This document shows, piece after piece, positions 1 through 64,000 of a stretch of DNA of 64,000 nucleotides; within the stretch, counting starts at the first letter, position 1; each line of letters begins with the position of its first letter. The stretch covers positions 1-64,000 of the forward strand of contig VFJQ01000093.1 in assembly GCA_009885995.1 (NCBI GenBank), read 5' to 3'. Under the pieces are notes generated by a model. The model was not told the DNA's origin and made no database searches. It worked only from the letters and a program-made list of their open reading frames with translations. The position numbers and the translations under genes were made by a program. This DNA comes from Verrucomicrobiota bacterium. Its GTDB lineage: Bacteria; Verrucomicrobiota; Verrucomicrobiia; Chthoniobacterales; Chthoniobacteraceae.

Positions 1-348
<348 letters not shown>

Positions 349-365
349 CGCACAGTTCTCAATGT

Positions 366-391
366 GACGTAAAGTCCGTGGACTTTACGTC
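366..391. promoter_or_regulatory. C-box type operator of the restriction-modification system
   Basis: A perfect inverted repeat with 12-bp arms GACGTAAAGTCC and GGACTTTACGTC around a GT centre lies 25 bp before the ATG of the C-R fusion gene. Its core AGTC-CGTG-GACT resembles the C-boxes bound by controller proteins of type II R-M systems such as AhdI and Esp1396I (family knowledge, recalled). The downstream gene begins with a controller-type helix-turn-helix, so autoregulation here is likely. No clear Shine-Dalgarno follows, in line with the leaderless transcripts common for C genes. Confidence 0.8.
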
Positions 392-415
392 GACAAAAAT
401 GGCTGGCTCTGCTAC

Positions 416-1357
416 ATGCCTAATGCAGATGCTCTCCTTAAATTTTTCGGTGAAAGAGTCAGAGAACTTCGGAAGCAGAAATCCCTTTCCCAAGAGGATT
501 TCTCCTTCGAGTGCAATCTTGACCGCACATACATTTCCGACATCGAACTCGGGAAGCGAAATATCAGTCTCGTCAACGTTACGTCCATCGCCTCGGCGCT
601 GGAGGTTCCCGTTGCAAAGCTCTTCATTGGTTTTGCGGGTGATAAATCACCAGCCGAAAAATCCCCATCGGCAATATACAAAATCAGAGAGCCTTTTCAG
701 ATCAAGTGTGGCTTCACGGTGTCCGGGTCCGATGTTGCTCACGCCGCGACTCTCACATCGGCTCAACTTGAGGCACTACCGTTTACACTATTTCAGAGCA
801 TCGATCTCAAGTCGTTAAGCGGTATGGTAGGAGCACTGTTCGCAAGTAACTTAGCAAGGCAAGTAGGCGCGATCGTGAATCCGATTGAAAAAGGACACCC
901 AGATATCCTGCCGCGATCGGCCGCAAATGCTTCGGAACCAAAGCTGCGAAATTATCCTGAAGGTTTGGAGATTAAATGCACAGTCGGGAACGTCGCAAAG
1001 GGAAGCAAACTGCTACCCGGCCAACCTCGCTTGGGAGCGCTAAGTGGCATTACCTGGCAGGCTCATCATCGTGAAGTAACAGGCTTTCTTGGATTGGTTA
1101 TTGATTTCGCTGGTGTAGAGCGGGACGACAAGCGCTTCCCTATGATTACAGCAGCATTCTTTTCAAACGAATTGGCAGTAGAAGATTGGGGTGCGATCAG
1201 CGGAACGACCGGTCGGAACACCAAAGTCACAGGCCTGCGCTCGACTGGGAAAGGAAAACTCGCTGCTGGATGGATCATCTCCCTGCGCGAAGATGGCTAC
1301 GACGTGAAATACCGGAAATATCTCCCCCTCGCCGCGGAGCTTTCCGAAAACGACTAA
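416..1357 (+). CDS. Controller-restriction endonuclease fusion protein (type II R-M)
   Basis: This 313-aa protein joins two parts. Residues 8-70 are an XRE-family helix-turn-helix with the signature of R-M controller proteins (SQEDFSFECNLDRTYISDIE, then RNISL). Residues 80-313 look like a PD-(D/E)xK nuclease: Pro162-Asp163 and Glu185-Ile-Lys187 supply the metal-binding motif at normal spacing. Controllers are usually about 80-aa separate proteins, so this is a natural C-R fusion, a rare arrangement known from a few R-M families. The likely role is to cut DNA unprotected by the neighbouring methyltransferase and to regulate its own promoter through the palindrome at 366-391. Base composition is well below the flanking genes, which suggests transfer. 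The recognition sequence cannot be inferred. Confidence 0.85.
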   Translation: MPNADALLKFFGERVRELRKQKSLSQEDFSFECNLDRTYISDIELGKRNISLVNVTSIASALEVPVAKLFIGFAGDKSPAEKSPSAIYKIREPFQIKCGFTVSGSDVAHAATLTSAQLEALPFTLFQSIDLKSLSGMVGALFASNLARQVGAIVNPIEKGHPDILPRSAANASEPKLRNYPEGLEIKCTVGNVAKGSKLLPGQPRLGALSGITWQAHHREVTGFLGLVIDFAGVERDDKRFPMITAAFFSNELAVEDWGAISGTTGRNTKVTGLRSTGKGKLAAGWIISLREDGYDVKYRKYLPLAAELSEND

Positions 1358-1368
1358 CTTTACCTACG

Positions 1369-2082
1369 ATGTTTTACTACTACGGCCGAAAAAAACAGAT
1401 AGTCCGACGATACCCTTCGCCAAACTATGATACAATTGTTGAGCCGTTCGCTGGATCGGCGGCATATTCCCTCCATGCCGATAACTGGAAGCGGAACGTT
1501 ATTTTGGTCGAGAAAGACGAGAAAGTAGCGGGTATTTGGAAATGGCTAATTCATGAAGCCACGCCACGGGAGATAGAAAGCTTGCCGGAACTAGAGGTGG
1601 GCCAAAAGAGTTCAGAGTTCCTGCATATCATTCATGCCGCAACGAAGATGGCATTTCATTTTAAGACCATTAAGGTGACCCCGGTGCTGGCGCGAAATTG
1701 GGAGATAAGCAGGCGCCACATGCTTCTCAATCTCCACAAGATTAAGCATTGGAAAATTATTTGCGGCGATTACCAAGAGGCGCCGAACTGTCGAGCAACG
1801 TGGTTTATTGACCCTCCATATCGCGGCGACTCGGGGTTGGGTTATCGGCACGGCAGTAAAGACCTTGATTACAATCATCTTGCCAGTTGGGCGATCCAAC
1901 GGAAAGGGGAGGTTCTTTTCTGCGAAGGCTCCGAGGGCAACTATTTGCCATTTAGACCGCTTGTTGAACAAAAAGGGGTGGCCGGAAAAGTGAGCCGTGA
2001 GGTTTTGTTTTATCAGAGTTCGATCAAACACCCACAAACGGAAATGCCGTTTGTAGCCAGTCCGACGGTGGCTTCAAGGTAG
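1369..2082 (+). CDS. DNA adenine N6-methyltransferase, Dam/D12 family (cognate modification enzyme)
   Basis: This 237-aa protein begins 11 bp after the C-R fusion. It carries the SAM-binding motif I (VEPFAGSAAY, residues 24-33) and the catalytic motif IV DPPY (148-151) of the alpha class, D12-type adenine methyltransferases that include Dam and M.EcoRV. It should protect the host at the site cut by the upstream endonuclease. The protein is slightly short for the family (usually 260-300 aa), and a compact target-recognition region lies between the motifs. Low G+C matches the C-R gene. C-regulated systems often transcribe the methyltransferase divergently; here both genes are co-oriented. Confidence 0.88.
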   Translation: MFYYYGRKKQIVRRYPSPNYDTIVEPFAGSAAYSLHADNWKRNVILVEKDEKVAGIWKWLIHEATPREIESLPELEVGQKSSEFLHIIHAATKMAFHFKTIKVTPVLARNWEISRRHMLLNLHKIKHWKIICGDYQEAPNCRATWFIDPPYRGDSGLGYRHGSKDLDYNHLASWAIQRKGEVLFCEGSEGNYLPFRPLVEQKGVAGKVSREVLFYQSSIKHPQTEMPFVASPTVASR

Positions 2083-2125
2083 GACCGCTCGCTCCAGAGT
2101 CGCGAGCGTTAACGGAGTCAGTGAG

Positions 2126-2524
2126 TTGGATGTCGATATCTTCGTGCTGTTCGAGCCGGCTCCATTGATCCTCACGCTGACGCCGATCTATGAAGCATCT
2201 GCGAAGCTCGGCTATCCGGCGGAAGGCGATGCCATCCAGAACGAAGGCTGGTCGGTGCAGTTTCTCCCCGCCAGCCAGCCGCTGGTTGCCGAGGCCGTGC
2301 GCGAAGCGGCGACGCGCGAAGCCGCCGGCCTGACCACGCGGGTCATGACTGCCTAGCACCTGATGGCCATCGCGTTCCAGACCGGACGCGCCAAGGATCA
2401 CGCGCGGCTGGTCATGTTCGTCGATGCCGGGATCGCCGACATGGATCGCCTGCGCGACATCCTCGCCCGCCACTCGCTGCTTGATGCGTGGGCGAAGTTC
2501 GAGAAACGTTTCCTCCAGCCATGA
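2126..2524 (+). pseudogene. AbiEii-like nucleotidyltransferase, broken by a stop codon and truncated at the 5' end
   Basis: One frame runs from a TTG at 2126, through an in-frame TAG at 2354-2356, to TGA at 2522-2524. The first part contains DVDIFV, the metal-binding strand of nucleotidyltransferase folds, and GYPAEGDAI..VQFLP. The second continues in the same frame with HLMAIAFQTGRAKDHARL, conserved in the AbiEii/AbiGii-like family, where Glu normally precedes HL, so the TAG is probably a GAG-to-TAG nonsense change. The N-terminal GS motif is missing upstream. The gene is most likely dead. It overlaps the next small gene by ATGA. Confidence 0.75.
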
Positions 2525-2672
2525 ATCCCGATCTTCAGCACATCATCCAAGCCAAGGAAGCGGAACGCCGCCGCCTGCGGGCGCTGCCGTGGCTGGAGAA
2601 GCTGGAGATGCTCGACCGCTTGCGCGAGCGGCACCTTTCGCTCCAGCGGATGCAGCCGCGGCCAGTTTCCAG

Positions 2673-2676
<4 letters not shown>
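2521..2676 (+). CDS. Small partner protein of the nucleotidyltransferase (51 aa)
   Basis: The ATG at 2521 overlaps the TGA of the nucleotidyltransferase frame (ATGA), and its own TGA (2674-2676) overlaps the ATG of the esterase. The product is charged and helical (HIIQAKEAERRRLRALPWLE, then KLEMLDRLRERHLSL). Similar short proteins (K-x-x-R-x-x-L-A-x-L-P-x-x-E-K-L) commonly accompany AbiEii-like nucleotidyltransferases and may act as antitoxin or partner; that role is inference. Whether it is functional beside a broken partner is unclear. Confidence 0.6.
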
Positions 2677-3894
<1,218 letters not shown>

Positions 3895-3984
3895 CTGGTG
3901 TGCGCCCGTTTGCTTGAATCAACTCGTCCCGGGATTTGGTATCCCTTGGTGGCGTGCGGGAATGAGCAAGAATCCGGGCAGGTG

Positions 3985-3998
3985 TGGCCACGTGGCCA
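3985..3998. repeat. 14-bp perfect palindrome
   Basis: TGGCCACGTGGCCA reads the same on both strands. It lies in the short gap between the thiC remnant and the end of the long minus-strand operon. Function is unknown; it could be a protein-binding site or chance in G+C-rich DNA. Confidence 0.4.
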
Positions 3999-4006
3999 AA
4001 ATCATT

Positions 4007-4029
4007 TACGCGACGATTCAAGTCGCGTA
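4007..4029 (-). terminator. Hairpin at the 3' end of the 22-gene operon
   Basis: Arms TACGCGAC and GTCGCGTA (8 bp, perfect) enclose a 7-nt loop, about 17 nt beyond the stop codon of the last operon gene (4046). On the minus strand the hairpin is followed by an A/T-rich stretch with a short T run. It is a plausible terminator, though the U tract is weak. Confidence 0.5.
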
Positions 4030-4045
4030 TCCGTCTACACTTCGC

Positions 4046-5380
4046 TCACCCAAGCCCCGGCACCTTCCAGCCGTCGCGGTAGGCGCGGCGGACGAGTTCG
4101 GTGGCTTTGGGGTGGTTGGTGAATTTCAGCGCCTCGCGGTCCCACTCCAGCCAGTCGCCGGCGAAACGATCGGCCAGCGCGCCGACGAGCACCGTCTCGG
4201 TGAGCGGGCCGCCGTGGGTGAAGTCGTCGCAGGCTTTGCGACCCGCGAGGATGGCGTCCACCCAGTCTTGGTAGTGATTCTGCGGCTTGAGGTCCGAGGG
4301 ATATTTCTCGACGGGGAAAGATGCCTCGGGCAGAACGACGGGGCGGTGAGCGGCGTATTCTTTGAAGATCGAGCCGTGTTCGCCGATCCAGCACGTGCCG
4401 GAATCGGGCAGCTTCTCCACGCCCTTGGGCAGCGTGATCTTGCTGCGGTCCGGTTCGATGCCGCCGTCGTGCCAGGTGAGTTGCACGGTCTTGCCAGCGG
4501 TGAAGGTGCTGCCGGGGAAGATCATCTCGACGATGCGCTTTTCGCCCCACAACGGACCGCTGCTGCCGGGTGTGGTCTGGCGCACTTTGAGCGGCGCGGT
4601 GAGCTGGAGCGCGTCGAAGCTGGTGTCGAAGTGGTGGCAGCCCATGTCGCCCATCTCGCCGACGCCGAAGTCGAACCACGCGCGCCAGTTTTTCGGATGA
4701 TAGGTATTCGCGAGATACGGACGCGACTCGCGCACGCCGAGCCACGCGTCCCAATCGAAGCCCTCCGGGATGGGATCGGCTTGCGTGCGCAGTTCGGTGT
4801 TCTTCGGCCACCAGTTGAGCGGTTTGTTTTCCCAGAGGAGCACTTCCTTGATTTTCCCGATCGCGCCGCTGCGCAAGAGCGCGACCGTCATGCGGCTCTC
4901 GACGCTCGATCGGCCCTGGTTGCCCAGCTGGGTGACGACTCCCGCCTTTGCCGCCTCCTGCGTGATGACGCGGCACTCGTGCAACGTGGGGGCCATGGGC
5001 TTCTGCAAATAGAGATGCTTCTTCGCGCGCAACGTCGCGACGGCGGGCGCGGCGTGCATGTGATCCGGCGTGCCGACGGTGACGGCGTCGAACATATCGG
5101 CGTGCCCGCTGAGCAACTCGCGCCAGTCCTTATGCCGCGAGGCGTCGGGGTAAGTCTTCGCCACCTCGCCGAGGAAGTTTGCATCCACATCGCAGAGCGC
5201 GACGATCTTCACCTTGGTATGGCTGGCGACGCCTTTCATCGTGGCCCCGCCCATGCCCCCCACGCCGATGCTGGCGACCTGGAGCATGGAGTTGGGAGCA
5301 GCGCTGCGGAGGATGGCGGGGAAACCGAGCGCTGCAGCGCTGACGGTGGCGGACTGGCGGAGGAACTGTCGGCGTTTCAT
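4046..5380 (-). CDS. Gfo/Idh/MocA family oxidoreductase, Tat-exported
   Basis: The 444-aa product starts with a twin-arginine type signal (KRRQFLRQSATVSAAALGFP), chosen over an in-frame ATG 36 bp upstream. A Rossmann NAD(P)-binding domain follows (GVGGMGGATMKG, residues 36-47; DVDANF), and EKP-like Lys appears as LQKPMAPT, the catalytic Lys region of the family. The C-terminal half fits the Gfo/Idh alpha/beta domain. Many PVC-group members are secreted and act on sugars or cyclitols, probably with tightly bound cofactor. It is the last gene of the operon, 71 bp after its neighbour. Confidence 0.85.
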   Translation of the reverse strand: MKRRQFLRQSATVSAAALGFPAILRSAAPNSMLQVASIGVGGMGGATMKGVASHTKVKIVALCDVDANFLGEVAKTYPDASRHKDWRELLSGHADMFDAVTVGTPDHMHAAPAVATLRAKKHLYLQKPMAPTLHECRVITQEAAKAGVVTQLGNQGRSSVESRMTVALLRSGAIGKIKEVLLWENKPLNWWPKNTELRTQADPIPEGFDWDAWLGVRESRPYLANTYHPKNWRAWFDFGVGEMGDMGCHHFDTSFDALQLTAPLKVRQTTPGSSGPLWGEKRIVEMIFPGSTFTAGKTVQLTWHDGGIEPDRSKITLPKGVEKLPDSGTCWIGEHGSIFKEYAAHRPVVLPEASFPVEKYPSDLKPQNHYQDWVDAILAGRKACDDFTHGGPLTETVLVGALADRFAGDWLEWDREALKFTNHPKATELVRRAYRDGWKVPGLG

Positions 5381-5451
5381 GGGAGGATGGTGCCGGAGCT
5401 GTGCGGAAACGGTCACTTCAATTCCGCGCGGGAGCGTGGGACGCGCGGTCC

Positions 5452-8391
5452 CTAGTCCACGAAGGCGAATTCGTTCAGGTTGAAGAGCACGCGGCAGAGA
5501 TTCGGCAGCCCGTTCTTCTCCGCGAACGCGACGAGTTGCGTGCGATCCTGCACCGACGGCGAGTGCCCCAGCGCGAGCCGATACGCGCGCTCGACTTGCG
5601 TCGCGAGGCCCGGCTTCTCCTGCTGCACGCGCTCTGCGAAGTGCCGCGCCTGCGTGACCATGAAGCCGTTGTTCAGCAGTGCGAGCGCCTGCAGCGCCGA
5701 AAGACTTTCGTTGCGCTTATCCACGCGCATCGACGGGTCCGCGCAGTCGAGCGAAGTCATCCACGGCTGCGTCTGCGAGCGCACGATGAAGCGGTAGATC
5801 GAGCGTCGCCACGTCTTCGCATCCTCAGGGTTCGCGAGGCCGTATTCGTAGTGCGGCGAGTGCTCCGGATGCTCGATCACGAAGTCCTGCCAGCCCGGCC
5901 CACCCATCGTCAGGTCGAGCTTCCCGCTCACCGCCAGCACCGAGTCGCGCACGGCCTCGGCCTCGAGCTTGCGCCGGTTCTGCCGCCAGAGCAGTGCGTT
6001 GCTCGCATCGATCTTCTCCGCCGTCGGATTGCCCGCCGCTGCCTGCCGATACGTCGCGCTCGTCACCATCAGTTTGTGCAGCTGCTTCAGCGATCCGCCG
6101 CTGTCGCGAAACTCCGCCGCTAGCCAGTCGAGCAACTCTGGATGCGAGGGCAACGCGCCGTTGCGCCCGAAGTCGTTCGGCGTCTCCACGAGCCCGCGCC
6201 CGAAGTGATACTGCCACACACGATTCACGATGCTCCGCCATGTCAGCGGATTCTGCGGATCGGCGATCCACTTCGCCAGCGCCGCGCGTCGCTCGCCTTC
6301 TGCTCCCGCTGAGAACCGCGCCGGTTGAAACGCGAGCGCCGAGAGCGCGCCGGGCCCGACTTCGCCCGTCGGCTGCGTCACCTGCCCCCGCGCGAGCAGG
6401 AAGATCGGCCGCGGCTTCCCGCCATCCGCGCCCGTGCCACGAAAAGCACCGCTGCCCGTGTGGATGCCGCCGGCATAGACGACGCTCGGCGCCGGCAGCT
6501 TCTTCAAATCCGCCTCGACGCGCGCCGCTTCGGTGAGCAGCGCCGCACGCTTCGCCTTCGTCGCGTCATCGGCGAAGCTCAGCAGCAGCGCCTCTCGTTC
6601 CTTCAGCAGCTTCTGCTTCTCGTCCGGCGACTGCGCAACCGGCGCGATCCCGTCGGTGAGATTCGTCTTCCGCCAGCGGGGCGGCGCGTCTATCGAATCA
6701 AGCGCCGTGACCGGTTGCCCCTGCGCGACATTCTTCCCGGCGAGGTCGAATACCTGCATCTCGGCGAGCGCGAAAATGAAGTCGTCCTTTCGCGGCGCGA
6801 GCCTCGTCGCCGTCACTCGCACGTAGCGCCCCGCGATCCCGTCGTCCTTCGCCCCGCCTGTCGTGAAGGCCGCGAGTCCGGGGTTCTTGAAATCGTGCAT
6901 GAACGTCTCGTCGTGCCGCTTCCAGAGCAGCGTCACGCCAGTCTTGAATTCGGGGTCGTCGCTCGCCTCGACTTTGAACCGCACAGGGAATCCGAAGCCC
7001 GCCCCGATCTTGTTGAAGTCGTCGTAGCACGGCAGCAACGCCACTCGCTCGATCTCCACCCGCTGGCCGAGATCGACCTGGACCCATTTCATTGCGTCCT
7101 GCGCCTGCGAGATCGCGCTGTGATAGCCGAAATCCGGGCTCGTATTGCCCTGCTTCTGCGCGGCCGCTTTCGACGCCCCGTCGATTCTCCGGGTAAACTC
7201 CGCAAACCTCGCGCCCGCCTTCGCCTTCAGCGGCGCTTCGACCCCCTCGACCGCGCTTTCCGCGGCGCGTTGCTCGCGCTGCAATTTCTGGAAGCGCACG
7301 TTAAGCGCGTCGTCCCGGTAGTATTTCCGATCCGTCCGATCCAGCGCCGCGAAGACCGCTTGCAGCGAGTAGTAATCCTCCTGCGTGATCGGATCGAACT
7401 TGTGGTTATGGCACTGCGCGCAGTGGACGGTGACGCTGCAAAACGTGCCGATCGTATTCGCCACCATGTCGTCGCGGTCGAGATGTCGCGCGATCTTGCC
7501 GTCCGTCTTCGTCTCCGGCACCTCCATGTGTCCGATGAGATCCCACGGCCCCGCCGCGATGAAGCCGAGCGCCTCGATGCCATCGTGCGTGCCGGGGAAG
7601 AGCACGTCGCCGGCGATCTGCTCCTGCACAAACCGCGCATAGGGTTTGTCGTCATTCAGCGCGCGGATGACGTAGTCGCGATAAGGCCAGGCGTTGTTGC
7701 GCTGCTTGTCTTTGTCGTAGCCGTGCGTGTCGCCGTAGTGGACCACATCGAGCCAATGCCGCGCCCATCGCTCGCCGTAGCGCGGCGAAGCGAGCAGTTT
7801 GTCCACGAGTTGATCGACCTTGGAGAGATCGAACGCGTCGAGTTCTTCCGGCGTCGGCGGCAGCCCGATGAGATCGAAGTATAGCCGCCGGCAAAGCGTG
7901 CGCGCATCGGCCTCCGGCGACATCGCGAGCCCTTTCTCCGCGAGCTTCGCGGCGATGAACGAATCGATGTTTGGTGCCGCCGGATTCACGAGCGGCTTGA
8001 GGCTCCACCAATCGAGCGGATCCACCACCTTCGCGCTCGCGCTGTCGGGCCAAACAGCGCCCGCATCAATCCACGCACGCAGCTTCGCGATCTCGCCAGC
8101 GGAGAGCGGCTCACCCTTCGGCGGCATCTTCATGTCCTCGTCCAGGCCCGAGACGAACTTCACCAGCGGGCTCTCCGCGGATTTGCCCGGCACGATGTTT
8201 GGCGCGTGCTCGTCGCCTCCGGTGAGCGCGACCTGCTTCACATCGAGCCGGTAGCCGCTCTTCTGCTTCTCCGCGCCGTGGCACTTGATGCACTTCGCCT
8301 CGAAGACCGGCTGCACATCGCGAACGAAATCCACCGCGCCGGCCGGGGTGGCGACGACGGATGCAACGATGAGCGCGATGTGGAAACGCAT
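5452..8391 (-). CDS. Secreted PSCyt1-DUF1549-discoidin-DUF1553 cytochrome c protein
   Basis: The 979-aa product has a signal peptide (residues 1-20) and an N-terminal PSCyt1 domain with the haem motif CIKCH. DUF1549 ([32 protein letters not shown]) follows. An F5/8-type discoidin domain (about 430-560; WVQVDLGQRVEIERVALLP) is inserted, and DUF1553 lies at the C-terminus (NRVWQYHFGRGLVETPNDFG; NNGFM near the end). Such proteins are characteristic of Planctomycetes and Verrucomicrobia and are thought to work in extracytoplasmic oxidation or polymer breakdown, with the discoidin domain binding carbohydrate. A second DUF1549/DUF1553 protein in the same operon carries a LamG domain instead. Confidence 0.88.
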   Translation of the reverse strand: MRFHIALIVASVVATPAGAVDFVRDVQPVFEAKCIKCHGAEKQKSGYRLDVKQVALTGGDEHAPNIVPGKSAESPLVKFVSGLDEDMKMPPKGEPLSAGEIAKLRAWIDAGAVWPDSASAKVVDPLDWWSLKPLVNPAAPNIDSFIAAKLAEKGLAMSPEADARTLCRRLYFDLIGLPPTPEELDAFDLSKVDQLVDKLLASPRYGERWARHWLDVVHYGDTHGYDKDKQRNNAWPYRDYVIRALNDDKPYARFVQEQIAGDVLFPGTHDGIEALGFIAAGPWDLIGHMEVPETKTDGKIARHLDRDDMVANTIGTFCSVTVHCAQCHNHKFDPITQEDYYSLQAVFAALDRTDRKYYRDDALNVRFQKLQREQRAAESAVEGVEAPLKAKAGARFAEFTRRIDGASKAAAQKQGNTSPDFGYHSAISQAQDAMKWVQVDLGQRVEIERVALLPCYDDFNKIGAGFGFPVRFKVEASDDPEFKTGVTLLWKRHDETFMHDFKNPGLAAFTTGGAKDDGIAGRYVRVTATRLAPRKDDFIFALAEMQVFDLAGKNVAQGQPVTALDSIDAPPRWRKTNLTDGIAPVAQSPDEKQKLLKEREALLLSFADDATKAKRAALLTEAARVEADLKKLPAPSVVYAGGIHTGSGAFRGTGADGGKPRPIFLLARGQVTQPTGEVGPGALSALAFQPARFSAGAEGERRAALAKWIADPQNPLTWRSIVNRVWQYHFGRGLVETPNDFGRNGALPSHPELLDWLAAEFRDSGGSLKQLHKLMVTSATYRQAAAGNPTAEKIDASNALLWRQNRRKLEAEAVRDSVLAVSGKLDLTMGGPGWQDFVIEHPEHSPHYEYGLANPEDAKTWRRSIYRFIVRSQTQPWMTSLDCADPSMRVDKRNESLSALQALALLNNGFMVTQARHFAERVQQEKPGLATQVERAYRLALGHSPSVQDRTQLVAFAEKNGLPNLCRVLFNLNEFAFVD

Positions 8392-8433
8392 CACGCAATC
8401 AATCCCCAACTGCCCCAAAAATTGGTTCCCACC

Positions 8434-10134
8434 TCAACGCTGAAAAACCGTGCGCCCGCCGACGATCGTGCGCAGTGGCTTGATCGCGCGGATTTCGTCC
8501 TCGGGACACTCGAGGTAATCGCGGTCGATCACCACGAGGTCGGCGAGCTTGCCGGGTTCGAGCGACCCAAATTTGCCTTCATCGAAACTAAGCCACGCCG
8601 CCCACAGCGTGACGCTGCGCAGCGCGTCGAGCCGCGAGAGTTTCTGCTGCTCGCCCCACACGCGGCCGGTGTCGGTCTTCCGCGCGACGGCGATCCAGAG
8701 CATGAGCGCTGGGTTGAAGGCGTTCATCGAGTGGTCGGGATCGAGCCCGATCATATGGTCGCTGTTGATCGCCACCGGCACGCCGCCGCGCGCCCATTCC
8801 GCCATGCCGATGAAGCGCTCCGCCCAGCTCGCGCCGTAGATTCCCGCGAGGATGTCCGCGTCGCGGAAGTAGAGGTAGCCCTGCGTGTCCACGCCGACGC
8901 CGAGTTCCTTTGCGAGCTTCACGATCGCGGGTGTGGGGAAGTAGGAGTGGATCAAGTTGAAGCGCCGCTGCTTGATTGTCGCATCATCCTTCGCGACGGC
9001 GGCGACGGCATTGAGCACTTCCTCGGTGCCCGCATCGCCGGTCACGTGCGCGCTCATCGGCCAGCCGAGGCGGTTGCCGGTCGCGAAGACCATCCGCATC
9101 TGCTCGGGCGTGAAATTCAGTTCGCCGCGATACGCGGGATCGCTGAGTCGGTAGAACTTCGTGCGCCGCTCGCCATACGGCTCACTCAGCCGCGTGGTGC
9201 CCCAATGGATGCCCCCATCGACGGTGATCTTGAGCCGATCCGCGCGCACCCAATCATCGCCTTCGCCCGGCTTGAGCCCGAGCCCGGCGACGTATTTCTC
9301 CACCTGCTCCGGCGTTTTCGCCGAGAAGCGGAACGTCGCGCGCACTCGCGTCGTGAGCGCATTCTGCGCGCTGAGTTCGCGGAAGGTGTTGAATCCCACG
9401 CGATCCGTCGCGCGCTCGAAGATCGTGGTGATGCCGACTTCATTGTAACGGCGGTGAACCTTCTTCAGCGCCGCGACCAGTTCGTCGCGCGTCTCGGTTT
9501 GATCTGGAAAGAACTTGCGAATCGAGGCACTCCCGCCGCCGCGGATCAACAGCGGCTTACCGTCCGTATCGCGGACGACTTCGCCGTCGGGCAGCTTGCT
9601 GTCCGGTGCGAGAAGTCCGAGCGCGCGCCAACCGGCGGTGTTCAGCACGTGCTTCGTCACCGACGTGTAGAGCACCGCATGATCCGTTGTGGCCGCGTCG
9701 AGTTCCTCCGGCGTCGGGTGCCGATGCTCCTTCAGCCGCGTGATCTCGTTGCGCGGCACTTCGATCCATGTGCCCGGCGGCAGCGCCTTCGCTCGCTGGC
9801 GAATCCACTCCTGCATCTCGCCGATACTGTGCAGCTCCGCGTATTCGTTGTGCAGTGAGTCGCGCGCGACGCCGATCGAGTGGCAATGCGATTCGATAAA
9901 CCCCGGCAGCACCATCTTCCCGCCGAGTCGGATCACCTCCGCGTCCGCGCCCGTCTGCTTCTCGATCTCCGCCGTCGTGCCGGTGGCGAGGATGCGCCCG
10001 TCGCGGATCAAGAGCGCCTCGATGATGCGCTCCTGCGGATCGAGCGTGACGATCTTCCCTCCGAACAGCGCCGTGTCGGCAGCCCAGACTCGCGTCGCGG
10101 CGAGAGCGAGTGCGGCGAATGTTCGGAGCTTCAC
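8434..10134 (-). CDS. Secreted amidohydrolase (Amidohydrolase_3, YtcJ-like)
   Basis: The start is a GTG at 10134 that overlaps the upstream stop (GTGA); earlier in-frame codons lie inside the nitrilase gene. The 566-aa product has a signal peptide ending AAD. It shows the metal-binding HxH in GFIESHCHS, the long insert typical of the YtcJ group, SAHVTGDAG, and a C-terminal [20 protein letters not shown] block. It probably hydrolyses a C-N bond (amide or imide). Together with two nitrilase-family enzymes in the same operon it points to amidated or N-acylated substrates. Confidence 0.85.
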
Positions 10135-11456
10135 GGGACGATCGCCGTTGGGTCCGCGGGGCGATGTCGCGGAATCTCCGCCTTGAAATCGCCGAGGCTC
10201 GGCCAGTGCAGGCGCTTGCCGAGATCGACTTCCGCCACGGCGACGGTGCCCCATTCTTTCGCTTGTGCGAGCAGCTTGCCGTCGTGGCCAAAGACCGCGG
10301 ACACCATCCAGTCCTGCTTCACGTCGGTGTGCGTGCTGCTGACGATATAGACGTGGTTTTCACACGCGCGTGCCGCACCGAGCATCGGATTGCAGCCCAT
10401 CACCGGCCACGCGATCACCTCCGCGCCGCGGTTGCTCAACTCGCGCGCGACCTCGGGAAAAAAGCCGTCGTAGCAGACCATCATCCCAACCTTGCCGAAG
10501 CGAGTGTCGAACACCGGATACTCGTGCCCCGGCGTGACACCGCCTTCGATCTCGCTGCGCGGCAGGCAGACTTTGCGATACTTGCCCGCGACATTTCCAT
10601 CCGGCCCGATGAGCACGGCGACATTGTAGATGAGCGGCCCGTCGCGCTCGACGAGGCCGGGCACGAGGTAGAGCCCGTGCTTCTTCGCGAGCGCGCCGAA
10701 GAACTCCGTCGATGGTCCCGGCACCGGCTCCGCGACATCGAGGTAAGTCGAGCCGGTGCCATACGTCACCACCTCGGGCAGCGTCACGAGGTCGGCCTTC
10801 TGCTTCGCCGCTTCCTCGATCATCGGCACGAACGCCAGCCGCCGCTCGTCAGGCGTCTTCGTATTGCGCGGGACGAAATGCACCGCAGCGAGCCGCACCG
10901 TGCGCGGCACCGGCGCGGGCACTTGGGTGAGCGTCACCGATGCCCACTCGAGTCGCGCGCGCGCAGCCCAGCGAAACTCCAACTCGACGATCGCCTGCGT
11001 CGCCGCCGACGGCGCGCGATACACGTCGCTGAGCATCGTCCAGCCCTGCGCGTCGGTCGGCCCATCCATCGGATACTCCGGCTCGGCGCGCGGCTTCTGC
11101 CCGTTTGCATACGACGCATACGAAGGCTCGTCGTGGAGCACGGCTTTGCCCTTCGCATCGCACCACAGCACGCGCGCGACACCGCTGCGCCGCGGCGAGT
11201 CGGTGCCGGTAAATTTGCGCAGCACGCTGAAGCGGTAGTGCTGCCCGCCCGTCATCGCGAAGGTCTTCATCCACTTCCCCATCTGCCCTTCGCGCGGGCC
11301 GGACTCGATCACGAAGCTGCCGCTGCGATCGGGGCCGCCGCTCAGAATGTAAGTGAAGACCGGCTTGATCTCGTCCCGTGGCGAAGCGTTAGTCCAGCCT
11401 TCCGGAGCCTCGGACGCGAAGGCTGCGGTGCAGAAGAGGAGGGCGAGAGTTTTCAT
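10131..11456 (-). CDS. Secreted nitrilase-family amidase with N-terminal beta-sandwich domain (copy 1)
   Basis: The 441-aa product has a signal peptide (residues 1-15). Residues 18-170 form a beta-rich domain probably used for ligand binding. The carbon-nitrogen hydrolase domain follows with its triad: Glu in LPEVVTYG, Lys in GKYRKVCLP and Cys in [11 protein letters not shown]. It should cleave a non-peptide C-N bond. It is paralogous to the gene at 34025-35371, which has the same architecture. ATG at 11456 follows ThuA after 7 bp. Confidence 0.88.
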
Positions 11457-11463
11457 CGGCGAT

Positions 11464-12219
11464 TCATTTTTCCAGCGCCCAAGCGACGCCGTTCACGAGC
11501 AAGCGGCGGAACTCGGGATTCTGGAAGTCGCCGGGATTGCCGAGCGACGTGTAGAAAACCCGCGCGCGGTTGCTTCCGTAGGAATGCGTCCACGCGATCG
11601 GCTCCGCGGGCTGGCCGGGGATCGTGCCAATCAGCAGAGGTGTGGCTGCTTTCTCGATCGGGCTGACTTTGTAGAGCGAGCAAGTGCTGCTCAGCTTCGC
11701 CGCCGACACGCCCTTTAGAATCGGGTGCGTATCCGCGCCCGGCGCGACGGCTACGGTGGTCGTCGGCCCGTTGCCGTGATGATTCGTATAGCGCCCGCCG
11801 AGCACTTCAGGGTCGAACTCCTGCCACGCTGCGAGCTTCGGGTCAGCGAGCTTGTCTTTCTCCCGTAGCGCAAATGCGTGGCTCGCGGTGCGAATGCCGA
11901 CGAGCGGCTTGCCCATCGCGAGATGCGCGCGCACTGCGTCGAGTTGTTCCTTCATCGGCGTCCGTCGGCGGACGCTGACAAAGAGCAGGTCGGTGTCCTT
12001 CAGCGCTGCGACGAGCCCGGCGAAGTTGTTTTTGTCCGCCGCGTCCGCGTTGACGATCGTCGTGCGATAGCCCGCGGTCTTGAGATCCTTCGCGGCGAAA
12101 TCGGGCAGCGTTTCCCACGTCCTGTATTCGTCTTCGCCGATCATGAAAACGATCTGCGGCTCAGCGGCGAAAGCCGCGGTGGCGAGGAGTGCGAGGAGGA
12201 TGATGAGGCGTTGGATCAT
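11464..12219 (-). CDS. Secreted ThuA domain protein
   Basis: The 251-aa product has a signal peptide ([15 protein letters not shown]); the start at MIQRL was preferred to an in-frame ATG 45 bp upstream. It shows ThuA-family features: [19 protein letters not shown] at the N-terminus, [10 protein letters not shown] in the middle and a C-terminal [16 protein letters not shown] block. ThuA proteins have a glutamine-amidotransferase-like fold; those of the PVC group are linked to sugar degradation but the reaction is unknown. Confidence 0.82.
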
Positions 12220-12248
12220 GGTGTGTATTGGATGATGAGGTGAGTGGG

Positions 12249-13241
12249 TCAGCCTCGCAGCCACTCGTCGCGGTGGCTGGCGACAAACTCGTCGTCGTTC
12301 AGATGAGGGTAGGCGCGATGCACGCGGTCAATCTCCTCGCGCTGGCCGGGGCTCAGCGTCTCGGCGGGATCGAGGCACCACGTGCCTTCGAGCAATCCTT
12401 GCCGACGCAAGACTTCGTGCAGCCCGGCGATGCAGCCTCGGAAGCCGTTCGCCGCATCGAAAAACGCCGCGTTGCAGTCGGTCACCTCCACGCCGAGCCG
12501 CAGCAACTCCGGCGAAGCGGGCTCGCGATGGCAGCGATCGAACAGATCGACCGCGCGCCGCGTCCACACCGACCAGTGCCCGAGCAACCCGCCGACAAAG
12601 CGGCGTCCCCAAAACGGCGTGAGCAGGTCGCCGACGATATTGTCGTCGTTCCCCGTATAGAGCGCGATGTCGTCGCGCCCGGCGTCGATCACGGCGCGCA
12701 CTACGTCGAGCGTTTGGTAGCGGTTGAAGGCCGCGATCTTGATCGCCACCACCGCATCGATCTCCGCGAAGCGCCGCCAGAACGAATATGGCAGCACGCG
12801 CCCGCCGACGGCCGGCTGGAGATAGAAGCCGATGACGGGAATCACGCTCGCGACAGCGCGGCAGTGCGCGATCAACTTATCCTCTTCCGCCTCGCGCAGC
12901 GCGCCGAGGCTGAGCAAGCCCGCGTGGTAGCCGAGCCGCCGCAGTGTCTCCGCTTCGGCGACCGCCTGCTTCGTCGCGCCGCAGATGCCGCCGATGCGCA
13001 CGACACTCCGCGCTTCTTCCGCAGCGAGCGCGAGCACCGGCTCAAACAAACCGGCGTCGCGAATCGCGAACTGCGTCGTATGCACGCCGACTGCGATACC
13101 GCCCACTCCCGCCGCGAGGTAGTAGCGCGTGAGCGCGCGCTGCCGCCGCTCGTCGAGCCGCCTCTGCGCATCGAGCGCGAGCGGGTGCGCGGGGATGACC
13201 ACACCACGCTGGAGTTGTGCGCGGAAATCAGAACTGTCCAT
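12249..13241 (-). CDS. DHDPS/N-acetylneuraminate lyase family protein
   Basis: The 330-aa TIM-barrel protein starts at the ATG at 13241 (a TTG at 13253 is an alternative) and overlaps the upstream gene by 14 bp. The N-terminus HPLALDAQRRLDERRQRALT and GVGGIAVGVHTT block match the family. VVAIKIAAFNRY contains the likely Schiff-base lysine. Members split 2-keto-3-deoxy sugar acids or sialic acid, or dehydrate 5-keto-4-deoxyglucarate. Beside an SDR, enolase-superfamily dehydratases and NagA, a keto-deoxy sugar acid aldolase or dehydratase is the best guess. Confidence 0.8.
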   Translation of the reverse strand: MDSSDFRAQLQRGVVIPAHPLALDAQRRLDERRQRALTRYYLAAGVGGIAVGVHTTQFAIRDAGLFEPVLALAAEEARSVVRIGGICGATKQAVAEAETLRRLGYHAGLLSLGALREAEEDKLIAHCRAVASVIPVIGFYLQPAVGGRVLPYSFWRRFAEIDAVVAIKIAAFNRYQTLDVVRAVIDAGRDDIALYTGNDDNIVGDLLTPFWGRRFVGGLLGHWSVWTRRAVDLFDRCHREPASPELLRLGVEVTDCNAAFFDAANGFRGCIAGLHEVLRRQGLLEGTWCLDPAETLSPGQREEIDRVHRAYPHLNDDEFVASHRDEWLRG

Positions 13242-14238
13242 CGCGCGTTTCAAAATGCGTCGGCTTGCCGAGGCTTGCGCCGCCGTGCTGCACCCAGCGC
13301 GCGGTCGCCTCGATCATCTCATCCAGCGAAACGCTCACCGGCCCGAGCAACTCGAACGAGCGCGCCGCGTCGAACAGCCACGCCGTCGGCGCTTCCTCGC
13401 CGGTGATGATTGGCGCGCGTCCGAGCAGTTTGCCGAAGTGGCGCGCGAGGTCTCGGATCGAGACGCGCTCGCGTCCGGTCACATTCAGCGCGACCGGTGG
13501 GGTGGCGGTGTGCGCGAGACATTGGAGCGCGCGTGCGTTTGCGTCGCCCTGCCAGATCACGTGCGCGTAGCCCATCGTCACATCCACCGGCTCGCCGCTC
13601 GCGACCTTGCGCGCTACGTCGTGCAGCACGCCGTAGCGCAGATCGATCGCGTAGCTGAGCCGGAAGAGCAGCGCGGGTGTGCCGTTGAGTTTCGAGAAGT
13701 GGGTGAACACGCGCTCGCGTCCGACGCACGAGTTCGCGTAATCGCCCGGGGGCCCGAGCAGGTCGTCTTCGTGTGAGCCTGGTCCGCTGACGGGCGCGAG
13801 CGGATACACGCAGCCGGTCGAGAACACTACGATGCGCGACTTCGTGTAGCGCTCGGCGACGATGGCGGGAACGAGCGTATTCATCACCCACGTCAGCTCG
13901 GGCGAATCGCTCGTGCCGAATTTCTGCCCGGCCATGAAAATCACGTTCGGCGCGTCGGGCAGCCGCGCGACGGCGTCGCGATCGAGTAAGTCGCACGCGA
14001 TCGGCTCGATGCCGTGCGCTCGCAGATCATCCGCCGCGCCCTCCACCGAAAAGCGCGATATTGCGATCACGCGTCGCGACGGGGCACACGCGCGGCGTGC
14101 CATCCGCGCGAGCGTCGGCCCCATCTTTCCGCCCGCGCCGAGCACGAGGATGTCGCCGTCGATCGCGCGCATCGTTTCCATCAAGCTGGGGGGCGGCTGG
14201 CTCAAGCGGTCCTCGAGATTGGCAAGCGAGTCGATCAT
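13228..14238 (-). CDS. NAD-dependent epimerase/dehydratase family protein (extended SDR)
   Basis: The ATG at 14238 overlaps the sulfatase stop (ATGA). The 336-aa product has the glycine-rich loop VLGAGGKMG (about residues 32-40), an FMAGQKFG segment and FSTGCVYPL. The usual SDR YxxxK is not obvious: the expected place reads GDYANSCVGRERVF, with no Lys four after the Tyr. Neighbouring dehydratases and the aldolase suggest a uronate dehydrogenase or epimerase-like role, but the altered active site makes a standard reaction uncertain. Confidence 0.75.
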   Translation of the reverse strand: MIDSLANLEDRLSQPPPSLMETMRAIDGDILVLGAGGKMGPTLARMARRACAPSRRVIAISRFSVEGAADDLRAHGIEPIACDLLDRDAVARLPDAPNVIFMAGQKFGTSDSPELTWVMNTLVPAIVAERYTKSRIVVFSTGCVYPLAPVSGPGSHEDDLLGPPGDYANSCVGRERVFTHFSKLNGTPALLFRLSYAIDLRYGVLHDVARKVASGEPVDVTMGYAHVIWQGDANARALQCLAHTATPPVALNVTGRERVSIRDLARHFGKLLGRAPIITGEEAPTAWLFDAARSFELLGPVSVSLDEMIEATARWVQHGGASLGKPTHFETRDGQF

Positions 14239-15656
14239 GGCTTGCTCGCGTGCAGCTTGAACGCCGACTGGCTCCGCAGCGGGAACGGCGGAGGCGCATC
14301 TGCGGGCAGCGACTTCAGCGTTGCGCCGAGCCGCTCGCGCGCGGCGACGTGCTCCGGCTCCGTGCTCGCAGTGAGGTCGCGCGTTTCGTCTGGGTCGCTC
14401 TCCATGTCGAAGAGTCCGCCGGTCGAGTAGAGCTTGAAGCGCGCATCGCGCACGCAGCGCACGGCGCCGTATTGATTGAAGATCCACTCGCGCGCGGGTT
14501 TTTGATTTGGTTCGCCGCGCAGCACGGCTGCGTGCGAGCGGCCATCGAGCACGATGTCTTTCGGACGGGGCACGCCGGTGAGATCGCAGAGCGTCGGGAG
14601 GACGTCGGAGAAGTCGGCGAGTGCGATCGTGCGTCCGCCGGGGATGAGCTTCGGCGAGTGGGCGAGCAGGGCTACGTCGCTGCCCGCTTCGTTGAGTTGG
14701 TAAAGGCCGCCGGTCACTTCGCGTCCATTTCGGCGCGCCTTGGTTTCCTTTTCCGTTCCGTTGTCGCTCGCGATGAAGAGCAGCGTGTTGTCGCGCAGTT
14801 TCAACTCATCGAGCGTGCGCGCGACTTCGCCCACGAGCCGGTCCGCGTAGCGCACCATATCGGCATACATCTCGTGGTGCGGGCGGTTCGCGTCCTTGTT
14901 TAGCGGCGTGGGCACGACGGGTTCGGTGAAGCTCTGCCCGTGCGTGAGCACCATCGGGTAGTAGAGCAGGAATGGTTTGTCGCGCTGCTGGCGGATGAAC
15001 TCGAGCGCCGCGGCCTGCATCACGTAGGGACCAAACTCTCCCGCGTGCGTCTCGCGCTTGCCGTTGCGGATCAGCACCGGATCCCAATACCGGCTCTCGA
15101 TGAACGGCATGAACTTCACCGTGCCTTCGACCGAGCGCGCGCGCACCGCTGCGAGATAGCTCTCATGGTCAGCGCGGCTGATGCGGTCCGTGTCGATGCT
15201 GCCCGGCCACGCGAGATGCTGGTCGAAGCCGTGCCGCCGCAGCACGTCGGGCTCGTCGTAGAGATTGTTGATCTGCCACTTCCCGACGATCCCTGTCGCG
15301 TAGCCCGCCTCGCGAAACTGCCTCGCAAAGACGACCTCGCGTGCCGGATCGAACCCACCACCGCTGTAGAGCGCCGCGTCGTGGTGCATCGTGAATCCCG
15401 ATCGCAGCAGGTAGCGCCCGGTGAGCAGCACCATGCGGCTTGGCCCGCAGACCGGCGGCGTGTAGCAGTGCTCGAAGCGCACGCCTTCGCGCGCGAGTCG
15501 GTCGATCTCCGGCGTGCAGCCTTCCTCGCTGCCGTAGCAGCCGAACCACTCCTGCCCGCAGTTGTCGATGAGGATGAAGACGACGTTCGGCGGACGATCC
15601 GCGAGCGCAGAAACCGCGAGCGCGAGAAGCAGCGTGAGGGATCTGATGACGTTCAC
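14235..15656 (-). CDS. Secreted sulfatase (Cys-type, formylglycine-dependent)
   Basis: GTG at 15656 overlaps the upstream stop (GTGA). The 473-aa product has a signal peptide ending ALA. The sulfatase signature [12 protein letters not shown] has Cys70 as the residue converted to formylglycine, with calcium ligands in FILIDNCG and [12 protein letters not shown]-terminal sub-domain follows ([12 protein letters not shown]). It removes sulfate esters from an external carbohydrate. No formylglycine-generating enzyme is encoded in the window, so maturation depends on one elsewhere. Confidence 0.92.
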
Positions 15657-17056
15657 GCGAGAATGGGTTTCACGATTTCACCATGCACATCGGTGAGCCG
15701 GAAGTAGCGGCCCTGGAACTTGAACGTGAGCCGTGTGTGATCGAGGCCGAGCAGGTGCAGGAGCGTCGCGTTGAGGTCATGCACGTGGACGGGATCGCGC
15801 GCGACATTGTAGCAAAACTCGTCGGTTTCGCCGTGCAGCACGCCGCCCTTCACTCCGCCGCCGGCGAGCCACATCGTGAAGCAACGGCCGTGGTGATCGC
15901 GTCCGTAGTTGGACGCTTCGAGTTTGCCCTGGCTATAGGTCGTGCGGCCGAATTCGCCGCCCCAGATCACGAGCGTCTCGTCGAGCAGGCCGCGGTCGCG
16001 CAGATCGCGGATGAGCGCGGCGCAGGGCTGATCGACGTCCTGCGACTGCAGGCGCAGGTCGCTCGGCAGGTTGTAGTGCTGATCCCAGCCGCGGTGGTAG
16101 AGCTGGATGAAGCGCACGCCGCGCTCGGCCATGCGGCGCGCGAGCAGGCAGTTCGCGGCGAAGGTGCCCGGCACGCGTGCTTGCGGACCGTAGGCGGTGA
16201 AAGTCGCGTCGGTTTCGTCGCGCAGGCTCGTGAGTTCCGGCACGCTCGATTGCATCCGGAAGGCCATCTCGTATTGCGCGATGCGCGTCTCGATCTCGGG
16301 ATCGATCTCGCGCGCGAGCGACGCGCGGTTCAGCGCGCCGATCGCGTCGAGTTGTTCGCGGCGCGCGCTCGCATCGAGGCCCGGCGGATTCGACAGATAG
16401 AGCACGGGATCGCCGCTGCTGCGGAACGCCACGCCTTGATGACTCGACGGCAGAAAGCCCGGGCCCCACAGCCGCGCGTAGAGCGGATCGGCGGGCCGCG
16501 CCGCGCTGCCACGCGAGATGAGCACGACGAATGCGGGGAGGTTTTCATTCTCGCTGCCGAGCCCGTAGCTCGTCCATGAGCCGAGGCTCGGGCGGCCTGG
16601 CTGTTGGTGTCCGGTCTGGAGGAAAGTGACTGCGGGATCGTGATTGATCGCCTCCGTGTGCATCGAGCGGATGAAGCACAACTCGTCCACGACGCCCGCC
16701 GTGTGCGGCATCAACTCGCTCACCCACGCGCCGTTTTGCCCGTGCTGCTTGAAGTCGAAGATCGACGACGTAACTGGCAGCGTCTTCTGCCCGCTCGTCA
16801 TGCCGGTAAGCCGCTGCGTGCCGCGCACGGAGTCCGGCAATTCCTTGCCGTGCAACGCGCGCAGGCCGGGCTTGTGATCGAAGAGATCGAGCTGCGACGG
16901 CCCGCCGTGCTGGAAAAGATAGATCACGCGCTTCGCCTTCGGCGCGAAGTGCGGCTGTCCGGCTGCGCGCCCGAGCAGCGAAGCGAGCGCTGCCGCGCCG
17001 ATGCCGGTGGCGGTGCGGCCGAAAAACTGTCGGCGCGAGACGAGGAATGGATTCAT
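15653..17056 (-). CDS. DUF1501 family protein, Tat-exported
   Basis: The 467-aa product has a twin-arginine leader ([20 protein letters not shown]). DUF1501 features are [18 protein letters not shown] near residue 50 and [13 protein letters not shown] and [17 protein letters not shown] near the C-terminus, resembling the alkaline phosphatase/sulfatase fold. These proteins regularly accompany DUF1549/DUF1553 cytochromes in the PVC group; their reaction is not established. It overlaps both neighbours by 4 bp. Confidence 0.88.
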
Positions 17057-18258
17057 GGCGAACGGCGGAATTCCGTTCCGCCGATGAAGACCCGTTGCAC
17101 CGCGAGCGCTTTGTTAAGCACGAGCACGTCGGCGCACTTGCCTTTCTCGAGGCTGCCGACTTTCCGCGCGACGCCGACGCGTTCGGCGGGCGTGAGCGTG
17201 GCGATGCGAAATACGTCCGGCAGCGGAGCCTTCGTGGCGCGCGCCATCGTGCGGACCATGTGGTCCATCCCGACGATCGAGCTGGCGAGCGCGGTGCTGT
17301 TCGGCATCCGGCCCACGAGTCCGTCGCTGTGAAACAGCGAGCCATCCTTTTGCGGGCCGATGCGGTAATCGCCCGGCGGCATATCGAGCGCGCGGTTCGC
17401 GTCGGTGACGAGGCAGAGCCGCTTCGGTCCTTTGATCGCGAGCGCGTATCGCAGTAGCTCCGGCGAGAGATGATGGCCGTCGGCGATCACCTCGGTGCTC
17501 ATCTCCGGCTGCGCGAGGACGAACTCCGCCATGCTCGCTTGCATCGGCGTGCCGAGCCGCGCAATCAGCGACGGCACCGAACTCATCGCGCACCAGAAAT
17601 GATCTACGTGTCGCATCCCGGCGCGAAACGCGCGCTCCATTTCGATCCACGACGAGTTCGAGTGTCCGCATGTGACGAGGCAGCCGCTGCGCTTGGCCGC
17701 GCGATAGTAGTCCGCCGCGCCCGGCAACTCCGCCGCGCACGTCGCGATCTTGATGATCCCGCGGCTGAAATACTCGCGATACTCCGCCACGACCGGATCG
17801 CGCCGGCCCGCCGCTGCGTGAGCGCCGAGTTTATCCTCCGCAAAATACGGCCCGTAGAAATGCACGCCCATCAACCGCGCGCCATCGGTGCTCTGCCATT
17901 CGTGCTGCACAGCGGCGCACGCTTTCAACATCGCGTCGATCTGCGCAGGCGAGCCGGTGGTCGTCGTCGGGAAGATCGAAGTCGTGCCGTGCCGCGTGTG
18001 CGCGCGGATCGCAGTGCGCACCGCGTCCGTCGTCCCGTCCATGAAGTCCGCCCCGTCGCCACCGTGAACGTGCATCTCGACAAAGCCTGGCGAGATGTAG
18101 CCACCGCGCGCGTCGATCTTCTCCGCGTCGCGGGGAGCGCGCACTTTTCGCGCCGGCCCGACCGTCACGATCTTTCCGCCGCGGCAAACAACCGCGGCAT
18201 CCGGCAGCAGCCGATCCGGCAGAATCGCGGTGCCGTTGCAGATGATCGTCGTGCTCAT
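17053..18258 (-). CDS. nagA: N-acetylglucosamine-6-phosphate deacetylase
   Basis: The 401-aa product starts at an ATG overlapping the upstream stop (ATGA). It has the NagA pattern: [20 protein letters not shown] (metal-binding HxH), [15 protein letters not shown] (for HLEGPFL), GHSNSS, a histidine in DHFWCAMSS and the catalytic Asp in [16 protein letters not shown], then [12 protein letters not shown]. It removes acetate from an N-acetylhexosamine phosphate. GPYF replaces the usual EGPF, so the conserved Glu is Tyr and metal binding or specificity may differ. No signal peptide: cytoplasmic. This is the clearest sign that the operon handles an N-acetylated amino sugar. Confidence 0.82.
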
Positions 18259-19124
18259 TTCGTGATTCCGCTCATCGGATGCACCGCCACAGTTTCCCAC
18301 GCGATGCGCTGGAGTAGAGGCTTGAGATCCGGACTGATGCGGTCGAGCTCCGGCTGCGGATCGGTGAGGCCGACCGGGCTCGTGCGGTAGATGCACGCGA
18401 AGTGGCAGTAGGTCGCGAGTGCGACCACGGGTGCCTTTGCGTGACCGATCTGATCGTTAAAAAGCTCGGACTGTTTCGCGATGCCCGGCGCCTTCCCGGC
18501 GACGACGAGTTCGCGCAACTTGAGCACCGCATCGCCGACGGGCACGGCGTTGATCACTTCACGTCCGAGCTTTGCGTTCAGTGCGCGAAGCTGCGGTTCG
18601 AGCAGACCCTTCCAACGAGCGTTGGCCGTCTTGACGATGTCGAGCGGGCGCGCGTCGCGCGCTTCGTTGTTTGGCACTTTTTCCTCCGGCAGCCAGCCGT
18701 CCCACGGCATCCACGAGAGCTGCACCAGCACGCGCAGCTTCGGATTGTGCGCGAGCCCCAGCTCGACAAACTTCTCAATCCCCTCGTCCGGCACGACCCA
18801 GTTTGGCGACATCGTGAGCACGTCCACCTTGCCCTCCCTCAGCGCCTTCTTCGCCTCGTTCTTTTCGTCCGGCAGATCCCAATGCTGCTGCACACGCGAA
18901 CCGCCGATCATCTGCCGACCCGCGAGCATGTGTCCCTTGATGCCCGCCGCCGCGACGACCGGTGGCAAGGCCTGCGCGACGAAAATGTGAAAGCTGTGCG
19001 CCATGATAAATACGCGCAGTCCGGCGGGCCGTGCGTCGGAGGCGCAGAGGCGCGGCAGTTTCGCCGCACCCAGGGCGAGTGCGGTGCGGGTGAGGAATTG
19101 GCGACGTGTGAGGGTGGTATTCAT
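18255..19124 (-). CDS. Tat-exported SGNH-hydrolase-like protein
   Basis: The 289-aa product has a twin-arginine leader (LTRRQFLTRTALALGAAKLP); the ATG at 19124 was chosen because it sets this leader. IMAHSFHIF after the leader resembles the first block of SGNH/DUF4886-like hydrolases, and ATYCHFACIYRTSPVGLT resembles a C-terminal block in the same group. A typical DxxH near the C-terminus is not certain. If the assignment holds it is an esterase acting outside the cytoplasm. Confidence 0.5.
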   Translation of the reverse strand: MNTTLTRRQFLTRTALALGAAKLPRLCASDARPAGLRVFIMAHSFHIFVAQALPPVVAAAGIKGHMLAGRQMIGGSRVQQHWDLPDEKNEAKKALREGKVDVLTMSPNWVVPDEGIEKFVELGLAHNPKLRVLVQLSWMPWDGWLPEEKVPNNEARDARPLDIVKTANARWKGLLEPQLRALNAKLGREVINAVPVGDAVLKLRELVVAGKAPGIAKQSELFNDQIGHAKAPVVALATYCHFACIYRTSPVGLTDPQPELDRISPDLKPLLQRIAWETVAVHPMSGITK

Positions 19125-19137
19125 AGTGGGGCGAAAA

Positions 19138-22100
19138 TCATCGACGTGTGATGGTTTCATCGAGATTTAAGATGGTATGAGTAGTCACGCTCCACGCGGC
19201 GAGCTCAATGGGGTCGAGCTTGCGCCCGACGGGCGAGGCGCCGACGGCGAGCAGTTGCCTCGCCGCTTCACGGTCGTGCGAAAAGCGCGTCCGCTGCTGC
19301 GCGAGCAAGCGCTGCAACACCGCTAATTCCCCGGTCTGCGGGGCGCGGGCGGTGACGCGGCGGAAGGCGAAACGAAGGCGTGCGTCGTCATCTCCCGGTT
19401 GGGCGAGCGAGAGCGCGGCGAGAGCGCGGGCTGCTTCGATGTAAGTCGTGTCGTTGAGCAGCACGAGCGCTTGCAACGGCGTGTTCGTGCGCGCGCGGCG
19501 GACGACGCACGTCTCGCGCGTCGGGCCGTCGAAGGTGAGCAGTGCGGGCGGCGGGGACTGGCGTTTCCAAAACGTGTAGAGGCTGCGCCGCCACAGGCCT
19601 TCGCCGCGATCTTGTTCGTAGCGCAGTTCGCCGTCGTAAGACACCGCTTCCCACAAGCCGGACGGCTGATATGGCTTCACGCTCGGCCCGCCGATCTTCT
19701 CGACGAGCAGGCCCGATGCAGCGAGCGCCTGGTCGCGGATGGTCTCGGCGGGAAGGCGGAAGCGCGGGCCGCGGGCGAGCAGACGATTCTCGGGATCGCG
19801 TGCGAGCAAAGCCGGCGTAGGCGCGGACGATTGCCGGTAGGTCGCACTTGTGAGGATCAGCTTCAGCATCGCCTTCACATCCCAACCACTTTCGACGAAG
19901 CGCACAGCCAGCCAGTCGAGCAGCGCGGCGTGCGTCGGCGCTTCACCTTGCGCGCCGAAGTCGTTGGTCGTGCGCACGAGTCCCTCGCCGAAGCATTGCT
20001 GCCAGAGCCGGTTCACCTCGACGCGTGCGGTCAGCGGATGCGCTGGCGAGACGAGCCAGCGCGCGAAGCCGAGGCGGTTGCGCGGTGCGTCCGCGGGCAT
20101 CGGCGGCAGGCTCGCAGGCACGTCGGCGTGGACCTCGTCGCCGGGTTGGTCGTATTGCCCGCGCTTGAGGAGATGCGACATGCGTGGCTTCGGCAGTTCC
20201 TGCATCACGAGCGTCTTGGGCAACTGCGCGCGGAACCTCTCCTCCGCCTCGCGTGCGTCGTCCGCGGCGTCGTGTGCCGCGCGCGTGGCTGCGTCGGTGT
20301 GATGATCCACGTAGTAATCGAGCAGTAGATCCTTCTGCTTCGCGTCGCGCTTCTCCGGCGCGACGGCGAGGATGCCGCGCAGGCGGTCGCTCCAATACCA
20401 CGCCTTCGCTTCGTCGCCGCTGATCGTGCGCCGAAACATTCGCAGTTCGTCGAGGTGGCCGTAGTAGCCGAGCCCATTGTCGCGGCGTCCGATGCGCAGC
20501 GGCTGTGAATTTCCGGTCGGCCCGTTGAGCGTGTCGCGCACGATGTTCAGCGGAGCCGCGACGCCATCGACGAACACACGCACGCCCGCAGCCTTGCGCG
20601 AGCCGTCGTAGCTCACGATGACCTGGCGCCAGTCGGACTTCTTCATCGGCTCCTTCGTGATGACCTCGATGGCGCTCGCGACCCAGCGATGCACGAGGTT
20701 GATCTGCAACTGGCCCTTCTGCCAGATCAGTTCGAAGCCGCGCCGCTCACCGGTCGGGTCGATCTTCGAGAGCACGCAGTTGAGCGAACCGGTCGGCTTC
20801 ATCCACAGCCCGATGCTCCACGGTTGGTCCGCCTCGATCGCGAGTTCGGCGGGCAATTCGATGTGCTGCATCGCGTCGAACTGCGCGGCACGGCCGAGCA
20901 CGCCAGCCTCGTAGGTCACGTTGCCGCCTTTTACCTCGCCGGTGCCATCGGGCTCGAATTCGACGTGCGCCGCGAGCTTGTCGGTGAGAGGCGCGAGTTC
21001 CGCGCCCGCGGTCTTCTCCCATTCCGCCATCGACACACCGAGGGGCTCGGCGAGTTGCTTGAACTTCGCGTCCGCACCTTGCCGCACCTCGTGCAGCCGC
21101 TCCAGTTCGGTGCGTTGCTGCGGCGTCGCCACGTCGAGCGTGGGCAGCGGATCATCTTCCTTCACGAGCCCGGTCTCGGGGCCGTTGTTGAAGAACGCGA
21201 AGAGCTGGAAATACTCGCGCTGCGTGATGGCGTCGAACTTGTGATCGTGGCAACGGCAGCAGCCGAAGGTGAGGCCCATCCAGACCGTGCTCGTCGTCTC
21301 GATCCGGTCGGCGACGTATTCGACGCGATACTCTTCGTCGATGATCCCGCTTTCGTTCGTGACCATGTGGTTGCGGTTGAAACCGGTCGCGATCTTCTGC
21401 TCGGTCGTCGCGCCCGGCAGCAGGTCGCCGGCGAGTTGTTCGATCGTGAATTGGTCGAACGGCAGGTTGCGATTGAACGCATTGATCACCCACTCGCGCC
21501 ACGGCCACGCCTGCCGTTCCTTGTCGCTGAAGTAGCCATTCGTGTCCGCGTAGCGCGCCCCGTCGAGCCAATCCAACGCCATGCGCTCGCCGTAGCGCGG
21601 CGACGCGAGCAGGCGATCGACGACGCGCTCGAACGCTTGCGGCGACGCGTCGGCGAGAAAGGCGTCCACTTCCTCCGGCGTCGGCGGCAGGCCGGTGAGA
21701 TCGAGCGAAACGCGGCGGATGAGCGTGGGCTTGTCGGCCGCAGATGAAGGTTGCAGTCCGTCCTGCGCGAGACGTTCGTGGACGAAGGTATCGATGGAGC
21801 CGGTGAGTGCCTTCGGCGCGACGAACGACCAGTGCGGCTGATATTCCGCGCCTTCCGCAACCCAGCGCCGCAGCACGGCGATCTCGTCCTTCGAGAGACG
21901 CAGATTCGATTTCCGCGGCGGCATTTGCTCGTCGGGGTCCGACGATTCGGCGCGGAGAACGAGTTCGCTCACGTCCGGCTTGCCCGGCACGATCGCGCGC
22001 ACGCCGTCGAGTTCGGTGAGAGCCGCCTCCCGCACGTCGAGCCGGCGGTCAGCCTTGCGCGCCGCGGAGTCCGGGCCGTGGCACTTGAAGCATTTGTCCG

Positions 22101-22188
22101 AGAGGATCGGCCGCACGTCGCGGTTGTATTCGAGCTTCGCGGCGTGGAGCGACGAAGCGAGGAGCAGGAGGAAGGCGGCGGTCTTCAT
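19138..22188 (-). CDS. Secreted PSCyt1-DUF1549-LamG-DUF1553 cytochrome c protein
   Basis: The 1016-aa product has a signal peptide (1-16) and a PSCyt1 domain with CFKCH and DEQMPPRKSNLRLS. DUF1549 follows (RRVSLDLTGLPPTPEEVDAF; RYGERMALDWLDGARYADTN). A LamG/concanavalin-like domain occupies about residues 420-600 (WSIGLWMKPTGSLNC; GHLDELRMFRRTIS), and DUF1553 is C-terminal (NRLWQQCFGEGLVRTTNDFG). LamG probably binds glycan. ATG at 22188 overlaps the upstream stop, and the next gene lies 13 bp away. It is a likely functional partner of the DUF1501 protein. Confidence 0.9.
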   Translation of the reverse strand: MKTAAFLLLLASSLHAAKLEYNRDVRPILSDKCFKCHGPDSAARKADRRLDVREAALTELDGVRAIVPGKPDVSELVLRAESSDPDEQMPPRKSNLRLSKDEIAVLRRWVAEGAEYQPHWSFVAPKALTGSIDTFVHERLAQDGLQPSSAADKPTLIRRVSLDLTGLPPTPEEVDAFLADASPQAFERVVDRLLASPRYGERMALDWLDGARYADTNGYFSDKERQAWPWREWVINAFNRNLPFDQFTIEQLAGDLLPGATTEQKIATGFNRNHMVTNESGIIDEEYRVEYVADRIETTSTVWMGLTFGCCRCHDHKFDAITQREYFQLFAFFNNGPETGLVKEDDPLPTLDVATPQQRTELERLHEVRQGADAKFKQLAEPLGVSMAEWEKTAGAELAPLTDKLAAHVEFEPDGTGEVKGGNVTYEAGVLGRAAQFDAMQHIELPAELAIEADQPWSIGLWMKPTGSLNCVLSKIDPTGERRGFELIWQKGQLQINLVHRWVASAIEVITKEPMKKSDWRQVIVSYDGSRKAAGVRVFVDGVAAPLNIVRDTLNGPTGNSQPLRIGRRDNGLGYYGHLDELRMFRRTISGDEAKAWYWSDRLRGILAVAPEKRDAKQKDLLLDYYVDHHTDAATRAAHDAADDAREAEERFRAQLPKTLVMQELPKPRMSHLLKRGQYDQPGDEVHADVPASLPPMPADAPRNRLGFARWLVSPAHPLTARVEVNRLWQQCFGEGLVRTTNDFGAQGEAPTHAALLDWLAVRFVESGWDVKAMLKLILTSATYRQSSAPTPALLARDPENRLLARGPRFRLPAETIRDQALAASGLLVEKIGGPSVKPYQPSGLWEAVSYDGELRYEQDRGEGLWRRSLYTFWKRQSPPPALLTFDGPTRETCVVRRARTNTPLQALVLLNDTTYIEAARALAALSLAQPGDDDARLRFAFRRVTARAPQTGELAVLQRLLAQQRTRFSHDREAARQLLAVGASPVGRKLDPIELAAWSVTTHTILNLDETITRR

Positions 22189-23255
22189 GCGTGCAGAGCA
22201 GTTTCATCCACTTCGACACCGAGGCCGGGACCGGTGGGGACTTCGGCCTGGTCGCCGCGGATGTTGATCGGTCTGCGCAAGATCGTGGCGGTGAGGAACT
22301 GCGGCCCGTTAAGTGCAGCGGGCCGTTCGAGTCCACTCTCGCTAAACAGCCGGAGGCTCGCGGCAAGCGAGATGTCGGGATCAGTGAGTCCGCTCGCAAA
22401 GAGCAGCAGGCCGTGCTGCTTCATGTATTCAATGATGCGTCGTGCTTCGGTCAGGCCGCCGCAGCGCGAGACTTTCATGGCCACGCCATCGAGCAGGCCA
22501 AACTCGTGGAACGCGCGGAGGTCGGCGAGCGAGACGATCGGCTCATCCATGAGGATCGGCAACGCGCGCTGCTCGCTGAGTTTGCGGAAACCGGTGAGAT
22601 GATTTGCGGGTAGCGGCTGTTCAAGCGCAGCGATGCCGAGATCGGCGAACTTCGGCGCGATGGCGAGCGCGGCGTCGAGATCGTAGCCGCCGTTTGCGTC
22701 CACCCACACGAACGCTTCCGGCGCGAGCCGGCGAATCTCGCGGCACATCTCCACGTCGAACGCGGCATCGCTGCCGACCTTCACGTTGAAGTTCCGATAA
22801 CTGCGCGAGTGCGCTTCGGCTACGCTGGCGTTCACCTCGTCGAGCGTGTGCGCGTCGAGCGTCCAGCTCAGCTTCACGGGATTGCGGCTTGGGCCGAGGC
22901 TGTCGGCGGTGAGATCGAAGAGCGCGAGGTCGATGCCCGCCTTGCAGATCGGCTGCCCGGTCGAGAAGGACGGCGCGATCACGCGGTTCATCACGCGCCA
23001 CACTTTCTCCCCGTCGAAGGCATCGAGCCCGACGAGCGCGGGTGCGAGGTGGTGGTCGATCGTCGTGCGCACCGTCTCGATCGTCTCATAACTCCACGTC
23101 GGCGAAGGCACGCTCTGTCCCCAGCCGACGTGGCCCGCATCGTCGGTGATTTTCACCACGATCGTGTCGCGCGTCGGTTGGCGGAAGAACTTGAACTGCC
23201 CGACGACGGGATAACTCGCCACGAACGTTTCCACGCTGGCGATGCGCGCGTTCAT
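22185..23255 (-). CDS. Enolase-superfamily (mandelate racemase/muconate lactonizing) enzyme, copy 1
   Basis: The 356-aa product starts at ATG 23255 overlapping the upstream stop. Metal ligands of the superfamily are visible: Asp in VWVDANGGYD, Glu in ALEQPLP, Asp/Glu in LMDEPIVS. The first catalytic motif reads FNVKVG, so the KxK pair is NxK, and the second Lys is in VAMKVSRCGG. Products of this class are sugar-acid dehydratases, cycloisomerases or epimerases. The exact substrate is not deducible. Confidence 0.85.
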   Translation of the reverse strand: MNARIASVETFVASYPVVGQFKFFRQPTRDTIVVKITDDAGHVGWGQSVPSPTWSYETIETVRTTIDHHLAPALVGLDAFDGEKVWRVMNRVIAPSFSTGQPICKAGIDLALFDLTADSLGPSRNPVKLSWTLDAHTLDEVNASVAEAHSRSYRNFNVKVGSDAAFDVEMCREIRRLAPEAFVWVDANGGYDLDAALAIAPKFADLGIAALEQPLPANHLTGFRKLSEQRALPILMDEPIVSLADLRAFHEFGLLDGVAMKVSRCGGLTEARRIIEYMKQHGLLLFASGLTDPDISLAASLRLFSESGLERPAALNGPQFLTATILRRPINIRGDQAEVPTGPGLGVEVDETALHA

Positions 23256-24691
23256 GCGGCGTGGATGGCTTCGGCGACGCGATTGGCCGTGCGCGTCGCG
23301 GCGTCCATGCCGTGCGGCATGTTGTCGTAGGCCGCACCGGCGAAATGAATGCGGCCGACCGGAGCGCCGATGTGCGGCCAGAATTTCGCGAGTTGCCCGA
23401 ATGGAAGCGCCAGCCGCTCGCACCCGAAGCACGTCGGCTCTTCCTTCCACCACTGGTGCACGATCACGCGCTCGATCGTGTCCTTCGCCTGGCCGGGGTA
23501 AAATTTACGGAACGCCGCGAGCGCATCCTCCTCGGTCTGCACGGGCGCGCCGCTGCCCATGAGCACGCAGCTTTCGCCGGGCACGTCGTCCGCGGTTTCA
23601 TAGACGAGCACCATGTTCTTGTCGCCGGTCTCGAGGTTGATGCTCGGCACGTCGCCTTTCCAAAACGGCGTGCGCGCTTGCAGCAACACGCGCGACTGCA
23701 TCCCGATTTTCACGTTCGCGAGCGCGTAGGCTTTCTCCGCGGGCAACGCGGGCGTGAGTGTGACACCCGTGAAGAGCAGCGGCGACATGCACACGACGAG
23801 AAAATCCGCAGCGAGTTGCTGCGGCTTTTCGTTTTCGGTGAAGGTCACGCGCACCCCAGAGTCGTTGTGCTCGATCGCGGTGACGGGACAGTTCTTCCGC
23901 ACGCGCTCGCCGAGCTTCGCGGCGAAGGTGTCGGGCAGGAGTTGGTTGCCGCCTTTGAGGTGAAAGACATCGCGCGAGAAGGCCGGGATGCCGCGCAACT
24001 TGCGGATGCCGTCCTGCCACAGGCGAAAGAGCGCGGAGACATCGCTACTCGTCGGCGGTTTGCCCGGCGCGCTGCGGCGTCCGCCGATGAAACGGAGCGC
24101 CACGTCGGACGCTCCGTCTTGCGCGAGCAAATCGCCGAGCAGCACTTCGTCGAGACGATCGAGGCCGACGCCGAACGGCTGGAACTCGTCGGTGAATTTC
24201 GCGACGTAGGGCGCGAAGTAGAGCGTGCTCAAGTCGGTCCAGCCGTGATCGAGTATGTGCGCGGTCTCCCGCTCGTTGAAGCCGAACGATTTCACCACGT
24301 CGCGATCAGCGAGCTGTGCCTCGGTGAACCATTTTCCGTCGATGTGGCGATACATGTTTTGCCGGCGATTCCACGGTAGGAACGGCAGGTCGAACTTCTC
24401 GACGTAGCGGCGATACTGCACGTAGCCGGGATTGGTGAAGTGCTCGGCGCCTACGTCGGCGTAGAGGCCGTCGGGCAGCGGATCGCGGATCGTCTTCACA
24501 TGTCCGCCGGTGCGGCGCGAGGCTTCGAGCAGTGTGACTTCGTGCCCGCGCTCCATCAGTTCATAGGCGCAGCACAGCCCACCGATGCCGCCGCCCGCGA
24601 CGATGATGCGCTTCGGCTTCGCCGCTGCGGAGACTGCACCTGCGAGCAGCGCGAGGCTGGTGGTTTTCAGGACTTCGCGTCGTGTATTCAT
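23252..24691 (-). CDS. FAD-dependent amine oxidase/protoporphyrinogen oxidase-like oxidoreductase
   Basis: The 479-aa product has an N-terminal leader (VLKTTSLALLAGAVSAAAK) followed directly by the FAD-binding dinucleotide motif VAGGGIGGLCCAYEL and LLEASRRTGGHVKT. The C-terminus has the second FAD block (GRIHFAGAAYDNMPHGMDAA). The fold matches the NAD(P)-binding Rossmann/amine-oxidase family. The substrate is unknown; oxidation of an amino or hydroxyl group of an operon intermediate is possible. It overlaps both neighbours by 4 bp. Confidence 0.82.
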   Translation of the reverse strand: MNTRREVLKTTSLALLAGAVSAAAKPKRIIVAGGGIGGLCCAYELMERGHEVTLLEASRRTGGHVKTIRDPLPDGLYADVGAEHFTNPGYVQYRRYVEKFDLPFLPWNRRQNMYRHIDGKWFTEAQLADRDVVKSFGFNERETAHILDHGWTDLSTLYFAPYVAKFTDEFQPFGVGLDRLDEVLLGDLLAQDGASDVALRFIGGRRSAPGKPPTSSDVSALFRLWQDGIRKLRGIPAFSRDVFHLKGGNQLLPDTFAAKLGERVRKNCPVTAIEHNDSGVRVTFTENEKPQQLAADFLVVCMSPLLFTGVTLTPALPAEKAYALANVKIGMQSRVLLQARTPFWKGDVPSINLETGDKNMVLVYETADDVPGESCVLMGSGAPVQTEEDALAAFRKFYPGQAKDTIERVIVHQWWKEEPTCFGCERLALPFGQLAKFWPHIGAPVGRIHFAGAAYDNMPHGMDAATRTANRVAEAIHAA

Positions 24692-25686
24692 TTCAGTGCG
24701 GCGAGTTGCGGTGCGCGGTGCGCCACGACGGCGAACATCTCCGCGATCTGCTCGCCCATTTGCGCGAGCACCTGGCGGAAGCCAGCGCGCTTGGTCGCGT
24801 CGAGCATCTCGGCGTAGCTGAGGCCAGAGGTCTCTCGCTGCGCGTCAGTGCATTCGGGGCCGTGAGGAGTGTCGTGCAGTTCCATGCTCGCGAGCACATC
24901 GAGCGCGTGCTGGCGGACGTAGCGGCGATTCTCCGCGAGCACAGCGCGCAGCGTGGCTTCGGTCTCGGGTCGCCAGCCGTCGGGGAAAAGTTTCGTGAGT
25001 TCACCTCTCGGTGCAGTGGCGCGCATGTAGTGAAGCTGGAATGGCTCGACCGGCGTGTCCGCGAGGTCGGCGAAGATCGAGGGCCAGCGCAGGCGAAACT
25101 CCTTCACGCCGTATTCGTGGAAGGTGACGAGATCCTGCACGGGTCGGTTGCGCGGCGTGTATTTGCCATCGATGAGCGTGAGGTCGAGGCCGGGCTGGAT
25201 GGACTTGATGAGGCTGTCACTCACGACGTGGACGATCCAGCCGAGCGCATAGGCGAGTGGTCGCTCGCCGGGGAATAGCGCGAACGCGTCGTCGATCGCG
25301 GCGGCAAAGTAGTCGGCGAGATGATCCCACGGCACGCGCAGCTCGGCGTCGTGTTTCGTCCAGCCGAATACGAGATGCGAGCGTCCGTAGAAGCGCTCGT
25401 GGACTTGATGCGCGGTGAGCGGGCCGTCGGGCGTTGCGAGTCGGAACTGCCGCACCGCGCCGCCGGTGAGCGGGCTCTTCTCCAGGGGCACGGTGCCGAA
25501 GCCGACCTCGCGGCCGGTATCCACGCAGATCGCTTCGGGCATCACCTGGATGTCGCAGCCGAGATACGCGCCGGCGGTGTAGCTCGCGAAGTGCCGCTGC
25601 GCGATCGCGACGAGCGGGAGCTTGCGCTCAGCGGCGGCTTTTAGCCCGAGCACAGCGGCAAAGGTGTGTCCGACGATGCCGCTCAT
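24688..25686 (-). CDS. Unrecognised protein, possibly zinc-dependent phospholipase C-like fold
   Basis: The 332-aa product has no signal peptide. Several histidines lie in helical contexts (SGIVGHTFAA at the N-terminus, LAYALGWIVHVVSDSL at about residue 150, HEYGVKEF), reminiscent of the all-alpha zinc-dependent phospholipase C/S1-P1 nuclease fold. I cannot assign a reaction. It sits 3 bp after the membrane acyltransferase and overlaps the flavin oxidoreductase gene, so it is almost surely expressed with them. Confidence 0.45.
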   Translation of the reverse strand: MSGIVGHTFAAVLGLKAAAERKLPLVAIAQRHFASYTAGAYLGCDIQVMPEAICVDTGREVGFGTVPLEKSPLTGGAVRQFRLATPDGPLTAHQVHERFYGRSHLVFGWTKHDAELRVPWDHLADYFAAAIDDAFALFPGERPLAYALGWIVHVVSDSLIKSIQPGLDLTLIDGKYTPRNRPVQDLVTFHEYGVKEFRLRWPSIFADLADTPVEPFQLHYMRATAPRGELTKLFPDGWRPETEATLRAVLAENRRYVRQHALDVLASMELHDTPHGPECTDAQRETSGLSYAEMLDATKRAGFRQVLAQMGEQIAEMFAVVAHRAPQLAALK

Positions 25687-25689
25687 GAC

Positions 25690-26886
25690 CTAGATGCGGA
25701 GAAAGATCTTCCGTCGATACATCCAGACCAGGATGAGCCACAGCACGAGCAGCGTCGCGCCGCCGAAGAGCAGCGACTCGTAAGCTTTGCCGAAGAAGAG
25801 GAAGGCATTTTTGCCGAGATGCGTCGTGAGCGTGGAGCGGATGAAGCTGAGCCAGAGGTGATCCATGCAGTAGGCGGCGATGGAGTTCGAGCCGATGACG
25901 AGCAGTGGAAACGTCCACGCCTTCCAGCCGCGCATCTCGACGGTGAAGTAGAACGCGGCGAGCAGCAGCAGGCACCAACCGCCGCTGAAGAGAACCCAAC
26001 TCGGCGTCCAGATGCGCTTCACGACCGGGCACACGCCGAATGCGCCGAGCAGCCAGCCGCTGGCGAGCGCGATCACCGCGGCGACGATCAACCAGCGGAG
26101 TTTCTGTGCGGGCGCGCGTTCGCTGCGCAGCGTCTCGCCGGCGATGAGGCCGAGCGTCATCGTTGCGAGCGTGGGGATGAAACTGAGTGTCGCATAGCCG
26201 CCGAGGTTGCACACCCACGGCTTCTCGCGCGGGAGGAGATTGAGGAACCAGTGGTCGAAGGCCCACGCGAAGTTGCTGTTCTTCTGCCAGTGCGCTGCGA
26301 AGCCGGTGAGGCCGTATTTTTGCAGCCAGTCGGCGCTCACGTTCACCCTCGCGTAGTCGAAGTCCGGCGGCGGCAGAGGATGCACCACGAACGCCGCCCA
26401 ATACCCCGCGAGCAGCAGTGCGAACGCGATCCACTGGTCGCGCACGGGACGGAAGCCGAGCAGGAAGAGAAAGCCGTAGCCGAGGCCGATCTGCGAGAGT
26501 GTATCCTCAAAGGTGAAGGTCGTCTCCGACTTCCCGACGCTGCGCAGGAAGACGCCGAGCGCTATGAGGATGAACGCGCGACCGAAAGCGTGAAGCGAAA
26601 GCTGCGCACGACTTTGGTCCCGAGCCATGCGCGTCGCGATCGAGAACGGCAGCGCGACGCCGACGATGAACGAGAACGACGGCTGGATGAGATCGTGCAG
26701 CGAGCAACCGATCCATTCGACGTGCGACTGGTGCCAGCCGACGAAGGACCAGAACGCGCTGTCTGACACGGCCTGCGCGACCGACTTGAACCGCAGCACC
26801 TCGGCCATCATCAGCAGCATCACGAAGCCGCGATAGGCATCGAGCGAGGTGAGGCGCTGCGGGACGGGGGATGCTTCGGGGGGCAT
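25690..26886 (-). CDS. HGSNAT-like (DUF5009) membrane acyltransferase
   Basis: The 398-aa integral membrane protein has about ten hydrophobic segments. The N-terminus RLTSLDAYRGFVMLLMMAE is the family signature, followed by LIQPSFSFIVGVALPFS. The family includes human heparan-alpha-glucosaminide N-acetyltransferase, which passes acetyl from cytoplasmic acetyl-CoA to an amino sugar across a membrane. With NagA in the same operon, acetylation or deacetylation of amino sugars is a fitting theme. The active-site His was not pinned down. Confidence 0.8.
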   Translation of the reverse strand: MPPEASPVPQRLTSLDAYRGFVMLLMMAEVLRFKSVAQAVSDSAFWSFVGWHQSHVEWIGCSLHDLIQPSFSFIVGVALPFSIATRMARDQSRAQLSLHAFGRAFILIALGVFLRSVGKSETTFTFEDTLSQIGLGYGFLFLLGFRPVRDQWIAFALLLAGYWAAFVVHPLPPPDFDYARVNVSADWLQKYGLTGFAAHWQKNSNFAWAFDHWFLNLLPREKPWVCNLGGYATLSFIPTLATMTLGLIAGETLRSERAPAQKLRWLIVAAVIALASGWLLGAFGVCPVVKRIWTPSWVLFSGGWCLLLLAAFYFTVEMRGWKAWTFPLLVIGSNSIAAYCMDHLWLSFIRSTLTTHLGKNAFLFFGKAYESLLFGGATLLVLWLILVWMYRRKIFLRI

Positions 26887-26895
26887 GGCGTGGAG

Positions 26896-29484
26896 CTATT
26901 GCAGCGTCTTGATGAACATGATGATCGAGTCGATCTGCGCGTCGTTGAGGACGCCGGAATAGACCGGCATCCCGGCTTCGATCTTCTCGTAGCCCTTCAC
27001 GATTTTCGCCGCCGGCGTGAGGATCGACTCACGTAGATAATCCTCGGTGGCCTCGGTGGGCTGGCCTTTGAAGATGTCGCGTTTCTTGCCGTAGAGACCT
27101 TTCCACGACGGGCCGATCTTGAGTTGCACGGATTCGTCCGTCGCGTGGCAGGCGAGGCAACCCATCATCGCGTAGAGCCGTTTGCCTTCCTCCACGCTCG
27201 CGGGCGCGGTGGCAGGTGCGAGCGATTGCTTCGGTGTGAGATCGACTTCGATCTTCCCGAAGCCTTCCTTCTCCGGTTCGAACTTCGCTAGCTCGTAAGG
27301 TGTGAAGTAGGCGTTGCCCTCGACCTTCACGCCATCGGGCGTCGCGAGCCCCCAGCCGATGCGCATCTGCTGGACGGGCTTCATGTCGGGCAGCGCGACG
27401 AAGACGCTGCGTTTGTCCTGCGAGAGATACGCGCTGCTCGGCGTGAGCCAGTCCTGGCCGGGTTTGTCGTCGGCCTTGAGATGCGGGGAGCCGTATTGCC
27501 ACGTGCGGCGGTAGTGCCAGCTCTCCATTGTGAAGCTCGCGCGCTCGGCGGCGGTGTGTGCATCGAGCGGCACGTCGAAGCGCATCAGCACGCCCTTGTC
27601 CATCGGCACGACTTCGCGCGGCAGCGTGACAGGCGCGCCGGTGTAGCGCACGCGGGCGAGACCGCTCAGCGCCTTCGACGTGGTGCCCCATCCGACGACC
27701 TGGAAGCCGGTGACGTAGAGCGCGCCGTCGGCGGGATTCACCGCGGCGTTCAGCGCGGGCACGTCGAAGTCGCGCACGACGCTCACGATCGCGGCCTGCG
27801 GGCGCGAGCCGCGTTCGTTCAGCAGCACGCGGAAAAGCTCGGGCCGGTTGAAGCCGACGTGGATGAGCGCGTCGTTGAGCGGCCCGAACTTCGCGCCGTA
27901 GAGCCACACCTGCGAAATCGCCGAGGCATTCACCTGATGCGGAATCCACGTCAGCGGTTCAGCGATCGGCTCGGGATACTTTTCCTTCGGGATCAAGGCG
28001 CTGAGGAAGCCGTGAAACTCCGGCTTGTTCAAAATGTAGAGCGGCGTGGTCGGCGTGTATTGACCTTCCTGGTCGCTCGCGGTGACGAGTCCGGTGCGCG
28101 GATTCACGCCCGCGTAGGGCTGGCGGAAACCGGTGCCGAGCACGCTGTAGCTGCGCCCATCCGCCGCGACGCGCAGCACGCTGCCGTTGAGTGTGCTGAT
28201 CGTCGAATCCTGTTGCCCGCCCTTCGCGATCACAAACGAACCGTCCGGCGCGAGCTTGAGCGAGTTGGGAAATTCGCGCGTCTCCGCCGACTGCGGGAAG
28301 ACGTTTGAGAACAACTCGTGCGTGTCTGCCTCGCCGTCGCCATTCGTGTCGCGCAGGTGCCAGATACCGTTGCGGTCGAAGACGTAAATCTGCTCGTCGC
28401 GGATCGCGATCGACATCGGCTCGTTCAGCCCGGAGGCGAAGCGCCGCCACTTCACTTCGCCGTCCTTCTTCGCCAGCTCGCGGACGAGCCACACGTCGCC
28501 GTCGAACGTGGACGCAGCCGCGGTGCCGTCCTTGAAAAACGCGATGTCGCACAGCCGCACGTTGCGCTTCCACGGGTTCGCAAACGGCAGCGCGATGTCG
28601 TCCACGACGTAGGCGTCCTTCGCGGTCGAGAGCGTGGGCTTCGTGGTGACCTCCTGCGGCAAGCGGGTCGCGGCGACTGAGTCGAACGCTGGCAGGTTCT
28701 CGAAATGAAACGACTTACCCGGAGTGATCGAACCGACGAAGACGCGGATTTCCATTTGCGCGCGGTTCGCCGGAACTTGTGCGATCCACACGCGCGCGTC
28801 GTCCACCAGTCTCGCCTTCGCGAACGAGACGGACGGCGCTCCCTCTTTCAACCCGATCACGAGTGAGCGCGGTTGCTCGCAGGGTGCCAGCCGCAGGTGT
28901 CTTTTCACCACTACGTGCCCATCGTGGAGAGTCGCGGCCAGCGTTTCCTCCACGAGCGCGCCGGCGACTTCGTATGCGAGCACGACGCCGTTCTTCACGA
29001 GCCGCACCGCCTTGAATCGTGCATCCTTCAGCGGCCCGCGTCCAGGCTCCTCCGCGCTCGGTTGCGGCTCGCGCGGGTCTTTGAGCGACACCTGCTCGCC
29101 GGTCTGCCAGCCGGGATACACGCCATTCGTCAGCAGCAGCTTGCCGTCGGGCTTCGGCAATTTGCTCTGCCCGCCGAGCGTTTTGAAATTCCCCGCCTCC
29201 TGATACGACAGCGGCCCGAGCGCCTCGGGCGTCACGCCCTTACCGGTCCAGATCGCGGAGACGCGCAGCAACTCGGTGTCGAAGCACGCCCAGCAATCGT
29301 GGCCGAGATTCAGCACGATGCCGCGCGGCGTGACGTTCATCGGCACCGAGTTCGGATCGGCGTCGCGCAGGTCGAGCGACGACGAGAAGAACGGGAACGT
29401 AGGCTCGATCCACGGCGCCCATTTTGAATCCGCGAGCGCGGGGGCGGCGATGAAAGCGAGTGCGACGAGAAGCTTTGGGATCAT
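26896..29484 (-). CDS. Secreted DUF6797 / propeller / cytochrome c protein
   Basis: The 862-aa product starts at ATG 29484, overlapping the upstream stop. A signal peptide (1-18, ending ALA) precedes an N-terminal DUF6797-like region (WAPWIEPTFPFFSSSLDLRD; GHDCWACFDTELLRVSAIW). A six-bladed propeller-like middle part has calcium-type loops (DTNGDGEADTHELF), and a C-terminal cytochrome c domain has CLACH and a distal Met in AGMPVYSGVLND. It should oxidise a carbohydrate-derived substrate in the periplasm and pass electrons to the respiratory chain. Its neighbour is another haem dehydrogenase. Confidence 0.82.
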   Translation of the reverse strand: MIPKLLVALAFIAAPALADSKWAPWIEPTFPFFSSSLDLRDADPNSVPMNVTPRGIVLNLGHDCWACFDTELLRVSAIWTGKGVTPEALGPLSYQEAGNFKTLGGQSKLPKPDGKLLLTNGVYPGWQTGEQVSLKDPREPQPSAEEPGRGPLKDARFKAVRLVKNGVVLAYEVAGALVEETLAATLHDGHVVVKRHLRLAPCEQPRSLVIGLKEGAPSVSFAKARLVDDARVWIAQVPANRAQMEIRVFVGSITPGKSFHFENLPAFDSVAATRLPQEVTTKPTLSTAKDAYVVDDIALPFANPWKRNVRLCDIAFFKDGTAAASTFDGDVWLVRELAKKDGEVKWRRFASGLNEPMSIAIRDEQIYVFDRNGIWHLRDTNGDGEADTHELFSNVFPQSAETREFPNSLKLAPDGSFVIAKGGQQDSTISTLNGSVLRVAADGRSYSVLGTGFRQPYAGVNPRTGLVTASDQEGQYTPTTPLYILNKPEFHGFLSALIPKEKYPEPIAEPLTWIPHQVNASAISQVWLYGAKFGPLNDALIHVGFNRPELFRVLLNERGSRPQAAIVSVVRDFDVPALNAAVNPADGALYVTGFQVVGWGTTSKALSGLARVRYTGAPVTLPREVVPMDKGVLMRFDVPLDAHTAAERASFTMESWHYRRTWQYGSPHLKADDKPGQDWLTPSSAYLSQDKRSVFVALPDMKPVQQMRIGWGLATPDGVKVEGNAYFTPYELAKFEPEKEGFGKIEVDLTPKQSLAPATAPASVEEGKRLYAMMGCLACHATDESVQLKIGPSWKGLYGKKRDIFKGQPTEATEDYLRESILTPAAKIVKGYEKIEAGMPVYSGVLNDAQIDSIIMFIKTLQ

Positions 29485-32400
29485 TTGGCCATCAAGTAAG
29501 CAAACAAATCCCGCGTCTGCTCCGCCGTCAGCGCGTTGAGCAGCCCCTCGGGCATGAGCGACATCGGCGAGGCGACGAGCGACTTGATGTCCTGCCGCGC
29601 GATCTTCGATTTGTTGCCGAGCGCATCGAGCATCGTGACGAACTGCGGCGTGGTCTCGGCGACGAAGCCGGCGAGGATCTGGCCGTCCTTCGTCTCGAGA
29701 TTGAAGAGCGTGAACTCCTCGCGGATGCCGAGGTTCGGATCGACGATCGCGGGGAGCATGAAGTCGAGATTGTCGCGCTCGTAGCCGCTGAGGTCGGGGC
29801 CGATCTTGCCGCCCTCGCCTTTCAGGGCGTGGCACACGGCGCACGACACTTTGAAAAGCTTGCGTCCCTTCGCCGCGTCGCCGCCGGGGCGCGTGACTGC
29901 GATGCGCAGGTTCTTGATCAGCTCCTCCTTTTCCTGCGTTGAAGCGCGGAGATTGCCCCAGTGCTTTTTGATCAGCTTATCGGCCTGCGCGTCGCCGAGT
30001 TTCTGCATCGCGAGCAAGTTGCTTACGGACACGTGCTCCTTTTTCACCTCGCCGCGATCGACGAGATCGAGAAGCGACCGCGCCCAGTCGGCGCGGCTGC
30101 TCAGCGCGGTGATCGCGGCGGCGCGGACTTTCGTGCTGAACTTGGGAAAGAGATCGAGGATCGTCTGGCCGATCTCGGGGGTGTTGAAGCGCGAGAGCGC
30201 GTTGAGCAGATCGAGGCGCGCGTCGTCGGCCTTCGCGGCTTTCAACTGCGCAGTGATGATCGGCACCGCGGCGTCGATGCGGCGCTCGGCGACGAGTTCG
30301 AGCAGGCTCTTGCGCGCGGCGGCGGGAGTCTTCGGGTCGGCGAGAAGCTCGACGGCGGAGGGCGCGGCGGCCGCGTGATTTAAGCGCAGCGCGAAGCTCA
30401 CGAGCGCGGGCGTGTGCGGGCGCGAATCCCACACCGCGGCGACCTGCCTGCTCAGCGCGGCGGGCACGCTCGCGACGCGGTCGCCTTGCAGGCCGGCTTC
30501 CATGCCTTTCACGAGTTCGTCCACAAACTCCGGTGCGGGCGCCATCGCGAGGAGTTGCGCGGCGGTTGCGAAGTTTTCGTCGGTGCGCTCGGCGGTGTAG
30601 CGCTGGCCGAGACGCGACGCGATGAACTTGCTGAAGATCGGCGTGCGCCACAGAGCGGAGTCCTTGAGCAGGTCCATGATCTGCGCGCGGTCGCTCGTCG
30701 CCTTGCTCTCCAGCGCCCACCATTCGAGCAGCGGCAGATGTTTGTCGGCTGCGTCTTCCGCGCGATACATCGCCTCGCGCAGGATCGGCAGCGCGTTCTC
30801 GCCGGGCAGGCGCTTCGCGGAGCTGGCGAGTTGCACGCGGACCTGCGCTTCGGCTTCTTTGCGGGCGAGTTCGATGAGCTTCTTCTCGATCGCGGCAGGC
30901 AGCGGCTTGGGCTTCGCCGTGGAACTGCTGAAGCGTGCAACGGGGTAGCGGTCGCCGAGCAGGCGGATGGTCCAGTAGCGGATGAACTCGTCTTTGTGCT
31001 CCAGCGTTTGCAGCGCGACTTCGTCGGTGAAGCCGCCGCTCGCGTTCAGCGCCCAGAAACATTCGAGCGCGAACTGCCCGGTGTTTTCGCTCACGAGCTT
31101 GCGCAGCTTCGGCGCGAGCTTCGCGTCGTGGCGGTCGTGGAAGACGCGGATCGCGGTCTGGCGGAAAAACTTGTTCGGGTGCCGCAGCGTTTCGATCAGT
31201 TCGTGATCCGAGAGCTTCGCGAGATCGATCGACTTCGCGGGCTTCGACCCCTCGGCGGCGAGGCGATAGATGCGGCCACGCTCCTTGTCCCACGTGTCGC
31301 GCGGATCGACGTGCGTGAGGCGGCTGTCATACCAATCGGCCATGTAGATCGCGCCGTCGGGGCCGACCTTCGTGTCCACCGGGCGGAACCAGCGGTCGTC
31401 GGTCGTCACGAGCGGATCGGTGTCGTCGGTGCGATACGTCGAGGTATCGCGCGACATCTTCGCGGCCATCACGCGGTTCATCAGCGACATCGGCGAGATG
31501 AGGAAACCTTCGAGCTGCGGGATCGCGCCGCCTTCGTAGATCACCATCGTCTGCGTGAAGCGCGGCTCGAAACCCTTGTGCTCCATGTGCTCGAACCAGC
31601 CGAACGAATACGGATTCATCAGCGGCCCGTGTTTGCCCCAGCCTTTGATGCCGGCGCTGCCCTGCGGATAAAACATGCCGCGAGTGTTGCCGTGGTTCGT
31701 GCCGGAGAACGCGCGGCCTTTCGCGTCGAACTCGAAGCTGAACGTGTTGCCGCCGCCTTCCGCGAAGACCTCGAAGTCTTCCGTCACCGGGTTGTAGCGC
31801 CAGATCGCCTGACCGAGAAATTTCACGCCCTTGATGTCCGCCGTGCAGGTGCTGCCGTGCGCGCCGTAGAGCCAGCCGTCGGGGCCCCACGCGAGCGAGT
31901 TCGCGCCGCTGTGCGTGTCTTCGAGACCGAATCCGCTGAGCGCCACCTTGGGATCGCCGTCGGGGATGTCGTCGCGGTTTTTGTCCGGGTAGAAAAGCAG
32001 GTAAGGCGGGTTCAAGATCCACACGCCGTCGCGGCCGGTGACGACGCTGCGCGCGATGTTGAGGTCGCTCACGAAATCCTTCGCCTTGTCGAACACGCCA
32101 TCGCCCTTCGTGCTCTCGAGGATCGTGACGCGGTCCTTGCCCTTGAAATGATTCGGCGGTGGCGGTGGCACCTTGTCGAAAACTGCGCGCAGATACTGAT
32201 CGTATTTCACGACCTTCAGCCCGGCGGGGAAGGGATACTGGAGATACTGCACGACCCACATCCGCCCGCGTTCGTCGAAGTGCATATTCAGCGGCTGCGA
32301 GACGATCGGTTCATGCGCGACGACTTCCATTTTCAAGCCGGGCGCGATCTTGAAGTGCTTGAGCGTTTCTTCCGGCGTGAGCGGCTTCGAGCCGTCGTTG

Positions 32401-32651
32401 AGCGCGCCTTTGCCCTTGAAGCTTTGGACGAAGGCTTCGATGGATGGGTCGAAGGTTTGCGCAAAGGCGGCTAACGATGTGCAAAGCGCGGCACCGAGAA
32501 GGATGGTGGAACGCGACCTCCGGGCGCGTTTTTTTTGATCACGGGCGAAGCCCGCCATCTTTCCGAGAGATTGGCCGGCTCCGCCGGGGCTGGGAGAAAA
32601 CGCGCCCGGAGGTCGCGTTCCACCATCTGTTCGCTGAGTGCGTGTTTTCAT
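29481..32651 (-). CDS. PVC-type secreted dehydrogenase: propeller, HEAT repeats, cytochrome c
   Basis: The 1056-aa product has three regions: an N-terminal PVC-type dehydrogenase propeller (about 80-450; [49 protein letters not shown]), HEAT-like repeats (about 470-870), and a C-terminal haem-binding domain with CAVCH. ATG 32651 overlaps the upstream stop (ATGA). The hydrophobic signal segment [16 protein letters not shown] begins only at about residue 52 because a 126-bp palindromic element (32502-32627) has been inserted in frame between the n-region and h-region. An internal Met in [18 protein letters not shown] could serve as an alternative start. Confidence 0.88.
32502..32627. repeat. 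126-bp palindromic element with 31-bp perfect arms, inside a coding sequence
   Basis: Left arm 32502-32532 and right arm 32597-32627 are perfect reverse complements over 31 bp, separated by 64 nt; the arms start GATGGTGGAACGCGACCTCC. The length is a multiple of three (42 codons) and it is translated on the minus strand as part of the N-terminus of the propeller-cytochrome protein: the right arm encodes [11 protein letters not shown], the left arm RARRSRST. It is unlike the rest of the gene and looks inserted. Confidence 0.9.
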
Positions 32652-34003
32652 ATAGCGCCCAGGCCGTTTCCGTTGAGGCAGCTTGTGTCCATGCTGCCGT
32701 CGCGGACTTTGAAGATGCCGGGGAAGCGATCCTCCCAGCCGCGGTTGGCGACGGGACAGTATTGTCGTGAGTTCGATTCGATCGCCGCGACGCCGGGCAC
32801 GTGCGCGGCGAGGCTCGCGGAGTGGATGAGCGACGCACCGGGACAGGTGAGGTCCTGCACGCAGAGGAACATCCCGAGCTTCTGCGCCGCGGCGGCCATG
32901 AGCAGCGATTGGCTCTGGCCCTTGCACGCCTTGAGCGCGGCGCCGGTGTAGCCCATCTCGTGTGCGAGCAGCAGCGTTTCGAGGTCGGTGAGCGATTCGT
33001 CGATCACCACCGGCTTGAGCTTCGCGGCTTCGTGCATCCGGTTCTGCGGATTCGCGCGCAGGTCGCGGGAAGTCGGCTGCTCGATGTATTGCACGCGGTC
33101 GAAGCCGGCGGGCGCGCGCTCGTGCAGTTTGCGGATCAACTCGATGAGGTATTCGACGTTCTGGCAGCGCTCGTTGAAATCGAGCGAGTAGTTCCACGCG
33201 GTCACGCCGAGTTCGCGCTGAGTCTCGGTAGCGATGCGATCGACCTTCACGATGCGCTCCAAGTCCCACGCGAGTTCGTCGCCGTTGAGCTTGATCTTCA
33301 TGTGCGTCAGCCCGTTGAAGCGAATCCAGTCACCGAGCGTCTCCGGCAGGCCGTCGCCGACGGGCTTCGTCAGCTCCGCGGTGTCGAGCGGATCGAGCGC
33401 GCCGACGAGGTGGTAAAGCGGCATCTTCGCCTTCGGCTCGCGCAGCACGTAGGCATCCAGCGATTCACCCGCGTAATCGCTGCCGAGATACGCGCCGAGA
33501 TCGCGGTTCATGAAGTCCGGGCCGTAGGTATGAAAGCAACTCACGCCATGCACCTTGCCGAACGCATCGTGCAGCGCCGCGTCGAACGGGCTGCCGACGA
33601 CGAGCGTCGCGAGCTTCGGGATCGGCTGCGCGAGGCCGACGGAAATCTCGTCAGCAGCAGCGAGGAACTTCTCCTCCAGTTCCACGCCGAGATCGACGGG
33701 GTGCGCGGTCTCGTGATGCTCGCCGGCGATCTTTGCGCAGCGCTCGGCGAGCGCGGTCATCGCGGCGAGCGTCTGGTCGTAGTTCATCACCTTCGATGGA
33801 AAGCCCCAGATGTTCGAGAGCGGCATCGAGCCGAAGCCGCGCGCGGTTTTACCGGCGCGTGTAGCGACTTCGATTTCGACGTTGAGGATTGTCGCCTTGT
33901 CCACGGCGACGCCGCCGAATTTGATCGGCGCGCGGTAGAGATGGTCTTCGTAGCTGATCCGCACCTCGGCGATGCGGATGTCGGTGGGTTTGGTTTGGGT
34001 CAT
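32648..34003 (-). CDS. Enolase-superfamily (mandelate racemase-type) enzyme, copy 2
   Basis: The 451-aa product has the full catalytic set of the superfamily: KxK in THMKIKLNG, Asp in NYSLDFNE, Glu in QYIEQP, Asp/Glu in VIDESL and a second Lys in ALKACKGQS. It lacks a signal peptide and is cytoplasmic. It is longer than, and not closely similar to, the paralog at 22185-23255. A sugar-acid dehydratase or racemase is likely. It lies 21 bp after a nitrilase gene and overlaps the next gene by ATGA. Confidence 0.85.
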
Positions 34004-34024
34004 GTGGAAGTGGCGTGAGTTGAA

Positions 34025-35371
34025 TCAGCGCTTGGCGGCTGAAGCTGCGAGCTCGCCGGGGACCGGTGGGCGGTGGCGCGGGACCATGGAGCGGAAGTCG
34101 CCGAGGTTGTAAGGACCGACGTAAGGCTGATTCAGCGTCACTTCCGCGACGGCGACGGTGCCCCACTTGCCGGACTGCGCGATTGGCTTGCCGCCGCGAT
34201 CGAACACCGCGGAGATCATCCAGCCGGCGTCTGAATTCATGAACGTGCTGCTGACGAGATAGACGTGGTTTTCGCACGCGCGCGCCTCAGCGAGCAGCGG
34301 ATTGCAGCCCCACACCGGCCACGCGATTACTTCCGCGCCGCGGTTCGCCAGTTCGCGGGCGACTTCGGGAAAAAAGCCGTCGTAGCAGACCATCATGCCG
34401 ACTTTGCCGAACGCAGTGTCGAACACCGGGAAGTCCTTGCCAGGCGCGATGCCTTTCGCGGCTTCGCCGGGTGGCAGAGAGACTTTGCGATACTTGCCGA
34501 TGAGCGCGCCGTCGGGTCCGAGAAGAACCGCGGTGTTGTAGATAAGATGCGCGTCGCGCTCGTAGAGACTGAGCACGATGTGGAGTCGGTGCTCTTTCGC
34601 GAGCGAGCCGAAATACTTCGTCGCGGGTCCGGGTATCGTCTCCGCGACTTCCTCCGGCTTCGCCTTCACGTTGGCCGAGGGCACGGTTTCGCCAAGCACG
34701 ACGAGATCGGCCCGCTGCTTCGCCGCCTCGGCGATGAGGGGTGCGAACTCTTCGCAGTTCTCGCGCGGCGATTTGCCGGCCGGTTTGTGATGCACTGCGG
34801 CCAATCGCACCTTGCGCTCGGTCGGTGGTGTGGTCTGCGCAAACTCCGGCCCGCGCCATTCCACGCGACCGCCCGGCGCCCATTGCAGGTGAAGCTCCAC
34901 GATGGCGCGCGCGGCCTTCGATGGGCTCTTGTAAATGCCGCCGACGGTGGTCCAGCCCTGCGCGTCGATCGCGCCATCGGTCGGGTATTCCGGCTCAGCG
35001 CTCGGGATAGGCAGCTTGGGGTCGGTGTGCTCCGGCGGCGCGTCGATGTGGACCATCTTGCCAGCTTCATCTTGCCACGAGACGCGCACGAGGCAGCTCT
35101 GCCGTGGCAAGGCGACGCCGCTGATTTGACGCCGTGCTTGGAAACGGTAGAAGTCGCCGCCTTTCACCGGGAACGACTTTTGAAACCAGCCATCGAGTCC
35201 TTCGCGCCGATCGTGGGTGATAATGAGACTGCCGTGTGCGTCGGTGGAAAACTGCGGGCGAATCTCCCCGCGCGGGCTTTCGAGCGACCAGCCTTGATAA
35301 TCTGTGGCGCGTGTCGTCGGGTGCAGCATGAGCATGAGCGCGGCGAGGGACAGGAGTTGGTTGCGAGTCAT
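34025..35371 (-). CDS. Secreted nitrilase-family amidase with N-terminal beta-sandwich domain (copy 2)
   Basis: The 448-aa product starts at ATG 35371, overlapping the upstream stop; an open frame further upstream is antisense to no gene and lacks homology. It has a signal peptide, a beta-rich N-terminal domain (20-185) and the nitrilase triad: Glu in VLGETVPS, Lys in GKYRKVSLP, Cys in [11 protein letters not shown]. The domain order equals that of 10131-11456 and long stretches match ([20 protein letters not shown]), so the two arose by duplication. Confidence 0.88.
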   Translation of the reverse strand: MTRNQLLSLAALMLMLHPTTRATDYQGWSLESPRGEIRPQFSTDAHGSLIITHDRREGLDGWFQKSFPVKGGDFYRFQARRQISGVALPRQSCLVRVSWQDEAGKMVHIDAPPEHTDPKLPIPSAEPEYPTDGAIDAQGWTTVGGIYKSPSKAARAIVELHLQWAPGGRVEWRGPEFAQTTPPTERKVRLAAVHHKPAGKSPRENCEEFAPLIAEAAKQRADLVVLGETVPSANVKAKPEEVAETIPGPATKYFGSLAKEHRLHIVLSLYERDAHLIYNTAVLLGPDGALIGKYRKVSLPPGEAAKGIAPGKDFPVFDTAFGKVGMMVCYDGFFPEVARELANRGAEVIAWPVWGCNPLLAEARACENHVYLVSSTFMNSDAGWMISAVFDRGGKPIAQSGKWGTVAVAEVTLNQPYVGPYNLGDFRSMVPRHRPPVPGELAASAAKR

Positions 35372-36249
35372 GGGGTGAGAGCGTTCTCGCGCAGCCAGGC
35401 GAGGTAGGTGCGGGCGCAGGCGTCGAGGTTGTCGAGTGAGCCGCCGCCGCGGATGGGCGAGCAGATTTCGTAAACGGCGAGGCCGTCGAAGCCGCCGTCG
35501 CGCAGGCCGCGGAAGAAGGCGGGGTAGTCGATGAAGCCGGTGCCGAAGGGGACGGCGCGCACCCAGTCGGTGGGCTGGCGTTCGTAGTTCACGAGCGCAG
35601 GTTGGTAGCGGTAGCGCGGCACGCGGATGTAGTCGGCGTTCGTGGTGAGGACGGTGTGCGGCGCGGCTTTGCGTGCGGACTCGTAGAGATCTTCGCCGCG
35701 CAGCGCTGGCGACCACGCGTCGAAGCCGAGCTTCGCGTTCGGGCGGTCGATGTCGGCGAGCAGTTCGAGCAGCGCGTCGGTGTGGAGTGCGAGGTCGTGG
35801 TGATTCTGGATCGCAATCGTCACGCCGTGCGCAGCGGCGCGGTCGCACATCTCGCGCAGCGCGGCGACGACGCGCTGCCACTGCGCTTGCAGGTCGGGCG
35901 TGTCGCTCTCGTAGGCGGTGAAGACGCGCACGATCTTCGCGCCGAGCGCGGCGGCGATGCGGGCGAGGCTTTCCACGTAAGCGATCTGCATCTCGACCGC
36001 AGGCACTTCTGCCGCTCGGCCCGGCGCGAGGTCGGTGTAAGCGGCGACGACTTCGCAGCGCGCGCCGGCTTTCGCGAGCGAGGCGAGCGACTCGGGCGTC
36101 GCATCGAGCGGCGAGAGGTGCGGGCGTTTGCCGGCGAGCATCACGGCGGGGAAGCCGAGCTTTTCCGCGTGCGCGACGAACTCAGGCAGCGGGAGCGCCG
36201 CCTGGCCCCAGAGGCCCGCGTAGCCGACGGAAAATAGACACGGCTTCAT
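35368..36249 (-). CDS. Sugar phosphate isomerase/epimerase (AP endonuclease 2 fold)
   Basis: The 293-aa TIM-barrel protein belongs to the xylose isomerase-like/AP_endonuc_2 family. Metal-binding residues are suggested by TIAIQNHHDLALHT, LGFDAWSP and the C-terminal GLAVYEICSP with Glu. It probably isomerises or epimerises a ketose or keto-acid intermediate. It follows the transporter gene after 9 bp and overlaps the nitrilase start by ATGA. Confidence 0.8.
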   Translation of the reverse strand: MKPCLFSVGYAGLWGQAALPLPEFVAHAEKLGFPAVMLAGKRPHLSPLDATPESLASLAKAGARCEVVAAYTDLAPGRAAEVPAVEMQIAYVESLARIAAALGAKIVRVFTAYESDTPDLQAQWQRVVAALREMCDRAAAHGVTIAIQNHHDLALHTDALLELLADIDRPNAKLGFDAWSPALRGEDLYESARKAAPHTVLTTNADYIRVPRYRYQPALVNYERQPTDWVRAVPFGTGFIDYPAFFRGLRDGGFDGLAVYEICSPIRGGGSLDNLDACARTYLAWLRENALTP

Positions 36250-36258
36250 CGCATTTGA

Positions 36259-37767
36259 TCACTCGGGCAGCGGTTGGCCTTTTGTCTCCGGGCCGATCCA
36301 GACGATGCATATGCCGACGAGGTAAATGGCGGCCATGACGGACGCAGCGTTTGGGAAGCTGCCGCCGAAGAAGCCCATCAAGTTTGCCGTCTGCAGCCCG
36401 CCGATCGCCGCGACGATGCGGCCGAAGTTGAACGCGAAACCTTGTCCCGTCGCGCGCACAGCGGTGGGGAAAAGCTCCGGCAGATAGAGCGGGAAGAAGC
36501 CGTAGAACGACGCGGTGAACGCGCCGGCGACGAACGCGCAGAAAAGGAAGTAGGCACTGTAGCTGTCGTTCGTCTGGTAGAGGAGCAGCGAGCCGCCGAT
36601 CGACGTGATGCAGAGCACGGCGTAGGTAATTCGCCGACCGAATCGGCCCGCGGCGAGCGCGGCGGCCATCGTGCCGACGATCGCGCCGATCGAGAGCCAG
36701 AACAGTGTCCATTCCTTCGCGTGCTTGGAAGGATCGGGCTCCAGTTCGATCGCCCAGCGCGACGCCCACTGCGTGGAGCCCCACGTGCCGAGCAGCGCCA
36801 CGGCGGCGAGGCCGGCGCCGAAGAGCATCATCTTCACCGTGGCCTCGCCGTGGGCGGCGGAAAGCGATCCGCTGCTTTCGGCCCGGCGCAGGTATTGCCG
36901 CACGGGATAGAGGTAGCCGAGCAGCGCGATGCCGAGTCCCACGATGGTGACGAGCGTGGCGAGACCCGGCTTCACGCCCATCGGAGACCACGCCCAGATG
37001 ATCGCAATCGCCGCCGCACTGCCGCCGAGCACGCCGAGCAGGTCCACCTTCGCCCAGTGCGAAGTTGCGCCGCGATCGTGCTCGTGCTGCCACTTCTCCG
37101 ACTCGGGGACGAAGAGCCGGACGAAGAAAACGAGCAGCGCCGGCACCGCGCCGCTGATCATCAGGAAACGCCAGCCGGAGTTTCGGAGCAGATATTCAGT
37201 GGACCCCTCGCTGAGACCGACGCCGAGCATGAGGCCGCGCACGTCGCCCATGAAGGCGAGCAGATTCATGCTCAGCACCGCGACAAGCAGGTAGCCGATA
37301 TTCGCCGCGGCACCGATGAGCCCGGCGATGAGCGCGCGCGATTTGCCCGGCCAGATTTCATTCACGAGCGCCACGCCGAGCGACCATTCGCCGCCCATGC
37401 CGAGCGACGCGATGAAGCGCAGCGCCGCGACGTGCCACGCCTCGGTCGCGAAGCCGCACAGGCCGGTGAAGATCGCGTAGGTGAAGATGCTCAGGCTCAT
37501 CGCGCGGACGCGGCCGATCTTGTCTCCCAGCCAGCCGAAGACCACACCACCGCTCGCTGCGCCGACGAGGAAGACGGCGATGATCGCGCCGAACCACTTG
37601 CTCGCATCGTCGGGCGACGCACTCGCACCGAGCAAGTCCTTGAGCGCCGGTTGGCCGATCAACGGGAAGAGTCCCATCTCGAACCCGTCGAACAGCCAGC
37701 CGAGAAAGGCGGCGACGAGGGTCATGATTTGGGCGCGTTTGTTCGGCGAGGTGGGAGCTTGTGTCAT
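36259..37767 (-). CDS. MFS transporter (sugar acid/sialate-proton symporter type)
   Basis: The 502-aa membrane protein has about twelve transmembrane segments and family motifs GWLFDGFEMGLFPLI in helix 1, FGWLGDKIGRVRAMS between helices 2 and 3, and GMGGEWSLGVALVNEIW in helix 4, as in organic-acid and sialic-acid (NanT-like) symporters. It is the first gene of the minus-strand operon and is divergent from the regulator, so it is a good candidate for the substrate uptake system. Specificity is inference. Confidence 0.85.
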   Translation of the reverse strand: MTQAPTSPNKRAQIMTLVAAFLGWLFDGFEMGLFPLIGQPALKDLLGASASPDDASKWFGAIIAVFLVGAASGGVVFGWLGDKIGRVRAMSLSIFTYAIFTGLCGFATEAWHVAALRFIASLGMGGEWSLGVALVNEIWPGKSRALIAGLIGAAANIGYLLVAVLSMNLLAFMGDVRGLMLGVGLSEGSTEYLLRNSGWRFLMISGAVPALLVFFVRLFVPESEKWQHEHDRGATSHWAKVDLLGVLGGSAAAIAIIWAWSPMGVKPGLATLVTIVGLGIALLGYLYPVRQYLRRAESSGSLSAAHGEATVKMMLFGAGLAAVALLGTWGSTQWASRWAIELEPDPSKHAKEWTLFWLSIGAIVGTMAAALAAGRFGRRITYAVLCITSIGGSLLLYQTNDSYSAYFLFCAFVAGAFTASFYGFFPLYLPELFPTAVRATGQGFAFNFGRIVAAIGGLQTANLMGFFGGSFPNAASVMAAIYLVGICIVWIGPETKGQPLPE

Positions 37768-38064
37768 GGTAGGAGTGAACCCGGAGTTATCGCCGGGGGC
37801 GGCTTTGTCTCTCCCTCAAGCCTCCGGGGCAATCCGACTTCGTATAAAAAAACACCACTTTTTAGCCGGGCGGGTTTTGCTACCCTCTCGGTCATCCTGA
37901 GCGAAGCGCCGCTTCGCGCAGCGAAAGGCGCGGAGTCGAAGGACCCCGCACTGCTACGAGTGGCTCTCGCTGCGAGAGTCGCCCGACGCTCCACGGGGTC
38001 CTTCGACTGCGCACCTCGCCGCCTTCGCCCGCCGAGGCGCTCCGCTCAGGATGACCCGCAAATT
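37768..38064. promoter_or_regulatory. Divergent promoter region of the operon and its regulator
   Basis: This 297-bp gap separates the operon's first gene from the XylR-like regulator. Half of it is a palindromic repeat (37891-38055). The rest contains an A/T-rich patch at about 37845-37866 that stands out in this G+C-rich DNA and is the likeliest place for promoter and operator; clear -10/-35 pairs could not be fixed. The repeat ends 10 bp before the regulator's ATG. Confidence 0.45.
37891..38055. repeat. TCATCCTGAG-family palindromic repeat, copy a (165 bp)
   Basis: It begins GTCATCCTGAGCG and ends with CGCTCAGGATGAC. Inner arms GTCGAAGGACCCCG and CGGGGTCCTTCGAC form a second stem, with a small palindrome in the centre. 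Copies b (42051) and c (43468) share ends and inner arms. The same motif is, as I recall, widespread in environmental bacterial genomes. Confidence 0.9.
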
Positions 38065-39216
38065 ATGCCCACTCTCCGCGTCGCCCTGCTCATCGAAACG
38101 TCCCGCGAATACGGGCGCGGGTTGCTGCGCGGGATCGTGCGTTACCAGCGCGAGCACGGGCCGTGGTCGCTGTATTTCAAGCCGCACGGCCTCGGCCAGC
38201 CGCCGCCGGACTGGCTCGCCTCGTGGTGCGGCGATGGGATTCTCGCGCGCATCAATGACCGCGCGATGGCGCAGGCGGTGCAGCGCGCGGGCGTGCCGGC
38301 GATCGACCTGCGCAGCTCGCTCGGCGACCTCGGCCTGCCGATCGTGGGCATCGACAATGTGCCGGTGGTTCGGCTCGCGGTGGAGCACTTCCTCGAGCGC
38401 GGGTTCCGGCATTTTGGTTTTTGCGGCACGCCGTATGGCGAGCATCGCTATCAGGACGAGCGCTCGGATCGTTTCGCGAAAGCGATCCGCTTACGCGGTT
38501 TCGAGTGCGACGTGTATCAGCATCCCGCGTGCGCCGCGTTGTCGTGGGACGAGGAGCAGGAGCACATCGCGCAGTGGCTGCGCAATCTACCGAAGCCCGC
38601 GGCGGTGATGACGTGCCACGATGACCGCGGCCAGCAAGTGCTCGACGCCTGCCTTCGCGCCGCACTCGTGGTGCCCGACGACGTGGCGATCCTCGGCGTC
38701 GATAACGACGAATTCCTCTGCAACCTCTCGACACCGCCGCTCACGAGCATCGACGTGGACCCCGAGCGCATCGGCTACGAAGCCGCGGCACTGCTCGACC
38801 GCATGATGCGCGGCGCGAAACCGCCGAAACGCTCGCGGCTTTTCCCTCCGCGCGGCATCGTGGTGCGGAAATCGACCGACATCACCGCGATCGGCGATCC
38901 GCACGTGGCGAAGACGGCGCGGCTCATCCGCGATCACGCCCTCGCCGGGCGGAAGATCGAGGACTTGATGCAGGAGGTGCCCGTCTCCCGCAGCGCGCTG
39001 TTCCGGCGGTTCAAGGAACACCTCGGTCGTTCGCCGAAAAAGGAAGCCACCCGCGTGCGCCTCGAGCGCGCCAAGGAACTCCTGCGCGAAACCACGCTCT
39101 CCGTCGCGCAGATTGCCGAGCGCGTCGGCTACGCGGAGGCGAAGTATTTCATCGCCGTCTTCCACCGCGCCGTGGGCACCACGCCGCTGCGCTACCGGCG
39201 GCAGAGCAAGGTGTAG
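38065..39216 (+). CDS. XylR-like AraC family regulator with periplasmic-binding sensor domain
   Basis: The 383-aa product has an N-terminal LacI/periplasmic-binding-protein-like sugar sensor (about 1-275; VAILGVDNDEFLCNLSTPPL) and a C-terminal AraC DNA-binding domain with two helix-turn-helix units (about 285-380; VSRSALFRRFKEHLGRSP, LSVAQIAERVGYAEAKYF). The architecture equals E. coli XylR and is common in the PVC group. It is divergent from the 22-gene operon and is the obvious candidate to control it in response to a sugar. Confidence 0.9.
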   Translation: MPTLRVALLIETSREYGRGLLRGIVRYQREHGPWSLYFKPHGLGQPPPDWLASWCGDGILARINDRAMAQAVQRAGVPAIDLRSSLGDLGLPIVGIDNVPVVRLAVEHFLERGFRHFGFCGTPYGEHRYQDERSDRFAKAIRLRGFECDVYQHPACAALSWDEEQEHIAQWLRNLPKPAAVMTCHDDRGQQVLDACLRAALVVPDDVAILGVDNDEFLCNLSTPPLTSIDVDPERIGYEAAALLDRMMRGAKPPKRSRLFPPRGIVVRKSTDITAIGDPHVAKTARLIRDHALAGRKIEDLMQEVPVSRSALFRRFKEHLGRSPKKEATRVRLERAKELLRETTLSVAQIAERVGYAEAKYFIAVFHRAVGTTPLRYRRQSKV

Positions 39217-39220
39217 TGGC

Positions 39221-39240
39221 TCACGTTGTCCTCAACGTGA
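39221..39240. terminator. Hairpin between convergent genes
   Basis: TCACGTTG and CAACGTGA enclose a 4-nt loop directly after the regulator stop and before the end of the convergent PIN toxin gene. There is no T run, so it is only a candidate bidirectional terminator. Confidence 0.5.
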
Positions 39241-39261
39241 AACGCTGATCGTAGCGCCGCC

Positions 39262-39633
39262 CTATGCCAGCACCAGCCCGTGAGGCACGAATGGCTGAAA
39301 GTCGTCCCGATTCCCCGTCGCGACGCGGGCGCCGAGCCGCAGCGCCACCGCGGCGATCAGGCAGTCCGCCAGCGAGCGGGAGCGCCGGCCCGTCGCGTTG
39401 AAAAGCTCCGCGCCCTTCGCCGAGTCGGCCGGCATCAGCGGCTCGACGACTGGAAACAACGCCTCCGCAAATTCCCGATCGCCGGCACTGAGCGGCCCGC
39501 ACAAAAACTCCGCCCAAGTCATCGCAGATATCCCCACCGATTCCTCCGCTGACAGCCACGCCCGCAACGCGGCGTCCTCATTCGTGCCGGGCTGGAGCGC
39601 GTGGATGAGAAAATTCGTGTCGAGATGAATCAT
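39262..39633 (-). CDS. vapC: PIN-domain toxin (VapC-like)
   Basis: The 123-aa PIN-domain ribonuclease has the acidic residues of the family: Asp in HLDTNFLI, Glu in TWAEFLCG, Asp in LADCLIAA and Asp in TGNRDDFQPF. Toxins of this family cleave specific RNAs, often initiator tRNA. The antitoxin gene precedes it by 6 bp, as is usual for vapBC operons. Confidence 0.88.
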   Translation of the reverse strand: MIHLDTNFLIHALQPGTNEDAALRAWLSAEESVGISAMTWAEFLCGPLSAGDREFAEALFPVVEPLMPADSAKGAELFNATGRRSRSLADCLIAAVALRLGARVATGNRDDFQPFVPHGLVLA

Positions 39634-39639
39634 GCGCCG

Positions 39640-39858
39640 TCACCGTCGCGCCTCGCGCACCGCCGCGACCCACGCCTCGACCTTGTGCGCGTCGAGAGCC
39701 AGCCGCGCCTGGAGAGTGTCGAGTGCTTGCAGCCGCGGATTGCCTTTCGGTGCAGCGGCCTGACCACGCTGGATGCGACGCAGCAGTGCCTCCACGCGCA
39801 GCAATTCCTCCTTCGTCAACTTCGGCAGTGCTTCTTCGATTTCGGCAAGCGTGCTCAT
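39640..39858 (-). CDS. Antitoxin of the VapBC-like pair
   Basis: The 72-aa product starts at MSTLAEIEEALPKLTKEEL, preferred to an ATG 15 bp upstream because its ATG overlaps the previous stop (ATGA). It is a short helical protein (ELLRVEALLRRIQRGQAA) of the kind often found before PIN toxins. No AbrB or ribbon-helix-helix motif is evident. Its assignment rests mostly on position. Confidence 0.7.
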   Translation of the reverse strand: MSTLAEIEEALPKLTKEELLRVEALLRRIQRGQAAAPKGNPRLQALDTLQARLALDAHKVEAWVAAVREARR

Positions 39859-40373
39859 GGCCGGAGGATGCACGCGCCGGCAGGGCGCGTCAACGCGGGC
39901 GGGACGGCAAGAATATTCTCACGACCCCTGCTCCCCGTCACCCATGCCTGCACGGCGGCTGTCACGTCCACACTCACAAAGCGCTTACTCCTCAGCGTCA
40001 GCGCCCCAATCGTCGCGGCTACCGCAGGGTCGTGACTCGGCTCGGCGGTGGGCACTGCTTCATCCCACGGGCTGGTGACGACGTGGACCGTGAGGCCGCC
40101 GCCGTTCGCAGTGACCTTTGGCAAATAGAGCCGGAGGCGTGCGTAGCGAATTTGCGCCGCCGTGTTCGCCGGCACGGCGGCGAGGTCGAAATAGATGTAT
40201 CCGCTGTGCGTCGCGTTTACGCGCAGCGTGGTTGCCCTATTGGTGGCAGCGGTGAGCTTGCCCCGTGAGGAACTGCTGTCTTCCGCCGCCGGGAGCGTGG
40301 CAGCGCGGGCGATAGTGGTCGCGCTGGCGAGAATGGCGAGCAGGAGGAGGGGGAGGAGACGGGTGGTGTTCAT
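39855..40373 (-). CDS. Secreted DNRLRE-domain protein
   Basis: The 172-aa product has a signal peptide (ending ARA) and a single beta-rich DNRLRE domain (SGYIYFDLAAVPANTAAQIR, LRLYLPKVTANGGGLTVHVV, VSVDVTAAVQAWVTG). Such domains normally sit in large extracellular or carbohydrate-binding proteins, so a free-standing domain is unusual. Its stop overlaps the antitoxin start by ATGA. That coupling is odd for a surface protein. Confidence 0.72.
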   Translation of the reverse strand: MNTTRLLPLLLLAILASATTIARAATLPAAEDSSSSRGKLTAATNRATTLRVNATHSGYIYFDLAAVPANTAAQIRYARLRLYLPKVTANGGGLTVHVVTSPWDEAVPTAEPSHDPAVAATIGALTLRSKRFVSVDVTAAVQAWVTGSRGRENILAVPPALTRPAGACILRP

Positions 40374-40425
40374 GGGCGCGGTGCGAGGGTGGACCTCTTT
40401 TGCGCGGCGGCAACGCGGGAGGAAC

Positions 40426-40596
40426 GTGGCTCACGCCGTCCCGGGGTGAAGCGAAAGCCCGACCGCGCGCAGCGCAGGGTGGAAGCGACGCCCTCGTCGC
40501 TTCTCCGCAGGTGCGGCGGGGCGCCGCAGGCGGTGAACTGGAAGCGGCGAGGCGCCGCTTCCACCTTCGCCTCACGCCGGGGGCGGCGTGAGCCAC
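40426..40596. repeat. Nested palindromic repeat overlapping the 3' end of rhaB
   Basis: Outer imperfect arms begin GTGGCTCACGCC at 40426 and end GGCGTGAGCCAC at 40596. Inner arms begin GGTGGAAGCGACGCC near 40479 and end GCGCCGCTTCCACC at 40565. The inner palindrome is the same family as the one at 44334-44396. The rhaB stop codon (40572-40574) lies within the right outer arm. Confidence 0.85.
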
Positions 40597-42014
40597 CTCG
40601 CGGCGGCGCGGGCTTCACTCCACGCGGTGCTCGCGGTGGGGGTGAACTCCCGCAGCGTCTCGCTGGCGCGGATGACTTCGCGCGCGTCGGCGAGGGTGGC
40701 GATCTCGCCGCGGGCGCGGAGTTGCATGAGGAGGTTGCCGAGGACGGTGGCTTCGACGGGGCCGGCGATGACGGGGCGCGCGCAGGCGTCGGCGGTGAAT
40801 TGGTTGAGCAGGTCATTGCGCGAGCCGCCACCGACGATGTGGATCGCCTCGGCGCGCGTGCCGGTGATCGTGTCGATGGAGTCGAGCACCTGCGCGTATT
40901 TGAGGGCGAGGCTTTCGAGCGCGCAGCGGATGACGGCGGCGTCGGTGTCGGGCACGGGCTGGTTCGTCTCGCGGCAGAAATCGCGGATGGCCTCGGGCAT
41001 CGACGGGGGATTGAGGAAGCGCGCGTCGTCGGGATCGACGAGGCTGCGCAGCGCGGGGGCTTCGGCGGCGAGGCGGACGAGTTCGGCGTAGTCGTATTCG
41101 CGGGTGAAGGCGCGGCGGCATTGCTGCACGAGCCAGAGGCCCATGATGTTTTTCAGCAGCCGCACGGTGCCATCGACGCCGCCTTCGTTGGTGAGGTTCG
41201 CTGCGAGCGCGGCGTCGGTGAGGATGGGCGAGGGGAGTTCGACGCCGAGCAGCGACCACGTGCCGGAGCTGAGATACGCGCAGCGCTCGCGCATCGGCAC
41301 GGCGACGACGGCGGAGCCGGTGTCGTGCGTCGCGGGGGCGATGACGGGGATGCCGTGGTAAGCGCCGAGTTTCGTGCCGGGTGCGACGATCTGCGGGAAG
41401 ACGCGCGTGGGCAGACCGAACCGCGCGAGCATTCCGTGCGACCAGTCGCGCGTGACGGGATGCACGCATTGCGTCGTCGTCGCGTTGGTGAACTCGCACG
41501 CGCGCTCGCCGGTGAGGCACCAGTTGAAGAAGTCCGGGATGGTGAGGAATGTCTCCGCGGCGTCGAACAGCTCCGGGCTCTGCTCCGCGATGGCGAGGAG
41601 CTGGTAGAGCGTGTTGATGCCCATGAACTGGATGCCCGTCTGCGCGAAGATCTCCTCGCGCGGCACCTTCGCGAACGCGCGCTCCATCACGCCGTGCGTG
41701 CGCGAGTCGCGATACGTGCAGGGCAGGCCGAGCAGTTCGCCGCTGTGCGAGAGGAGCACGAAATCCACGCCCCACGTATCGACGCCGATGGAAGCGATGG
41801 ACTTGCCGTAGCGCTTCTCCGCGAGCGCGAGGCCATTCTGGATTTCCTGCCAGAGCCGCAGCACGTCCCAGCGCAGCGAGCCGCGCATCTCGATGCCGCC
41901 ATTTGGGAAGCGATGCACTTCCTCCAACCGCAGGTGCTTCCCGTCCCACAGGCCGGCGGCCACGCGGCCGCTTTCCGCGCCGAGGTCGATGCCGAGGATG
42001 ACTTGTATGGACAT
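40572..42014 (-). CDS. rhaB: Rhamnulokinase (FGGY family)
   Basis: The 480-aa carbohydrate kinase starts at MSIQVILGIDLGAESGR. The phosphate-binding loop GIDLGAESGRVAAG, the GVDTWGVDFVLL segment, HDTGSAVVAVP and YLSSGTWSLLGVELPSP match rhamnulokinase, which phosphorylates L-rhamnulose at C1. The last residues (WLTPPPA) and the stop are encoded within a palindromic element, so the original C-terminus may have been replaced. No rhamnose isomerase or aldolase lies in the window. Confidence 0.88.
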   Translation of the reverse strand: MSIQVILGIDLGAESGRVAAGLWDGKHLRLEEVHRFPNGGIEMRGSLRWDVLRLWQEIQNGLALAEKRYGKSIASIGVDTWGVDFVLLSHSGELLGLPCTYRDSRTHGVMERAFAKVPREEIFAQTGIQFMGINTLYQLLAIAEQSPELFDAAETFLTIPDFFNWCLTGERACEFTNATTTQCVHPVTRDWSHGMLARFGLPTRVFPQIVAPGTKLGAYHGIPVIAPATHDTGSAVVAVPMRERCAYLSSGTWSLLGVELPSPILTDAALAANLTNEGGVDGTVRLLKNIMGLWLVQQCRRAFTREYDYAELVRLAAEAPALRSLVDPDDARFLNPPSMPEAIRDFCRETNQPVPDTDAAVIRCALESLALKYAQVLDSIDTITGTRAEAIHIVGGGSRNDLLNQFTADACARPVIAGPVEATVLGNLLMQLRARGEIATLADAREVIRASETLREFTPTASTAWSEARAAARWLTPPPA

Positions 42015-42050
42015 GGCTGCTGTGTCTGAGATTCCGCGTCCAAATTGCAA

Positions 42051-42214
42051 GTCATCCTGAGCGGAGCGCCGCGCGGGCGAAGGCGGGGCGGTGCGCAGTC
42101 GAAGGACCCCGTGATCAGTCGTGCGACTCCCGCATCGAGAGCCCCTCGGCGTTCCACGGGGTCCTTCGACTGCGCGCCTTTCGCTGCGCGAAGCGGCGCT
42201 TCGCTCAGGATGAC
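42051..42214. repeat. TCATCCTGAG-family palindromic repeat, copy b (164 bp)
   Basis: It starts GTCATCCTGAGCGGAGCG and ends CGCTCAGGATGAC, with inner arms around GTCGAAGGACCCCG and CGGGGTCCTTCGAC. It fills most of the 283-bp divergent gap between rhaB and the aldo/keto reductase, the rest of which shows no clear promoter. Confidence 0.9.
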
Positions 42215-42296
42215 CCGTATGGGGAGCAACGCGTGCGCAGTCTTGCGCAAAATCGGTGTTTCACCCCGCGCCTCCCGCGCGTAAATCAGCGCCCCT

Positions 42297-43445
42297 ATGA
42301 ATCTCACCCGCACCGCTTTCGGCACCTGGAATGGGGGCCGCTTCATGCACTTCGGCACTCCGATCGAGGAAGGCCACTTCGCCGAACTCATCCGCCGCGC
42401 CTACGAAAAGGGCATCCGCACCTTCATGACCGCCGACGCCTACGGCAGCGGTGCCGCGGACGAAGCGCTCGGCGCCGCGCTCGCCGGTGTGCCGCGCGAG
42501 AGCTACTGCCTCGTCGGGATGATCGGTCACGATTTCTACGCCGGGCTGCGCGACGGGCAGAAGGGCTTCCCGCGCTTCACCGACCCGCGCTACCGCCAGT
42601 CGCGCGACTTCGCCGACTACGTGCGCATGGCCACCGACAAGGCGCTCGCCCGCTGCCGCACCGATCACTTCGACTGCCTGATGCTGCACAACCCCGACTC
42701 CATCGGCTACTCCAGCGACGCCGTGTGGACCGCGATGCAGCGCATGCAGGATGAAAAGATGACCGACCTGCTCGGCGTCGCGCCGGGACCGGCGAATGGT
42801 TTCACGCTCGATCTCATCCTGTGCTTCGAGCGCTTCGCCGCGCTGCTCGACTGGGCCATGATCATCCTCAATCCCCTCGAGCCGTGGCCCGGTGGCCTCG
42901 CGCTCGCGGCGGCGGAGAAGGCGAAGATCGATCTCATCACTCGCGTCGTCGATCACGGCGGGCTCTTTCACGACGACGTGAAGCCGGGGCACGTGTTTGG
43001 CGAGAGGGATCACCGCACCTTCCGCCCCGCGGGCTGGGTGGAAGCGGGGAGCGCGAAGGTGGAGCAGATGCGCCACATCGCCGAGCGGCACAGCATCACG
43101 CTGCTCCAGCTCGCGTGCCTGTGGAACCTCGCGCACACGCCGGTGAAGTCGGTCGTGCCCACGCTCATCCAGGAAGTCGGCGCCGCCGCCAAGCCGATCG
43201 AGGCGAAGCTCGACGAACTCGCCGCGCTCCCGCCGCTCGCGCTCAGCGCGGAGGAAGTCGAGATCATCACCGCCATCGGCAACAACAAGGGCTGCATGGC
43301 GCTCAAGGGCGGCAGCCCCGAGCACGCCGGCGACGCGCTGCCCGACCGCTGGGCGCTCACCGACGATCTGCGCGACGTGGCGCAGCGCTGGAAGATCGTG
43401 CCCGAGGCCGACCTCGTCTGCACGCACACGCCCGCGGCGGCGTAG
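42297..43445 (+). CDS. Aldo/keto reductase family protein
   Basis: The 382-aa product resembles aldo/keto reductases: FGTWNGGRFMHFG at the start, FMTADAYGSGAADEALGAAL with the Asp and Tyr of the active site, and DHFDCLMLHNPDS. The C-terminal LLQLACLWNLAHTPVKSVVP is the family's cofactor region. It probably reduces a carbonyl of a sugar or related compound with NAD(P)H. Palindromic repeats of one family flank it on both sides. Confidence 0.82.
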   Translation: MNLTRTAFGTWNGGRFMHFGTPIEEGHFAELIRRAYEKGIRTFMTADAYGSGAADEALGAALAGVPRESYCLVGMIGHDFYAGLRDGQKGFPRFTDPRYRQSRDFADYVRMATDKALARCRTDHFDCLMLHNPDSIGYSSDAVWTAMQRMQDEKMTDLLGVAPGPANGFTLDLILCFERFAALLDWAMIILNPLEPWPGGLALAAAEKAKIDLITRVVDHGGLFHDDVKPGHVFGERDHRTFRPAGWVEAGSAKVEQMRHIAERHSITLLQLACLWNLAHTPVKSVVPTLIQEVGAAAKPIEAKLDELAALPPLALSAEEVEIITAIGNNKGCMALKGGSPEHAGDALPDRWALTDDLRDVAQRWKIVPEADLVCTHTPAAA

Positions 43446-43467
43446 CGGAACCAAGCCTCTCCTCGCG

Positions 43468-43597
43468 GTCATCCTGAGCGGAGCGCCGCCAGGCGCGAAG
43501 TCGAAGGACCCCGTGATGCCACGAGGACTCCCGCATTGAGAGCCGCACGGACCTTCTACGGGGTCCTTCGACTCCGCTTCGCTCCGCTCAGGATGAC
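43468..43597. repeat. TCATCCTGAG-family palindromic repeat, copy c (130 bp)
   Basis: It starts GTCATCCTGAGCGG and ends CGCTCAGGATGAC, with the same inner arms (GTCGAAGGACCCCG, CGGGGTCCTTCGAC). It is about 35 bp shorter than copies a and b, the loss lying between outer and inner arms. It begins about 22 bp after the aldo/keto reductase stop. Confidence 0.9.
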
Positions 43598-43656
43598 CGC
43601 GAGTGGGAGTGAAGCTCCTCTCGACAACTTTTCCTCCGCCCGCCAACTTCGCCGCC

Positions 43657-43947
43657 ATGTGGCACGGCATCACCCGGCGAGCATTCGTCTTTCTCAGCCT
43701 CGGCTCTGCGATCGCGTGGGCACTGGAGCGCACGCCCGTCGTCTCCTCCAGCATCGCGAGCGTCGGTTACGATGCGGCGGCGCGGGCGCTGGAGATCGAG
43801 TTCCGCAACGGCGGCCTCTACCGCTACCGCGCCGTGCCGCGCGAGGTCTTCGACGGGCTGATCAGCGCGGCGTCGAAGGGCCGCTTCTTCATCGAGCGCA
43901 TCCGGGGGAAGTTCGAGTTCGAGCGCGTGCCGGAGGGGAAGCCGTGA
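43657..43947 (+). CDS. KTSC-domain protein
   Basis: The 96-aa product has an N-terminal hydrophobic segment (AFVFLSLGSAIAWA) and a KTSC domain: VVSSSIASVGYDAAARALEI, FRNGGLYRYRAVP and SAASKGRFFIERIRG. KTSC domains are small folds of unclear role, some linked to nucleic-acid enzymes. Here it is probably exported or membrane anchored. Its stop overlaps the next start (GTGA). Confidence 0.78.
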   Translation: MWHGITRRAFVFLSLGSAIAWALERTPVVSSSIASVGYDAAARALEIEFRNGGLYRYRAVPREVFDGLISAASKGRFFIERIRGKFEFERVPEGKP

Positions 43948-44069
43948 AGCTGACGCCTGAGGAGATCCTCATCGTCGTCTTCATCCTGCTCGCCCTCGTG
44001 GTGGGCAGCGTGGTGAAGCACTACCGCCATCGCGGTGCGCCGCCGGCCGTGGAAGCGGGGGCGCGTTAG
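43944..44069 (+). CDS. Small single-pass membrane protein (41 aa)
   Basis: A GTG at 43944 overlaps the KTSC stop (GTGA) and opens a 41-codon frame. The product has one transmembrane segment (ILIVVFILLALVVGSVV) followed by a basic K-H-Y-R-H-R stretch, suggesting a positive cytoplasmic side. Translational coupling makes it likely to be real. Its function is unknown. Confidence 0.65.
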   Translation: MKLTPEEILIVVFILLALVVGSVVKHYRHRGAPPAVEAGAR

Positions 44070-44090
44070 CGGCGGGGAGGGCTTTGATTT

Positions 44091-44206
44091 ACCACCAAGG
44101 CACCAAGGCACCAAGGGCCGAAGGGGCACTGCGTGAGAAGCCCGGTGCGATCGATTTTGAACCTCCCCTTCGACTGTTCCCTTTGGTGCCTTGGTGCCTT
44201 GGTGGT
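44091..44206. repeat. Palindromic element with 24-bp perfect arms
   Basis: The left arm ACCACCAAGGCACCAAGGCA and on, 44091-44114, is the exact reverse complement of 44183-44206. Each arm itself contains tandem GGCACCAA units. It fills half of the 213-bp gap before the giant gene and could also act as a strong hairpin in RNA. Confidence 0.9.
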
Positions 44207-44250
44207 TACCCACCGCGCCGTCACCCGGAGCGGCCGCAAAAATCTCCTCG

Positions 44251-44279
44251 CCTTTACCGCGTCGCGCGATTGGTAAAGG
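44251..44279 (+). promoter_or_regulatory. Leader hairpin that holds the Shine-Dalgarno of the giant gene
   Basis: CCTTTACC (44251-44258) pairs perfectly with GGTAAAGG (44272-44279) around a 13-nt loop. The second arm carries the AAAGGA ribosome-binding site (44275-44280), 2 nt before ATG 44283. The site would be hidden when the hairpin forms, so translation could be controlled. Confidence 0.5.
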
Positions 44280-44282
44280 ACC

Positions 44283-47200
44283 ATGCCTTCCGCCCTGCGC
44301 ATCCTCCTCGTCCTCACTCTCCTCGCCGCCGTTGGTGGAAGCGACGCCCTCGTCGCTTCGGCTGCCGCGCAAAGCGGCGAGGGCGCCGCTTCCACCTTCG
44401 AGATCAAGGACGGCGACCGCGTGCTGCTCCTCGGCGACACGCTCCTCGAGCGGGAGAATAGCTACGGCTACCTCGAGCTGCGGATGCACGAGCAGTTCCC
44501 CGACCGGAAGTTCAGCGTGCGCAATCTCTCGTGGGCCGGCGAGACCCCGCGCGGCATCTCCCGCGCCAGCTTCGATCCGCCGGAGAAAGGCTTCGAGCGG
44601 CTCAAGGAGCAGATCGCGCTGGTGAAGCCGACCGTCGTCTTCCTCGGCTTCGGCATGGCCGCGAGCCTCCAGGAGATGACGGACCGCGCCAAGGACTGGA
44701 CCCTCAACCCCGACCCGGCGCGGTATGGCGCGGAGCCGATGAGCGCGGGGCGGTTTAAGCGGGAGTTGGGGGAGCTGATGAATGCGATTCAGGAGTCAGG
44801 GGGCAGGGGGCAGGAGGCAGGAAAGACTCCCGCAGCGAACCTGACACCTGACTCCCGACCCCTGACTCCTGCGTCCGTCCGCTTCGTCCTGCTCTCGCCG
44901 ATCCGGCACGAAGACCTGCGCGCCACCCGCCCCGGCCTGCCCGACCCGGCCGCGCACAATGCGCTGCTCGTGCAATATAGTAAGGCCATCGAGGAGCTGG
45001 CGAAGGAGAGGGGGGGGCGGTTCGTAAGCCTGTTCGATGCACAGTTCACGGTGGCCTCGTCGGCTGGCACGTCACGGGAGCAGCTTACCGATAACGGCAT
45101 CCTCCCCAACCAATCGGGCTCCGAAAATGTGGCCGCCGCAGTTGGAAACGCCGTCGGTTGGGGCCTCCCGAAGAAGAACAGCTTGGAGACGCAGATCGGC
45201 ACGGCAGCTCACGCTTTCAATTATCCCGTGATGGAGGCCGCCATCCTCCGCAAGAACGCCCTCTGGTTCCACCGCACCCGGCCGGCGAACGAGACCTACC
45301 TCACCGGCTTCCGCAAACACGAGCAGGGGCAGAACGCCAAGGAGATCCCCGAGTTCGACCCGCTGGTCGAGCAGGCCGACGCCGAGATCGACCGCCTGAA
45401 GCGGGCCGGGGCCAGCGGGGGGCCGAAGAAGAGCGCCGGGGCCGCCCCGGACGCCAACAGAAGCGCCCTTCCTGAGAAATCGGCATCCCCCTCCCAAAAT
45501 GGGGGCACCCCCATCGCGGATGGGGGCGGGAAAATCGCAAAAGGGGGCACCCCCGTCCAAAAAGGGGGAACCCCCGCTGCCGAAGGGGGCGCCCCCATTG
45601 TGAATTCCGGTGCCCCCATCCAAAAAGGGGGGGCCGACTTTCAAAAAGGGGGAGTCCCCGTCGCCAATGGGGGCACCCCCATTGCCAGTTCCGCCGCCCC
45701 CATTCAGGCTGGGGGAGCCCCCGTTCCGAAGGATTCCGCCCCCATCGAGAAAGGGGGCGCCGGTTCGGCCGCGCCGGACCTTCCCGTTCCGCAGTTCGAC
45801 CTCGGCGAGAACCTCGAAATCACCCTCTGGGCCGAGAACCCCCTCCTCGTGAAGCCGACCCAGATGAACTGGGACGCCCTCGGCCGCCTCTGGGTCTGCG
45901 GCACCGCCCACTACCCCCAGATCGCCCCCGGCGAGATCGAGAAGGACCAGATTTTCATCCTCGAAGACACGGACCGGGACGGGAAGGCGGACAAATCGAC
46001 GGTGTTTGCGGGCGGGATGCTGCTGCCGACGTGCATCGTGCCGGACCTTGTAGCCACGGCCCTCCGGGCCGTGTCCCCCGATGTGGATACTGCCCCCGCG
46101 CGCCCCAGAGGGGCGCGGCTACAGAGCGCCTGCTACGTCGGCGCCAGCACCGAGATGCTCCACTTCGCCGATACCGATGGAGACGGCCTCGCCGATGAGA
46201 AACGCATCGTCTTCACCGGCTTCGGCACCGAGGACACGCATCACAACGTCCACACCCTGAAGTGGGGCCCGGACGGGCGGCTTTACTTCGACCAATCCAT
46301 CTACACCCACACCCACCTCGAGACGCCCTACGGCATGGTGCGGCTCAATGCGGGCGGCGTCTTCGCCTACGATCCGCGCACCGAGCGCGTGGAGGTCTTT
46401 TGCAAGGGGCTCTGGAATCCGTGGGGGCACGTCATCGACCGCAACGGCCAGCACTTCCTCACCGATGGCGCCGGGCGCGACGGCATCGCGTGGGCCTTCC
46501 CCGGCGCGGTCTTCGCCCCGAGCGAAGGCGCGCGGCAGACCATGCCGCTGATCAGCCCCGGCACGTATCCGAAGTTCGCCGGCCTCGAGCTGATCCACAG
46601 CCCGCACTTCCCCGACGACTGGCAGGGCACGGCGGTCACGTGCGACTTCCGCGCGCATCGGATCGTCCGTTTCGCCATCAAGGATCTTAACGCAGAGGGC
46701 GCAAAGGGCACAGAGGAACGCAGAGAAGGGACTGATGCAAAAACCTCTGCGCTCTCCGCGAACTCTGCGGCCTCTGCGTTAAAAAAGAGCGGCTTCGTGA
46801 CGGCGGACCTGCCCGACGTGGCCCGCACCGCGGACATCGCCTTCCGCCCCATCGACGTGAAGCTCGGCCCCGACGGCGCGCTCTACATCGCCGACTGGAC
46901 CAACCCGGTGATCAACCACGGCGAAGTCGATTTCCGCGACCCGCGCCGGGATAAGACGCATGGGCGGATTTGGAGGATTACTTACAAGGGGAGGGAGACG
47001 GTGAAGTGGGAGGCGATGGCGGGGAAGAAGAACGAGGAGCTGGTCGGGAAGCTGCGCGCCGATAGTCATTGGGAGAGTGAGCAGGCGAGCCGTGTATTGT
47101 TGTCACGAGCGGCTGCGGACGAAGTTCGTGCAGCCTCGCCGTCGCCGGAATTGAAGCCGGGTGAAGCCGCTGGGCGTCCGCGTTCTGTCTTCCACGAACT

Positions 47201-49301
47201 TTCGCTTCTTACCGATAGCCCGAAGAGTGACGTAGAGAAGGTCGATGGTCTCCGGCTGCGAGATGCGATCGGGTGCTTCGACAGTCAGCAGCGGCAAGAA
47301 CTGCTGAAGTCTTCCGATTCCAGAATCCGTGCAGGTGTCGCTCGTTCTGTCGGCAATGACCTCCCGCTTACTCTCGATCTCGACGGACGGCTCGTGATGG
47401 CGACTCCGTTGTCAGCAACTTCGATGGAGGTTATGACATTGCAGTCTTGCGTGGCCGACTCCGCACCGCGCGTTCGGATCGAAGCGATGCGTTCATTGGC
47501 GCGAATTCCGATCATGCGCAGTGCCGACCTCATCCTCAGCGCCGCCGTGAACGCCCCCGCCGACGATCCCTACTACGCCTTCGCCGCGTGGCGCTCGATC
47601 AATGATGTGGCGGACGTGTGGGTGGACGCGGTGCTCAAGGGCGAATGGAAGCCGGAGGGGCGCGAGAAGCAGCTCGAATTCGCGCTCAAGGCCATCGAGC
47701 CCGCGCTCGCCGGCAAGGTGCTCGCGCAACTCGTCGCCAGCGGCAAGGTGCCGCTCGACGGCTCCGGCCCTTGGTTTGAGCTGATCGGCCTCGCCGGCAG
47801 CGGCAAGGAACTGCGCGTGCTGCTCGATGCCATCGCCGGCGGCAAAGTCCCCGCCGCTGCGGAAGCCCGCGCGCTCGGCGCGCTCGTGGAGGCCACGCGC
47901 AATCGCAACACGCGCCCCGAAGGCGAACTCAAGCCCGCGACCGAACTGCTGCGCACCCGCCTCACCCAAGCGGACGCCGTCCGCTTGCTCGGCCTGTGGA
48001 AGCTGACCGACCCGATGCCGGAAGTCGCCGCGCTCGCCCGCGAAGGCAAGACGCCGCAACCGATCCGCACCGCCGCCTTCGACGCGCTGAAGGCTTACGG
48101 GGATGCATCGGCGATGCGCTTCCTCGATGAGATGACGCGCCCCGAATTCCCGCTCGGCCTGCGCCGCCACGCGCTCGTGACCATCGTGCAGGTGAAGCTC
48201 GACGCCGGCCTGCTCAAGTCGCGCGAAGTGCTGCGCGACATCAAGAACCCCGACGACGCGATCGAAACATGGCGCGCGCTGCTCTCGATCCAAGGCGCAC
48301 CGGTCGCCTTCGCGCACCGGATGCCGCAGGATCTGCCCCCGGCCATTTACGCCGCCGGTCTCCGCGCCGCGCGCGAGGTCGGGCGCAAGGGCCAGGAACT
48401 CGTCGCCGTGCTCACGCCGCTCGCCGGTGCCACCGCCCAGTCGGCGCCGCCCGCGGATTACAGCGACCTCGCCTCGCAGACGCTTTCGCAGGGCGATCCC
48501 GCCGCGGGCGAGGAAGTCTATCGCCGCGTGGGCCTCGCCTGCACCGTCTGCCACGCCATCGGCGGCGCGGGCGGCAAGGTGGGCCCCGAGCTCGGCACCA
48601 TCGGCGCGAGCGCGCCGCTCGATTACATCATCGAGAGCCTGCTCAACCCGAACGCGAAGGTGAAGGAGGGTTACAACGCCGTGAGCCTCACGCAGAAGGA
48701 CGGCAACGTGTCGATGGGCGTGATCGTGCGCGAGAGCGCGAACGACATCGTGATCCGCACCGCGACCGGCCAGGAGCAGAAGATCGCGGCGGAGATCATC
48801 AAGCAGAAGGACAACCTCGGCTCGATCATGCCGATGGGCCTCGTCGAGCAGCTCAAGCCGCGCGAGAAGCTGAACCTCTACGCCTTCCTCGCGCAGCTCG
48901 GGAAGAAGGGCGTCTATGATGCGAGCCGCGGCCACATCGCGCGGACGTGGTGGCTCTCCGACACGCCAGACGCGAAGGCTGCCAAGGCCGCCGTCTTCCC
49001 GAACGTCGATGGCCGCCTGCCGCGTGAGCGCCTCGCCGAGAGCGTGGCGATCTTCGCCGGGGCGCACGCCGTCTTCGCCTCCACGAAGCTCACCGTCGCC
49101 GCGCCCACCAAGACGCAGCTCCTCCTCACCGGCGTGCGCGAAGCGTGGCTCGACGGGAAACCGCTCGCCGTCGCCAGCGAACCGTCGCCGAGCGTGGAGC
49201 TGAGCGCGGGCGATCACACCTTCACCGTGAAGCTCGACGCAAAGCAGCTCCCCGAAGTGCTGCGCGCCGAAGCGGCGAACACGCGCTTCCTCACCGAGTA
49301 G
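44283..49301 (+). CDS. Giant secreted SGNH / PVC dehydrogenase / HEAT / cytochrome c fusion (1672 aa)
   Basis: Domains in order: signal peptide (1-17), SGNH/GDSL-like domain (about 40-330; DRVLLLGDTLLERENSYGYL, VFLGFGMAAS), a linker of 7-residue repeats (406-493), PVC-type propeller (about 505-900; GPDGRLYFDQSIYTHTHLET, KLGPDGALYIADWTNPVI), HEAT-like repeats (about 920-1390), haem-binding domain with CTVCH (near 1420), and a C-terminal beta-rich region. Four distinct palindromic elements are translated in frame (codons 18-38, 170-197, about 590-614, 802-834). The SGNH part may hydrolyse an ester and the rest oxidise the product, with electrons leaving through haem. Confidence 0.88.
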   Translation: MPSALRILLVLTLLAAVGGSDALVASAAAQSGEGAASTFEIKDGDRVLLLGDTLLERENSYGYLELRMHEQFPDRKFSVRNLSWAGETPRGISRASFDPPEKGFERLKEQIALVKPTVVFLGFGMAASLQEMTDRAKDWTLNPDPARYGAEPMSAGRFKRELGELMNAIQESGGRGQEAGKTPAANLTPDSRPLTPASVRFVLLSPIRHEDLRATRPGLPDPAAHNALLVQYSKAIEELAKERGGRFVSLFDAQFTVASSAGTSREQLTDNGILPNQSGSENVAAAVGNAVGWGLPKKNSLETQIGTAAHAFNYPVMEAAILRKNALWFHRTRPANETYLTGFRKHEQGQNAKEIPEFDPLVEQADAEIDRLKRAGASGGPKKSAGAAPDANRSALPEKSASPSQNGGTPIADGGGKIAKGGTPVQKGGTPAAEGGAPIVNSGAPIQKGGADFQKGGVPVANGGTPIASSAAPIQAGGAPVPKDSAPIEKGGAGSAAPDLPVPQFDLGENLEITLWAENPLLVKPTQMNWDALGRLWVCGTAHYPQIAPGEIEKDQIFILEDTDRDGKADKSTVFAGGMLLPTCIVPDLVATALRAVSPDVDTAPARPRGARLQSACYVGASTEMLHFADTDGDGLADEKRIVFTGFGTEDTHHNVHTLKWGPDGRLYFDQSIYTHTHLETPYGMVRLNAGGVFAYDPRTERVEVFCKGLWNPWGHVIDRNGQHFLTDGAGRDGIAWAFPGAVFAPSEGARQTMPLISPGTYPKFAGLELIHSPHFPDDWQGTAVTCDFRAHRIVRFAIKDLNAEGAKGTEERREGTDAKTSALSANSAASALKKSGFVTADLPDVARTADIAFRPIDVKLGPDGALYIADWTNPVINHGEVDFRDPRRDKTHGRIWRITYKGRETVKWEAMAGKKNEELVGKLRADSHWESEQASRVLLSRAAADEVRAASPSPELKPGEAAGRPRSVFHELSLLTDSPKSDVEKVDGLRLRDAIGCFDSQQRQELLKSSDSRIRAGVARSVGNDLPLTLDLDGRLVMATPLSATSMEVMTLQSCVADSAPRVRIEAMRSLARIPIMRSADLILSAAVNAPADDPYYAFAAWRSINDVADVWVDAVLKGEWKPEGREKQLEFALKAIEPALAGKVLAQLVASGKVPLDGSGPWFELIGLAGSGKELRVLLDAIAGGKVPAAAEARALGALVEATRNRNTRPEGELKPATELLRTRLTQADAVRLLGLWKLTDPMPEVAALAREGKTPQPIRTAAFDALKAYGDASAMRFLDEMTRPEFPLGLRRHALVTIVQVKLDAGLLKSREVLRDIKNPDDAIETWRALLSIQGAPVAFAHRMPQDLPPAIYAAGLRAAREVGRKGQELVAVLTPLAGATAQSAPPADYSDLASQTLSQGDPAAGEEVYRRVGLACTVCHAIGGAGGKVGPELGTIGASAPLDYIIESLLNPNAKVKEGYNAVSLTQKDGNVSMGVIVRESANDIVIRTATGQEQKIAAEIIKQKDNLGSIMPMGLVEQLKPREKLNLYAFLAQLGKKGVYDASRGHIARTWWLSDTPDAKAAKAAVFPNVDGRLPRERLAESVAIFAGAHAVFASTKLTVAAPTKTQLLLTGVREAWLDGKPLAVASEPSPSVELSAGDHTFTVKLDAKQLPEVLRAEAANTRFLTE
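44334..44396. repeat. In-frame palindromic element 1 (63 bp, codons 18-38)
   Basis: The arms begin GGTGGAAGCGACGCCCTCGT and end GAGGGCGCCGCTTCCACC, 25 bp with two mismatches. The length is exactly 21 codons, encoding GGSDALVASAAAQSGEGAAS at the signal-peptide cleavage region. It is the same family as the inner palindrome at 40479-40565. Confidence 0.85.
44790..44871. repeat. In-frame palindromic element 2 (about 82 bp)
   Basis: CAGGAGTCAGGGG (44790-44802) pairs with CCCCTGACTCCTG (44859-44871). It encodes QESGGRGQEAGKTP and LTPDSRPLTPA within the SGNH domain, unlike the surrounding protein. The exact ends are uncertain by a few bases. Confidence 0.8.
45498..45761. repeat. 21-bp tandem repeats encoding G-G-[TA]-P-[IV]-x-x heptads
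   Basis: About twelve units cover 264 bp. Most units carry a GGGGG run and a CCCCC run (for example GGGGGCACCCCC), so each is a miniature palindrome. The protein linker reads GGTPVQK, GGTPAAE, GGAPIVN, SGAPIQK and so on, joining the SGNH and propeller domains. Such arrays are prone to length change. Confidence 0.92.
46049..46123. repeat. In-frame palindromic element 3 (75 bp)
   Basis: Terminal arms TGTAGCC and GGCTACA enclose two hairpins, ACGGCCCTCCGGGCCGT and CGCGCCCCAGAGGGGCGCG. The 75 bp equal 25 codons and encode VATALRAVSPDVDTAPARP and GARLQ, interrupting a propeller strand that normally runs from PTCIVPD into YVGASTEMLHF. Confidence 0.85.
46687..46782. repeat. In-frame palindromic element 4 (96 bp)
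   Basis: TTAACGCAGAGG (46687-46698) pairs with CCTCTGCGTTAA (46771-46782), with further GCAGAG/CTCTGC pairing inside. The 96 bp equal 32 codons and encode LNAEGAKGTEERREGTDAK and TSALSANSAASALK, splitting the propeller between VRFAIKD and FVTADLPDVARTADI. Confidence 0.9.
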
Positions 49302-49344
49302 GCGGCGTCCCGGTAGGACGGTTTCAGTAAAAGCGGAGCCGAGG

Positions 49345-49543
49345 AAATGTCCCGGAGGGACAACGGAAATTAGCCGGTGGTGCCAACCACCGGACCAAAC
49401 CCCCATCAATGATCGCGCCCCGGCAGGGGCGGGGGAATTCCATCGCCCCTGCCGGGGCGGGCGCGTTTTTTCGTTTGTGAGATCCGGTGGTTCCCGCTCG
49501 CGGACTCGCTTCACCACTAATATCCATTGCCCCTCCGGGGCAT
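49345..49543. repeat. Composite palindromic element between convergent genes
   Basis: Imperfect 27-bp outer arms (AATGTCCCGGAGGGACAACG near 49346; its complement ends near 49543 with CCCCTCCGGGGCAT) enclose an inner hairpin CCGGTGGT/ACCACCGG (49374-49393) and the terminator at 49416-49471. It occupies most of the 255-bp gap between convergent genes. Confidence 0.75.
49416..49471 (+). terminator. Rho-independent terminator of the giant gene
   Basis: Perfect 16-bp arms CGCCCCGGCAGGGGCG (49416-49431) and CGCCCCTGCCGGGGCG (49444-49459) with a 12-nt loop are followed by TTTTTT at 49466-49471. It lies about 115 bp after the stop of the giant gene. Confidence 0.8.
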
Positions 49544-49556
49544 CGCCGCTTGCTGG

Positions 49557-50588
49557 CTACACCGTCACCACGCGCTTCCACCCATTGCTGCGGGCGGGGA
49601 CGAAGCCGGCTTCGAGTTTCGTGAGCAGGCTCAGCGGCGGATAATTCCCGTCGATCGTCAGGCGCGGGAGCGCGTGGAGTTTCCAGGCGTGGTCCTTGAA
49701 GAGGTTCGCGCACCGCGTCGTGACCGCCGTCGTGTAGTCGGCCTGCATCGCGGCCTCGATCTCCCGCGGCCCCGCCGACTCGCGCCCGCCGAAGGGATAC
49801 GCGAAGTGCTGCACGCGCTTGCCCAGCCGCGCCTCGATCTGGGTCTTCGACTCCCGCAGCTCGCGCGCGAGGTCTTCATCGCTGAGCTGCGCGAGCGAGT
49901 GATGCCCGATGGAGTGCGAGCCGACGGTGACGTGCCAGTGCCCCGCGAGCTGGCGCAGGCCTTCCCACGAGAGGGTCAGCTCGCGGGTCCGGGCGAGCAG
50001 GTCGATCCCGGCGGCTTCGGCGATGGTTTGCAGCAGCACATCGCGGCTGAGCGCATCCTGCGCGCGGATGAGCGCGGCGATTTGCGAGAAGGCGATGACG
50101 CGCTGCTCCGGCGTGGTCCAGGCCCACGCGAACGGCTCGCCGCCCCAGAGAAACGCCAGCTTGTTCAGCCGCGCGAGCACGTCCTCGAGGAAATACCACC
50201 ACGCGCTCGCGGTGCGATCGAGGAAGCCGGTGACGACGTTGACCGCGAACGGGTGGCCGAAATCGCGGAAGATCGGCAGCGCCTCGGTGAGCGTGTCGCG
50301 GTAGCCGTCGTCGAAGGTGAAGCACACGAACTTCGCGCCGCGCGGCTCGGCGAGCCGGCTGCGGATTTCATCGAGGCGGATCACGTCGAAGCGGTGACGG
50401 CTCACCCATTCGAGGATGGAGCGGAGCGCCTTGGGGCGGATCTCCAGCGCGCGGTTTTGCGGCAGCGGCGAGCGGCCTTCGTCGGGCACGATGCGGTGCA
50501 GCGAGACGATGCAGCCGATGCCGCCGAACCAGGGCCGGAGCAGGGTGCCGAGCGTCGAGGTGGTGCGACTCGCCAGCCAGCGGCTCAT
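49557..50588 (-). CDS. Polysaccharide deacetylase (NodB family)
   Basis: The 343-aa product starts at MSRWLAS, the first start without unusual composition. It has the NodB motifs: FTFDDGYRDTL (catalytic Asp and metal Asp), SHSIGHHSLAQLS (metal-binding His pair) and FAYPFGGRES. It removes acyl groups from a glycan such as an exopolysaccharide, probably in envelope or capsule assembly. No clear signal peptide is seen. It converges with the giant gene. Confidence 0.88.
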   Translation of the reverse strand: MSRWLASRTTSTLGTLLRPWFGGIGCIVSLHRIVPDEGRSPLPQNRALEIRPKALRSILEWVSRHRFDVIRLDEIRSRLAEPRGAKFVCFTFDDGYRDTLTEALPIFRDFGHPFAVNVVTGFLDRTASAWWYFLEDVLARLNKLAFLWGGEPFAWAWTTPEQRVIAFSQIAALIRAQDALSRDVLLQTIAEAAGIDLLARTRELTLSWEGLRQLAGHWHVTVGSHSIGHHSLAQLSDEDLARELRESKTQIEARLGKRVQHFAYPFGGRESAGPREIEAAMQADYTTAVTTRCANLFKDHAWKLHALPRLTIDGNYPPLSLLTKLEAGFVPARSNGWKRVVTV

Positions 50589-50702
50589 GCGGGCAGCCTC
50601 GCTCCGCGCGGGGTGGCGCTGCGGTTCGTGGCTCGGGGTTCGCGGCTGGTAATCATTTTGGCGGCGAGCAATCGGCGACCTGTGCGAGTCGGCAAGCGGA
50701 AA

Positions 50703-50811
50703 GGCAGGGATGAAAAAAGGTAGGGACGGCTGTCCCCAGCCGTCCGGGGTGAACGCGTGATCCGTAGCGCGGCGCGGTGGGACACCGCGCCCTACCAAAG
50801 CCATCCCTGCC
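50703..50811. repeat. Palindromic element abutting a stop codon
   Basis: Outer arms GGCAGGGATG (50703-50712) and CATCCCTGCC (50802-50811) enclose two inner hairpins, one around ACGGCTGTCCCCAGCCGT and one around GCGCGGTGGGACACCGCGC. It ends one base before the stop codon (50812-50814) of the cyclophilin gene and fills half of the 223-bp gap. Confidence 0.8.
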
Positions 50812-53289
50812 CTACAGGATCGTCAGCGAGTAGTTGCCGCTCGCGCCGATCACGGCGGGCTGGGTGAGGCTCAGCTTGGTTTTGCTGCCGCTCGACGCGT
50901 AGCTGTTGACCTTGTCGGCCACGAATCCGAACGCGCTGTCGCCGCTCGTGCCGTCGATGCCCTTGACCACGATCTTCGCGATGGTCGAGGCGGCGACCTG
51001 CGAGTCGGCGAAGAAGAGGGTGCCGGCATTCGCGACGCCCGTGATGGTGAACTTGTTGATCGTCCGCTTCGCGGTGAAATCTTCGAGCGAGTCGGGCCGC
51101 GCGGTCGTGCCGGCGAAGAAGTTCGAGTCGAACATCCCACCGAGCTTCACGGAGCCGACGTTGCCCGGCGTGGTGACCGTCGAGTCGTTGAGGAAGCCTT
51201 TCACGGTGAACGATGAAATCTTCGTCGCGAGGAGAACCTCCACGTCGGCCTCGAGGTCGCCGCGGATGCCCGCCTCGGCGCTGCCGGTGATGTTGAGTTT
51301 CGTGAGCGTCGGAGCGGTGATGCGGTCGCGCGCCGAGTCAGCCGTGTTGAGCCATTCGATGGCGGTCAGCGACTTGATGCGCTGGTCGGATTCGATGCTG
51401 AGGTCCGACACCCTGCCGAAGGAGAGCTTGGCTGGCGTCGTGTTCAGCGCGCCGAATCCGCCGAGGACGAACGTCCGATTCTGGCCTGTTACGTCACCGA
51501 ATTTCGCGACCTTCACCCCGCTGCTCATGGTGATGTAACCATCCACGTCGGCCTGCGCGAAGTTGAGCGTGCCGAGCGGGCTGACGACGTCGATGTGGTG
51601 AAACTCCGCGCGGGTCGGTGTCTTGTCCGTGGCGGAGAGGGCGGTGCCGAGGTTGACGACCGAGGCGGGGTTGGTGCCCGAGATGGTGAGGTTCACGCCG
51701 CCATCGTTCGCGCTCGCCTTGCCGACGCCCGCGCCCGTGATGCTCAGCGTCACCACGTTGCCGTCCGCCTCGGTGTAGTTGAGTTTCGCGACGCGGCTGC
51801 CAAAGCCGGCGATCGTGATGAGGCCGAACTGATTGGCGTAGGAGTGGCCGTTGCCGTCGGGCGCGACGTTGTCGTCGGTGAAAAGCTCCGTCGGCGCGCC
51901 CGAGGCCGGGATGACCTCGGCGATCAACCGGTAAGCGCCGTCCGGTTTGTCGAGCCGCGCGCCGAGATTGAAGCTCTGGCTCAGCGTCACCGTGCCGTCG
52001 CTGGCGACGGTGACCGGGGTGTCGCTGAACGAGCCGATCAGGATGTCGTCCGCATCGCGCAATCTCCCATCGGTATCCGTGCCCGTGGGCGGCGAGAGGT
52101 AGAAATTCACATCCACCGTGCCGTTGAAGGCCGCGCCGCCGGTGTTGAAGAGCGTGATCGTCGGCTTCACCACGTCGCCGGGAACGACGATGGCGGGCAG
52201 CGTCTCGCCGGTGAGGCTCGCGATGAGATTCGGCCGCACCGTCACGCGGAAGGTGTCCTCGCTCGCCTCGCCGTTCAGCGTCACCCTCACCGTCACGTCG
52301 GCCACGCCATTCTTGCCGGCCACGTAGGTGAGCGGGAGGAGCGAAGTCGCGAGATCGCCGGTCGGCGCCGTCACCACATCGCTCGCCAGGCCGGTCGCCG
52401 GGTCGGTGATGGTGAGGACTCTAAACGTCTGCCCGGTGGTGTTCCCCGGCTGCGGCTTGATGACCTCGACGCCGGTGATCGCGATGAGGTTCTCGGTCTT
52501 CAGGCCCGCCGTGGCGGAGAAATTTTGGACTGGCAGTTCGCCGAGTGCGGAGCCCGATGCGCTCGCATTGAGCTTCTGGAGCGCCGCGATCCGATCGAAG
52601 TATTCCATCCCCGCGATCACCTCGCCGAACACGGTGAAGCCGCCGTTATTATTGCCGCCGAGGATCGAGGTGTTGTCGGTGGTGTTCACGAACCACTCGC
52701 TGCTGCCCGTATGCGGACTGATCCCGGTCTTCGCCATCGCGAGCGTGCCGCGGACATTCGGGTGCGCGGCGCTGAATTCGTTGTGCAGCGTGGCGAAGGT
52801 CGGGATGTGCGTGGAGATCGCGGTCGTCGCGAAGCCGCCGCCTTGCACGATGTCGATCTCGGGTGTGGTGCCGCCGAAAGAAGTCATCCGGTGCAGGAAG
52901 GTGCCCGTGTAGTCGTTCTCGAACTGCGTGCCGTTCGTCGAGTTCACGGCGTAGCGCAGGAAGTTTGCGACCGTCAGCGGCGTGTCGTCGTCGAAGAGCT
53001 CGAAGATGACAGTCGGAAGCTGGTCGCCCGGCGTGTTCGGGTCGGTGTCGAGCTGGATGCCCGCCGTGTTCGGATCGAGGTCGAGGCTCAGCGTGAACTT
53101 CACGAGCGTGTGCCCCGGCATCTGCGTGAACGGATCGATCAACTGGCCGAGTTCGACCGACGCGCCGGTCTGCGCGGGGCCGGCGATGAGGTCGGCGAGG
53201 GGATTGATGATCGCAGGCGCGAGGCGGGTTTCGAGCGTCTCGATGAACGAGGGGCGGAGCATGGCGAGGCTGTGGTTACGGCAAGTCAT
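50812..53289 (-). CDS. Secreted cyclophilin-domain surface protein with LE-x-R-APA tag
   Basis: The 825-aa product begins with MLRPSFIETLETRLAPA (residues 10-26), an N-terminal tag typical of surface proteins in this phylum. A cyclophilin-type peptidyl-prolyl isomerase domain spans about 45-255 (VIFELFDDDTPLTVANFLRY, FLHRM, GGFTVFGEVIAGM). A CARDB-like domain follows (about 360-470; PNLIASLTGETLPAIVVPGD), then beta-rich repeats to the end. It is probably exported and may fold or cross-link envelope proteins. It follows the repeat protein after 45 bp. Confidence 0.8.
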   Translation of the reverse strand: MTCRNHSLAMLRPSFIETLETRLAPAIINPLADLIAGPAQTGASVELGQLIDPFTQMPGHTLVKFTLSLDLDPNTAGIQLDTDPNTPGDQLPTVIFELFDDDTPLTVANFLRYAVNSTNGTQFENDYTGTFLHRMTSFGGTTPEIDIVQGGGFATTAISTHIPTFATLHNEFSAAHPNVRGTLAMAKTGISPHTGSSEWFVNTTDNTSILGGNNNGGFTVFGEVIAGMEYFDRIAALQKLNASASGSALGELPVQNFSATAGLKTENLIAITGVEVIKPQPGNTTGQTFRVLTITDPATGLASDVVTAPTGDLATSLLPLTYVAGKNGVADVTVRVTLNGEASEDTFRVTVRPNLIASLTGETLPAIVVPGDVVKPTITLFNTGGAAFNGTVDVNFYLSPPTGTDTDGRLRDADDILIGSFSDTPVTVASDGTVTLSQSFNLGARLDKPDGAYRLIAEVIPASGAPTELFTDDNVAPDGNGHSYANQFGLITIAGFGSRVAKLNYTEADGNVVTLSITGAGVGKASANDGGVNLTISGTNPASVVNLGTALSATDKTPTRAEFHHIDVVSPLGTLNFAQADVDGYITMSSGVKVAKFGDVTGQNRTFVLGGFGALNTTPAKLSFGRVSDLSIESDQRIKSLTAIEWLNTADSARDRITAPTLTKLNITGSAEAGIRGDLEADVEVLLATKISSFTVKGFLNDSTVTTPGNVGSVKLGGMFDSNFFAGTTARPDSLEDFTAKRTINKFTITGVANAGTLFFADSQVAASTIAKIVVKGIDGTSGDSAFGFVADKVNSYASSGSKTKLSLTQPAVIGASGNYSLTIL

Positions 53290-53334
53290 CGCGGGAGGAA
53301 AGTTAAAGGTATGTAAGGTCGGAGGGCGGGAAAC

Positions 53335-55983
53335 TTACACGGCGACTTCGTGAATACGCACGTCGCCGGTGGCACCGACGGGCTGGTCGTCATTGCTGGA
53401 ACCGGGCGTGAGCGCGGTCGCGACACCACCCGATTTGAAAGCGCCGATGCGCTGCGCCGTGAAGCCGAAATGGTCGGTGCCGCCCACGGTGCCCGCGACG
53501 GTGCCGTTGATGATGATCGACGCGATCTTCGAGATGAATCCGGCGCGGTCGGTGCCGAGCGTGATCTTCGAGTCGTCGGCGTTGCCGAAGCCGTCGCCGC
53601 TCACGTCCTGCACACCGGCGACGATGTCGCTCGCGGTCCAGTTGCCCGTCACGTTCACGGCGCCGATCGACGCGTCGGCGTTCACCGGTGTGCCGGTGAG
53701 GTCGGTGCCGGCGAGGATCTGCGAGCCGCTCACGGCGCCCTTGATCGTGAGTTTGCCGATCGCGACGTCGCCGAGCAGTCGATCGGGCGCGGCCTTGCCG
53801 ACGGCGCTGATCGTCGAGTCGGTGACGTTCCCGTTCACGGTCGCCGAGGCGAGGTCGCGACCGACGCGCACCACGGCATCGGTGAGGCTGCCGGCGGAGA
53901 AAGCGGTGAGCTTGCCGCGCACGGCGACCATCGAATCGACCGCGCCGGCGATCGTGATCTTGCCCGCGTTCCCGGCGCCGAGGAAGCCCGCGCCGGCGAC
54001 GATCGCGCCCGATCCAACGCCGCTGCCTTCGCTGAGCGAAGCGGCGCTGAGCGCGGTGAGATTGCCGCTCGCTTCGACCCGGCCGGAGTTCGCGCCGGTG
54101 CCGCCGGCGATGCTGCCGCCGACCGTCACCTTGCCGAGGCCAGCAGCGGTGCCGAGGAAGTCTTCATCGATGATTTCCTGCGCCCGCACTCCGCCGCTGA
54201 AGTCGCCGCCGCCGCCGGTGAGATTGCCGGTGATGGTGACGGTGCTGATCGTGCCGTTCGCCTCGATCGCGCCGGAGTGGTCGCCGTCGTCGCCCACGGC
54301 GGAGCCGAAGACGTGCGCGAGCTTGATCGTGGAGGTGGAGATGATCGAGCCGCTGAAGTCGCCGTCGCCGCCGGTGATGCTCGCGGTTTGCAACGCCGAG
54401 CCAACACGCACCGTGCCGATCTTGTTCGCGATGATCGCGCCGGAGCTGATGCCGCCGCCGCCGAGCAATCCGTTCGCGATCGTCGCGGTGCCGAGGGTGC
54501 CCTTGAGCAACGGGTCCGCGCCCGCGAGGATCGAGCCGCTGTTTGCGCCGATGCCGCCGACGAGCTTGCCGACGGAGACGGATGAGATCTTGCCCGCGCT
54601 GATGATCGTGCCGGAGCGATCCGCCGTGCCGCCCGTCACGTCGCCCGCGACTTTCACGACGGCGAGCGAGGTGAGCCCGTGGATCGAGCCGCTCGCGAAG
54701 CCCGCGCCGCCGATGAGATCGCCGCCGACCGAGATCGTCGTCAGCCCGCCGGTGGCGGGGAGCACGCTGCCGAAGACGATGCCGCCGGAGCCGGTGCCGC
54801 CGCCGCCGATCACGTCGCCGCCGACCGTGACGCTCGCGATGGTGTCGGTGATTTTCACCGTGCCGCTGACCGCGCCCATGCCGCCCGCGATGTCGCCGGT
54901 GATCGTGGCCTTCGAGAGCTTCGCGGCCTGGATGCTCCCGGAGCCGATGCCGCCGCCGCCCGTCACGTCGTCGCCGATGTTCACGAGCCGCAGGCTGGTG
55001 CCCGCGACGATCGCGCCGCTGGTCTGACCGGCGCCGCCGATGAGTGAGTCGGCGATGGTGATCGAGCCGATGCTCGTGCTCGCGATCACGCTGCCGCTGT
55101 TCTTTCCGCCCGCGCCGACGAGGCCCGCGGTGTCGCCGACGCCGAGAATTTGCACGCTGCCGATGCTGCGCACGCTGGAGATTGAGCCGGAATTTTCAGC
55201 CGTGCCGCCACGCAGCGAGCCGAGCACTTTCACCGTGCCGATCTTCGCGGGTGCGGTGGTCTTGAAATCGCCGTCGACCAAGGAACTCCCATCGACGGCG
55301 TGGATGTAGCCGAAGAGGTCGGTCTTCACTTCGAGGCTCGTGAGCTCGCCGGTGATCCTGCTTTCGAGCCGGTCAGCCGCGGTGCCCGTCACGAGCTGCG
55401 TCGCGTCGCCGAATTTGTAGAGCGAGTCCACGACGAGCGCCTTGAGGCCGATCTTCACGCCGCCGCGACCGCAGTCGATCTGCCCGAGGTCGCCGTCGAT
55501 CTCGACGCGTCCGAGCGCGAGGTTCGTCGCCTTGATCGCGCCGATCTTCGTGAGGTCGTCGCCCACATCGCCCGCGCCCTTGACGGCGGTGACGGTGAGC
55601 GACACGCCCTCGGCTTTGCTGATGAACGTGTCGATGTTCACCGGCACGCGGTTTAAGTCGATGAGCTGGAGCTGCTGCGGGACTTGGGCGGTGAAGTCGG
55701 AGGCCAGCGTGCCGTTGGTAAACTTGAAGATGTCGCTGACGTTGGTCGCGGTGAGGAAGTCCTTGGAAAAGTGAACGGTGACGACGTCGCCATCGAGGTC
55801 GTTGAAGGAGATGGTTTGGCCGTCGATGAACGTCGCCGGGGCGATGCGGCCTTCGAGCGGTTCGATGCTGCGGCCCTTCGGTTCCTTCGGTGGTCGCTGC
55901 GGCGGGGTCGGCTCCGGCTTCACCGTGCGGCGGCGGCGGAAGAGCGAGGCGATGCGGCTGAGGAGCGATTGACGCGGCTTCAC
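53335..55983 (-). CDS. Repetitive beta-helix-like surface protein with LE-x-R-APA tag
   Basis: GTG at 55983 overlaps the upstream stop (GTGA). The 882-aa product starts with a basic, proline-rich segment and the tag RSIEPLEGRIAPA (about 38-50). From about residue 235 to 640 it has some ten repeats of roughly 40 aa of the form G-x-[IV]-x-S-x-S-I-x-x-[IV]-x-[IV]-x-G-x-[LV]-x-G-G-x-G-x-x-S-G-[AS]-I. These suit a right-handed beta-helix adhesin or polymer-binding protein. Function is unknown. Confidence 0.78.
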   Translation of the reverse strand: MKPRQSLLSRIASLFRRRRTVKPEPTPPQRPPKEPKGRSIEPLEGRIAPATFIDGQTISFNDLDGDVVTVHFSKDFLTATNVSDIFKFTNGTLASDFTAQVPQQLQLIDLNRVPVNIDTFISKAEGVSLTVTAVKGAGDVGDDLTKIGAIKATNLALGRVEIDGDLGQIDCGRGGVKIGLKALVVDSLYKFGDATQLVTGTAADRLESRITGELTSLEVKTDLFGYIHAVDGSSLVDGDFKTTAPAKIGTVKVLGSLRGGTAENSGSISSVRSIGSVQILGVGDTAGLVGAGGKNSGSVIASTSIGSITIADSLIGGAGQTSGAIVAGTSLRLVNIGDDVTGGGGIGSGSIQAAKLSKATITGDIAGGMGAVSGTVKITDTIASVTVGGDVIGGGGTGSGGIVFGSVLPATGGLTTISVGGDLIGGAGFASGSIHGLTSLAVVKVAGDVTGGTADRSGTIISAGKISSVSVGKLVGGIGANSGSILAGADPLLKGTLGTATIANGLLGGGGISSGAIIANKIGTVRVGSALQTASITGGDGDFSGSIISTSTIKLAHVFGSAVGDDGDHSGAIEANGTISTVTITGNLTGGGGDFSGGVRAQEIIDEDFLGTAAGLGKVTVGGSIAGGTGANSGRVEASGNLTALSAASLSEGSGVGSGAIVAGAGFLGAGNAGKITIAGAVDSMVAVRGKLTAFSAGSLTDAVVRVGRDLASATVNGNVTDSTISAVGKAAPDRLLGDVAIGKLTIKGAVSGSQILAGTDLTGTPVNADASIGAVNVTGNWTASDIVAGVQDVSGDGFGNADDSKITLGTDRAGFISKIASIIINGTVAGTVGGTDHFGFTAQRIGAFKSGGVATALTPGSSNDDQPVGATGDVRIHEVAV

Positions 55984-58754
55984 GGGGCGGCCTGGTGTTT
56001 TGCGGTTACGAAGACATCGGCCGGATCGAGTCCGTGGAAACGGATGTCCGTGGTGCCGGTCGATGCGGTGGCCGGTTGGAGCTGGATGAGGAGGGCGTGG
56101 TCGCCGGTCTCACCGTCGTCCTTGGCGGTGACGGTGACGGTCTGATCGGCGTTCCAGTTCGCGCTCGTGAAGGTGAGCGAGGTCTTGTCCACGAGCACCC
56201 GCTTCTGCGCGTCGGTGCTGAGCACGAGCGCGATGACGACATCGGTGCGCGGCTGCTTCGAGAGCTTCACCTTGAACTGCGCCGACGCGCCCGCGCCCGC
56301 CGCTTCCTGCACCTCGAGCGAAGTCGGCGAGACGACGAACGGGTCATACGGGCCGAAGACGACGGTGCGCTCGATCGGCAGATTGTCGGCGAGCGGGTCG
56401 AGGTAGATGAACTGCGCGAGCAGGTTCAGCCCGCCTCCGGTTTCGCCGGAGGGGAAGCGCAGACGAGCATCGCCGCCGCTGCCCTGGTCGAGCGTGAAGT
56501 TGAGCCCGCGACCCGCGGGGAACGCCGGCAGCGAGACCGCGGCGAGCTTGCTGGCACCGACGAGGATTGGCTGGTCTTTCGGATTCGGCATGGTCTGGCC
56601 GGGGTGGAGCGGATCGGGCACGGTCCCGTCCGCGGTGTTCAGCTCCGTGTCTTCGGAGAGGTAAAAGCGCACCGAGCCGGGCTTGCTCGCTTTGTTGCCG
56701 GCATTGAGCGCGACGAACTGGCCGATGCCGAACGTCTGGCTGCCGCTCGTGGTGCGCAGCGGACGGGTGCCGGTTTGCCCGAACTGACCGATGAGGTTCG
56801 GATTCGTGAAGGGCGGCAGATGCACCGGGGCCTTGAAGCTGCGTGCTTCTGCGAGGCTCCAAGCGGTGCCGTCCGTCGCGGGGTCGGCGCCGAATTTATG
56901 GATGCGCACGACGACCGAGTAGTCCTCCGGGTCGGGGAAGACGTGCGTGCCGAGCACCTGAAAATCGCCGGTCGGCCCGCGCCGCACGGAGCCATCGCTG
57001 TGCGTGCCGTCGCCCCACGCGATCTTCACTGTGTAGGCCAGCGGCGAAAGCGGGGCGTCATCCTTGAAGGTGGCGATGATGCCGTTGGTGAGTTTCGCGC
57101 CTTTCGTGCGGAAGGTGCGCCCGAACGGACGCAGCGGGCCGTTCGTGATGACGGCGAGGCCGCGCAGCGTGGCGCGATTCCCCTGCGTGGACGCGAGTTC
57201 GACCACGAGCGGATACGTGCCCGCATTTGCGTAGGTGTGGGTGCCGGTGACGGCGAAGGCCGTGGGTAGCGGGCTCGCGGGATTGCGCACGATGACGCCG
57301 GCGGTCGGTGCGGCGCCGTCGCCCCAGTTGATCGTGGCGGTGAATTGCGAGCCCTGCGCGAGCGCGTCGGTATCGATGAAAGTCGCCACGACTTGCCCCG
57401 TCAGCATCGCGCCCGGTGCTGCGCTGAAGCTCGCGATCCGGGCGTCGATCGCTTTGTCGCCGACGGCGATTTTCACCGGTGTGCGGTCATCCACCGGGCG
57501 CGCAGCACCGTCGAATCTCTCGCCGCGATACGTCATGTCGTATTGCTGCACGCCGAGCCCGAGGTCGAGCTGGCCGGAGTAGCCGGCATTGCCCTGGATG
57601 CGCACCGGATTGCCGAAGCTCCGCACGCTGCCATTCGCCTGGAATGTCGGCGGCAGCTTCAGCATTTCATTCACCGGGAAAAGGTAGTCGTGCTCGAGGT
57701 CCACGACCTTGAACGGGATCGAGAGCGATTTGTCCTTCGCGACCGATTGGTTCGCGACCGGCATCACAAAGGGCGGATCGTTCGTCTCGTCCTTGAACGC
57801 CGTGACGGTGAACGTTTTCGTGTCCGTGCCGCCATTCCCGTCGGTGGCGGTCACGGTGATCATCGCAGTGCCCGGCGCGGTGGCGCTGATGAGCAGGAGC
57901 GCGTCGGCGAAGTCCGGCTCGACCGTCGCCGAGACGAAGCGCAGCGGCACTTTCGGCGAGTCCTTGGCGGGCAGATCCGCCGGCGGTGTCGGTGCCGGGT
58001 TGCGCGGCACCGCGGTCATCTTTGCGAGGGTATCCCAGCCCCTCAGGAGCTGGCCCCAGATCGTGTGGTTGAAGTCGAGGAAACGTGGCTGGCCGGCGGT
58101 GATGAAAAACTGCGAGCCGTTGGTCGCGCGGTAGGTTTCGAGGGGTTGGCCGTTGAAAGGGTTGATCAGCTTCGCGAAGCCGGAGTTGGCCATCGCGAGC
58201 TGCCCGCGTCCGGCGAAGATCAGCGGAGTGCGGAACTCATTCTCGAACGTGAATCCCGGCCCACCCTTGCCGGCATTTTCCGGGTCCGTCTCGGCGGTGG
58301 GATCGCCGGTTTGCACGATGAAAGAGCCGTCCGCATCCTCGAAGGGATTCAGGTCGGCGATGCGGTGGGAGATCTGGTTGTTGAAATACCCGGCCTGCGC
58401 AAACCCGCCCATGAACGCCGCCGTGATCGGCGTGAGGTCGCTCAGTAGCGCAAACTCCAGCACGCCGGTGAACGCCGGGTCCGCCGCCGTCCCGTCGCCG
58501 GCGTGATCGACCTGCATCTTGAGCTTCGGATGCCCGGTGCGGACCCGCACCTTCACGGAAGGCTGGTCGCTCGTCACAGTGAAGGTCAGCCGGTCGCCGT
58601 CAGCGTCGCTGGCGGTGATGGGCAGGAGCAGCACCTTCCCGATCGGGACGTTCGGCGCGACTTTCGCCGGGTCCGGCGGATCGAGCACCGGCACGGCCGC
58701 CCACCCCGAGGCAGTGGCGAGCAGGAGAGAGAGAAAAAAGCGGGCGATCTTCAT
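55980..58754 (-). CDS. Secreted cyclophilin with PKD/cadherin-like and Calx-beta-like domains
   Basis: The 924-aa product has a signal peptide (MKIARFFLSLLLATASGWAA); the start at 58754 was preferred to one 54 bp upstream. The cyclophilin domain spans about 90-260 (GRGQLAMANSG, GSQFFITAGQPRFLDFNHTI, WGQLLRGWDTLAKM). Immunoglobulin-like domains follow (INWGDGAAPTAGVIVRNP, IAWGDGTHSDGSV resemble PKD), and a C-terminal VVSPTSLEVQEAAGAGASAQ region resembles Calx-beta. It heads the three-gene surface-protein operon. Confidence 0.8.
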   Translation of the reverse strand: MKIARFFLSLLLATASGWAAVPVLDPPDPAKVAPNVPIGKVLLLPITASDADGDRLTFTVTSDQPSVKVRVRTGHPKLKMQVDHAGDGTAADPAFTGVLEFALLSDLTPITAAFMGGFAQAGYFNNQISHRIADLNPFEDADGSFIVQTGDPTAETDPENAGKGGPGFTFENEFRTPLIFAGRGQLAMANSGFAKLINPFNGQPLETYRATNGSQFFITAGQPRFLDFNHTIWGQLLRGWDTLAKMTAVPRNPAPTPPADLPAKDSPKVPLRFVSATVEPDFADALLLISATAPGTAMITVTATDGNGGTDTKTFTVTAFKDETNDPPFVMPVANQSVAKDKSLSIPFKVVDLEHDYLFPVNEMLKLPPTFQANGSVRSFGNPVRIQGNAGYSGQLDLGLGVQQYDMTYRGERFDGAARPVDDRTPVKIAVGDKAIDARIASFSAAPGAMLTGQVVATFIDTDALAQGSQFTATINWGDGAAPTAGVIVRNPASPLPTAFAVTGTHTYANAGTYPLVVELASTQGNRATLRGLAVITNGPLRPFGRTFRTKGAKLTNGIIATFKDDAPLSPLAYTVKIAWGDGTHSDGSVRRGPTGDFQVLGTHVFPDPEDYSVVVRIHKFGADPATDGTAWSLAEARSFKAPVHLPPFTNPNLIGQFGQTGTRPLRTTSGSQTFGIGQFVALNAGNKASKPGSVRFYLSEDTELNTADGTVPDPLHPGQTMPNPKDQPILVGASKLAAVSLPAFPAGRGLNFTLDQGSGGDARLRFPSGETGGGLNLLAQFIYLDPLADNLPIERTVVFGPYDPFVVSPTSLEVQEAAGAGASAQFKVKLSKQPRTDVVIALVLSTDAQKRVLVDKTSLTFTSANWNADQTVTVTAKDDGETGDHALLIQLQPATASTGTTDIRFHGLDPADVFVTAKHQAAP

Positions 58755-58894
58755 CGAGGAGGCAGGAGGCTGAGGCGGGAAGTATGGGGACTTGGACCCG
58801 CTTCGCAAGCGGACGTTGAAACTTTTATCAAATCAGGCGTGTCTGGAGCCTCGCCTAGAGTAAATCCGCCATAAAGCCCCCCTGCCGGCGCGCG

Positions 58895-59332
58895 CTAGTC
58901 GCGGTGATACGGCAGCCCCGCCTTGATCGTGTAGGCGCGGTAGAGCTGCTCGAGCGCGACGACCAACGCCAGCTCATGCTGGAGGGTGTGTTTGCCGAGG
59001 CTCCAGCACCAGCCCGCCGCTTGTCGGAGCTCCTCGCTGTGCCCATCCGCGCCGCCGATGATCAGCGCGAGGTCGCGCTTCGAGTGCTGCTCCCATTCGC
59101 CGATCTTCTTCGCGAGTCCGAGGCTGGTCGGATGCTCGCCGCGCTCATCGAGAACGATGCGAAACATCGCCTTGCTCCGCTCCAGCAGCGCTGCGCTTTC
59201 GTTCCCCGCCGACGCCTTGAGAAAGCTGATTTCCGCGGGCACGAACGGCTTCAGCCGCCCGACATATTCCTGCACGCCGAGCCGCGCGTATTCGAGCTTC
59301 GGCTTTCCGATCGCGAGGATGTGCCAGCGCAT
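58895..59332 (-). CDS. rlmH: 23S rRNA pseudouridine-1915 N3-methyltransferase RlmH
   Basis: The 145-aa SPOUT methyltransferase methylates pseudouridine 1915 in helix 69 of 23S rRNA. Family features: LIIGGADGHSEELR (SAM-binding knot) and the C-terminal ALEQLYRAYTIKAGLPYHRD, where PYHR is diagnostic. Length is near the usual 155. It follows rnr after 6 bp. Confidence 0.93.
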   Translation of the reverse strand: MRWHILAIGKPKLEYARLGVQEYVGRLKPFVPAEISFLKASAGNESAALLERSKAMFRIVLDERGEHPTSLGLAKKIGEWEQHSKRDLALIIGGADGHSEELRQAAGWCWSLGKHTLQHELALVVALEQLYRAYTIKAGLPYHRD

Positions 59333-59338
59333 ACCGCC

Positions 59339-61621
59339 CTACGCCACCGGCGCGAAATCGATCTGGCCTTTGTAGCGATCGACGCGCGCGACGATCACCG
59401 TCAGTTCGTCACCGAGCGTGTAGCGCTTTCGTCCGCGGCGGCTGACGAAGGACTGCCGCGCCTGGTCGAACTGGAAAAATTCGTCGCCGAGCGAACTGAC
59501 GCGGATCACACCGCTCTGCCCCGCGTCCGGCAGCTCGACGATGACGCCGAAGACGCGCACTTCCGTGATCACCGCGCGGAACTCCATCGGCTTGCGGCTC
59601 GTGACCTGCCGCTCGAAGAACTCCATCTTCTTGAGCCGCACGCTCTCGGATTCCGCCTCGGAGCTGGTGCGCTCGGTTTTCGAAATGTGCTCGGCGATCT
59701 GGCCAAGCGAGCGCAGGTGCTGCGGCTTCGCATCGGGCCCGCGCAGCGCGAAGGCGAGCGAGCGATGCACGATGAGATCCGCATAACGCCGGATCGGGCT
59801 CGTGAAGTGCGTGTAGTTTCCCTTCGCCAGCCCGTAGTGGCCGAGCGGCTGCGTGTCGTAGCGGGCGCGCATGAGGCGGCGTAGCAGCGCGAGCTTCACG
59901 CTGAATTCCTCCGGCTGTCCGCGCACCGCCCGCAGCGCCTTCTGCAGTTCGCTGCGCAGTTCGGGGTTGCCGATGCGCACGCCGTGCGTCGCCGCGATCT
60001 CGCGAAACTCCCGCAACCGGTCCGGCGCGGGCTTCTCGTGGACGCGATAGACCGTCGGGATCGTGCGATGCGTGAGCACCTGCGCGACGGCTTCGTTCGC
60101 GGCGAGCATGAACTCCTCGATGAGCTGGTGTGAAATGTCGTTCTCGATCCGCTCGATGCGCTCGGCGTTGCCCTCGTCGTCGAGCCGCACTTTCACCTCG
60201 GGGAAATCGAGCTCGAGCGAGCCGGCAGCGAAGCGGTTTTTGCGCAGTAGCGAGGCGAGTTCCCACGCGGTGTGGAGGCGCTTGTCGAGCGGCGACTTCG
60301 GCGTGCGCTGGAGCGCGGCGAAGGCTTCCTTGTAAGTGAATCGGTGCGCGCTGCGAATGACCGCGCGGGCGAAGCGCGAACGCGTCGGCTTGCCTGCGGA
60401 GTCGAACTCGATGAACGCCGCAAACGTGAGCCGGTCGACCTGCGGCTTGAGCGAGCAGATGCCGTTGCTCAGCCGCTCGGGCAGCATCGGGATCACGCGA
60501 TCGACGAGGTAGGTCGAGTTCCCGCGCACCGCCGCCTCCCGGTCGAGTTCATTGCCCGGCGCCACGTAGTGCGACACGTCGGCGATGTGAACCTGCAACT
60601 GCCAGCCATGCGCCGTGCGCTCGACGTGGATCGCGTCGTCGAAGTCCTTCGCGTCGTCGGGATCGATCGTCACGATCTCGAACTCGCGGCAGTCTTCCCG
60701 CCGCGCGATTTCCTCCTCGTCGATCTTGTCATCGATGCGATCGGCTTCCGCGAGCACGGCGTCGGGGAAGCGTTCGGGAAGGTCGTGCTTGCGGAGGATC
60801 GCGAGCATATCGACCCCTGGCGCGCCAGCCGGTCCGAGCACCTCGACGATCGTGCCCTCGGGATTGGCGTGGCGCGACTTCCACTCGTCGAGCCGCACGA
60901 CGACTTTGTAGCCGAGCCGCGCGGCGGGTGTCGCTTCGACGTAGATGTCGTGCGGCATCCGCGCGTCGTCGGGCACGACGTAGAAAAATTTCTCAGAGCG
61001 CTGGAGCGTGCCGACGATGCGCTGCGTGCCGCGATCGACGATGCGGATGACGCTGCCTTCGCGGCGCTCGCGTGCGCGTTCGTCGAGCCGCACGACCACG
61101 CGGTCGCCATGCAGGGCGGTGTCGGAATTCTCCGCGGCAACGAACACGTCGCCATCCTCGCGCCGCTCGCTGATGACGTGCGCGCTGCCGTTGCGATGAA
61201 ACTCGATCCGGCCGGTGACGAGCTGCGCCGTCTGCGGCAGGACGTAGCGATCTTTGCGAATGCGGACGATGACGCCGTCACGCTCGAGCGCGTCGAGCGC
61301 ATCGCGGATCAGCCGCCGCTCGGAGCTGTGAATGCCGAGCGCTTTCGACAGGCCGACCTTGTCGAGTGGCTGGTAGTCGTCGTGCTGGAGCACGGCGACG
61401 ATGCGCTCGGGCAGGGGAGTGCTCTCGCCTTCACGCTCATCCCCGGCGGGGCGAAGCGGAGCCGTGGGCCCGCGCGGCGCTGCTGGCGGCTTTCGTTGCG
61501 GCCGCGCTCCAGACTTCCCGCGGGATCCTTCGACCGCTGCGGTGTCGCGCCTCCGCTCAGGTTGACCGGAAGCTGCGCGCTGGCCGCTCTTCGGGCGCTG
61601 GCCTCGTGGGGACTTCGGCAT
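59339..61621 (-). CDS. rnr: Ribonuclease R
   Basis: The 760-aa 3'-5' exoribonuclease has a winged-helix segment (about 75-130; QPLDKVGLSKALGIHSSERR), cold-shock domains (about 140-290), the RNB catalytic domain with TIDPDDAKDFDDAIHVE (about 320), and a C-terminal S1 domain (about 670-755). The first 65 residues are a Lys/Arg/Pro/Gly-rich extension; part of it (SGQPERRRDTAAVEGSRG) is encoded by DNA resembling the right half of the TCATCCTGAG repeat. It overlaps the cyclase stop by one base. Confidence 0.93.
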   Translation of the reverse strand: MPKSPRGQRPKSGQRAASGQPERRRDTAAVEGSRGKSGARPQRKPPAAPRGPTAPLRPAGDEREGESTPLPERIVAVLQHDDYQPLDKVGLSKALGIHSSERRLIRDALDALERDGVIVRIRKDRYVLPQTAQLVTGRIEFHRNGSAHVISERREDGDVFVAAENSDTALHGDRVVVRLDERARERREGSVIRIVDRGTQRIVGTLQRSEKFFYVVPDDARMPHDIYVEATPAARLGYKVVVRLDEWKSRHANPEGTIVEVLGPAGAPGVDMLAILRKHDLPERFPDAVLAEADRIDDKIDEEEIARREDCREFEIVTIDPDDAKDFDDAIHVERTAHGWQLQVHIADVSHYVAPGNELDREAAVRGNSTYLVDRVIPMLPERLSNGICSLKPQVDRLTFAAFIEFDSAGKPTRSRFARAVIRSAHRFTYKEAFAALQRTPKSPLDKRLHTAWELASLLRKNRFAAGSLELDFPEVKVRLDDEGNAERIERIENDISHQLIEEFMLAANEAVAQVLTHRTIPTVYRVHEKPAPDRLREFREIAATHGVRIGNPELRSELQKALRAVRGQPEEFSVKLALLRRLMRARYDTQPLGHYGLAKGNYTHFTSPIRRYADLIVHRSLAFALRGPDAKPQHLRSLGQIAEHISKTERTSSEAESESVRLKKMEFFERQVTSRKPMEFRAVITEVRVFGVIVELPDAGQSGVIRVSSLGDEFFQFDQARQSFVSRRGRKRYTLGDELTVIVARVDRYKGQIDFAPVA
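61522..61567. repeat. Half copy of the TCATCCTGAG repeat inside rnr
   Basis: The plus strand reads GGATCCTTCGACCGCTGCGG at 61524 and ends CGCTCAGGTTGACC, matching the right half of the repeats at 37891, 42051 and 43468 (inner arm GGTCCTTCGAC to outer arm CGCTCAGGATGACC) with a few changes. It is translated on the minus strand within the low-complexity N-terminus of RNase R. Confidence 0.65.
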
Positions 61622-62529
61622 CAGCCCGCGAGACTGAAGACGCGCACAGTCTGTTGCTTCCCTTTGAGCGACTGGTCACCGTGGTCTTCGAAATCACCAC
61701 TCAGGCTGAGGTGTTCGGAGAAGTCGCTGGAGAAAATGAGCGAGCGTCCGAGTTGCTTCGAGAGCGCCTCAAGGCGGAAGACGGTGTTCACCGCGTCGCC
61801 GATGATGGTCGCGTCGCGTTCCGCGGCGACGCCGACATTGCTGCACGTCACGTTGCCGAAATGGAGTGCGACGGCGATGCGGAAGGGTTCGCCGGTGGGC
61901 CATGTGCGCACGGCGGCTTTCGCGAGCATCTTGCGCCCGGCGTCGAAGGCCGCGCTGCAATCCACCGGTGCGTCCTGCGCGGTGCCCCAGTAGGCGAGCA
62001 TCGCGTCGCCGATGAACTTATCGATCGTGCCGTTGGTCTCGGTCACGAGATTGCCCGTCTCGCGGAACCACGCGCCGAGCACCTGCGCCACATCGTTTGG
62101 CGCGGTCTTCTCGCTCATTGCGCTGAAGCCGCGGATGTCGCACACGAGCAGGGCGACGGGGCGGGTGGTGATGGCGTGCCCGACGCCGGAGCCAGCCACA
62201 GTCATCTGCAAATGCTCGCCGGTGGTGTCGGGCGTCTCTTCGGTGAAGGTCATCACGTTATCCGCGATGCGGATGCGCGCGCCGTTGGTGAGCGTCATTG
62301 GCACGATGACACGCTGGTCGTTGACGAAGGTGCCGTTGCGGCTGCCGAGGTCGATGATCTGATACTGGTATCCGTTGTGGCAACGGAGGACGGCGTGCTG
62401 CCGCGAGACGAGCGGGCTGACGTTTAGGCAGACGGTATTCTCGCGGGTGCGACCAATGGTTGCCGTGTTGCCGATCGGCACATCAAACGGTTCTCCTTGG
62501 GCTGGTTGAACAAAAAGCTTGGCTCCCAT
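61621..62529 (-). CDS. FHA-domain class III nucleotidyl cyclase
   Basis: The 302-aa product has an N-terminal FHA phosphothreonine-binding domain (about 1-95; TIGRTRENTVCLNVSPLVSR, RQHAVLRC, LGSRNGTFVN) and a C-terminal class III cyclase domain (about 120-290). The catalytic metal ligands are Asp in LLVCDIRGFS and Asp in KFIGDAMLAYWG, and the transition-state Asn/Arg lie in IIGDAVNTVFRLEAL. It probably makes cAMP in response to a Ser/Thr kinase signal. It lies in a housekeeping operon between ribF (75 bp) and rnr. Confidence 0.9.
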   Translation of the reverse strand: MGAKLFVQPAQGEPFDVPIGNTATIGRTRENTVCLNVSPLVSRQHAVLRCHNGYQYQIIDLGSRNGTFVNDQRVIVPMTLTNGARIRIADNVMTFTEETPDTTGEHLQMTVAGSGVGHAITTRPVALLVCDIRGFSAMSEKTAPNDVAQVLGAWFRETGNLVTETNGTIDKFIGDAMLAYWGTAQDAPVDCSAAFDAGRKMLAKAAVRTWPTGEPFRIAVALHFGNVTCSNVGVAAERDATIIGDAVNTVFRLEALSKQLGRSLIFSSDFSEHLSLSGDFEDHGDQSLKGKQQTVRVFSLAG

Positions 62530-62604
62530 TCGGGTTTATTTGGCCAGCGGAAGCCGCCGGCGCGAGGGCAGAGCAAATGCAATCACAGGGCTCGGTGCAA
62601 GCAC

Positions 62605-63513
62605 TCAATCGCCGCGCGCATTCGCGGCATCGGCGGCGATCTGTGCGCGGAGGGTGTCGAGCGATGGGAATTTCTGCTCGGCGCGGATGAAGCGGCGGAA
62701 GACGACTTCGAGGTCCACGCCGTAGAGGTCTCCGGAAAAATCGAGCACATGCACCTCGAGCAGTCGCTCGCCAGTCGCGTGCTCGATGGTGGGGCGGACG
62801 CCGATGTTTGCGACGCCGCGCCACACCCGGCCGTCGAGATTCACATCGACCGAATAAACGCCATTGGGCGGTAACTGCTCGTTGTGCGCGGCGAGATTCG
62901 CGGTGGGGAAGCCGAGCTTGCGGCCGAGTTGTGCGCCGCGCTTTACCGTGCCGAGGATCGAATACTCGCGCCCGAGCAAACGCGCGGCTTTGGCGAGATC
63001 GCCCTGCTCGATCGCGGCGCGGATCACGGTGCTGCTGACGACTTCGCCGTCCAGTTCCACGGCGGGGACACCGACTTCGTCGAAGCCCAGCTCGTGGCCG
63101 AGCCGGTCGAGCAACGCGAGATTTCCCGCGCGGTCCTTTCCGAAAGCCCACTCGTGGCCGACGCAAATTTCCCGGAGCTGACACGCCGCGGCGAGTTCAC
63201 GGATGAAGCTGGCAGGCTCCGTGGCGGCGAATTGGTGCGTGAATGGCAGCGCGAGAATATGCCCGGCGCCGAGGGAGCGGATGATGCGCAGTTTGTGTGG
63301 CGTGGAGGTGAGAAGGTGCGGCGCTTTCTCCGGGCGCAGGACCTTCGCCGGGTGCGGGTCGAAGGTCACCACGGCCGCGCTACCGCCACGAACTTTCGCG
63401 TCGGCGTTGGCGCGGGCGATCACGGCGCGATGGCCGAGATGCACGCCGTCGAACACGCCGATCGCGAGGACGACCGGGCCTGGGATCGCGGCGAGATCGG
63501 CTACGCTCTGCAT
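62605..63513 (-). CDS. ribF: Bifunctional riboflavin kinase/FAD synthetase
   Basis: The 302-aa product converts riboflavin to FMN and FAD. The N-terminal nucleotidyltransferase domain has GVFDGVHLGHRAVI and the C-terminal flavokinase domain has RKLGFPTANL and NGVYSV. The ATG at 63513 shares one base with the truB stop. The truB-ribF pairing is common in bacteria. Confidence 0.95.
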   Translation of the reverse strand: MQSVADLAAIPGPVVLAIGVFDGVHLGHRAVIARANADAKVRGGSAAVVTFDPHPAKVLRPEKAPHLLTSTPHKLRIIRSLGAGHILALPFTHQFAATEPASFIRELAAACQLREICVGHEWAFGKDRAGNLALLDRLGHELGFDEVGVPAVELDGEVVSSTVIRAAIEQGDLAKAARLLGREYSILGTVKRGAQLGRKLGFPTANLAAHNEQLPPNGVYSVDVNLDGRVWRGVANIGVRPTIEHATGERLLEVHVLDFSGDLYGVDLEVVFRRFIRAEQKFPSLDTLRAQIAADAANARGD

Positions 63514-64000
63514 CAGGCACCGCGCATGCGCGACACGGTGGGCAGGTCGAGCAGCTTTGCGCGGATGGCGTTGGGGTCGCCGTCCTTGAGATCTGCGACG
63601 GTCACCGCGTGTTCGAGTGTGAAGCGGCCGCTTTTCGTGCGGCGCAGGCTCTGGAGATGCGCGCCGCAGCCGAGGTCGAGGCCGATGTCGTGCGCGTAAG
63701 TGCGGACGTAGAAGCCCTTCGAGCACGTCACGCGAAAGTCGATCTCGGGAAGTCGCACGGCATTAACCTCGTGGCCGAAGACGTGGACGAAGCGCGGCTC
63801 GCGCTCCACGGTCTTACCTTGGCGGGCGAGTTTGTAGAGCGGCACACCTTCTTTTTTGATCGCGCTGACCATGGGCGGCATCTGGTAAAAATCGCCCTGA
63901 TACTTCGCGAAGGCGGCGTCGATTTGCTCGCGCGTGAGTTCGGGCACGGGCCGCGTCTCGATCACTTCACCGTCGGCGTCCTGGCTGGCGGTGATCTCGC
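63513..64000 (-). CDS. truB: tRNA pseudouridine-55 synthase TruB, C-terminal part (5' end outside window)
   Basis: The visible 162 codons include FYQMPPMVSAIKKEGVPLYK, the conserved block after the catalytic domain core, and CSKGFYVRTYAHDIG, then the C-terminal RRTKSGRFTLEHAV region. TruB makes pseudouridine 55 in the T loop of tRNAs. The catalytic Asp would lie upstream, beyond base 64000. The frame is open to the window edge. Confidence 0.93.
   Translation of the reverse strand, partial: EITASQDADGEVIETRPVPELTREQIDAAFAKYQGDFYQMPPMVSAIKKEGVPLYKLARQGKTVEREPRFVHVFGHEVNAVRLPEIDFRVTCSKGFYVRTYAHDIGLDLGCGAHLQSLRRTKSGRFTLEHAVTVADLKDGDPNAIRAKLLDLPTVSRMRGA

Follow-up and report, generated by a model that had tools for sequence, protein, structure and literature searches.

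Short palindromic repeats in frame within genes of a verrucomicrobium, and RAYT transposase genes inside the frames of housekeeping proteins

One gene of a Chthoniobacteraceae bacterium contains four palindromic DNA elements, here called E1 to E4, which are translated in frame and which, from their dispersed copies and their absence in orthologs, appear to be mobile insertions. Short hairpins of this sort lie in frame in this gene and in more than 20 other genes of the same bacterium. We consider it very probable that E1 and E3 are REP doublets mobilised by RAYTs, that E2 and E4 are unrelated palindromes, and that what is seen are the frame-preserving survivors in tolerant loops. In the mechanism that we propose, E1 and E3, which are GTRG-tagged inverted hairpin pairs, would be moved, or would have been moved in the past, by RAYT-type tyrosine (HUH-Y1) transposases whose genes lie in the same genome. 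Insertions would strike genes and spacers alike, those breaking the frame or an indispensable structure would be lost, and the survivors would be peptides that keep the frame and sit in a signal peptide, in linkers or in flexible loops. Loop tolerance and purifying selection would thus account for the pattern, and the inserted peptides would stay in the mature proteins.

The host gene and its four palindromes

The window, i.e. the whole stretch of 64,000 nucleotides analysed, belongs to a genome (G000) of 5.94 Mb in 181 contigs, 91% complete, assigned to the family Chthoniobacteraceae and handled here as a MAG. In the host gene (Table 1) the N-terminal half is SGNH-like and the part after it is a PVC-type heme-binding CxxCH protein, with profile scores of 212.6 bits for TIGR02604, 103.6 bits for TIGR02603 and 196.4 bits for PF23500. 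A first, sequence-only reading had placed four palindromic elements in frame within this 1672-codon gene, each interrupting a domain or the signal peptide. Both observations hold: the inverted repeats are where they were reported, the frame is open and the profiles match; E1 lies within the signal peptide, E2 within the SGNH domain, and E3 and E4 within the DUF7133/TIGR02604 domain.

Table 1. Features discussed in the text. Positions without prefix are those of the window; G and C numbers denote genomes and contigs.
Feature	Location	Strand	Codons and encoded peptide	Basis
Host gene, SGNH-hydrolase-like domain and PVC-type heme-binding CxxCH protein, 1672 aa	44283..49301	+		Open frame, profile matches
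E1, inverted REP doublet, 63 bp	44334..44396	+	18-38, GGSDALVASAAAQSGEGAAST	Inverted repeat and genome copies; none in orthologs
E2, palindrome, about 82-87 bp	44787..44873	+	about 169-197, about SGGRGQEAGKTPAANLTPDSRPLTPA	Inverted repeat 44790-44871, genome copies
Repeat-rich in-frame linker between two domains, GGGGGCACCCCC units, low-complexity GGTPI/GGAPV peptide	45487..45760	+		Repeat finder, orthologs
E3, inverted REP doublet, about 77 bp	about 46048..46124	+	about 589-614, about LVATALRAVSPDVDTAPARPRGARLQS	Sequence inspection, genome copies
E4, palindrome, 96 bp	46687..46782	+	802-834, about NAEGAKGTEERREGTDAKTSALSANSAASALK	Inverted repeat, genome copies
E1, second doublet in the window, intergenic, lying downstream of the gene for a sugar kinase	40478..40565	.		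Genome search
clpB-RAYT frame, 1116 residues	G000:C13:50000-55500, ORF 1239-4586	-		Profile matches
RAYT within RecG	G012, G021, G022, G037, G049			Host sequence on both sides
RAYT within AlaS	G011, G021			Host sequence on both sides
RAYT within ThrS	G021			Host sequence on both sides
RAYT within CarB	G022, G044			Host sequence on both sides
RAYT within ValS	G040			Host sequence on both sides
RAYT apparently within PriA	G003			Assembled frame ends within host
RAYT frame upstream of RecF, doubtful	G021

E1 consists of a GTGG-hairpin (44335-44358), a 13-nt spacer and a hairpin-CCAC (44372-44395), for which the repeat finder returned 25-nt arms with 92% complementarity. E3 has the same kind of layout, GTAG-hairpin ... 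hairpin-CTAC, with two unlike stems and GTAG outermost at both ends; the repeat finder did not return it as a single inverted pair, and it is plain in the sequence by inspection. The arms of E2 (32 nt, 81% complementary) are built of 7-bp tandem repeats, CAGGAGT/CAGGGGG, and those of E4 (29 nt, 79% complementary) of tandem repeats of about 9 bp, CGCAGAGxx. The proposal that the four belong to unrelated families is correct in that each has its own dispersed family, and has to be amended for E1 and E3, which are of the same kind, REP doublets, with different stems. In AlphaFold models of the two protein halves (pTM about 0.7, moderate), E1 to E4 fall in stretches with pLDDT < 50, with ordered strands or helices on either side.

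The repeat-rich linker between the two domains had been overlooked in the sequence-only reading. It varies among orthologs and is swollen by low-complexity tandem repeats that are species-specific: GGTPI here, SDEHRSV in G025 and a VPPGSPATV-like unit in G011. Just upstream of the host gene (44091-44206) lies an intergenic palindrome of CACCAAGG tandem units, its inverted arms being made of tandem units as in E2 and E4.

Dispersed copies, reading frame and orthologs

A genome-wide search with each element, as the sequence-only reading had proposed, returned copies elsewhere for all four: about 35 loci for E1 (sequence and covariance search of its own genome), 19 match rows for E2, 17 match rows for E3 and at least 25 loci for E4. 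Because each has many copies genome-wide, E1 to E4 are dispersed repeats and not chance palindromes. Rfam has no family at their coordinates, the only nearby match being Acido-Lenti-1. For E2 and E4, as possible MITEs, inverted repeats and dispersal were observed, and no cognate transposase was found for either; they are palindromic repeats unrelated to the REPs E1 and E3, and we assign no mover to them. A copy of E2 with 90% identity and a conserved spacer is in frame in a paralogous DUF7133 gene (C180:66937-67020), where it occupies the loop used by E3 in the window gene.

In their general form, E1 copies pair two hairpins of 23-24 nt in inverted orientation, GTGG being outermost, GTGG AAGCGGCG CCC(C/T) CGCCGCTT; GTGG stands at the left end of 27 of the 28 aligned copies, the remaining one having GTAG. 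The spacer measures 8-17 nt and has no consensus among copies. A covariance model of E1 added essentially no copies to the sequence search in G000, and gave only weak matches in relatives, namely G011, G017, G019, G021 and G044 (38-57 relatives were searched for RAYTs and E1). With a simple codon-usage model trained on the window and backed by profile matches, 27 of the 35 loci were called in frame within genes and seven intergenic, one near an ORF end being unclear. Hosts with profile matches, which mostly flank the insert on both sides, are ClpB, MoaA, MiaB, MnmA, MetG (methionyl-tRNA synthetase) and CarB, and the gene of the aconitase AcnA has two in-frame copies. Further hosts are an aldehyde dehydrogenase (ALDH), a phosphohexomutase, sulfatases, PSD1 proteins, a PQQ dehydrogenase, an HI0933-type flavoprotein, a glycosyltransferase and others. 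A gene for an FAD-dependent oxidoreductase (G000:C38:20202 and 20492) appears to hold E1 and E3-type doublets in frame, as a second gene with two families. The isolate Chthoniobacter flavus served as a control; the E1-like doublets examined there had no spanning coding frame.

Lengths that are multiples of three had been noted for three of the elements. The copies show that this is no property of the elements, as E1 cores measure 55-63 bp and occupy all three classes modulo 3; the frame is therefore kept by selection and not by a length-tuned element, and length tuning to multiples of three is ruled out. Intragenic E1 copies use three entry frames (GGS.., VEA.., LWKR..) and three exit frames (..AAST, ..PLPP, ..RFH). 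The probability of finding 27 out of 27 in frame at random is ~1e-13, a value to be read with caution, since a locus counted as intragenic only if an open frame spanned it. No clear out-of-frame copy was seen, and C26:72727 may be one. The sequence-only reading had left the choice between selection that retains only in-frame insertions and elements tuned to be tolerated in protein, and it is the former that finds support, given the mixed E1 lengths, the use of all frames and the distribution of E4 (24 of 25 loci intergenic, one within a gene). A wider form of tuning, according to which lengths and sequences evolved for in-frame insertion, so that entering genes would be a strategy beyond the mere survival of harmless copies, seems to us distinctly unlikely. 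E4 of the same genome argues against it, as do the E1 lengths, and stop-poor hairpins follow from 65% G+C; it draws on E1 being stop-free in the frames used, on all entry and exit frames being usable and on E1 being, if anything, over-represented in genes. This density is about 1.7 times that outside genes, in a search whose first query itself came from an intragenic copy, and is higher than selection on random insertion would leave; it may reflect target preference or adaptation of the element. Within the survivor scheme that we prefer, E1 probably persists unusually well in genes by virtue of GC-rich hairpins free of stops in the used frames, encoding small peptides rich in Gly, Ala, Ser and Pro.

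The net gain at E1 sites is 14 residues on average (SD 3, n = 11), below the 19-20 codons of the element (p about 2e-4) and not different from the 15-16 residues of the two hairpins alone. Insertion is thus not a clean addition, and would have involved the replacement of about five host codons or a spacer that comes from the host. The latter would mean that each E1 is two separate 23-24-nt REP hairpins bracketing a native stretch of 8-17 nt, which we regard as unlikely, if the least unlikely of the alternatives to our reading. It is favoured, besides the net gain, by the lack of spacer conservation among copies, by the aconitase spacer SAGGE, which resembles the native loop SSGDT, and by a PDB alignment of CarB that sets SNE on SND with eight-residue gaps on each side. 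The spacer codons, however, look non-native, with a third-position G+C of 0.61 versus about 0.87 in the flanks and -0.15 versus about +0.5 bits per codon, the MiaB and MetG loops do not fit, and the E2 spacer is conserved between its two compared copies. That all spacers, of E1, E2 and E4, are host DNA, which is attractive by eye, was rejected on the E2 spacer and the E1 codon usage, and bracketing was kept as a rival for E1 only.

Comparison with orthologs, also proposed in the sequence-only reading, found the peptides of E1 to E4 in none of about 18 family orthologs of the host gene in the alignment, and E3 and E4 were absent from 10 further verrucomicrobial orthologs. Likewise, at the 13 E1 sites compared, E1 was absent in every relative examined; Chthoniobacter flavus Ellin428, of the Chthoniobacteraceae, is one of the relatives compared. 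Other elements occur at the same loops. The CarB and MetRS of G021 carry other inserts at the E1 sites, the one in CarB being an 84-nt palindrome, and the host-gene ortholog of the same genome has a GTAG REP doublet at the E3 site. In G025 one repeat family occupies both the E2 and E3 sites; the copy at the E2 site, a palindrome of 102 nt, reaches an inverted-repeat score of 83 versus a shuffled maximum of 30, and the second copy does not score above shuffles yet folds strongly. The insert in the aconitase of G028, that in MnmA of C. flavus and that at the E4 site of G021 are not palindromic, and for several other inserts in relatives the simple inverted-repeat score was not above shuffles.

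That the peptides are ancestral protein sequence that only looks repetitive is hardly credible. The linker is low-complexity in several orthologs too, which would suit such a history, and for E1 to E4 themselves it is refuted by their absence from orthologs and by the occurrence of the same DNA at many unrelated places. An assembly or binning artefact of the MAG, in which repeats were mis-joined, is also very improbable. Short inverted repeats can mislead assemblers and the genome is in 181 contigs; against this, the frame is kept in 27 genes, which is not expected of mis-joins, and in assemblies made independently the same loops hold other palindromes, and clpB has a RAYT at the same position (see below).

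RAYT transposases and their positions inside housekeeping proteins

The source genome has eight Y1-transposase matches. E1 copies flank one of them (C13:52333-52608), which matches NF047646 'REP_Tyr_transpos', and E3 copies flank another (C85:33336-33542); by this arrangement, the two are the likely cognate RAYTs of E1 and E3, respectively. The sequence-only reading could not have recognised two of the families as REP doublets with such transposases, one of which is in clpB. The RAYT of E1 is in frame within clpB, between E1 repeats, in the order ClpB 1-518, REPs, RAYT (NF047646), REPs, ClpB 516-852. The composite frame scores 1344 bits as ClpB versus a cut-off of 1232 and is the sole ClpB-grade match in G000, where the remaining Clp homolog (C15) scores far under the cut-off. 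G011 (C42) and G021 (C17) have a RAYT with REPs in frame at the same place within clpB, in the linker preceding the second nucleotide-binding domain, and most relatives have plain ClpB at this position. The RAYT inside clpB probably moves E1, as its flanking repeats suggest. A free-standing RAYT with long inverted repeats (G000:C16:14520-14750) adjoins a thrS-like gene; in G021 a RAYT is inside thrS.

Further RAYTs within proteins were identified by profile scans (Pfam, NCBIfam), with host sequence on both sides for RecG, AlaS, ThrS, CarB and ValS (Table 1). In addition, a RAYT ends a 916-residue frame in G036 (C17, ORF 2883-5630, minus strand), the strongly coding first half of which matches no NCBIfam or Pfam family. 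The HxH motif is present in all embedded RAYTs and a Y-x-x-NP-type motif in all but that of ValS; most of their NF047646 matches fall just under the 80-bit cut-off. Inverted REP-like hairpins flank almost all of them inside the host frame, with scores of 53-119 versus shuffled maxima near 27. These hairpins are weaker for CarB of G044, for G036 and for ValS, and none was detectable at the PriA RAYT of G003. None of the families that the embedded proteins matched in Pfam and NCBIfam was a Hint/intein splicing family. The position of the RAYT is constant within each host compared, i.e. RecG, AlaS, CarB and ClpB. A tree built from 28 RAYTs groups the ClpB copies in one clade (support 0.996); another clade (0.96) consists only of embedded copies, with those of AlaS, ThrS and PriA nested among those of RecG and with weakly supported inner nodes. 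This nesting suggests moves between essential genes.

The RAYT inside ClpB could instead be a domesticated functional domain selected by the host, with the REPs as by-products. We find this improbable, slightly more so than bracketing. The intact HUH and Tyr motifs, the shared position in three species and the monophyly of the ClpB RAYTs fit domestication; however, divergence is faster in the RAYT part than in ClpB (0.59 versus 0.83 identical columns), REPs bound the RAYT like a mobile unit, other RAYTs do likewise in unrelated proteins, and most relatives have an ordinary ClpB. We lean instead towards a Verrucomicrobiota group of RAYTs that, with its REPs, lives in frame inside the indispensable ClpB, RecG, AlaS, ThrS, CarB, ValS and PriA, in each host at a single fixed site. 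This group would gain expression from the host promoter and protection from deletion, would have moved between essential genes, and would have scattered in-frame doublets such as E1 as its offspring.

Relation to described elements

A verrucomicrobial set of such elements in one gene had looked undescribed. For Verrucomicrobia this does not stand: REP dimers that lie within genes, keep the frame and span 20-30 codons are on record from several phyla and are most abundant in Opitutus terrae (Di Nocera et al. 2013, PMC3733652), and the basic finding of in-frame REPs in a verrucomicrobium belongs there. As described in that study, the Opitutus dimers resemble ours in being tagged hairpin dimers in frame, adding 20-30 residues, with sometimes two per gene; the GTAG-20 family is mostly GTGG-tagged, and different REPs are found at about the same recB site in two Xanthomonas. 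According to the same account the REPs of O. terrae are mostly intergenic, whereas about 80% of E1 copies are intragenic. The element-free orthologs, the replacement by other families at the same loop and the transposase gene inside a host protein go beyond what we found described there.

E1 and E3 are short GTRG-tagged palindromes in many dispersed inverted dimers, with a REP-flanked cognate RAYT gene as candidate mover, and so share with REPINs/BIMEs and RAYT (TnpA-REP) systems the tag, the inverted pairs and an HUH-Y1 gene with copies of the repeat on its flanks. By their name REPs are extragenic, whereas 27 of 35 E1 loci are in frame within genes; intragenic ones are nevertheless accepted as REPs in PMC3733652. 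REP dimers with tags outside usually have conserved spacers according to that source, in contrast to E1, and the RAYT gene of E1 differs from that of REPINs in being in frame inside clpB. We found no description of a REP family living mostly inside genes, and no relevant report of RAYTs in frame inside housekeeping proteins, in a literature searched mostly without subscription journals.

Rickettsia palindromic elements (Ogata 2000, 2002, reviewed in PMC10969869) had been named as the known analogue of mobile palindromes translated in frame, and the analogy holds: of the two outcomes named beforehand as refuting this reading, neither occurred, since the elements do have copies elsewhere in the genome and no ortholog compared has the peptides. 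These elements too are palindromes in frame in unrelated genes, with several families per genome. By the description in that review they are set apart by a length of about 150 bp and a conserved encoded peptide, versus 57-96 bp for E1 to E4 and conservation of E1 in its hairpins only; their hosts are obligate intracellular, and the account in PMC10969869 mentions no cognate transposase. Inteins resemble the embedded RAYTs in being mobile coding units that are read in frame with a conserved essential protein and keep to a single site in each host (for the RAYTs, RecG, ClpB, CarB and AlaS), but the RAYTs show no splicing domain in Pfam or NCBIfam, are bounded by REP hairpins and encode a Y1 transposase instead of a homing endonuclease.

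Short mobile repeats thus appear able to add peptides to essential enzymes proteome-wide outside the intracellular rickettsiae, with a candidate transposase that is traceable. If our reading of the embedded RAYTs is true, it represents a splicing-free way for a mobile gene to reside in essential proteins and bears on why RAYTs persist as vertically inherited genes. The inserts also provide natural loop-insertion data, as they mark sites that tolerate an insert in MetRS, CarB, ClpB, aconitase and others. Annotators should read peptides of the type GGSGASPL...GGGAAST in E1-host proteins as mobile DNA, and RAYT-domain matches inside ClpB or RecG are not errors.

Acido-Lenti-1 (Rfam RF01687; window 49348-49393, minus strand), which is filed as an sRNA, is a dispersed repeat in this genome, with 13 copies over the cut-off. 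Several copies form inverted pairs 100-180 bp apart, and three IS200-like Y1 transposase genes (C1, C106, C130) each have a copy no more than about 140 bp away. Acido-Lenti-1 may be a transposon end or a REP-like hairpin and not a stand-alone RNA.
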